The notes beneath the pieces are model-generated. The model was given only the letters and a program-made list of their open reading frames with translations. It was not told the DNA's origin and made no database searches. From Chloroherpeton thalassium (lineage in GTDB: Bacteria; Bacteroidota; Ignavibacteria; Kapaibacteriales; UBA2268), in contig DYLM01000012.1 in the NCBI GenBank assembly GCA_020722095.1, positions 1 through 39,407 of the forward strand: a stretch of 39,407 nt of DNA. The letters run 5' to 3'. Positions within the stretch are counted from its first letter, which is position 1, and each line of letters starts with the position of its first letter. Positions 1 through 39,407 of this stretch are shown here, one piece after another. The translations under genes and the position numbers were made by a program.

Positions 1-32
1 ATAATTCGGACATCGGCAGGTGGTGGAGCGTA
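1..32 (+). pseudogene. RHS/YD-repeat core-domain C-terminal relic, copy 1 (reads NSDIGRWWSV)
   Basis: ATAATTCGGACATCGGCAGGTGGTGGAGCGTA translates to NSDIGRWWSV, which resembles the RHS core end motif (GRWxSvDP). Recurs at 895 and 1481. Confidence 0.6.
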
Positions 33-93
33 ATTGTAAATATGCAATAAATTTAGAAAAACTACGTTCAGTAATCAAAAAATTGAATATAAT

Positions 94-345
94 ATGAAAA
101 CAGTATTATTAAAAAGTAATTCGAATTCTGATATTGAATTAATCTTAATTTTAGCAAAGAAATTAGGAATTGAAATCGAAAAAATTAATAATTTAGAAAA
201 CACTAACAATCCAGACAATGTTAGTCTAAATAAGATTACTTCTAATACTTTTAAACATAACTTCCTGAATTCAAGAGGTTTATGGAAAAATAGAAATGTA
301 GATTCCAAATTACTTAGGCAAGAAGCGTGGAAAATTCAAAGTTAG
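94..345 (+). CDS. Putative antitoxin of a VapBC-like module
   Basis: Small ORF (83 aa) overlapping the downstream PIN-domain toxin by 19 nt; 'ILAKKLGIEIE' and 'GLWKNRNVDSKLLRQEAWK' resemble small antitoxins paired with PIN toxins. Confidence 0.7.
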   Translation: MKTVLLKSNSNSDIELILILAKKLGIEIEKINNLENTNNPDNVSLNKITSNTFKHNFLNSRGLWKNRNVDSKLLRQEAWKIQS

Positions 346-710
346 TATTATGTGATACCGATATCATAATTGAATTCTATAAAGATAATCAAGTTATCTC
401 TGAGGCATTACAACAAATAAAAGTTGAAAATATTGCAATCAGTTCGATTACTGCTGCTGAATTGATTTATGGTGCTTTGAATAAGAAGGAACTTAAACAA
501 ATATGTAAAGATATAGATAGTCTTAAAGTAATTTCAATAAATCAAGTAATCAATTTAAAATTTATTGAATTAATGAAAAAATACAGTTTAAGTCATAAAT
601 TAAAAATTCCAGACTCCTTAATTGCTGCAACTGCTATTGAAAACAATATTAAACTATTCACCTTGAATAAAAAAGATTTTACTTTCATTGATGGCTTAGA
701 ATTGTATTAA
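327..710 (+). CDS. Type II toxin, PIN domain (VapC-like ribonuclease)
   Basis: CDTDIIIEFYKDN start, SSITAAELIYGA, PDSLIAATAIENNIKLFTLNKKDF: PIN-domain acidic residue pattern. Confidence 0.9.
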   Translation: MENSKLVLCDTDIIIEFYKDNQVISEALQQIKVENIAISSITAAELIYGALNKKELKQICKDIDSLKVISINQVINLKFIELMKKYSLSHKLKIPDSLIAATAIENNIKLFTLNKKDFTFIDGLELY

Positions 711-849
711 AAATGAATTTCGTGAAGGATTTAATTTCTTGTTTTTTTTCATCCGTTTTTTGAAAACGTTGGCTGGGTTGCTGTGAAGGAATTAATATAA
801 GTATAAATCGTTTTTTATTTTTTAATTTGCAATATTCATTTATTACATT

Positions 850-942
850 ATGCTCAAAACAATTTCTTTAAGCTATACTACCCACTTTCTGTAAATAATT
901 CGGACATCTGCAGGTGGTGGAGCGAAGACCCATTTTTGCACT
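850..942 (+). pseudogene. RHS-like gene relic, copy 2: start fragment (MLKTISL...) followed after ~40 bp by core-end fragment NSDICRWWSEDPF
   Basis: 'ATTATGCTCAAAAC' start resembles the one at 1632; ATAATTCGGACATCTGCAGGTGGTGGAGC at 895 repeats the window-start element. Confidence 0.5.
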
Positions 943-1023
943 AGAGCGATAATTTATTAAGAGCAAATCAATCAAATAACTATTTTATTTATTCGTGTTT
1001 AATTACAAATTACGGTTAAGATT

Positions 1024-1248
1024 ATGAGTAAAAAAATATCAATTATTATTGAAGAAGATGAAAATGGTTTTTATGCATTTTGTCCCGAACTTAAAGGTTG
1101 TCACACACAAGGGGATACTTATGAAGAAGTTTACGATAATATCAAAGAAGCAATTGATTTATATCTTGAAACAATTAGCGTTGAAGATTTAAATACTCTA
1201 TTAAGCAAAAATATATTTTCTACTACTTATGAGGTTGAGTTTGCCTAA
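1024..1248 (+). CDS. hicB: HicB-like antitoxin
   Basis: 'IIIEEDENGFYAFCPELKGCHTQGDTYEEVYDNIKEAIDLYLE' is a classic HicB partial RNase H-fold signature. Confidence 0.92.
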   Translation: MSKKISIIIEEDENGFYAFCPELKGCHTQGDTYEEVYDNIKEAIDLYLETISVEDLNTLLSKNIFSTTYEVEFA

Positions 1249-1438
1249 ATTGCCCACTCTAAATGCAAAAGAAGCAGAGAAAATATTGATTTTGTTGGGT
1301 TACGAATTACTACGAATCAAAGGTAGCCATCACATTTACGGTAAAGGGAATGAAAGGTTCGTCATACCATTTCATTCTGGCAAGAATTTGCATCCCAAAA
1401 TAGTTAAGTCATTAGTTGATTTACAAAATGAGAATTAG
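1229..1438 (+). CDS. hicA: HicA-like toxin (dsRBD-fold mRNA interferase)
   Basis: 'LPTLNAKEAEKILILLGYELLRIKGSHHIYGKGNERFVIPFHSGKNLHPKIVKSLV' with conserved GSHH. Overlaps hicB by 20 nt. Confidence 0.92.
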   Translation: MRLSLPKLPTLNAKEAEKILILLGYELLRIKGSHHIYGKGNERFVIPFHSGKNLHPKIVKSLVDLQNEN

Positions 1439-1478
1439 TAATAATAAGAATTATTCCCAAACCAATTTCTGGAAAAAA

Positions 1479-1545
1479 ATTTCGGACATCGGCAGGTGGT
1501 GGAGTGTGGACCAAAAGCCCACCTCAGGCGCGAGCAGGTATTCAG
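1479..1545 (+). pseudogene. RHS core-domain C-terminal relic, copy 3 (SDIGRWWSVDQKPTSGA)
   Basis: TTCGGACATCGGCAGGTGGTGGAGTG repeats copies 1 and 2; reading continues into VDQ, close to the VDP of RHS cores. Confidence 0.6.
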
Positions 1546-1631
1546 TTATTTTCTCCCTCTCCAAAGGAGAGGGAGTAAGTATTTTGGACAATCCCTTTTA
1601 TTTTCTTAATTTGTACTATTAATTTAAACAA

Positions 1632-1815
1632 ATGCTCAAAACTTTTTTTCTAATAATTATTACTCCTATAACTATTTACAGTCAGGGCAGAGCTACGCCA
1701 GCGAGCAAACGAGATATGGCTATAATGGTATGGAAATGGACAATGAATTTGGCATAATAGGAAAGTCGTACACTAACGAGTTCCGTGAGTATAATTCGGA
1801 CAAATCAATATCTAT
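1632..1815 (+). pseudogene. RHS/YD-repeat core relic, copy 4 (signal-peptide-like MLKTFFLIIITPITIYSQ, then frameshifted QTRYGYNGMEMDNEFGIIGKSYTNEFREYNSD)
   Basis: TCAGGGCAGAGC... at 1682 translates as SGQSYASEQTRYGYNGMEMDNEFGIIGKSYTNEFREYNSDKSI, the RHS core-domain signature (RYGYNGKEMDNE). The start at 1632 is out of frame with it. Confidence 0.75.
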
Positions 1816-1867
1816 TCCTATGATAAGTTATTTTTTCCAAAATTTTAAATTTCTAACAAACTAAAAA

Positions 1868-3496
1868 TTACATTTTTTCTGGTGCAGTTATGCCTAAAAT
1901 TGTCAGTCCATTTTTAAGTACAATTTTCACTTGATTTAATAGGAATAATCGGGCTTTCATAATTTCCAAATCTTCGCCAATTACTCGATTATTATGATAG
2001 AATAAATGGAATTCTGCTGCTAATTCCCGCAGATAATCGGATAAAATATGCGGTTCGTAATTATTAGCAGAACTTTTAATTACATCTGGGAAATCATCAA
2101 TGCGTTTGATTAGATTTAATTCTTCTGATTTATTCAATAATTCAAAATTCACATTGGAATAATCAAAATCCTCTTGCACTTTACTAAATACTGACGAGAT
2201 TCGTGCAAAAGCATATTGCAAATAAAATACTGGGTTTTTCTCGCTTTGCTCTTGTGCCAAGCCCAAATCAAATTCCAAATGTGTATTCACTCCACGCATT
2301 AGGAAGAAAAATCTAACTACATCAGGACCAACTTCTTCTATCAATTCATCAAGAGTGTAGCTTTTGCCTGAACGTTTGGACATTTTTACTTGCTGTCCGT
2401 TTTCTGTTAAAGTGACGAATTGATGTATCACAACTTTCACTTTTTTGTCGTCAAAGCCAAGTGATTTCACTCCCGCCAAAACATCGGGAATTGTTGCAAT
2501 ATGGTCTGCACCAAAAATATCAACTATCAAATCAAATCCACGAAGAAACTTTTCTCTGTGATATGCAATATCAGGCAAGCGATATGTTGGTTCGCCAGAT
2601 GATTTAACGATTACTCTATCTTGCTCTAAACCCAGCTCGGAAAATTTCAGCCAAATTGCTCCTTCTTTTTCATAAATCAAATTCAATTCGCGAAAATCTT
2701 CTATTAGTTTATTGATTTTTCCAGTTTCGTAAAGAGAATTTTCATTGTAATATTCATCTTGTAAGACATTTAGATTTTCTAATGTTTTCTTAATTTTCAC
2801 AAAGTTCCATTCTTCGCCGAATTTCTGTAATTTTTGAATGGTTTCGGGATTATCGTCTGTTACATCACCATATAATTTGATATATTCAGCAGCAATTTCT
2901 TTGATATATTCGCCGTGGTAGCCATCTTCGGGGAAATCGTAATCTGGTTGGTCTGTGCTTTGTTTGATTCGAGCATAAATTGATTTAGCCAAATTACGCA
3001 TTTGATTTCCAGCATTATTGAAATAATACTCACGAGTTATATCATATCCTGACCATTTCAAAAGATTTGCAATTGTATCGCCAATTACTGCATTTCGTCC
3101 GTGACCTAAATGCAATAATCCCGTAGGATTAGCACTAACATATTCAACTATTGCTTTTTTGTCAAGTGCTTTTGCTTTGCCATAATCATCGCCATATTTT
3201 GAAATATTAAGCAAAATACTTTGGAAAAATTTATCTGAAAAATAAAAATTTATAAATCCAGCACCTGCAATCTCTACTTTATTGATTAAACTTGAATCGT
3301 ACTCTAAATTTGCAATAATTAGATTAGCAATCTCACGTGGATTTTTGCGTAATTGCTTTGCTAATTGCATAGCAATATTTGTGGAAATATCGCCGTGTTC
3401 CTTGTTTTTTGGATAATCAATGATTATTGTTGCATCAAGTATCTCTAATTTAGATAAGGCGTTTTTTAGCAAATCATAAATAAAATTCTTAATCAT
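1868..3496 (-). CDS. argS: Arginyl-tRNA synthetase
   Basis: VEYVSANPTGLLHLGHGRNAVIGDTIANLL, KMSKRSGKSYTLDELIEEVGPDVVRFFFL; class I aaRS, DALR anticodon domain. Confidence 0.98.
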   Translation of the reverse strand: MIKNFIYDLLKNALSKLEILDATIIIDYPKNKEHGDISTNIAMQLAKQLRKNPREIANLIIANLEYDSSLINKVEIAGAGFINFYFSDKFFQSILLNISKYGDDYGKAKALDKKAIVEYVSANPTGLLHLGHGRNAVIGDTIANLLKWSGYDITREYYFNNAGNQMRNLAKSIYARIKQSTDQPDYDFPEDGYHGEYIKEIAAEYIKLYGDVTDDNPETIQKLQKFGEEWNFVKIKKTLENLNVLQDEYYNENSLYETGKINKLIEDFRELNLIYEKEGAIWLKFSELGLEQDRVIVKSSGEPTYRLPDIAYHREKFLRGFDLIVDIFGADHIATIPDVLAGVKSLGFDDKKVKVVIHQFVTLTENGQQVKMSKRSGKSYTLDELIEEVGPDVVRFFFLMRGVNTHLEFDLGLAQEQSEKNPVFYLQYAFARISSVFSKVQEDFDYSNVNFELLNKSEELNLIKRIDDFPDVIKSSANNYEPHILSDYLRELAAEFHLFYHNNRVIGEDLEIMKARLFLLNQVKIVLKNGLTILGITAPEKM

Positions 3497-3534
3497 AATT
3501 TAATTTTGTTTTGAGTCAAAAGGAATTTGGTAAA

Positions 3535-3975
3535 TTAATCAATTAATGCAGTAGATTCAACATATAACTGATTTAAATTATCCTTGGAATAATTAATAGC
3601 AGTAGATTCTTCGTCTAATGTAAGAAATTTGGCATCTGACCAAAGCTTTTCTAACTTATAATAGCTACGAGCTTCTTCGGTCATAATATTAACAACAACA
3701 TCAAAATAATCAATTAGCACCCAGCCACGAGTATCAAGTCCTTCGGATTTTGGCAAATCTTGGTCTAATTCCTTAACTTGATAATAAATTTCATCAAAAA
3801 TGGATTTAGTATGAGTCGTACTTATAGAAGTGCATACAACAAAAAAATCTGCTGGCGCCATATCAATTTTTCTAAGGTCTAATATTAAAATATCATTAGC
3901 GAGTTTTGATTGTGCAATCTTGCCTATTGTTATTGCAAGGGAGCGAGACGAGCGAGGTTTGGTTAATTTAATCAA
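3535..3975 (-). CDS. rsfS: Ribosomal silencing factor RsfS
   Basis: ILDLRKIDMAPADFFVVCTSISTTHTKSI ... GLDTRGWVLIDYFDVVVNIMTEEARSYYKLEKLWSDA. Confidence 0.95.
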   Translation of the reverse strand: MIKLTKPRSSRSLAITIGKIAQSKLANDILILDLRKIDMAPADFFVVCTSISTTHTKSIFDEIYYQVKELDQDLPKSEGLDTRGWVLIDYFDVVVNIMTEEARSYYKLEKLWSDAKFLTLDEESTAINYSKDNLNQLYVESTALID

Positions 3976-4161
3976 TTTATTTAAATCTATTTATTTTACT
4001 TACTATTATTAATTTACTTATATTATATAAATTATAAAACGAAAAAGTACATTTTTAATTATATCAATCTATCAAATAATCATAGCTTTGTTTAATTTGT
4101 ATATGTTTATTAAAATTAATATTGTTTTTTTCGTCTTAATTTTTTAATTCTTTTTTTTTAT

Positions 4162-6156
4162 ATGAATACTCGAAAATCAACAAATAAATTCAGTTTAGTT
4201 TTAGTTTTATTTTCACTAATTTTGATTACAATTAATGGTTGTATCGAAGAAAATCCAGATTTAGTTAATCCACCTTCTAAGGCAGAGAAAATATATGTAA
4301 GGATGATAAATTTTTCCGGTGATTATTTGCCAAGAAAAATGCTTTTTGATAATGGATATTTTTCGGAAAATATAAATTTTGGTGCTTCTTCTGTGGCATT
4401 CCATCCACCAGCAGATTCATCATTTTTATCTATCATCAATACTCAAAATACAACTGATTATAAAACTAAAAGAATAGTTAAATTTTACCCAAACATAAAC
4501 TATTCTTATATAGTGCTCCCATCTGTTCCGCAGGATAGCGTTTATAGTCCTGCCGATACTTTGCTTGCTTTGTCTTCTTCGATAGCAATGCCCAAGTATT
4601 CTACCGATGCGTATATAAAATTGGTTAATATCTTCCAAGATTCACTTTCCTCTTTCTCGTTAATGATTGGTTGTCCAAATTCTACGCCGATTATTTCGGG
4701 AGTAAGATATATGATACAATCCCAACCTGTTTTCATCAGAACAGGCATAGTACCAATTTCAATTGTCAGAAATAAAAATTCTGTTAGCGAAGTGATAGGA
4801 ACTTTTGCACTCGAAACCAAAGTGCAAGGGCAGTATGCTGTAATTGTCTCCAAAAATATGAACGGCGAAGTGGAAGTTTATACCCTTGACGAATTGAACA
4901 TCCAATCTGATGCATTTAAATTAGCTACAAAAATTGATCAACGCTATACAAACATTAGAGTGATTAATATTGCCAAAGATAATGTAACGATGCTAAAAAA
5001 TTCAGAACCAATTGTAGATAATTTATCAAGCAATACAATTTCTGAATTTAATCAAGTTTCAGCTTGCGAGAGTCAGTCGTCCGATACTTTGTCGGTATTA
5101 GTTGGTAGCAATACTACTTCGCAGCAATCTTATTCCTTTGAAGTTTTGGAGAATTATTCAATTATTGTTGCTGATTCGGCAGATAATAAAGCAGTAAAAT
5201 CAATCATTATTCCTCCCGCAAGAATTATTGATTATGAAGGAAAAGCCGCAATTCGTGTTGTTAATTTAGCTTGGAAATATACGAATATTGATGTTTCTTT
5301 AGGCACAAGGCAAGATAAATCAAGCGAGATAGGCTATTCATCGGGGAGCACATTAGTTCGTTTATTACCTTATGGTAAGTATTCCGCACCTATTTTGGTT
5401 AGCGAAGGTGAATTGCCACTCACTTTGTTTACTTCATTTGAGCCTGCAAGATTATTAGATAATACAATTTCCTCGATAGAAAAGAACAAGGAATATTTGT
5501 TGATAATCTATCAAGATGAAAACGGAAATATTAATCAAACATTAGTTGAAGATAATGAAGTAAATAAAAATGTAAATTCTTTGGAAACTACTTCATTTGT
5601 TCAGATATTAAATGCTTTGCCCGATAGTGAATTTTCAAATATTTCAATCAATCAAAGCATTATTGATGCAAAATTATATTATTCAAATATCATTGCAACA
5701 AATCTAAAATTTTTAGAAAATCAGATAAAAGTAAATAGCAGTGGACAAAATAGCACAATTTCTATTACTCCCAAAACTAATAACCGATACACAATGATTC
5801 TATGCGGCAATAATCCCGAAATTGAAAATGTTCTAATCGAAAATAAAATTGAAGAGATTAATCCTAAATTTGCACAAGTTAGATTTGTGAATGCTTCCAA
5901 AGATTTCGCAACAATCAGCGTTGTGGATAGAATTGCCGACACATCAATAATTGCTCAAGTTCCTTACAAAGAATCAACTTATTATCAAGATTTAGACAAA
6001 CTGAAAAAGTATACATATTATTTCTTTAATTCAGATAAAAAATTAGTAGCGAATTTTTCGCTCGATGTTACTCTTGGAAAAAGATATACTATTGTTTTTG
6101 CTGGAAATAGCAATAATCCATCAAAATACGAAGTGATGCTTATCCAAGAATATTAA
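4162..6156 (+). CDS. DUF4397-like repeat lipoprotein
   Basis: N-terminal lipobox (LITINGC) and several IRVxN-type repeat starts (YVRMINFSGD, AYIKLVNIFQD, NIRVINIAKD, AIRVVNLAWK, FVQILNALPD, QVRFVNASKD). Confidence 0.75.
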   Translation: MNTRKSTNKFSLVLVLFSLILITINGCIEENPDLVNPPSKAEKIYVRMINFSGDYLPRKMLFDNGYFSENINFGASSVAFHPPADSSFLSIINTQNTTDYKTKRIVKFYPNINYSYIVLPSVPQDSVYSPADTLLALSSSIAMPKYSTDAYIKLVNIFQDSLSSFSLMIGCPNSTPIISGVRYMIQSQPVFIRTGIVPISIVRNKNSVSEVIGTFALETKVQGQYAVIVSKNMNGEVEVYTLDELNIQSDAFKLATKIDQRYTNIRVINIAKDNVTMLKNSEPIVDNLSSNTISEFNQVSACESQSSDTLSVLVGSNTTSQQSYSFEVLENYSIIVADSADNKAVKSIIIPPARIIDYEGKAAIRVVNLAWKYTNIDVSLGTRQDKSSEIGYSSGSTLVRLLPYGKYSAPILVSEGELPLTLFTSFEPARLLDNTISSIEKNKEYLLIIYQDENGNINQTLVEDNEVNKNVNSLETTSFVQILNALPDSEFSNISINQSIIDAKLYYSNIIATNLKFLENQIKVNSSGQNSTISITPKTNNRYTMILCGNNPEIENVLIENKIEEINPKFAQVRFVNASKDFATISVVDRIADTSIIAQVPYKESTYYQDLDKLKKYTYYFFNSDKKLVANFSLDVTLGKRYTIVFAGNSNNPSKYEVMLIQEY

Positions 6157-6192
6157 TTTATAACATAATTAATAAAGATTTAGAGGCTAAAA

Positions 6193-6756
6193 ATGGCAGT
6201 AAGACCAATATATAATTCATTTCACCCTATATTGAACAAACCTACAAATTTTATAGATAATATTGATGGAAAAATATTCCAAATTGGTATGGATTTGCAA
6301 GATACATTAAAAGCAATTTCAAATGGTGTTGGGCTTGCAGGCAATCAAATAGGAATTGATAAATCCATTATTTTAATTGATGTTACGCAGGTGGAAGAAT
6401 ATAAAAATGCACAGCCAATCATTATGATTAATCCCGAGATATTGGAATTTTCAGATGATTTGACAGATTATCAAGAAGGTTGCTTGTCTGTCCCAGATTT
6501 ATACGAAGATGTTAAGCGTCCTTCGCAGATAAAAGTAAAATATTATGATTTCAATCAAAAGGAAATAATTAAAGATTTAGATGGATTTTTAGCTCGCGTT
6601 GTGCAGCACGAAGTAGATCATTTAAACGGAATTTTATTTTATCAAAGATTTTCTCCACTCAAAAAAACTTTGAATAAGAACAAATTGAACAAAATCAAAA
6701 ATGGGAAATTGCTTCCCGAATACCAATTTGTATTGCCCGATGGAAAATTAGTATAG
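6193..6756 (+). CDS. def: Peptide deformylase
   Basis: GVGLAGNQIG, EGCLSVP, QHEVDHLNGILF motifs I-III. Confidence 0.98.
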   Translation: MAVRPIYNSFHPILNKPTNFIDNIDGKIFQIGMDLQDTLKAISNGVGLAGNQIGIDKSIILIDVTQVEEYKNAQPIIMINPEILEFSDDLTDYQEGCLSVPDLYEDVKRPSQIKVKYYDFNQKEIIKDLDGFLARVVQHEVDHLNGILFYQRFSPLKKTLNKNKLNKIKNGKLLPEYQFVLPDGKLV

Positions 6757-6794
6757 TACCTTCGGAAGTTTTTATCAGAACCTCCCCCTTTCGT

Positions 6795-6856
6795 CCCCCT
6801 CCGTGAGGGGGAATAGAAAAAAAATCCCCCTCCGTGATCCCGACAGGTCGGGACAG
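6795..6856. repeat. Intergenic inverted-repeat cluster (CCCCCTC-CGT-GAGGGGG hairpin and TCCCGAC-AG-GTCGGGA palindrome)
   Basis: Perfect inverted repeats read directly; the second is repeated imperfectly at 23847-23867. Confidence 0.7.
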
Positions 6857-7002
6857 GTGGGGTCAGGGGGAGGATCTATATCACCGTTTGTACGGGAATG
6901 ACCATATTGAAATATTTTGGACTTATGAGACAACCTCTATGGCAATTATTTGATGCATAACAACAAAAAACAAGTATTTTTTATAATATTTTTCTAATAT
7001 TA

Positions 7003-7033
7003 TTTGAAAATTAATTTTTTTTTCTTAATTTTG
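7003..7033 (+). promoter_or_regulatory. Bacteroidetes-type promoter for tRNA-Arg: TTTG-N19-TAATTTTG
   Basis: TTTG at 7003-7006, 19 nt spacer, TAATTTTG at 7026-7033; matches the known TTTG/TAnnTTTG consensus; 12 nt upstream of the tRNA. Confidence 0.75.
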
Positions 7034-7045
7034 TAATTTCTATCT

Positions 7046-7119
<74 letters not shown>

Positions 7120-7148
7120 CTAAATCCTACAAAACCACTCCCAATTTC

Positions 7149-7445
7149 TTACACTCTGCAAAGCATATTTAACATTGCTTTTTTTACATTTTCTTCCATT
7201 GTTCTAAGGATTTGCTTTTCGTTTGCTTTTAGCAAGTCTTTTACATCGGGCTCAATTTTATTGCATATTACTGAACTACAATCGTCTAAAAGCACTGAAA
7301 TTTCACTTGCTGTCTTTTTATCATTAGCCCGAAATTCATAATCCACCACATTATGGTCGTCAATTTGGTAAATTAAAAAACCTTCGCTATTGTAAAAGGA
7401 TGGGTTTATTGTTATTTTATCGCTACTTGGAATTGCTACTTTCAT
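7149..7445 (-). CDS. Dinitrogenase Fe-Mo cofactor (NifX/NifB C-terminal)-like domain protein
   Basis: MKVAIPSSD start, short RNase H-like fold protein of ~100 aa; weaker similarity, by pattern. Confidence 0.5.
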   Translation of the reverse strand: MKVAIPSSDKITINPSFYNSEGFLIYQIDDHNVVDYEFRANDKKTASEISVLLDDCSSVICNKIEPDVKDLLKANEKQILRTMEENVKKAMLNMLCRV

Positions 7446-7608
7446 TGTTTTCCATTATTTTAAAATGCAAAAATATTAAAATTTCATTAATTTCTTGCAA
7501 TAAATAAAAAAAATGAATTATATTAATATTTTTTTTTGTATTTTTAGATTTTAGGAAAGTGTATTTCTTAAAAATCGTTTTTATTGTCGATTATTTTAGG
7601 AGCCTTCA

Positions 7609-10600
7609 ATGGTCAGAACTTTTGAAATAACTAAAAAGACTTTTATTAATTTAACTATCTTTGCAACAATCATATCTGTTATTTTATTTATTTTCGGCTA
7701 TTTTTATTTTGATAAGCAAAAGGAAAAACATATCGAAAATCAGAAAAAAGAATTAAAAGGCATTACCGAAGCATCAGCAAATCTGCTATCTGAATGGTAT
7801 GAAGAAATAGCTATGAACTCAAAGTTAATTTTTGAAAATATCGATTTCAACAATAAATTGACAAATTTTATAATAACAAAATCCCCAAAAGATAAAGATT
7901 TATTGCTTAAAAAATTGCTTGAATCTCGCATTACAAAGTTTGAGGATATTTATTTGTATGATTTTCATAGTGATACACTACTTTCTACTAATAAGTTCAC
8001 TGAAAATTTCAAACTAAACCAAACATTAAAAAGTCAATTACTCCCAAATAAAGTTTTTTCAACAGGTTTTTACTATTGTAAAGAATGCGATAGATTTCAT
8101 TTGGATTTAATTGTGCCAAAAATTATAAATAAACTAACCTATTTTATAGTTTTCCGAATTGATGTTCCACATCATATACTGCGCACATTTCAATTTAAGG
8201 AAAGCAAGTATATATCATTAGATGTCAATTTAGCTATTAAGGACGATGATTCCATTAGACTTATTACTCAACCCAAATTTGCCAAGGAGAAAGTAGTATT
8301 TCACCAAGAGGATACAAATCACGGTCTTGTTCTTGCCTTTCGGGGATATACTGGATTTATTGAGAAATTAAATTTCAAAAATGATAAAGTTGTGGGCTTC
8401 GTTACTCCAATACCTAAAACAAATTTAGCGATTTCCACAGAAGTTAATATTGATGACATATATAAAGAATTTACCGCAGAGGTCATAAATCTAATAGTCA
8501 TACTTTTATTCTTTATCATTTTAGTAACTGCATTATTATCATTTTTCTACACAACAAGGCAAAAGCAATTATACCAAAATTTATGGTTATCCGAGCAAGA
8601 ATACTCGATAACATTAAGCAGTATTGGCGATGCAGTTATAACTACCGATACCGAAGGTAGAGTAACTTTTCTCAATCCAGTTGCCGAAAAGCTAACGGGA
8701 TGGAAAAATTCAGAAGCAATCAATAAAAATGTAGAAGATGTCTTTGTAATTGTTAATGAAATTTCTCGCGAAAAAGTAATTAGTCCTGTAGATATTGTCC
8801 TCAAGGAAGGAATTATTGTAGGACTTGCAAATCACACATTACTTATTTCTAAAGATGGCACAGAAACACCAATTGCCGATAGCGGAGCACCAATCAAAGA
8901 TAAAAGTGGCAACATAAAAGGTGTTGTATTAGTTTTCCGCGATCAAACCGAAGAAAGGCAACATCGTAATTTGCTTGAGCAAAGTGTAAGCAGATTAGTT
9001 AGAGCTGAAGAGGTTTCTAAAACTGGAAATTGGGAATTTCACCTTAATGATAAGAAAATGTGGGGCTCTCAGGGAGCAATGCGGATTTATGAAATAGACG
9101 AAAATCCTATAGATTATGAAATAGTAAGAAAAGTGCCTTTATCTGAATACCGCGAAATGATGGAAATCGCTAAGCAAAATTTAATTCAAAAAGGCGAAGA
9201 GTATAATATTGAATTTAAGATAAAAGGGCAAAAGTCGGGAATAATCAAAGATATTCATAGCATTGCAAAGTATGATAAAGAGAAGAATATTATTTTTGGA
9301 GTAATTCAAGATATTACAGAAAGAAAAAAATTCCTGGAAAAGCTAAAAGAAAGCACTAAAAATTTTAAGTTATTATTTGAAAATTCTCCTTTAGGTGTTT
9401 ATATTGCAGATAAAGATGGCAATATTATTGATGCCAACCAAACTTTGATTGCAATGCTTGGCTCGCCATCGTTAGAAGCTACCAAACAAATCAATGTTCT
9501 TACATTTCCTCCATTGGTTAATAATGGATATGCTAAATATTTTGTTGATGCACGTGATAATAATAAAACAATTTTCCTCGAGATGGAATACACAACAAAA
9601 TGGGGAAAATACTTGTTTCTCTCAAGTTATATTGTACCATTAGCTGATGAATCTGGCAATGTAAAAGTAATTTATACAATAAGTGAAGATATTACAGAAA
9701 GAAAAAATGCAGAAAACGAATTAATAATTGCAAAAAACAGAGCAGAAGAAAGCGATTTACTCAAATCAGCATTTTTGGCAAATATGAGCCACGAAATCCG
9801 GACTCCGATGAATGCTATTATTGGATTTTCTAAATTTTTAGAAGATGATGATTTAGATAAAGCAGAAAGAGATGAATATTTAAAAATAATCAACCAAAAA
9901 GGTGCAGATTTATTGCAATTAATTGATGATATTTTAGATTTATCCAAAATTGAAGCAAATCAGCTTGTTTTATTCCATACAACAAGCGAAGTTTATCCAG
10001 TAATATTCGAGGTAGTGAATTCATTCAATAAAACTTTCAAATTACAGGAATATAAATACGATAAAAAGATTGATGTGGTTATTGGGCAAACAAATCCCGA
10101 AAAAATTGAATGCAGAACAGATTTCAATCGATTGAAGCAAATCCTTAACAATCTTATTAGCAATGCAATGAAGTTCACCGACAAGGGTTATGTAGAGGTT
10201 GGATATCAATTATTAGATGACAAAATTGAATTTTATGTGAAAGATACGGGAATTGGAATTGCTCCCGAGAATTTTGATAAGATATTCCAACGATTCCGAC
10301 AGGGTGATGATTATTACCAAAGTAGAAAATACGGAGGTACTGGATTAGGTTTAGCAATAGTTCGTGGTTTGGTGGAAGCATTGGGAGGTCGCATTTGGGT
10401 GGAATCAGAATTAGGGGTTGGCTCTACATTTAGGTTTACAATTGATTATATTCCATCCGCAGAATTAATTGACACAAGACCCGATGTAATTTCACAAAGA
10501 AAACTTGGAACTACCGATATTCTGATTAAAGTTTTAATTGTAGAAGATGATTATACTAACTATCAACTACTGAAAACTACATTGAATAAAATTTGCAATT

Positions 10601-10890
10601 GTAGCATTTTGTATGCACAAGATGGACAAGAAGCACTTGATATTTACAATTCCAACACGGACATAGATGTTATTTTTATGGATATTGGTATGCCGGTTAT
10701 GAATGGAATAGAAGCATTCAGGCATTTAAAAGAAATGAAATTCGAGGGGAAAATAATAGCGGTTACTGCTTATGTAATGACCGAAGAAAAGGAAAAAATA
10801 AAATCAGTTGGATTTGATGGATACATTTCCAAGCCATATACAATTAATGATATAGTGAATATTATGAATGATTTAAATAATGTTAATTAA
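7609..10890 (+). CDS. Hybrid PAS sensor histidine kinase / response regulator
   Basis: Two TM segments flanking a sensor, multiple PAS/PAC regions (GDAVITTDTEGRVTFLNPVAEKLTGW, FRDQTEER, QDITERKK, ISEDITERK), HisKA FLANMSHEIRTPMNAIIGFSK, HATPase GTGLGLAIVRGLVEALGG, C-terminal REC VLIVEDDYTNYQLL...VIFMDIGMPVMNG. Confidence 0.95.
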   Translation: MVRTFEITKKTFINLTIFATIISVILFIFGYFYFDKQKEKHIENQKKELKGITEASANLLSEWYEEIAMNSKLIFENIDFNNKLTNFIITKSPKDKDLLLKKLLESRITKFEDIYLYDFHSDTLLSTNKFTENFKLNQTLKSQLLPNKVFSTGFYYCKECDRFHLDLIVPKIINKLTYFIVFRIDVPHHILRTFQFKESKYISLDVNLAIKDDDSIRLITQPKFAKEKVVFHQEDTNHGLVLAFRGYTGFIEKLNFKNDKVVGFVTPIPKTNLAISTEVNIDDIYKEFTAEVINLIVILLFFIILVTALLSFFYTTRQKQLYQNLWLSEQEYSITLSSIGDAVITTDTEGRVTFLNPVAEKLTGWKNSEAINKNVEDVFVIVNEISREKVISPVDIVLKEGIIVGLANHTLLISKDGTETPIADSGAPIKDKSGNIKGVVLVFRDQTEERQHRNLLEQSVSRLVRAEEVSKTGNWEFHLNDKKMWGSQGAMRIYEIDENPIDYEIVRKVPLSEYREMMEIAKQNLIQKGEEYNIEFKIKGQKSGIIKDIHSIAKYDKEKNIIFGVIQDITERKKFLEKLKESTKNFKLLFENSPLGVYIADKDGNIIDANQTLIAMLGSPSLEATKQINVLTFPPLVNNGYAKYFVDARDNNKTIFLEMEYTTKWGKYLFLSSYIVPLADESGNVKVIYTISEDITERKNAENELIIAKNRAEESDLLKSAFLANMSHEIRTPMNAIIGFSKFLEDDDLDKAERDEYLKIINQKGADLLQLIDDILDLSKIEANQLVLFHTTSEVYPVIFEVVNSFNKTFKLQEYKYDKKIDVVIGQTNPEKIECRTDFNRLKQILNNLISNAMKFTDKGYVEVGYQLLDDKIEFYVKDTGIGIAPENFDKIFQRFRQGDDYYQSRKYGGTGLGLAIVRGLVEALGGRIWVESELGVGSTFRFTIDYIPSAELIDTRPDVISQRKLGTTDILIKVLIVEDDYTNYQLLKTTLNKICNCSILYAQDGQEALDIYNSNTDIDVIFMDIGMPVMNGIEAFRHLKEMKFEGKIIAVTAYVMTEEKEKIKSVGFDGYISKPYTINDIVNIMNDLNNVN

Positions 10891-10910
10891 AATTAAAATT
10901 AAAATTAATT

Positions 10911-11615
10911 ATGTATCAAACAAAAAAGAATTTTGTAAAATCCGGCACAATTATATATGACTTAATATTAGATAATCCTAATATTTTGCTTTTGATAGAA
11001 CACTTTGGGGCAAATCCAAATGTCGGCGATTTAACTATTTCTGAATATTGCAAAGCAAATAAAATTAATGAAGAGATTTTTATTCTTTTTGCAAATCTAT
11101 ATAACGGTTTCAATAAAATTGATATTTCCAAGCTAAAGACTGAAGATATTCCCAAGATTGTTAATTTCCTCAAAAATTGTCATACTTACTATTTAAAGGA
11201 GAAATACCCCGAGATAATTAGTTTGATTTCGGAGTTGCAGGAAACAAATAAAGGCAGAGAAATTGATTTGATTTTAAAGTTTTTCAATGAATATTTTGAT
11301 GAAGTACGCGAGCATTTAGAGTATGAAGATAGCATTGTATTCCCTTATATTCAAGAGCTTATCAGCAATTCAATAAATCATACTACCAACTCTTCTTTCT
11401 CGGTTGATGAATATCGCGAACATCACACCGACATTGAATTTAAATTGTCTGAACTTAATAATCTTCTACTAAAGCATATTAAAATATCTGACAATATTCG
11501 TGTCTTGCGTAAGATAATTTTTGATTTATTCGAGCTTGAACAAGACTTATTTGTGCATTCTTTAATCGAAGAAAATGTATTGGTTCCATTAGTTAAAAGA
11601 ATTGAAAATGGTTAG
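10911..11615 (+). CDS. Hemerythrin-domain protein, RIC/YtfE/ScdA type
   Basis: ScdA_N-like N-terminus (LILDNPNILLLIEHFGANPNVGDLTISEYCKANK) and di-iron ligand pattern EHLEYED, EYREHHTDIE, HSLIEENVLVPLV. Confidence 0.85.
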   Translation: MYQTKKNFVKSGTIIYDLILDNPNILLLIEHFGANPNVGDLTISEYCKANKINEEIFILFANLYNGFNKIDISKLKTEDIPKIVNFLKNCHTYYLKEKYPEIISLISELQETNKGREIDLILKFFNEYFDEVREHLEYEDSIVFPYIQELISNSINHTTNSSFSVDEYREHHTDIEFKLSELNNLLLKHIKISDNIRVLRKIIFDLFELEQDLFVHSLIEENVLVPLVKRIENG

Positions 11616-11624
11616 AAATAGAAT

Positions 11625-12230
11625 ATGATTAATTACTCAATTAAGTATAAAGCCAATATTTATATTCTTGAACCATCTGATATTGTTTATGAAGGACTTG
11701 TGAATCTTATCCTAAAATTCAGCAATCACTTTACAGTTTATCGAATTGAAACAATAGACGAGTTGGATATGATTGATATTAATAAGAATATCAATATTGG
11801 TCTAATCAATCCGATTTTTTTGAGTTGCAATAATAGAATTATTCAAAATTTAAAGAAAAATCACCCCGATTTTATTTGGATTGGCATTATTTACAATCAT
11901 TATCGCGAGGATTTATTGCAGTTTCTTGATGGTTTTATTAAAATTACCGACACACTCGAAAGAATTTACAATACTTTAAATAATATTTTAAGCCATCAAC
12001 ATAGCCTTGAAGCAGATGATATTACTATTCTTTCAGATAGAGAGATGCAAGTTTTGAAGGAAATTGTAAAAGGCAAGCAGAACAAAGAGATTTCCGATAC
12101 TTTAAACATAAGTATTCATACTGTAATGAGTCATCGCAAGAATATCGCTAAAAAAACTGGCATTAAAAGTATTTCTGCTCTTACTGTTTATGCAATTACC
12201 AATAAAATAATACAATTAGAAGAAGTGTAA
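11625..12230 (+). CDS. LuxR-type transcriptional regulator with degenerate receiver domain
   Basis: C-terminal HTH ILSDREMQVLKEIVKGKQNKEISDTLNISIHTVMSHRKNIAKKTGIKS; N-terminus lacks obvious receiver Asp motifs. Confidence 0.9.
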   Translation: MINYSIKYKANIYILEPSDIVYEGLVNLILKFSNHFTVYRIETIDELDMIDINKNINIGLINPIFLSCNNRIIQNLKKNHPDFIWIGIIYNHYREDLLQFLDGFIKITDTLERIYNTLNNILSHQHSLEADDITILSDREMQVLKEIVKGKQNKEISDTLNISIHTVMSHRKNIAKKTGIKSISALTVYAITNKIIQLEEV

Positions 12231-12359
12231 ATACACATACTCCTCAAACTCATTTTTCACTCAATTGATCAATTTAATTTCAAATTCAATAAATTGATAA
12301 TATTTAGTTAATTTTGTAATCTATATTTATAAATTTTCATCAAAAATATTATTAAAGTT

Positions 12360-15065
12360 ATGGATTTTAATTTTCCAAAATCATTTTCGAGTATTGAACG
12401 GGAACAATATTGGTATAAAAATTGGCAAGACCAAGGCATTTTTAAAGTATCAGACAATTCAGAAAATCAAAGTTATAGCATTCTTATGCCACCGCCGAAT
12501 GTTACAGGAATTTTGCATTTCGGGCACGTACTAAATATCACAATTCAAGATATTTACATTAGATTCAAAAGAATGCAGTCCTATGATTCTTGCTGGTTTC
12601 CTGGCACTGATCATGCGGGAATTGCTACTCAAACTCGTGTAGAATCCGAATTGAAAAAGCAAGGACTTACTCGATACGATTTAGGCAGGGAAAAATTTAT
12701 TGATAAAGTTTGGGAATGGCGCAATCAATATGGCTCTATAATCTTTGAGCAAATGCGTCAATTGGGAATTTCGCCCGATTGGGACAGAACACTTTTTACG
12801 ATGGACGAAACAGCAAGTAATTCTGTTCGTGATGTATTTATTAAACTTTTTGATGAAGGTTTGATTTATAAAGGTCAAAGAATAATTAATTGGTCGCCTT
12901 TGGCACGCACTGCACTTTCCGATGAAGAAGTAGAATATCGTGAAGTTAAAGAATTTTTATATACATTAAAATATAAATTTGTTGATTCAGATGAATATTT
13001 ACAAGTTGCCACAGTTCGCCCCGAAACTATTTTTGGTGATGTGGCAATAGCAGTAAATCCAAATGATGCAAGATATAAAGATTTAATCGGGAAAATGGTA
13101 ATTGTTCCAATTGTAAACCGCGAAATTGCAATTATAGCAGATGATTATGCCGATCCTGCATTTGGTACAGGCTGTGTGAAAATCACTCCCGCCCACGACC
13201 CAAATGATTTTTTAGTTGGTGAAAGACATAATTTACCGCAAATTAATACAATTAATCCTGATGGAACTTTGAACGAACTTGCTGGTAAATATAATACTTT
13301 GGACAGATTTGTTGCACGTAAGCAACTTGTTAAAGATTTGGAAGAAGCTGAACTAATGGAAAAAATTGAGGATTACACGCATAATGTTGGATTTTCGCAA
13401 CGCGGTGGCGAACCTGTTGAACCATATTTGAGTAATCAATGGTTTGTGAAAATGAAACCTTTGGCAGAAATCGCTTTAGAGGTTGTTCGCAATGGTGAAA
13501 TCCAATTTTATCCAAACCACTGGGTGAAAACTTATGAACACTGGATGACGAATATTCGTGATTGGTGTATTTCTCGTCAACTTTGGTGGGGACATAGAAT
13601 TCCTGTTTATTACACTGCTGATGGGCAATTTACAGCTGCGAAGGACGAAAATGAAGCAAGATTAAAGCTTAATTTACCTGCAAATGAACAATTAACACAA
13701 GACGAAGATGTATTGGATACTTGGTTCTCATCTTGGTTATGGCCTATGACAACAATGCGTTGGAAAATGGACGAGGGCTTTTCTCCAGCTATGCAGAAGT
13801 TCTTACCAACTGATTTATTGGTGACAGCTCCCGATATTATTTTCTTCTGGGTTGCAAGAATGATAATGGCATCTGTAAAATTTACGGGAAAAATTCCTTT
13901 CAAAAATGTATATTTCACCTCCACTATTCGCGATGGAAAAGGTAGAAAATTATCTAAATCTTTGGGTAATTCTCCTGATCCATTGAATATTGTATCGAAA
14001 TATGGTGCTGATGCAGTGCGATTTACTGTTTTATATCTTGCTCCTCTTGGTCAGGACATCAAGATGGATGTTGACGTAAAAGCCCAAGATATTCCTTCGA
14101 TGGAGATCGGGAGAAATTTTGCAAATAAGATATGGAATGTGGCTCGTTTCCTCCAAATGAAAGCAGAATCGATTATTGATGATGATTTAATGAATGACGA
14201 TACTAATAATTATGAACTTTCCATTACTGATAAGTGGATAGATTCTCGATTGAATTCAACAATTAAAAAATCAATAGAAACATTAAATAATTATCGCTTG
14301 AACGAGTATTCCAAAATATTATACGATTTTATTTGGAAGGATTTCTGCGATTGGTATGTTGAAATGTTCAAAGTTCAATTTAATAAGGCAAAGACCTCAC
14401 ACGAAAAAAGACAATTAGTTAAATTTGTTTTAAATAAATATGAAGATATTTTAAAATTAATACATCCAGTGATGCCGTTTATTTCTGAAGAAATATGGCA
14501 TTTACTTTACCAGAAGCACGATGATGAATCAATCTCAACACAGATGTTTCCTACTTTTAATGAAAATTCAATCTCGCAAGAAGTTGAAAATGTATTTGAA
14601 TTAATTCAATATACCATTGATGAAATCAGAAGCTTGCGTTCAAGTATGAATATTGCTCCAAATGTATTATTGCCAATTTCCATAAAATTGCCAGATGATA
14701 AATTAAGTGAGTATTTCACTTCCGTTAGCAATTCAATCAAGGAATTATCCAAGGCAAGTGAAATTTGTATCAATCCCGAAGTTAATCCAAGTCGCTCAAT
14801 AATTAGTGTTATACGAAATATAGAGATATTCATTACATTAGACGAGAACTTTGATTTCAATAATGAGCTTCAAAGATTAGAAAAAGAATTATCACGTTTA
14901 TCCAATAATATTGCATCAACAGATAAAAAGTTGTCAAATGAAAAATTTGTTTCGAACGCAGCACCAGAACTTGTTGCTTACGAAAAAGAAAAATTAGATA
15001 ATATGAAGAATACTTATGATAAAACATTGATAAATATCAATAATATCAAGAGTTTATTAAAATAA
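12360..15065 (+). CDS. valS: Valyl-tRNA synthetase
   Basis: PPPNVTGILHFGHVLN (HIGH), GRKLSKSLGNSPDPL (KMSKS), C-terminal coiled-coil arm. Confidence 0.98.
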   Translation: MDFNFPKSFSSIEREQYWYKNWQDQGIFKVSDNSENQSYSILMPPPNVTGILHFGHVLNITIQDIYIRFKRMQSYDSCWFPGTDHAGIATQTRVESELKKQGLTRYDLGREKFIDKVWEWRNQYGSIIFEQMRQLGISPDWDRTLFTMDETASNSVRDVFIKLFDEGLIYKGQRIINWSPLARTALSDEEVEYREVKEFLYTLKYKFVDSDEYLQVATVRPETIFGDVAIAVNPNDARYKDLIGKMVIVPIVNREIAIIADDYADPAFGTGCVKITPAHDPNDFLVGERHNLPQINTINPDGTLNELAGKYNTLDRFVARKQLVKDLEEAELMEKIEDYTHNVGFSQRGGEPVEPYLSNQWFVKMKPLAEIALEVVRNGEIQFYPNHWVKTYEHWMTNIRDWCISRQLWWGHRIPVYYTADGQFTAAKDENEARLKLNLPANEQLTQDEDVLDTWFSSWLWPMTTMRWKMDEGFSPAMQKFLPTDLLVTAPDIIFFWVARMIMASVKFTGKIPFKNVYFTSTIRDGKGRKLSKSLGNSPDPLNIVSKYGADAVRFTVLYLAPLGQDIKMDVDVKAQDIPSMEIGRNFANKIWNVARFLQMKAESIIDDDLMNDDTNNYELSITDKWIDSRLNSTIKKSIETLNNYRLNEYSKILYDFIWKDFCDWYVEMFKVQFNKAKTSHEKRQLVKFVLNKYEDILKLIHPVMPFISEEIWHLLYQKHDDESISTQMFPTFNENSISQEVENVFELIQYTIDEIRSLRSSMNIAPNVLLPISIKLPDDKLSEYFTSVSNSIKELSKASEICINPEVNPSRSIISVIRNIEIFITLDENFDFNNELQRLEKELSRLSNNIASTDKKLSNEKFVSNAAPELVAYEKEKLDNMKNTYDKTLININNIKSLLK

Positions 15066-15086
15066 GTATAAATCAGGAATTATAAG

Positions 15087-15461
15087 ATGACGAAATCATT
15101 AAGTAAAATTGAAATAAAAGGTCTGCAATTTTATGCCTACCATGGAGTGATGACCGAAGAAAAAGAAATAGGTGGTAAGTTCGAGATTGATTTGGAATAT
15201 TATTACAATGCAACCAAGGCAATTATTGCAGATGATTTGAATTATGCAGTAAATTACAAAGAAATTCTATTCGATATTGCAGAATTTATGAATGGGGATT
15301 CTTACAACTTAATTGAAACGATCGCTTATGAATTACTCTCGAATCTGATGGAAAAATATGAAAATGTTACAAAGATGACAATAAGAGTAAGAAAATATAA
15401 TATTCCTTACAAGGGAACTCTAAATTATGTGGAAACAGAACAAACAATTGAAAGAGAATGA
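15087..15461 (+). CDS. folB: Dihydroneopterin aldolase
   Basis: IEIKGLQFYAYHGVMTEEKEIGGKFEIDLEY; NYAVNYKEI; NLIETIAYELL. Confidence 0.95.
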   Translation: MTKSLSKIEIKGLQFYAYHGVMTEEKEIGGKFEIDLEYYYNATKAIIADDLNYAVNYKEILFDIAEFMNGDSYNLIETIAYELLSNLMEKYENVTKMTIRVRKYNIPYKGTLNYVETEQTIERE

Positions 15462-15957
15462 GAATATTTTACAGAAAATTATTCTTTCAATTGGGTCAAA
15501 TATTGGGAAATCGCAAGAGAATATAAATTCTGCCATTGAAATAATGCAAGATATTGGAATTATTAAAAATGTCAGATTATCTTCGTTTTTTTCAACAGAA
15601 CCAATAGGTTTCACTTCAAATAATTGGTTTTACAATATTGCATTGTCGGCAACAACTTATTTATCTTATCATCAATTTTTGTTTTTTGCAAAGTCAATTG
15701 AGTATCAATTTGGTAGAAAAGCAAAATATAGAATTTCTGATAGGGAATTGGACATTGATATTTTATTTTATGGAGATAGTGTAATCTCCGACAAAATGAT
15801 TACTATTCCTCATCCAAAATTGCAAGACAGAAATTTTGTACTTATTCCATTAAATGAAATTGAACCTGATTTTATTCATCCTATTTTAAATAAACCAGTT
15901 TCAGAATTACTAAAATCAACTACTGACTTTTCACGGGTAAATAAACTTGCAATATAA
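15427..15957 (+). CDS. folK: 2-amino-4-hydroxy-6-hydroxymethyldihydropteridine pyrophosphokinase
   Basis: LSIGSNIGKSQENINSAIE ... SSFFSTEPIGFTSNNWFYNIA ... RELDIDILFYGD ... PHPKLQDRNFVLIPLNEI. Confidence 0.95.
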   Translation: MWKQNKQLKENENILQKIILSIGSNIGKSQENINSAIEIMQDIGIIKNVRLSSFFSTEPIGFTSNNWFYNIALSATTYLSYHQFLFFAKSIEYQFGRKAKYRISDRELDIDILFYGDSVISDKMITIPHPKLQDRNFVLIPLNEIEPDFIHPILNKPVSELLKSTTDFSRVNKLAI

Positions 15958-15972
15958 CTAATATACAAAATA

Positions 15973-17835
15973 ATGAATAGAAATAATAAAATAAAGGAAG
16001 AAATATTAAGTCGTATTGATTTAGTTGACTTAATAAATCAAGAAGTAAGATTAGTTCGGCGTGGATCTAATTTTATTGGTTTGTGCCCATTTCATACTGA
16101 AAAAACTCCTTCTTTTACTGTTTCGCCCGATAAACAAATATACAAGTGCTTTGGATGTGGAAAAAGTGGCAATGCAATTACATTTGCAATGGATTTTTAT
16201 GGTTTTAATTTTATTGAATCGATGAAATTCCTTGCCGATAAAGCAGGTTTGCAATTTGAATTCGAGAAAAAAGATCCTGAACAAGAAGATAGAAAAACTC
16301 AACTATATAGTGTATTAGATTATGCAACTCAATTTTACCAAGATGCTTTACATTCAAAGCAAGGAAAATTTTGTTTAGATTATTTCAATAAGCGTGGATT
16401 TTCCACCAATACTTTGGAGAAATTCAGATTAGGCTATGCCCCCGATTCGTTTACAGAATTAAGTAAACACCTTAAATCATTAGGATTTGATGAGGATATT
16501 ATAGCTGATGCAGGTTTATCTGTTCAGTCTGAGCAGGGTAAAGTATACGATAGATTCCGCAATCGTGCTATTTTTCCAATATTTGATATATTCGGTAGAA
16601 CAATAGCTTATGGGGCAAGAATTTTAGTTGATGACAAATCACAAGCGAAATATATAAATTCTCCTCAAACAGAATTATATGATAAAAGCAAAGTGCTTTA
16701 TGGATTAAATTTTGCTAAAAACGAAATTATTTCTAATAAATCATCAATATTAACTGAAGGCTATATTGATGTTATTTCGATGCATCAGAATGGATTTGGC
16801 AATGCAATTGCATCAAGTGGCACTTCGCTTACTGCTCAACAGTTGCAAGCACTTAAGCGCTACAGCGAGTATATTACAATCTTATATGATGGCGACAATG
16901 CTGGTATTGAAGCCGCTGAAAGAGCAATTAAATTAGCACTCGAAAATGATTTTGAGCCAAGTATTATCGTCTTACCAAATCAAGAAGATCCAGATAGTTT
17001 TATAAAAAATAATGGAACAATAGAATTAACTAAAATATTGCTTAATGAAAAGCAATCCTTTTTGGATTTTTTAATTAGTAAAGAAATCAATCACAAGGTG
17101 AATACTTCCAAAAGTAAAACTGATTCTATTCTCAAAATTCTCGAGGTAATTGATTTAGTAAATAATGACATTCAAAAAAGTTTACTTGTGCAAGAACTTG
17201 GTAGTAAGCTCAATTTTGATAGCCTTCAAACTAAAAATTTACAATCCAAACTAAAAAATATCAAAAAATTTATTAGTAAAATTTCCACTACTTCTAAAGA
17301 TGCAAATAACGACAATAACACAAGTGCAAATATTGAAAAGGAATGTAAAATTCTAATAAAAAAAATGAGAATAATTGAAAGAACCTTTTTGGAATTTACT
17401 TTAAAAAATGAAGAGAATTTTCAAGTAGTTATTAATGATGATGAAATTGAATATTATTTAATCACTGAAGTCTCAAAAAAACTTTTTAATTTTATTAAGG
17501 AAAATAAATCTCTTTCAGAACTTTTGGTTGCAATAAATGACGATAATGTCAATCCATATCAAAAAAGCATAATAAATCAACTTGCAATAGAGAACGAAAA
17601 GCCTTCTGAAAATTGGAATAGGTTTAGTCAAACAGACGAAGAAGCAAATCCAAAGCAAATGTTCGAATTAATAAAAACGAAGCTCGAACTTGATTATACC
17701 GATAATAAGATTAAGTCATTAACAGAATTACTGAACGGCAATCTGCAAGAAACTGAATTACACTCCACACTCGAATTGATTAATTCACTTAATCAACATA
17801 AGCAAAAATTAATTCAGGATATTAATATAAAATAA
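15973..17835 (+). CDS. dnaG: DNA primase
   Basis: Zinc-binding CPFHTEKTPSFTVSPDKQIYKCFGCGKSGNAITF; TOPRIM LTEGYIDVISMHQNG ... LYDGDNAGIEAAERA. Confidence 0.97.
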   Translation: MNRNNKIKEEILSRIDLVDLINQEVRLVRRGSNFIGLCPFHTEKTPSFTVSPDKQIYKCFGCGKSGNAITFAMDFYGFNFIESMKFLADKAGLQFEFEKKDPEQEDRKTQLYSVLDYATQFYQDALHSKQGKFCLDYFNKRGFSTNTLEKFRLGYAPDSFTELSKHLKSLGFDEDIIADAGLSVQSEQGKVYDRFRNRAIFPIFDIFGRTIAYGARILVDDKSQAKYINSPQTELYDKSKVLYGLNFAKNEIISNKSSILTEGYIDVISMHQNGFGNAIASSGTSLTAQQLQALKRYSEYITILYDGDNAGIEAAERAIKLALENDFEPSIIVLPNQEDPDSFIKNNGTIELTKILLNEKQSFLDFLISKEINHKVNTSKSKTDSILKILEVIDLVNNDIQKSLLVQELGSKLNFDSLQTKNLQSKLKNIKKFISKISTTSKDANNDNNTSANIEKECKILIKKMRIIERTFLEFTLKNEENFQVVINDDEIEYYLITEVSKKLFNFIKENKSLSELLVAINDDNVNPYQKSIINQLAIENEKPSENWNRFSQTDEEANPKQMFELIKTKLELDYTDNKIKSLTELLNGNLQETELHSTLELINSLNQHKQKLIQDINIK

Positions 17836-17866
17836 TATCTGCATTTTTCAAAGTGGAATAAAGAAA

Positions 17867-17909
17867 AATGGACTCCATTTACCAAAATGAAGTCCATTTA
17901 TTTTTTTCA
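17867..17909. terminator. Bidirectional terminator between convergent dnaG and secA
   Basis: AATGGACTCCATT / AATGAAGTCCATT stem followed by TTTATTTTTTTC, preceded by A-rich tract. Confidence 0.75.
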
Positions 17910-17923
17910 ATGATTTTATAAAA

Positions 17924-20900
17924 TTAATTCAAAAATTCATCCTTACCGTGACAATTTTTATACTTCTTGCCACTGCCACAAGGACACAAATCATTTCGTC
18001 CAATCTTTTGGTCAGTTCGTCTAAATGTCTCAACAGCAACAGGTTTGGCTTCTTTAGATTCTTGAGCTCTCGGTGCGGATGACCCAGCATTTGTCACAAA
18101 TTTAGTGGCTTCTTCATCTCTACCATATTTCACCCTTGAATTGAGTGTTCTTGATTGAACTTTTGGTGGGGCTTTCACTTCAACTTGTTGAGTTTGTTGC
18201 ATTTGCGGGAAGTACTTAAATGCAACCGAAACTGAATTAATGTTAATTTCGTTCAATAATTCTTGGAATTGATTGACTGCTTCTTGTTTATATTCCAAAA
18301 GTGGATCTTTTTGACCATAAGCACGCAGATTTATACCTTCCTTAATTTCGTCCATAATACGAAGATGCTCTTTCCACTTATCATCAATAGTTTGCAAAAC
18401 TGCATATTTTTCCAATTGCGTCATAAATTCACGACCTAATATTTCTTCTTTTCTACGATAGAAATCTTTGGAAGCCCTAATAATTTCATCAACTACTTCA
18501 ACATCCTTCATTGTTTGAAAATTATCGGCATCAATATTTATTTCACAAAGTAAATGTGAACGAACTTCATCTTTTAGCCCTTTCAAATCGTTTGTTTTAT
18601 AATATAAGTTATACCAATCATAAGCCAAATCTTCAATTTGGTCGAAAATCTCACCTTTTAATCTATCCCCACGCAGAGCCATACGACGTTTATTATAAAT
18701 TAATTCTCTTTGCAAATTCATTACATCGTCATATTCGAGCAAGTGCTTACGAATAGAAAAGTTATTTTCTTCAACTTTCTTTTGAGCATTTTCTACTGTT
18801 TTAGTTATCATTGGGTGAGTGATTGGTTCGCCTTCGGGGAACTTGAATCTATTCATAAAATTGGCAATTCTCTCGGCAGCAAACAAACGCATCAGTTTAT
18901 CTTCCAAAGAAATAAAGAATACAGAACTTCCCGGGTCGCCTTGGCGGCCAGCACGTCCACGTAATTGCCTATCAATACGGCGTGCTTCGTGACGTTCTGA
19001 ACCAATAATTGCTAATCCACCATTCTTCTTAACTTCGGCATCTAATTTAATATCTGTGCCACGTCCTGCCATATTTGTTGCAATAGTTACTGCACCTTTT
19101 CTTCCAGCCCCGGCGATTATGTCTGCTTCCTTTTCGTGTTGCTTTGCATTTAATACATTATGCGGAACTTTTTGGCGAGTAAGCATTTTGGATATTACTT
19201 CCGATACTTCCACCGAAGCAGTTCCAACTAAAACTGCCCTGCCTTCCTCTAATACTTTCTTAACTTCCTCGATAATTGCATTATATTTCTCGCGAGTTGT
19301 ACGATAAATTAAGTCGTCATTATCTTTTCGTATTATTGGTTTGTTTGTGGGGATTACAACAACATCAAGGTTGTAGATTTTATCAAATTCGCCTGCTTCT
19401 GTTTCGGCAGTTCCAGTCATACCCGAAAGTTTCTTGTATAATCTAAAATAATTTTGCAGTGTAATTGTAGCCAAAGTTTGAGTATCGCGTTGAACTTTCA
19501 CATTTTCTTTTGCTTCAATCGCTTGGTGCAAACCTTCGGAATATCTGCGTCCTTCCAAAATACGACCTGTAAATTCATCTACAATTTGTACTTTGCCATC
19601 TTGAATAACATATTCAACATCTTTTTCATACAATGAATAGGCACGCAAAAGAGACGAAACTGTGTGAATAGTATCGCTCCTTTCTGCAAAAAGTAAATTA
19701 ACTTCGTCAATTTTCCTTTGCTTTTCAGTTTCAGATAAGTTCTTATCAACTGATAATTTACTCATTATTGCTGTAATATCAGGCAAGACAAACAAATCTT
19801 TGTCTTCACCAGCATTTGTTAGCAAATTTCTACCTTTATCAGTAAGATCAATTTGATGATGTTTTTCTTCGATTACATAATATAATTCATCGTCAATTTC
19901 TGGCATCCTTTTGCCTTTCTCACGCAGGAAAAACAATTCAGTTTCTTGCATTAATTTAAGATTTGCGCCATCTTGTAGCAATTTTCTCAATCGCTTATGT
20001 TTGGGCAAACCTCGATATGCACGGAAAATCAAAATTCCAGCCTGTTCTCTATCTTCTTTCTTTTCTGATTGAAGTAATCTTTCTGCTTCGGCAGTAATTT
20101 GATTAACAAATTGAGTTTGGGCATCTACTAACCGCTTCACTCTTGGTTTCATCAAATCAAACTTTTGTTCAGTATTACCCACCGGACCCGAAATAATCAA
20201 TGGTGTACGGGCTTCGTCAATCAATACAGAATCCACTTCGTCAACAATCGCATGCCAATGTCCTCTTTGCGCAATATGTTCTTCTTCAACAACCATATTA
20301 TCACGTAAATAGTCAAAGCCAAATTCAGAATTTGTTCCATAAACAATATCTAAAGCATATATCCGTTTTCTTTCTTCGCTTTGCATATTCTGCTGTAAAG
20401 CACCAACAGTAACTCCCAGAAAATCATAAACTGGTTTCATCCATTCGCTATCACGCTTGGCAAGATAATCATTTACTGTTACTACGTGAACTCCTTTACC
20501 AGCCAAAGCATTTAAATATATCGGAAGTACAGCAACAAGTGTTTTACCTTCGCCTGTTGCCATTTCGGTGATTTTACCTTGGTGAAGAACAATGCCACCT
20601 ACTAATTGCACATCGTAAGGAATCATTTCCCAAATTGCACTATGACCTGCATACACATAACTATGACGTCTCTCGGTTAATCGGCGACAAACTTCCTTGC
20701 TTAATCCAAATGCCTGTGGTAAAATTTCAGTTAAAGTATCATTTATGGCTGCAAATATTTCTTTGTCTAATTTTTTGATGCGTTCATTCATAGTTAAAAT
20801 GTCGCCAGCATCAAGTTCCTTTTCACGTAAATCAGTTAAAAGTTGCACTTTTTCTGCTTCCAATTCTGCTGAGTTCGAACGTACTAATTCCTTGAATTCT

Positions 20901-21040
20901 AATGTCTTTTGCTTAATTTCATCATCAGAAAGTGATTTAAATGATTCGTAATATTGATTTATTTCGTTTACAATAGGCATAATTTTTTCGATATCTTTAT
21001 TATGCTTATTAGGAAATAATTTTTTAATAAAATCTAACAT
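17924..21040 (-). CDS. secA: Preprotein translocase ATPase SecA
   Basis: MATGEGKTLVAVLPIYLNAL, VDEVDSVLIDEARTPLIISG, TNMAGRGTDIKL, C-terminal zinc motif CPCGSGKKYKNCHG. Confidence 0.99.
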   Translation of the reverse strand: MLDFIKKLFPNKHNKDIEKIMPIVNEINQYYESFKSLSDDEIKQKTLEFKELVRSNSAELEAEKVQLLTDLREKELDAGDILTMNERIKKLDKEIFAAINDTLTEILPQAFGLSKEVCRRLTERRHSYVYAGHSAIWEMIPYDVQLVGGIVLHQGKITEMATGEGKTLVAVLPIYLNALAGKGVHVVTVNDYLAKRDSEWMKPVYDFLGVTVGALQQNMQSEERKRIYALDIVYGTNSEFGFDYLRDNMVVEEEHIAQRGHWHAIVDEVDSVLIDEARTPLIISGPVGNTEQKFDLMKPRVKRLVDAQTQFVNQITAEAERLLQSEKKEDREQAGILIFRAYRGLPKHKRLRKLLQDGANLKLMQETELFFLREKGKRMPEIDDELYYVIEEKHHQIDLTDKGRNLLTNAGEDKDLFVLPDITAIMSKLSVDKNLSETEKQRKIDEVNLLFAERSDTIHTVSSLLRAYSLYEKDVEYVIQDGKVQIVDEFTGRILEGRRYSEGLHQAIEAKENVKVQRDTQTLATITLQNYFRLYKKLSGMTGTAETEAGEFDKIYNLDVVVIPTNKPIIRKDNDDLIYRTTREKYNAIIEEVKKVLEEGRAVLVGTASVEVSEVISKMLTRQKVPHNVLNAKQHEKEADIIAGAGRKGAVTIATNMAGRGTDIKLDAEVKKNGGLAIIGSERHEARRIDRQLRGRAGRQGDPGSSVFFISLEDKLMRLFAAERIANFMNRFKFPEGEPITHPMITKTVENAQKKVEENNFSIRKHLLEYDDVMNLQRELIYNKRRMALRGDRLKGEIFDQIEDLAYDWYNLYYKTNDLKGLKDEVRSHLLCEINIDADNFQTMKDVEVVDEIIRASKDFYRRKEEILGREFMTQLEKYAVLQTIDDKWKEHLRIMDEIKEGINLRAYGQKDPLLEYKQEAVNQFQELLNEININSVSVAFKYFPQMQQTQQVEVKAPPKVQSRTLNSRVKYGRDEEATKFVTNAGSSAPRAQESKEAKPVAVETFRRTDQKIGRNDLCPCGSGKKYKNCHGKDEFLN

Positions 21041-21314
21041 ATATTTTCTTGATATTAATTTCGGATTTTTTACAATAAATTTAAGACGAAAAAAATCAAT
21101 TTGAATTGAAAAAGAGAGTTTATTTAATAGATGGGCTGAAATTCATTCTTAACTTTATCAACACGAAAATAGTCAATCAATTTTCCGGAAACATCAGATG
21201 CAGTCCTCACCCCCAGCCCCAATCCATTCTGGAGAGAGGAGAATTAAGTCCACCGACAAGTTGGGGCAGGAAGGGATTTAGGGTGAGATTCTAATAAAAA
21301 CATCTAACAAATAA

Positions 21315-21409
21315 ATCCCGAAGGGATGAAAATATTATAGTTTGTAAAGTTTGTAAAGTTGAAAGTTTATAAAGTGGAAAGTGATCCCGAAGGGATGAAA
21401 ATATTATAG
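21315..21409. repeat. Two direct copies of ATCCCGAAGGGATGAAAATATTATAG (21315-21340 and 21384-21409) with a GTTTGTAAA-like tandem stretch between
   Basis: Both 26-nt copies read directly; core ATCCC-GAA-GGGAT is palindromic. Confidence 0.8.
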
Positions 21410-21587
21410 AAAAGTGAAAAAATCCCCATCACAGAGGGGAAATTGCAGGGGATCCCCGTTTGCACAGGGATTACAACCCTATAATTTCAAATTTTCAAAT
21501 TTTCAAATCGAATGAGATTGCTTCGTTCCAACAAGTTGGATATCGCAATGACGCCTTACACACCCAACGCCCAACACCCAAACAAAA

Positions 21588-22922
21588 TTATTTTTTCCCT
21601 AATAAGTCAATTAATTTATTGTATATTTTATCAACCCAATCGTAATGCTCTGGTTTCATAATTGTGCTTCTCAATAAAATTGTTTCGGGGCTATCCACTA
21701 TTATATTTAGATGATTTTGAGCAAATTTACGGGAGTCAACTTTCAGAGTAGCAAGCCATATTGAATTTGTATCCATTCCTTTTTGCAGAATTTCTTGGCT
21801 TAATTTACTGATTTCACTTGTTGTTTGTGCATTTGGAAAATATGCAATTATATTAGTTTCAGGTTTTATATATGGAGTAAATTTATCAGATGAATTTAAT
21901 ATTTCGTACAATTTATTTGTTGCATCAATAGTCTTCTTCAAAATCAAACCTAACCCTTCATCATTTTTTAGTGGAATTAGCTTATTAGTAAACCACAAGG
22001 CTGCTGCTGCCGCACCCGCACGCGAACACTCAATGCTAATTTCTCCCAAATGTAATTCATCAGAAGTGAAATAGGTATAAGGTGAATCGTGTTTGTAATG
22101 TTTGCCAATTGACGAGTCAGAAAAAATCACACAGCCACATCCGTAAGGTTGCAAACCTTGTTTGTGCGGGTCGATGGCAATGCTATCAGCAAATCTTATC
22201 AAATGAAAATTATTCAAACTTGGCTGATAATCCGAAATCAATTTGAAATATCCACCATAAGCACCATCAATATGCAAGCGGAATTTGTACTTTTCTTTTA
22301 ATTCCAAAATTTTGGATAAATCATCAACCGAACCAAGCGAGGTTGTAGATAAAGTAGCTACCAAAGTTCCGATATTCTCGGTTTTTAGTTTGTTTTCCAA
22401 ATCTTCCAAATCCATCTGTCCAAATTTGTTTGAGTTGATTTTTACTTGAGGCACTCTTAACCAATTGCAAACTCGTGAATGAGTATAATGTGCTTGATCC
22501 GAAAAAGCTATTGATTTTTCGGGATTTTCCTCACGGGCAATAAGCAATGCCTCCAAATTAGCCAATGTGCCTGAAGTAGTTAGATGTCCAAGATAATTTT
22601 CAAATCCAAATATCTCCGAAAATTCTTTGATAACTTCCTTTTCCATTTTGGCGGTTGCCGGTCCGCCATCTAATGCGTGATTATTTGGATTGATTGCCAT
22701 TGCAGCCAAATATGCCGAAATTGCAATATCCACTGGTGGCTTCAGCATTTGCCCCGCATAAAGCGGATGATGAAATGGATAATTATCTTGCAATCTTTTC
22801 AAAAATTCTTGCGAAATTTCTTGAATTTTTGCTTCATCGGGTTGGAGTAATTTATCAATAATAAATTCGGGAAATGAATTTAACCATTTTTGCACTTCAT
22901 TATATAAATAATCAATTTGCAT
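21588..22922 (-). CDS. PLP-dependent group II decarboxylase-like protein
   Basis: HIDGAYGGYFKL, SIAIDPHKQGLQPYGCGCVIF (PLP lysine region), GTLANLEALLIARE. Start placed at MQIDYLYNE (TAATG junction with mazG) rather than the track start at 22952. Confidence 0.85.
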   Translation of the reverse strand: MQIDYLYNEVQKWLNSFPEFIIDKLLQPDEAKIQEISQEFLKRLQDNYPFHHPLYAGQMLKPPVDIAISAYLAAMAINPNNHALDGGPATAKMEKEVIKEFSEIFGFENYLGHLTTSGTLANLEALLIAREENPEKSIAFSDQAHYTHSRVCNWLRVPQVKINSNKFGQMDLEDLENKLKTENIGTLVATLSTTSLGSVDDLSKILELKEKYKFRLHIDGAYGGYFKLISDYQPSLNNFHLIRFADSIAIDPHKQGLQPYGCGCVIFSDSSIGKHYKHDSPYTYFTSDELHLGEISIECSRAGAAAAALWFTNKLIPLKNDEGLGLILKKTIDATNKLYEILNSSDKFTPYIKPETNIIAYFPNAQTTSEISKLSQEILQKGMDTNSIWLATLKVDSRKFAQNHLNIIVDSPETILLRSTIMKPEHYDWVDKIYNKLIDLLGKK

Positions 22923-23728
22923 TATAATCCCAAGGCTTTGGCTTCGTCCCAATATTTATCCATTTCTTCCAAGCTCATTTCATTCAGCGAGCGACCAAGT
23001 TCGCGAGATTTTGTCTCGATATATTGAAAACGATTTGTAAATTTATTGTTTGTCAATTGCAATGCTTCCTCTGGAACAATATCCTCGTAGCGAGCGGCAT
23101 TCACTAATGCAAAGAAGAAATCACCCATTTCTTCGCGTATTTTATCCTTATTACCATTGGCAAGTTCAACTTTCAATTCCGAAAATTCCTCTTCAACTTT
23201 TGCCCACATATCTTGCTTTTCTAACCAATCAAAACCCACGCGTGAAGCTTTGTGCTGAATTCTTTCTGCACGAAGCAGTGCAGGTAAATTAATTGGTACG
23301 CCATCTAAAATACTTGTACTTTCGGCACGTTCTGTCTTCTTTATTGTCTCCCAATTGCGTAAAACTTCTTCTTGATTTGCTACTTCCACTTCTCCAAAAA
23401 CGTGTGGGTGACGGCGAACCATTTTGGAATGAATTTTCTTAATCACATCTTTTAAAGAAAATGCTCCGCGTTGTTCTGCCATAATTGAGTGCATTACAAT
23501 ATGCAAAAGCACATCGCCTAATTCACCAGCAAAGTCGTCATCATCATTTTTGTAAATAGCATCGACAACTTCGTAAGCTTCTTCTATGGTTAATTGTGCA
23601 ATAGTATGATTAGTTTGTTCTTTGTCCCAAGGACATTCCTGCCGTAATATCCACACTAAATCGTAAAATGCTTGAAATAAATCTAAAATATTGTTATCGT
23701 CTTTGGGTTGAGGAATTTGAGATGCCAT
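22922..23728 (-). CDS. mazG: Nucleoside triphosphate pyrophosphohydrolase MazG
   Basis: LRQECPWDKEQTNHTIAQLTIEEAYEVVDAI, EEMGDFFFALVNAAR; tandem MazG domains. Confidence 0.97.
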   Translation of the reverse strand: MASQIPQPKDDNNILDLFQAFYDLVWILRQECPWDKEQTNHTIAQLTIEEAYEVVDAIYKNDDDDFAGELGDVLLHIVMHSIMAEQRGAFSLKDVIKKIHSKMVRRHPHVFGEVEVANQEEVLRNWETIKKTERAESTSILDGVPINLPALLRAERIQHKASRVGFDWLEKQDMWAKVEEEFSELKVELANGNKDKIREEMGDFFFALVNAARYEDIVPEEALQLTNNKFTNRFQYIETKSRELGRSLNEMSLEEMDKYWDEAKALGL

Positions 23729-24036
23729 TTTTTACCTGATTAAATATGTAAATACGATTTGTAATAATTAATATTTAAATAAAAATAAATTACTTTAGTA
23801 GGTTTTTATAATTTGAAAATGCCTCTGATAAAAGTTTCCCTTCTTTGATCCCGACAGGTCTGGACAGACGGGAAGGGTAGTCTCCAATAAAATCCTCCTT
23901 TCGGAGGGGAATAAAAATTTATTTTAATATTTTTCTAGGACAAGACAAGTGCAAAATCGGACCCTACGAGATAATTTTGACTAAAAAAAATAGCTGCTTT
24001 TTGGGCGGCCATTTTTGTGATTTTTAAAGATAAATT

Positions 24037-25308
24037 TTACTTTTTCTTTACTAATTTGCCTGGCTTTTTGGCAGGATAAGAATAACCGTCGTGGCAGTCA
24101 TTGCAAACTGGAGATACAGCAAAATTATTATTCGTATGACAGCTTGAACAATCAAAATCTGCGTGCATTTCGTTTAATTGTAAGCCAGTTTTTTTATGAT
24201 CAAATTTACCCATAACGAAATTATTGTGGCAAGAAGTACAATTTTTATTCAATCCCTTAAAAACACCTGTTTTTTTATGGCAAGCATTACATTGCAAGTG
24301 CGAATGGTTTGTACCGAGATTAAAACCCGTCGAAGAGTGATTAAATTTATCAACTTCTTGCTCTTTGTGACATTTACCACAATTGTTTTGAATTGTGTGG
24401 CAATTAGAACAAGGATTGTGGTGCTGTTGAAATGTTTTATGTGTCTTTTTAAATTTAACTGTATTATTTCCGGTTTGTTTATTCCAATAGTCGTGACAAC
24501 TTATGCAGTTATCATCTCCGTGACAGCTCTTACATTCTAATCCAAACAATTTTGTGTGATCTTCATGTTGAAATGTTACAAACTTGCCCGAACTATGCTT
24601 GGTTTGATAAACAATTTTGCCTGGTTCTACAAGCGGTGGGTGATCTTTATGTTGATATTTAGCAATTTTGGATTTTTTGTATTCTTCGGGATTTTGATCT
24701 TTGCTTAAGTGACATTGTTGACAATCTGTGGAATGCGACCATTCACGATGGCAAGTCAAGCACATACGGTGATAAGCAGACTCTAAATCTGGAATATGAA
24801 TATTCTTTACTTTTGCTCTATCAGATTCGTGGCAATTACTACATTTTTGGATAGGACCAGTTGTATTATAGTGGTGGCAAGTTTGGCAACCACCAGTCAT
24901 ATTTGCCATTTGAGCGTGTAATTTATGCGTAAACATAAATGGTTTATAATCACCTTTGATTTGATTCATTTCCACAAGTGTTGGACCTTCTTCGGGTGCG
25001 TGATAAACTGTTATTAATTGTTTACGAGGGCAATTTATCAAACAAGGTTTCTGTTTCGTTGGATATTGGCAACTATGGCAATCTTTGCAACTCAAAGCCA
25101 TTTTTGTATGGTCGAATTTTACGCCGTGTTCATTTATTTCTATTGAATTTGATTGCGAATCATCTATTTTATCAAAGCTATCATCTAAAACAGAAGCCTT
25201 GTCGCTATCATTACTGTGTTCTTTATCATTATGCGAACATTGTGTGAAAGTAAACGTTATTGCTAATACGAAAACAATAAAAGACAAGAATTTAATTTTC
25301 GATTTCAT
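24037..25308 (-). CDS. Multihaem c-type cytochrome lipoprotein (13 CXXCH)
   Basis: 13 CXXCH motifs counted in the translation (CKDCH, CQTCH, CSNCH, CLTCH, CQQCH, CKSCH, CISCH, CSNCH, CGKCH, CNACH, CTSCH, CSSCH, CNDCH); lipobox-like FTFTQC. Confidence 0.95.
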   Translation of the reverse strand: MKSKIKFLSFIVFVLAITFTFTQCSHNDKEHSNDSDKASVLDDSFDKIDDSQSNSIEINEHGVKFDHTKMALSCKDCHSCQYPTKQKPCLINCPRKQLITVYHAPEEGPTLVEMNQIKGDYKPFMFTHKLHAQMANMTGGCQTCHHYNTTGPIQKCSNCHESDRAKVKNIHIPDLESAYHRMCLTCHREWSHSTDCQQCHLSKDQNPEEYKKSKIAKYQHKDHPPLVEPGKIVYQTKHSSGKFVTFQHEDHTKLFGLECKSCHGDDNCISCHDYWNKQTGNNTVKFKKTHKTFQQHHNPCSNCHTIQNNCGKCHKEQEVDKFNHSSTGFNLGTNHSHLQCNACHKKTGVFKGLNKNCTSCHNNFVMGKFDHKKTGLQLNEMHADFDCSSCHTNNNFAVSPVCNDCHDGYSYPAKKPGKLVKKK

Positions 25309-25309
25309 A

Positions 25310-26542
25310 TTAACCTCTATTATGTTTTAATTCTTTTAAATCATCTTGTTTAGGCAAACTAATTACTGGAAAAATCATTACAATCGCACGATATAGGATA
25401 ACAGTTAATGCAATACAGCCCAAAGTAACAGAAATTTCACCGAATGATGGAATGTAAGCTGATTTAGCATAAAAAGGCCGGTAAGCAATGATAAAGTTAT
25501 TGATTCTATTAATTCCAACGCCAAGCACTACCAATGCAGACGCAATGAATAGCCAAAATGGTGAGTTTAGCACTCTACGGCTCATAAGCATTATCATAGG
25601 TAGAATTACACCAAAAACTATTTCGATTATAAATGCTATTGAGAATTTGTTGATTTCGGTCATATAAACAAATGATTGTCGGATAAACATATCGCCTAAT
25701 TTAAATGCAAGGTAAATTCCCAATAATAATGGAACATAACCTGCGATTTTGCTTAAAACATGCATTTCGGGTTCAATTTTGAAAGAACGAGAAGCAATAA
25801 GTGATTCGAATATTATCATCGGAATTCCAACACAAACAGCTGATATAAAAAACAATAATGGTAAAATTGGTGTTTGCCAAAGTGGATGCATTTTATAACC
25901 AGCTATTACCATTAAAGTTCCAAGTGAAGACTGGTGTAAAGTAGATAATACAACTCCAGCAATCAAGAATAAAAACATTACTTTCCCAAGAGTATTATCT
26001 AATAATTTCAAAATCCATTCAACTAAACCATTGAAAACTCTCAAAATTGATGGTAAATTAACTTTTCCACGAAATCTTTCGGTAAGAATTGGAGTAAATT
26101 CAATGTAAAGAACTGTTAAATAAATCATTACACAAATACCAACTTCGAAAAGTGGAGAAGTTCCATTCCACATTACTAATGGGTGCCAGATATAATACCA
26201 GCGACCAATATCTACAAACACAGCAAAAGCCACGAAGGTATAGCCAAGCATAGCAGTAAGCAAGGCTGGACGCACAACGAGTTTCATATATGGTAAGTGG
26301 AAAATGTGTCCCATTGCAGCCGAAACAAATCCGCCTGCAGCTAACACTACACCAGCAGCAACATCTACGCCAATCCAAATGCCCCAAGGATATTGATTAT
26401 TCAAATTAGTAACTGCTCCAATACCAAAAAGAAATCTAATGGCCAAGAAGACTATACCATTAAGCGCTATTAAAGAAACGATAATCATACCTGGAGTAAA
26501 GAATTTTGCCTTCACAGGTTGTGGATAAATCAATTCACTCAT
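25310..26542 (-). CDS. hybB: HybB/NrfD-family integral membrane quinone-interacting subunit
   Basis: Polytopic; YPWGIWIGVDVAAGVVLAAGGFVSAAMGHIFH, LLGYTF..FVDIGRWYYIWHP, typical of HybB. Confidence 0.85.
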   Translation of the reverse strand: MSELIYPQPVKAKFFTPGMIIVSLIALNGIVFLAIRFLFGIGAVTNLNNQYPWGIWIGVDVAAGVVLAAGGFVSAAMGHIFHLPYMKLVVRPALLTAMLGYTFVAFAVFVDIGRWYYIWHPLVMWNGTSPLFEVGICVMIYLTVLYIEFTPILTERFRGKVNLPSILRVFNGLVEWILKLLDNTLGKVMFLFLIAGVVLSTLHQSSLGTLMVIAGYKMHPLWQTPILPLLFFISAVCVGIPMIIFESLIASRSFKIEPEMHVLSKIAGYVPLLLGIYLAFKLGDMFIRQSFVYMTEINKFSIAFIIEIVFGVILPMIMLMSRRVLNSPFWLFIASALVVLGVGINRINNFIIAYRPFYAKSAYIPSFGEISVTLGCIALTVILYRAIVMIFPVISLPKQDDLKELKHNRG

Positions 26543-27501
26543 TTCTTTTCTCCCTCATTTGCTTCATTTTCTATTTTTTTGTTTTTTCTATTATTTACAT
26601 ACATAACGCCACCGAGCCAGCTAAATAAAGCAAGCGGTGGAATGAAATAAGCAAAAATACCGTGTTGTATTGCTTCGGTAACACCAGGAGCAGGGCTATC
26701 GCCAACAGGTGGGAATTTAAGTTCGGAAAATTCTACGGGCGCAACATACAACCAAGAAGTACCGCCAACTTCGTACTCGCCAAATACATGGTGATAATAT
26801 TTATCGGGATGTCTTTCGATTTTTTCCTTTGCTAATAGAAGTAATTCTTCTCGAGGACCATAAGTTAATGCACCTACTGGGCAATTTTCAACACAAGCAG
26901 GAATTTTACCAACTTTGGTTCTTTCAAAACATAAATCACATTTTTGAATTTTAGGTTGAATTGCTTTATCATATTCAAAAGTTGGAATTTGGAAAGGACA
27001 TGCCACCATACAATAACGGCAGCCAATACACATATCACTATTCCAGGTGACGGCTCCACTTGCGTGTTTAGTAAATGCCCCAACAATACAAGCAGATGCA
27101 CAAGCAGGCTCGTTGCAGTGCATACATTGCACTTTTACATCAATTGGGAATGTAGCGACACCGCTTGGAGGAAATTCATTAACAACAGTGTAATTATTTG
27201 GTGAAGGTCTTCGGTATTCCTTATAAACTGACCTATCGCGAAATGTTTCAATATCATCAACTGGGAAATTATGAGCAACTTTGCAGGCTCTTTCGCAGTT
27301 TCTACAACCAGCGCAAAGAGTTGCATCGAATAAAACCCCCATTCTTGTTTCATTTTCTCTTTGTGTATCCTTGAACTTTGCCTCTGTTTTGGTTGGAATT
27401 AATGATACTCCAACCGAAGCTGCAGTCCCAACAGCAAATTGTTTTAGAAATGTCCGTCTCGGATTTTGATTTTTGACTTTTTCGTCCATCAAGTTCTCCA
27501 T
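26539..27501 (-). CDS. hybA: HybA-like periplasmic 4Fe-4S ferredoxin subunit with Tat signal
   Basis: RRTFLKQFAVGTAASVGVSL (Tat), CAGCRNCERACK, CMHCNEPACASAC, CIGCRYCMVACPFQIP, CDLCFERTKVGKIPACVENCP, C-terminal TM. Confidence 0.9.
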   Translation of the reverse strand: MENLMDEKVKNQNPRRTFLKQFAVGTAASVGVSLIPTKTEAKFKDTQRENETRMGVLFDATLCAGCRNCERACKVAHNFPVDDIETFRDRSVYKEYRRPSPNNYTVVNEFPPSGVATFPIDVKVQCMHCNEPACASACIVGAFTKHASGAVTWNSDMCIGCRYCMVACPFQIPTFEYDKAIQPKIQKCDLCFERTKVGKIPACVENCPVGALTYGPREELLLLAKEKIERHPDKYYHHVFGEYEVGGTSWLYVAPVEFSELKFPPVGDSPAPGVTEAIQHGIFAYFIPPLALFSWLGGVMYVNNRKNKKIENEANEGEKK

Positions 27502-27855
27502 TTTTTTATTTCAAACTTAATAAAATTTAGTAATATTACAATAATTATGAATAAAAATTAATTTAATATATTATTAAAACAATGAATTAATATTCTTATA
27601 ATCCCTAAAATTTATATAATTATCTTTTAATAAATGAATAATAAATAATTATTTTATACTCTAAATTATTTATTGTAATTAATTTTATTTGGATATGTTT
27701 TGAATTGCGGATTATTTAATTGTTCTTATCCATTTATTTTCTTCTTTTAATTAATTTTAGATACATAAAATAATATTCAAATCAAAAAGTTATAAGATTA
27801 AGAATGATTATATTATTTATTATCATAATTTTGTAATTATCAATTTGACAACTAC

Positions 27856-28212
27856 GTGATTTTTAAAAAGAAAAATAAAGAAAATTTTTTGGATTTTATT
27901 CCAATATCCAAAGTAGGATTTGAAGTAAACGAAGAGACTGGTTTGATTTCACTACTTATTCCTCGTTTCAAATCAGAATTTGCTCTGAAATACCTTATAC
28001 CAAAGAAGAAGAGCAAATTTATCAAAGCTAATTTAGACGAATATGGGTCGTTTATTTTCCAAGAAATTGATGGTAAAAGGGACGTTTTGGAGATTAGTAA
28101 TTTGATGAAGGAAAAATATGGCGACCAAGTGGAACCAGTTTTTGATAGGGTTTCAAAATTTTTAGGTAATCTATTTCGTTATAAACTTATAGAATTTCAA
28201 AAATTAAAATAA
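27856..28212 (+). CDS. PqqD-family (RRE-like) protein
   Basis: LIPRFKSEFALKYLIPKKKSKFIKANLDEYGSFIFQEIDGKRDVLEISNLMKEKYGDQVEPVFDRVSKFLGNLFRYKLIEF; GTG start; TAATTTTG box at 27826. Confidence 0.75.
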   Translation: MIFKKKNKENFLDFIPISKVGFEVNEETGLISLLIPRFKSEFALKYLIPKKKSKFIKANLDEYGSFIFQEIDGKRDVLEISNLMKEKYGDQVEPVFDRVSKFLGNLFRYKLIEFQKLK

Positions 28213-28242
28213 TTTCCCCCACGAATAATAATGGAGAATAAA

Positions 28243-29712
28243 ATGTCCAATCAAAAATCTATTGCTGAATTAGAACCAAAATTAGTTTGGCAAAGCTTTG
28301 ACGCAATTACAAAAGTCCCTCGTCCATCTAAAAAAGAAGGAAAAATTCTAGAATTTTTCAAAAAATGGGCAACTGAACACAATTTTTCTTACAAACAAGA
28401 TGCTGCTGGCAATATTGCAATTAGCAAACCAGCAACTCCCGGAATGGAAAATAAAATGCCTATCGCTGTGCAAGGTCACGTTGATATGGTTTGCGAAAAA
28501 AATGGTGATGTTGTATTTGATTTTGACAACGATGCAATTCAAACATACATTGACGGCGATTTTGTTAAAGCAAAAGGCACTACGTTAGGTGCTGATAATG
28601 GTATTGGCGTTGCTATGGGAATGGCAACATTGCTCGATCCAAATATCGCTCATCCACCAATTGAATTGTTGCTTACAGTTGATGAAGAAACTGGTTTAAC
28701 TGGTGCAACTGAACTTGCAACTGACTTACTTAATGCAAAAATATTAATCAATATAGACAGCGAAGAAGAAGATGCTTTCACAATCGGTTGTGCTGGTGGC
28801 ATCAATACTGCTGCTAATTTTAAATACGAAGCCGAAAAAGTTCCCGCAGAAACTACTGCTTACACAATTTCCGTAAAAGGATTACAAGGCGGTCATTCGG
28901 GAATTAACATTCACGAAGGTCGGGGAAATGCAATTGTTATTTTAACACGCATTTTAACTAAATTAACTCGTATGATCAATTTACGAGTATCTTCAATTGA
29001 TGCTCCCGGCAAGCACAATGCAATACCTCGCGAAGCAACGGCAGTTGTTTTGGTTAAGAATGCAGCTATTGATGATTTCACAAACTATTTGGGAATGTGC
29101 GTGAGCACTTTCCATAATGAGTACAAAACAAAAGAGCCAAATCTTTTGATTGAATGGGCACAAACTAATATGCCTGAAAGAGTAATGACTCTTCCATTTG
29201 CTAAAAGATTATTGCAGAGTTTAACAATCGTTCCTCACGGAGTTTATAGAATGAGTCCCGATATTGAAGGATTGGTGCAAACTTCCACTAATTTGGCTAT
29301 TATTTTGACAGAAGAAGATAGAGTGCATATTCTTACAAGTCAAAGAAGCTCGATTGAATCAGAAAAAATGTATATTGCAATGAAAGTTGCTTCTTCATTT
29401 GAAGTTGCAGGTGCAGAAGTTGAAACAATTGGCGGTTATCCAGCTTGGGAGCCAAATATTTCCTCACCAATCGTTAAAGTAGGCGAAGTAGTTTATAATA
29501 AAGTGTTTGGCAAAGCTCCACAAATTGTTGCAATTCACGCGGGTTTGGAATGCGGTTTAGTAGGAGAAAAATATCCAGGAATGGATATGATTTCCTTTGG
29601 TCCAAATTTATTTGATGTTCACACTCCATCAGAAAAAGTTCAGATTTCATCAGTTCAAAAAATTTGGAACTTCTACGTTGAGTTATTAAAGAACATTCCA
29701 GAAAACAAATAA
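28243..29712 (+). CDS. pepD: Aminoacyl-histidine dipeptidase
   Basis: QGHVDMVCEKN, LGADNGIGVAMGMATL, LLLTVDEETGLTGATEL, GLQGGHSGINIHEGRGNA. Start at second Met favoured by GGAG spacing (track start 28231). Confidence 0.95.
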   Translation: MSNQKSIAELEPKLVWQSFDAITKVPRPSKKEGKILEFFKKWATEHNFSYKQDAAGNIAISKPATPGMENKMPIAVQGHVDMVCEKNGDVVFDFDNDAIQTYIDGDFVKAKGTTLGADNGIGVAMGMATLLDPNIAHPPIELLLTVDEETGLTGATELATDLLNAKILINIDSEEEDAFTIGCAGGINTAANFKYEAEKVPAETTAYTISVKGLQGGHSGINIHEGRGNAIVILTRILTKLTRMINLRVSSIDAPGKHNAIPREATAVVLVKNAAIDDFTNYLGMCVSTFHNEYKTKEPNLLIEWAQTNMPERVMTLPFAKRLLQSLTIVPHGVYRMSPDIEGLVQTSTNLAIILTEEDRVHILTSQRSSIESEKMYIAMKVASSFEVAGAEVETIGGYPAWEPNISSPIVKVGEVVYNKVFGKAPQIVAIHAGLECGLVGEKYPGMDMISFGPNLFDVHTPSEKVQISSVQKIWNFYVELLKNIPENK

Positions 29713-29761
29713 AAAGTTTTCTATAGAAAGTAAATTTACCTTACCAAGATTTATTAAGTCT

Positions 29762-29795
29762 CAACCCCACGCTTAGGCGTGGGGTTGCTGTTTTT
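29762..29795 (+). terminator. Rho-independent-like terminator downstream of pepD
   Basis: CAACCCCACGC-TTAG-GCGTGGGGTTG perfect 11-bp stem followed by CTGTTTTTG. Confidence 0.75.
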
Positions 29796-29907
29796 GTTGC
29801 CTTCTATATCAGAGCAGAGCAAACTCTGCCTGTACAAGTTTGTATGTTTTTTATCATAACCTCTCCCTGACCCTCTCACCGAGAGGGAATAATTATCAGA
29901 AGTATTC

Positions 29908-31260
29908 TCAAATTTTCAAATTTTCAATTGCTTTGGTAATTATATTAAATCCATCGTTAATAGTTGTGGCTGAAATATCTAATGCTGGGCGGAAACGAAT
30001 GGATTTTTCGCCACACGGGAGAATGAACAGACCTTGTTCGTATAATTTATGAACAAGATTATTTCTAATTTCAGTATTTGGCAAATCAAATGATGCAAAC
30101 AAGCCACGACCTCGTGAATTACTAACGATATTTGGAAAAAGATTTTGCAAATTATACATTTCACCTAAAAGGACTTTTCCTTGAATGCGAGTATTTTCTA
30201 ATAAATTATCTTCTTCGATGATTTCCAAATAGCGAGTGGAGCGAACCATATCAACTAAATTGCCTCCCCAAGTGGAATTAATTCTACTTGATTTATGGAA
30301 AACATTATCTTCCACATCATCAATTCTGGTGGTAGAGGCAATTCCACAAACTTGAGCCTTCTTGCCAAAACAGAAAATATCTGGAGTAACATCTAATTGT
30401 TCGAAAGTCCAAAAAGTTCCAGTAATTCCCATTCCAGTTTGAACTTCGTCAAAAATGAGAAGGGCTTCGTTCTCGTCAGCTAATTCACGAAGTTTCTTCA
30501 TAAATTCGGGACGGAAGTGATTGTCGCCACCTTCGCCTTGAATTGGTTCGATAATTATAGCTGCAATATCATTTGGGAAGTTTGCAAATGCTTGTTTTAT
30601 CTCGGATATTGCTTGATTTTCAGACTTAATAATTTCTTCTAAATGATTTTCCATAGGAAAAATAATTTTGGGATTTGTAATTCTGGGCCAATCAAATTTA
30701 GGGAAAAGAGCAGTTTTATTAGGATCTGTATTAGTCAAGGACATTGTGTAACCGCTTCTACCGTGAAATGCTTGCTTGAAGTGGATTATTTGCGTGCCTT
30801 TGTTGTGAATACCTTTGCTCATATTTTTACGAACTTTCCAATCAAATGCAGTTTTTAGGGCATTTTCAACGGCAAGAGCACCACCATCAATAAAGAAACT
30901 ATAACGGAATATTTTGGGCAAGGCAACTTTGTGGAAAGTATTGATAAAAGTAGCGTATTCTTCGGTGTAAATATCAGAATTCGAAGTTTTAGTAAGGGCA
31001 ACTTTACCAAGATAATCAATAAAATTGACATTAGCTAATTTGTGATGATTCATTGAAATAGGCATTGAGGCAAAAAAAGTGAAAAAGTCAACAAATCTTT
31101 TGTCGTTTCTGATATCGAAAAGAAAATTACCTTCGCTTTTCTGCAAGTCAAGCACAAAATCATAGCCATCAACAAGGATTTGATTTTTTAATGAATCAAT
31201 AACATTTTCGGCATTTACATAATATTTGGGATGCACTCCCGATGATTTACTTAATGACAT
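29908..31260 (-). CDS. lat: L-lysine 6-transaminase
   Basis: FFTFFASMPISMNHHKL, QAFHGRSGYTMSLTNTDPNK, IIEPIQGEGGDNHFRPEF, IFDEVQTGMGITGTFWTFEQ, FGKKAQVCGI. Confidence 0.9.
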   Translation of the reverse strand: MSLSKSSGVHPKYYVNAENVIDSLKNQILVDGYDFVLDLQKSEGNFLFDIRNDKRFVDFFTFFASMPISMNHHKLANVNFIDYLGKVALTKTSNSDIYTEEYATFINTFHKVALPKIFRYSFFIDGGALAVENALKTAFDWKVRKNMSKGIHNKGTQIIHFKQAFHGRSGYTMSLTNTDPNKTALFPKFDWPRITNPKIIFPMENHLEEIIKSENQAISEIKQAFANFPNDIAAIIIEPIQGEGGDNHFRPEFMKKLRELADENEALLIFDEVQTGMGITGTFWTFEQLDVTPDIFCFGKKAQVCGIASTTRIDDVEDNVFHKSSRINSTWGGNLVDMVRSTRYLEIIEEDNLLENTRIQGKVLLGEMYNLQNLFPNIVSNSRGRGLFASFDLPNTEIRNNLVHKLYEQGLFILPCGEKSIRFRPALDISATTINDGFNIITKAIENLKI

Positions 31261-31570
31261 ATAATCTCCAATTTTATGTTCGTAATTAAATTAATTATTG
31301 TAACTAATAAAGAATAAAGATGTAGATTCTTAATTCTGTTTGATTTTAAGACTACGAGAAATCTTAATTAATAAGATGAAGAGGTGAAGTGGATTGTAGA
31401 AATACAAGCTTGAAAAAGTTGAATTGCAGATAAAAAGGAACCTCCACGAATTGTACCGTGATTGTTAGAAATTTTGTTTGCTTGTAAATTTGCAATTCTC
31501 ATAACTGCAAATTAACAAGAATTAGTTAATTTTGAGTTTATTTGAATGAAATTTTTTGAATAAAAGTGAA

Positions 31571-31589
31571 TGTAGTAGTTATTACTACA
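31571..31589. promoter_or_regulatory. Inverted repeat TGTAGTA-GTTAT-TACTACA in divergent intergenic region
   Basis: 7-bp arms, 5-nt loop, read directly. Confidence 0.4.
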
Positions 31590-31723
31590 AATTCACTACA
31601 ATAAAATTACAAAAATTAAGGAAAATTAAAAAAGTTTAAAATTTCTTTAAAAATATTGTAATTGTTTGAAAAATTTACATTAAATTTGAAATATTGAAAT
31701 TAATAAAAATCAAAGGAGTTCAA

Positions 31724-33064
31724 ATGGTAAAAAATGCCAATACAATTCGCCAGAATAGGACCAAAATAGGGGCCCAACACTTAGGTATATTCTTCTCAAT
31801 GTTAGTTGTGTTTTTCTTATTATTTCTATTTAGTGTTATTCCTTGGGGAACAGCACAATTTGTGGTGCCTTTATTTCAGCCATCAGGTGATAAACTTGAT
31901 AAAGTAGGCTTTGTTAAATTTGATGGTTTGGTTTGGGCTTCTACAACCAAAGATAAAGAAGCAGCAATAAAAGGAAAAAATTTAAAGATTTCCAAGGATT
32001 TAATCAATAAAGATTATATCTTTGACTTTACTTTCGAAAAAAGAACTTTAGAAAAAGATGGTTATGTTAAGGGTACAAATGAATTTTACACACGTAGTGA
32101 AGTATTAGGTGAGAACGCAATCATTTTGGAACCTTATATTGGTTTCTCCATTCTTGCTCTCGACTTGGCTCTTGTTATTACTGCTCTTATTTCAATTTTA
32201 TTGCCTTCTCGCTTAGGCTTAATAGCTTTGTTATTTGATAGACAAATTGATGATACAAAAGTTAAAATCAGACTTCAAACTGGTTTTACTGATCACATAG
32301 TGGATTTATTAACTTTGCCAGACGATAAACTTGCCGAGAAAGACTTTGACGAAGTGAAGAGTGCATTTAGATTAGTTTGGAACAGAACAACTGTTGAAGA
32401 TATGGATGGTGGATTCCGTCAAGCAAAATTTGAAGACTTCTTCCATGATGATATTAATACTGTGGAATTCCGAAACAACACTTTATATTCTCGTATTAAA
32501 GAATTCTTCTCAGACTTCCTTGTAAAAGAAATTTTAGATACTAAAAACGCTTATCAATGGAGACGCAATCATACAAAAATCTTCAAGGGCTTGAGATTAT
32601 ATATGTCCCACCACATTACAGAAAAATATCAGAACTTAGTAACTGGTATGGCTTATGGTGGTGCTGCATTCTTAATCGTTGCTGTTGGTATTCGTGGTTT
32701 GAAATTTATTCCTTCCGCTAAACCATCATTTATCTTATTGGCGATTTTCTTGGAATTTACTATGCTTTCGCTCTTGGCTTTCACTCTTGTCTACACAGAA
32801 GAAGAAGAACGTATGGACAAGATGTTGAAGAAAATGGAAGATGCAAATCGTTCGCAATTAGAAGCTTTACGAAGCCAACAAACAGATATTCACCAATTAG
32901 CAAACGCTTTAGTTGGTCAGACTGCTGAAATTATCAAAACAAGAGTTGAGAAATCAATCGAACAATATATGACAAGTGGCGATAAAGTGCAACAAGTTAT
33001 TGCTACCGAAGTTGCCCGTAAAATTATTTTAGGTCTTCGCGAAGACAACGATATTAATAAATAA
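31724..33064 (+). CDS. Uncharacterised membrane protein with C-terminal coiled coil
   Basis: Four hydrophobic segments (LGIFFSMLVVFFLLFLFSVIPWG; IGFSILALDLALVITALISILL; GAAFLIVAVGIRGL; FILLAIFLEFTMLSLLAFTLVY) then a charged heptad-like tail. Start chosen at MVKNANTIRQ after AAAGGAG (track start 31694). Confidence 0.8.
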   Translation: MVKNANTIRQNRTKIGAQHLGIFFSMLVVFFLLFLFSVIPWGTAQFVVPLFQPSGDKLDKVGFVKFDGLVWASTTKDKEAAIKGKNLKISKDLINKDYIFDFTFEKRTLEKDGYVKGTNEFYTRSEVLGENAIILEPYIGFSILALDLALVITALISILLPSRLGLIALLFDRQIDDTKVKIRLQTGFTDHIVDLLTLPDDKLAEKDFDEVKSAFRLVWNRTTVEDMDGGFRQAKFEDFFHDDINTVEFRNNTLYSRIKEFFSDFLVKEILDTKNAYQWRRNHTKIFKGLRLYMSHHITEKYQNLVTGMAYGGAAFLIVAVGIRGLKFIPSAKPSFILLAIFLEFTMLSLLAFTLVYTEEEERMDKMLKKMEDANRSQLEALRSQQTDIHQLANALVGQTAEIIKTRVEKSIEQYMTSGDKVQQVIATEVARKIILGLREDNDINK

Positions 33065-33085
33065 TCTTTTATAAAATATTATATT

Positions 33086-33120
33086 AAAGCCCAACATTTT
33101 ATTAAGTGTTGGGCTTTTTT
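33086..33120. terminator. Bidirectional terminator
   Basis: AAAGCCCAACA-CTTAATAAAAT-type loop-TGTTGGGCTTTTTT: AAAGCCCAACATTTTATTAAGTGTTGGGCTTTTTT between convergent genes. Confidence 0.9.
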
Positions 33121-34942
33121 AATATATTATTTTCATCTCGCACTTATTGCAATCAAAGGTGAGTTTATACTTATGTCCATCACCTTGTAACCACAGAGGC
33201 TCTTGGATTGTTTTGTCGGCTTTTTGATAAATAGGGCAAATGCCATATTCAAATTTCAAGCAGTACTTTGTGGTCATCACAGCTTTTCCTTTAAAATCTT
33301 TTTGCAATTCAAATGCTGGCTCAATCTTGTTAACTCCTGCTATTGTATAAAGTTGCTTAGCGTAAGAGTTTGCTACGTTTGCCTGAAAGTCAATTTTATC
33401 AACAAAATATTGAGATGTAGCAACTTTTCTTTCAACAATTTTTCTTCTATAACTCTGATTCAAGAAAGATTCATAATTTTTCAAAACATCTCTACGAATT
33501 TCATTTATATTAGATATTGGAATAAAATACATTTTGCTTGAGACTGCTAAATTAATTTCGTTAATTGTAAAGATTGTATTTCCTAATTTAGAGAATTGCT
33601 TGATAATATTTTGTTTTAATAATTCAGAATTTGCAAATTCGTTTTCTTCAATTAAATAATTTTTGGAAAAAATATTATTGATAGTGATATTAAAATTATT
33701 ATTTTGATAATTAATATTAATATTTATCGGGAGTTTTCTTTGTGAGCTGGTTCGTTTTAGTGTATTTTCAAATTCAATATCTTGATTTCTGAAAATTTCG
33801 GTGTTAATTTTAATATCAATATTTTTGTCAATTAATATTTCATTTCCGTTGGAATTATTAACTAAAAATCCTATTAATTCATTATTAGCATTAAAGTAGC
33901 ACAAACCATCACCATTTTTTATGATTGTTCTATCATCATCAAATTTAAAAATCAACTTGTTTTGCTGCTTTTGCTTTAGTATTCCAATCTTTTTACCAAC
34001 TGATTTTGGCGTATTTATTGAAGAAATATCTTTATTTCTGCCATTAAGAAAATACGTGGAAGTTCCGCGATTGAATGTTTTATCTAAATCTGGCTCAAAA
34101 CCCAAATTGATAATTCCGTTTGAACTCTTACTTAAATCATCTCTTTCTTCTATGATTTTATCCAATTTTTTACGAAAATATCCCGTTACATTCTTAACAT
34201 AGTTTATATCTTTTAATCTACCTTCTATTTTGAATGAAGTTATTCCTGCATCAATCAAGTGAGATAAATATGCTGATAAATTCAAATCTTTTAATGAAAG
34301 CAAATATTTATTTTTAAGTAAGAACTTGTTATTATTGTCAAACAAGTCATATTTCATTCGGCATAATTGAGCACATTCACCACGATTGGCACTACGCCCT
34401 TGATTTGCATAACTCATATAACATCTGCCACTAAAAGAAACACACAAAGCACCATACACAAAAAATTCTAAATCCACTTTTGTTTTGGAGCGAATATTTT
34501 TGATTTGTTCTAAAGTTAATTCGCGTGCAAGAATAATCCTATCAATGCCGAGAGATTCAATAAATTTAATGCGATTTATGTCGTAATTATCCATTTGAGT
34601 TGAAGCAAAAATCGGAAGTTTTGGTATATCTAACATCAGTGTGCCAAGGTCTTGGACAATAAAAGCATCAACTTCAGCATCATAAAGCTGATGAAATAGA
34701 TTCCTTATTTGCTCTGCTTGAGAATCTGTAAAAATTGTATTTACCGTAGCATAAACTTTTGCATTGAATTTATGTGCGTAATTAGATAGATTAGCAATGT
34801 CAGAAATCGAATTGCCTGCAGCTGTTCTTGCTCCAAATTGACTTGCCCCAATATATACTGCATCGGCACCACTATTTATAGCGGCTTTGCCTTGCTCTAT
34901 ATTCTTAGCTGGAGCGAGTAATTCTAATAAAACATTTTTCAA
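33119..34942 (-). CDS. Peptidase U32 family protein (YegQ/RlhA-like)
   Basis: ELLAPAKNIEQGKAAINSGADAVYIGASQFGAR, FVYGALCVSFSGRCYMSYANQGRSANRGECAQLCR, FKIEGRLKDINYV. Confidence 0.95.
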   Translation of the reverse strand: MKNVLLELLAPAKNIEQGKAAINSGADAVYIGASQFGARTAAGNSISDIANLSNYAHKFNAKVYATVNTIFTDSQAEQIRNLFHQLYDAEVDAFIVQDLGTLMLDIPKLPIFASTQMDNYDINRIKFIESLGIDRIILARELTLEQIKNIRSKTKVDLEFFVYGALCVSFSGRCYMSYANQGRSANRGECAQLCRMKYDLFDNNNKFLLKNKYLLSLKDLNLSAYLSHLIDAGITSFKIEGRLKDINYVKNVTGYFRKKLDKIIEERDDLSKSSNGIINLGFEPDLDKTFNRGTSTYFLNGRNKDISSINTPKSVGKKIGILKQKQQNKLIFKFDDDRTIIKNGDGLCYFNANNELIGFLVNNSNGNEILIDKNIDIKINTEIFRNQDIEFENTLKRTSSQRKLPINININYQNNNFNITINNIFSKNYLIEENEFANSELLKQNIIKQFSKLGNTIFTINEINLAVSSKMYFIPISNINEIRRDVLKNYESFLNQSYRRKIVERKVATSQYFVDKIDFQANVANSYAKQLYTIAGVNKIEPAFELQKDFKGKAVMTTKYCLKFEYGICPIYQKADKTIQEPLWLQGDGHKYKLTFDCNKCEMKIIY

Positions 34943-34978
34943 AATAATAATGCAAAATTTATCTTTGTAAAATAAAAT

Positions 34979-36178
34979 TTAAAATAGTTTATGATTATAC
35001 GAAGTAATTCGTGCTTTCATAATATCTTCTTTGCGGATAATTTCAATGTCTTTGTTGATGATTGGTGGCTCGTCTGCCGATAATGCTCTTCCATTTTGCT
35101 TGATGATTGCAAACCCTTTATTCAACGGCAAAGTTGGGGAAAGGCTCTCGATTAATTTTGTTTTTAACTTTACTTCTTGTTTTAACAATTTAACTCTGCT
35201 GTTTAGAGAATTTTGCATTTTGTCTTTTGCGTCATCTAATGATTGATTTAAGAAATTAACTTTTTGTATCATTCTTTGATAGAAACTATTATGAAATGTA
35301 TTTTCCAATCTTTTTTGATATTGTGAAATTTTATTTGAAAAATTACTTTTTATCTGTGCTTTTGATTTATATAAAAAATCCTGAAATTCATCTATTGTAG
35401 TGGGTGTTACGAATTGAGCTGCAGCTGTGGGAGTGGCTGCTCTCATATCAGCCACAAAATCAGCAATAGTAAAATCGGTTTCGTGCCCGACTGCCGAGAT
35501 TATTGGAATCTTGGAATTATAAATCGCATTTGCGACAAGTTCAGTATTATACGACCATAAGTCCTCGATAGAACCACCACCGCGACCAATTATTATTGCA
35601 TCTAAATCATAATTATTTAGTTCAGCTATGGCATTTGCTACATCTTTTTCGGAGCCATCGCCTTGCACAAGTGTTGGTCGGAAATATATTTGCACAAGTG
35701 GGAAGCGATTTTGAATAGTAGAAAATATATCGCGTACCGCAGCCCCAGTTGGCGAAGTTGATACTCCAACTTTTAAACAAATTTTAGGAAGCGACCTTTT
35801 GCGTGAATTATCAAAATATCCTTTTTCTTGTAATTTCAATTTCAATTGTTCATAAGCTAAATATAAATCACCTCGACCTTCGGGAGTAATATTTTGGCAA
35901 GTTATTTGGTATTTGCCTTGTTGTCCGTAAACTGTCAAGTAACCGAAAACAACTACTTTTAACCCGTCATCTAATTTCACTCCAACTGGAGTACTTTTCC
36001 ATATAACACAAGCAATTTGTGCATTTTTATCTTTCAAACTAAAATAGTGATGACCAGACGAATGCAACTTGTAATTGGAAATTTCACCTGTTAAATACAC
36101 AGGGTTTAAATTATCCTCCAAAATGCTTTTTATCCTATCGGTAAGTTCCGAGACTGTTTCGGGTTTAGTTGCTGCCAT
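34979..36178 (-). CDS. xseA: Exodeoxyribonuclease VII large subunit
   Basis: VYLTGEISNYKLHSSGHHYFSLKDKNAQIACVIW, GVSTSPTGAAVRDIFSTIQNRFP, AIIIGRGGGSIEDLWSYN, AVGHETDFTIADFVADMRAATPTAAA. Confidence 0.97.
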   Translation of the reverse strand: MAATKPETVSELTDRIKSILEDNLNPVYLTGEISNYKLHSSGHHYFSLKDKNAQIACVIWKSTPVGVKLDDGLKVVVFGYLTVYGQQGKYQITCQNITPEGRGDLYLAYEQLKLKLQEKGYFDNSRKRSLPKICLKVGVSTSPTGAAVRDIFSTIQNRFPLVQIYFRPTLVQGDGSEKDVANAIAELNNYDLDAIIIGRGGGSIEDLWSYNTELVANAIYNSKIPIISAVGHETDFTIADFVADMRAATPTAAAQFVTPTTIDEFQDFLYKSKAQIKSNFSNKISQYQKRLENTFHNSFYQRMIQKVNFLNQSLDDAKDKMQNSLNSRVKLLKQEVKLKTKLIESLSPTLPLNKGFAIIKQNGRALSADEPPIINKDIEIIRKEDIMKARITSYNHKLF

Positions 36179-36200
36179 TTGCTATAATTTTTTAATTTAA

Positions 36201-36653
36201 TTAAGGTTTATTAGGGAAATTATTACCACCACAATATGTTTTCATTCTGTCGATTGCTCGTGAAAAATGAGGAGCAAGCTCTTTGGGCATTCGTTTTTTG
36301 GAATAATATTTAACTTTACTTTCATCTCTTGGCAAAGTGATAGAGGAGGGAACTATATTGATTAAATCTTTTTCTTCATCAACATTTACCGATAAATTAA
36401 GTTGGTGCTTAACTGAATTTATTTCCACAATCTTTTCGGCAATCACATAGCCTCGCTTTTCATCAACTTTAACTGTAAAACCTTCATCTAATAAAATTGG
36501 TTCCATTGCATTTAGAAATTGTGTTTTATCTAATTTGCAAGTACCTTCAATATTGTGAGGTTCTAAATAATAATTTTTACATCCGCTGACACTTATTACA
36601 AGAATAAAAAGCAAGATGATTAAATTCGTTGTTTTTATTTTTGTTTGTTTCAT
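36201..36653 (-). CDS. Small hypothetical lipoprotein
   Basis: MKQTKIKTTNLIILLFILVISVSGC lipobox; start adjusted to MKQ (track start 36665). Confidence 0.65.
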   Translation of the reverse strand: MKQTKIKTTNLIILLFILVISVSGCKNYYLEPHNIEGTCKLDKTQFLNAMEPILLDEGFTVKVDEKRGYVIAEKIVEINSVKHQLNLSVNVDEEKDLINIVPSSITLPRDESKVKYYSKKRMPKELAPHFSRAIDRMKTYCGGNNFPNKP

Positions 36654-36654
36654 A

Positions 36655-37122
36655 TTAATACTCAATTTTATTTTCTTTATTCATCCATAAATTAAACACT
36701 TCTTTGGCTTCAGGAATTTCAATTTTTTTCATCTCTAATTCCCTTTGTTCAATAGGTTTTGCTAATTCATTATAAATATATTCATCATCAAAATTAATTG
36801 CTGCTGCATCTTGTCGGGTGTTGGCATAATATACTTTTTTCATCCTTGACCAATAAATTGCGGATAAACACATCGGACAAGGTTCGGTGGAAGTATATAT
36901 TTCGCAATCACTTAAATCAAAATTGCTAAGATTTTGAGCAGCTTTTCTAATTGCATTAACTTCGGCGTGTGCAGTTGGGTCATTGTCGCGGGTTACTGTA
37001 TTGTGTGCCTCTGCAATGATTTCTCCGTTTCGGACAATTATCGCACCAAAAGGACCGCAATTTTCATCAATAGATATTTTGGATAATTCCACTGCCCTTA
37101 GTAAAAAATTTTTTTCCATCAA
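36655..37122 (-). CDS. Nucleoside/guanine deaminase (CMP/dCMP deaminase-like zinc fold)
   Basis: HAEVNAIRKAA, TSTEPCPMCLSAIYWSRMKKVYYAN, FDDEYIYNELAKPIEQR as in guanine deaminases. Confidence 0.88.
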   Translation of the reverse strand: MMEKNFLLRAVELSKISIDENCGPFGAIIVRNGEIIAEAHNTVTRDNDPTAHAEVNAIRKAAQNLSNFDLSDCEIYTSTEPCPMCLSAIYWSRMKKVYYANTRQDAAAINFDDEYIYNELAKPIEQRELEMKKIEIPEAKEVFNLWMNKENKIEY

Positions 37123-37279
37123 TATTTAATAATATTTTCTTACAAAATTATCATTATTCAACGAATTACTTGCATTTTTGTTTAAAAAGAAGAATAACAT
37201 ATAAAATGATGCAGAACGAAATATGAAAATTTGAAAATGTTTTTTTGGTGTTGGGTGTTGGGTGTTAGGTATATTCAAT

Positions 37280-37440
37280 TTAAAAACCTTATTTTCATTT
37301 TTAACCTTAGTAGAGAAATAATTTCCATTTTAACATACCAAATCTTATAACCTTTTTAAATTTAAAATCAGGAAATAAGGTTATTAGTTTGGTTTGGTTT
37401 ATTTTTTCTACTAAGGTTATTAAGTAAAATAAGGTTTTAA
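37280..37440. repeat. Large imperfect nested inverted repeat built from AACCTTA/TAAGGTT motifs
   Basis: Left TTAAAAACCTTATTTTCATTTTTAACCTTAGTAGAGAAAT mirrors right ATTTTTTCTACTAAGGTTATTAAGTAAAATAAGGTTTTAA; an inner pair (ACCAAATCTTATAACCT / AATAAGGTTATTAGTTTGGT) is nested inside. Confidence 0.75.
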
Positions 37441-37504
37441 AAGAATTTTATTGAATATTTTCAAAAATAAACTTATGGGACAGCTTCTTATTTTTCAATA
37501 TTAT

Positions 37505-38293
37505 TTAAAATAATGATTCAATATTTATCGTGTTTCTTTCTAAGCCATTCCTTTTTATTTCAGGAATGTTGCCATTTAATCTGTGAGTTATCACATCATA
37601 ATAACTCTCTGAAATATCCATTGTGATATAATTTCTTTTTAGTTTTTTTGCAACAGACGCCGTAGTTCCAGTACCTCCAAATGGATCAAGCACAATATCA
37701 TTTTCATTTGAACTTGCTAAAATAATTCGTTCTAATAGGGCTTCTGGCATCTGACAAGGATGGTCGCCAATTCTTTCTTTAAAAGTGCCACAAACTCTAG
37801 GAAATTCCCAAACATCGTCTGGTGATTTACCTTTTGGGTGTGCTCTTTTATCGTTATATACTAATTGCCTTGCAGAAGGAACTCTTACATTATCAATATT
37901 AAAAATGAATTTTTCATTATCTTTTGTAAAATACAATATATGTGTATGTGCTCTATTAAATTTCTTCCTTTGATTCTGTCCAAATGTATAATACCAAACA
38001 ATCCAATTCCTAAAATTAAAACCCGCCTTCTTTAATATTATGTTTATTTCAGCAGCAAATTCATCACCGATAGCAATATAAATTGAGCCAGAATTCTTTA
38101 AAATTCTAAATGTTTCACTAATCCATTTTTCTGACCATTCAAAATATTCGTTGTATGATTTTTTATCATTATAAATATCATACTTTAAACCAATATTAAA
38201 CGGTGGATCTGCAAAGACTAAATCAATTGAACTATTTGGTATGTCTTGCATTATTTTAATACAATCGCCAAGATATATTTTATTTAATTCCAT
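37505..38293 (-). CDS. Site-specific DNA amino-methyltransferase (beta-class order, DPPF motif)
   Basis: IYLGDCIKIMQDIPNSSIDLVFADPPFNIG near the N-terminus, VLDPFGGTGTTASVAKKLKRNYITMDIS near the C-terminus. Confidence 0.93.
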   Translation of the reverse strand: MELNKIYLGDCIKIMQDIPNSSIDLVFADPPFNIGLKYDIYNDKKSYNEYFEWSEKWISETFRILKNSGSIYIAIGDEFAAEINIILKKAGFNFRNWIVWYYTFGQNQRKKFNRAHTHILYFTKDNEKFIFNIDNVRVPSARQLVYNDKRAHPKGKSPDDVWEFPRVCGTFKERIGDHPCQMPEALLERIILASSNENDIVLDPFGGTGTTASVAKKLKRNYITMDISESYYDVITHRLNGNIPEIKRNGLERNTINIESLF

Positions 38294-38296
38294 TGT

Positions 38297-39133
38297 TTAA
38301 GCAATCTCAAATAGTTCACAAGGTTTAAACTTAAATTGTAATTTGGTAGGATCAGGTGTTCCACCTTTTCTTTGCATTGTAATTCTACCAATATGTAGGC
38401 TACCTCTGGGAGTAATAAAAACCTTACCATATCCATAAAAATTCATAGTTATATTAATATCTTTCAAAATCCAACTTGTAGATTCCTTATCAACATTTCT
38501 CATAGTAACTAGCATCCAATTAGCAGATAATCCCCCTCTACCTTTTAATAAATCACTAATAACAAGAATTTTATTTCTCTCAAAGAAATTTACAATTTTA
38601 CTTTGAATTCTTTCCGGAAATTCATCTAAAAACAATCTACGATTCTCCCTGGGTTTAATGTTTCCAATAAGTTTTTTTGCATCTTTTGGCAATATTTCAC
38701 CAGTAAATAATTTCAGCCAAAATGCTATCTCATCATCAAATTTCCACATTTCCTTATACGAATCTACCGTTCTTTTGTCAATTTGATTGTAATCTGCATT
38801 AGAATTAGCTTTTTTAAGTGATAAATTTTCTATCTTAATTATATTTCCAATTTTTATAATCAATTTGACTTGAGCATCAGATTTCTTAAATTTAACAAAT
38901 TCATTGTATTCTTCAATTGTAACATTATATTTTTCAATATCTTTTTGACTAATTTTAGTTGGGACTTGTATTGCAACCACAGAATCAAGTGTATCTAATT
39001 TATAGCCCATAATGTCAAGCCATTTTTGTGCTGTTTTGTCTTTTTTCCAATTATTAAACTTTCTGACAATATTATGCTCATTGTCAAAACCACCTTTTGC
39101 AGTTTGAGACCCTAATTCAGTTCTATCAATCAT
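38297..39133 (-). CDS. HinP1I-like type II restriction endonuclease
   Basis: From recall of R.HinP1I, matching segments include ELGSQTAKGGFDNE, NQIDKRTVDSYKEMWKFDDE, LFTGE, SPRGS-like TPRGSLHIGRITMQRKGG and LQFKFKPCELFEI. Confidence 0.82.
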   Translation of the reverse strand: MIDRTELGSQTAKGGFDNEHNIVRKFNNWKKDKTAQKWLDIMGYKLDTLDSVVAIQVPTKISQKDIEKYNVTIEEYNEFVKFKKSDAQVKLIIKIGNIIKIENLSLKKANSNADYNQIDKRTVDSYKEMWKFDDEIAFWLKLFTGEILPKDAKKLIGNIKPRENRRLFLDEFPERIQSKIVNFFERNKILVISDLLKGRGGLSANWMLVTMRNVDKESTSWILKDINITMNFYGYGKVFITPRGSLHIGRITMQRKGGTPDPTKLQFKFKPCELFEIA

Positions 39134-39297
39134 TTCATCTTCTCATAATTACAAAATACTCATCTATTATAAAACGTTTATATAATAATAATATTACTTC
39201 CTTCGTTTGTCAGTTTGCCTTTTTGGGCTTTTACAATGAAGGCATAAATTAGTATAAATATTTACTAACATTTCAATAAGGCAAACTTACGAATATT

Positions 39298-39407
39298 TTA
39301 TCTGATTAAGATGATTGGCTCTGCTAAATATTTTCCTGAATTGGTCAATACTGATACAAAATACACTTGTGGAGGTAATTCACTTAATCCAAGATTCACG
39401 ATATTTG
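39298..39407 (-). CDS. C-terminal end of a T9SS-secreted protein (type A sorting domain), truncated at window edge
   Basis: Reverse-strand translation NIVNLGLSELPPQVYFVSVLTNSGKYLAEPIILIR* resembles T9SS CTDs (LxxGVYFVxVxTxxGxxxxKIIxxR). Not in the supplied ORF track. Confidence 0.75.
   Translation of the reverse strand, partial: NIVNLGLSELPPQVYFVSVLTNSGKYLAEPIILIR

What the first reader, a model, noticed from the sequence alone, without database searches (positions are those of the whole stretch)
37505..39133. HinP1I-like endonuclease paired with a DPPF amino-methyltransferase
The nuclease resembles R.HinP1I (GCGC), whose cognate methylase is a C5-cytosine enzyme. The adjacent methylase, separated by 3 bp, has DPPFNIG and FGGTGTT motifs in beta-class order, typical of N6-adenine (or N4-cytosine) enzymes. 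GCGC has no adenine, so either the nuclease specificity has shifted or the methylase is N4C. In a gap-free alignment from recall, the HinP1I QVK active-site segment becomes SLK here.
Basis: partly seen in the sequence, partly recalled or inferred. Interest (0 to 1): 0.6.

Follow-up and report, generated by a model that had tools for sequence, protein, structure and literature searches.

The report
HinP1I-type nuclease with adenine-type methylase
This is an ordinary two-gene restriction-modification defence system, except that its DNA-cutting enzyme comes from a family known for cutting GCGC while its protective methylase looks like an adenine methylase, so the pair probably recognises a different, still unknown, DNA site.

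Summary
The nuclease at 38297-39133(-) belongs to the R.HinP1I family (Pfam PF11463, E 2e-52). A beta-class amino-methyltransferase (37505-38293(-)) follows it after 3 bp. HinP1I's Gln-Val-Lys is Ser-Leu-Lys here.

Related genomes show three kinds of methylase beside HinP1I-family nucleases: C5-cytosine enzymes, TSPPY (N4-cytosine-type) enzymes, and the window's DPPFNIG type. The DPPFNIG systems form one distinct branch (100/100 support) found in bacteria and archaea. Their nucleases usually carry a roughly 22-residue insert and a changed C-terminal loop (GGTPDPT instead of GGDxGRxTANM). The methylase's nearest solved relatives are adenine-N6 enzymes; those of the TSPPY methylases are cytosine-N4 enzymes. 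An adenine-containing target, and so a shift away from plain GCGC, is therefore more likely than N4-cytosine methylation of GCGC.

The specificity was not proven. Site avoidance is inconclusive and leans, if anywhere, towards GCGC. One relative (L031) combines the DPPF methylase with a HinP1I-type loop. The SLK change says nothing about specificity: Ser-x-Lys also occurs in relatives paired with C5 methylases. This is a new variant of a known kind, of moderate interest. A methylome plus cleavage assay would decide.

The parts
38297..39133 (-). Restriction endonuclease of the R.HinP1I family (PF11463), long form, 278 aa; catalytic D86 and S105-L106-K107; insert at about residues 58-82; C-terminal loop RKGGTPDPTKLQFK
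37505..38293 (-). Beta-class amino-methyltransferase (PF01555), 262 aa; motif IV DPPFNIG, motif I FGGTGTT, target-recognition region between them; probable N6-adenine enzyme
38294..38296 (-). 3-bp spacer between the nuclease stop and the methylase start; the two genes are probably one transcript

Best explanation
A Type II restriction-modification operon, with the nuclease gene first and a single methylase gene second. The nuclease is an HinP1I-fold PD-(D/E)xK enzyme expected to cut unmodified invading DNA at a short palindrome. The methylase is a beta-class enzyme that most likely adds a methyl group to N6 of adenine in the same palindrome and so protects the host. Because GCGC has no adenine, this branch has probably moved from GCGC to an adenine-containing site, together with a reshaped C-terminal loop and an inserted segment. 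Shown here: the two families, the conserved operon, intact catalytic residues, and the separate branch with its own methylase type. Inferred: adenine chemistry (about 0.75), altered site (about 0.65), and the loop's role in recognition.
For: Family matches for both genes. The pairing is conserved in the window's own family and another family of its class, Elusimicrobiota, Planctomycetota, Clostridia, Ca. Argoarchaeum/Ethanoperedens and Altarchaeota; methylase identity 68-94% and nuclease identity 56-90%. Nucleases with DPPF partners are one side of a 100/100 branch, while nucleases with C5 or TSPPY partners are interleaved on the other side. The methylase's nearest solved relatives by sequence and by fold are m6A enzymes: MboIIA 2e-34, M.BceJIV 5e-34, RsrI 3e-33, CcrM 1e-26, against N4C enzymes at 1e-18 or weaker. 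The TSPPY partners of other HinP1I-like nucleases show the reverse order, with an N4C enzyme first. SPPY is typical of N4C and DPPY of N6A (PMC8885841). The changed loop GGT..PT is found in 11 of 12 nucleases of this branch and in two viral-contig nucleases that also have a DPPFNIG partner.
Against: [quoted passage not shown] L031 has the DPPF methylase but keeps the HinP1I-type loop GGDAGRPTANM. No adenine-containing 4-bp palindrome other than the generally rare CTAG is avoided in every carrier, and GCGC is the palindrome most consistently lower in carriers than in their congeners. No structural data on base contacts could be read.
Confidence: 0.63

Rival explanations
1. The methylase is an N4-cytosine enzyme with an unusual DPPF motif and protects GCGC; the nuclease keeps ordinary HinP1I specificity.
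For: GCGC observed/expected is 0.34, 0.65, 0.62 and 0.70 in four carriers against 0.88 and 0.53 in two congeners without it, the best of 780 motifs by that criterion. L031 has the GCGC-type loop with this methylase. The core residues LQFK, RKGG, NQxDK are unchanged from HinP1I. DPPY/F is admitted for N4C enzymes.
Against: Nearest solved relatives are all m6A enzymes. N4C-type TSPPY methylases for this nuclease family already exist and are only distantly related. GCGC flanking data do not differ from other HinP1I-type loci, and the palindrome test was post hoc on few genomes.
Confidence: 0.22
2. The nuclease still reads GCGC at its core but the site is longer, and the methylase marks an adenine outside the core (for example within NGCGCN).
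For: GCGC flanked by A/T is scarcer than GCGC flanked by G/C in carriers by a low-order model. The insert of about 22 residues could add contacts.
Against: TGCGCA is not clearly rarer than its 5-mers predict (one search list), and similar scarcity is seen in a genome without the system. The viral-contig relatives lack the insert.
Confidence: 0.09
3. The two genes are not a working cognate pair (nuclease inactive through Ser-Leu-Lys, or methylase an orphan serving another purpose).
For: HinP1I's Gln81 is Ser here. Two relatives have broken nuclease genes beside an intact methylase: L040 by an inserted IS3-type element, L021 split into two frames.
Against: Asp and Lys are invariant and Ser is invariant in all 12 intact relatives. 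Ser-x-Lys also occurs in C5-paired HinP1I relatives. The pairing is conserved over phyla and also occurs with different gene order in viral contigs.
Confidence: 0.06

Closest known systems
R.HinP1I (PDB 1ynm, 2fkc; Pfam PF11463; G^CGC)
   Same: Whole-length homology, 43% identity, same catalytic Asp and Lys, conserved RKGG, LQFK and NQxDK segments
   Different: Ser instead of Gln at position 81; about 22-residue insert before the catalytic Asp; loop GGDxGRxTANM replaced by GGTPDPT; partner is an amino-methylase, not a C5 methylase; nuclease gene first
HinP1I-family nucleases with TSPPY beta-class methylase (e.g. L046, L060, L009)
   Same: Same nuclease family with a beta-class amino-methylase partner
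   Different: Their methylase has the N4C-type motif and is only distantly related; their nucleases are short and intermixed with the C5-paired ones
Viral-contig pairs L209 and L210
   Same: DPPFNIGY methylase 63-64% identical to the window's, next to a PF11463 nuclease with loop GGTGSPT and Ser-x-Lys
   Different: Methylase first; nuclease lacks the insert and is only about 36% identical
YhdJ / MboIIA / M.BceJIV-type beta-class N6-adenine methylases
   Same: Motif order, DPP(Y/F) motif, overall fold
   Different: About 31-43% identity at most; below the NCBIfam YhdJ and CcrM cut-offs, so not shown to share their specificity

Membership tests
R.HinP1I family (PF11463) | Match to the curated family model above cut-off | tested here: met
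   177.9 bits against 25; PDB 1ynm E 1.4e-54; fold match 1ynm E 2.3e-18, though on a low-confidence model
R.HinP1I family (PF11463) | Catalytic Asp62 and Lys83 (numbering of HinP1I; roles from memory) | tested here: met
   D86 and K107, invariant in the subfamily
R.HinP1I family (PF11463) | Gln81 of the Gln-x-Lys segment | tested here: not met
   Ser105; but Ser also in 5 of 36 HinP1I-branch members with C5 partners, so not defining in practice
R.HinP1I isoschizomer (GCGC system) | Cognate C5-cytosine methylase | tested here: not met
   Partner is PF01555 with DPPFNIG
R.HinP1I isoschizomer (GCGC system) | Recognition of GCGC | not testable with these tools
   Site avoidance was tried and is inconclusive
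Beta-class amino-methyltransferase | Motif IV before target-recognition region before motif I | tested here: met
   DPPF at 29-32, FGGTG at 205-209
N6-adenine beta-class methylase | D/N-PP-Y/F motif and nearest relatives of known m6A chemistry | tested here: met
   DPPF invariant in 16 relatives; MboIIA, BceJIV, RsrI, CcrM first. Product itself not assayed
N4-cytosine beta-class methylase | SPPY motif | tested here: not met
   DPPF in all, but some N4C enzymes are said to have DPPY/F
YhdJ (NCBIfam PRK11524) or CcrM equivalog | Score above the curated cut-off | tested here: not met
   197.8 against 292 and 141.4 against 830

The most novel reading that the evidence does not exclude
One nuclease family has been teamed with methylases of three chemistries (m5C, m4C, m6A), and in the m6A branch its recognition moved from GCGC to an adenine-containing palindrome through replacement of one C-terminal loop. 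This gives a natural series for learning how a tetranucleotide cutter changes its site.
Probability: 0.45. Interest if true: 0.55.

Novelty: new variant of a known kind. Interest (0 to 1): 0.4.

Why it matters
HinP1I is a structurally solved monomeric tetranucleotide cutter. A deep, natural branch of the same family paired with an adenine-type methylase gives a testable case of specificity change in a Type II nuclease, which is hard to engineer. It could also yield a reagent with a new 4-bp site. If the methylase proves to be N4C, it would be a clear example of a DPPF N4C enzyme and a warning about calling chemistry from motif IV.

Tried and rejected
Site avoidance as a way to find the target: 16 palindromic 4-mers, 64 palindromic 6-mers and 780 degenerate palindromes in about 300-400 kb each of four carriers and two congeners, pooled flanks of 10 further carriers, and GCGC flank contexts. 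Many other restriction systems confound it; GCGC came out as the most consistent but not decisively. QVK to SLK as a sign of changed specificity: rejected, since Ser-x-Lys is shared with C5-paired relatives. Loop as a perfect marker of methylase type: rejected as perfect because of L031; with the loop columns removed L031 lies unresolved within the branch. Structure prediction of the nuclease gave only pLDDT 63, so no inference on base contacts. The HinP1I structure papers are not held. Phage and plasmid collections hold no close nuclease relative other than mollicute ones, of which the two with annotated neighbours are C5-paired.

Full report
What is there. On the minus strand, the nuclease gene (38297-39133, 278 aa) is followed after 3 bp by a methylase gene (37505-38293, 262 aa). 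The nuclease matches Pfam R-HINP1I with 178 bits (cut-off 25) and the solved R.HinP1I with E 1.4e-54. The methylase matches N6_N4_Mtase (E 6e-64), with DPPFNIG before FGGTGTT, i.e. beta-class order.

Relatives. A genome scan and a search of related genomes gave about 60 loci. Three kinds of partner lie next to HinP1I-family nucleases. (a) A C5-cytosine methylase upstream, for example in nanoarchaeal, patescibacterial and Bacteroidota loci and in the Spiroplasma citri and Mycoplasmopsis records. (b) A beta-class methylase with TSPPY upstream; its best solved relative is the rotifer N4-cytosine enzyme. (c) The window type, DPPFNIG, usually downstream, beside a longer nuclease. Type (c) is found in the window's own genus and family, another family of the same class, Elusimicrobiota, Planctomycetota, Clostridia, Ca. 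Argoarchaeum, Ca. Ethanoperedens and Altarchaeum, with 56-90% nuclease and 68-94% methylase identity. That distribution is best explained by horizontal transfer of the pair (inference).

Trees. The nucleases with DPPF partners, including two viral-contig ones, are separated from all others by a 100/100 branch, while C5- and TSPPY-paired nucleases are interleaved (the viral rows are long branches). The methylases of type (c) form a 100/99 group with the viral L209/L210 pair as sisters (90/83) and a wider set of viral-contig methylases, without an adjacent HinP1I-type nuclease, next to them (neighbour list).

What changed in the nuclease. Between the HinP1I branch and the window's branch the consistent differences are: Gln81 to Ser, Leu84-Val85-Ser86 to Lys-Ala-Asn just after the catalytic Lys, an insert of about 22 residues before the catalytic Asp, and the C-terminal loop GGDxGRxTANM to GGTPDPTK. 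Ser at position 81 is not informative, because it also occurs in five C5-paired relatives. The loop change is shared with the viral-contig nucleases, which lack the insert. L031 is an exception: DPPF methylase, methylase first, HinP1I-type loop; a run of N lies between its two genes. With the loop columns left out, L031 sits unresolved within the branch.

Chemistry of the methylase. By sequence the nearest solved enzymes are MboIIA, M.BceJIV, RsrI and CcrM, all N6-adenine; N4-cytosine enzymes score far lower. The predicted structure (pLDDT 71) gives MboIIA, M.BceJIV and CcrM first as well. SPPY is usual for N4C and DPPY for N6A (PMC8885841), although another paper calls S/DPPY/F the hallmark of N4C enzymes (PMC6712171). 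I put N6-adenine at about 0.75.

Site. If the methylase acts on adenine, plain GCGC cannot be the shared site. I tried to read the site from avoidance. GCGC observed/expected is 0.34, 0.65, 0.62 and 0.70 in four carriers, and 0.88 and 0.53 in two congeners without the system; it was the first of 780 motifs by the carrier-versus-congener criterion. But the flanks of ten other carriers (0.57) do not differ from TSPPY-paired loci (0.60), the flanks of carriers such as L028 and L031 do not avoid it, and one congener does. Apart from CTAG, which is rare in the genomes without the system too, no adenine-containing 4-mer is avoided in all carriers either. This remains open, and it mildly favours the N4C rival.

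Verdict. A Type II restriction-modification operon, a new variant within the R.HinP1I family by partner and probably by site.

Noticed in passing
L046, L060, L009, L012 and about 15 other loci: Short HinP1I-type nucleases paired with a TSPPY (N4C-type) beta-class methylase, intermixed in the tree with C5-paired ones: methylase chemistry appears to have been swapped while the nuclease stayed the same.
   Followed up: partly
L209:4995-6502, L210:4953-6498: Viral (IMG/VR) contigs carrying a DPPFNIGY methylase directly followed by a diverged HinP1I-type nuclease, a complete restriction-modification pair of the same branch.
   Followed up: partly
L211-L236: Many viral contigs carry a related DPPFNIG methylase, many with the HPCQMPE motif, without an adjacent HinP1I-type nuclease; possibly anti-restriction protection against systems like this one.
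   Followed up: no
L040:3384-5456: The nuclease gene of this relative is interrupted by two ORFs that look like an IS3-type element while the methylase gene stays intact.
   Followed up: partly
L021 / G176:C485: The nuclease gene is split into two overlapping frames (154 and 161 aa) beside an intact methylase, probably a natural frameshift or assembly error.
   Followed up: no
window 37279-37442: A 40-nt inverted repeat (85% complementary, 84 nt apart, containing AACCTTAGTAGA) lies just downstream of the methylase gene; could be a small mobile repeat.
   Followed up: no
window 31694-33064: 456-aa ORF with no Pfam match at E 1e-5, apparently a membrane protein.
   Followed up: no
sampled stretches of G032, G053, G012: Extreme scarcity of GATC (observed/expected 0.02-0.05) and, in two of them, of CATG (0.06-0.08).
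   Followed up: no
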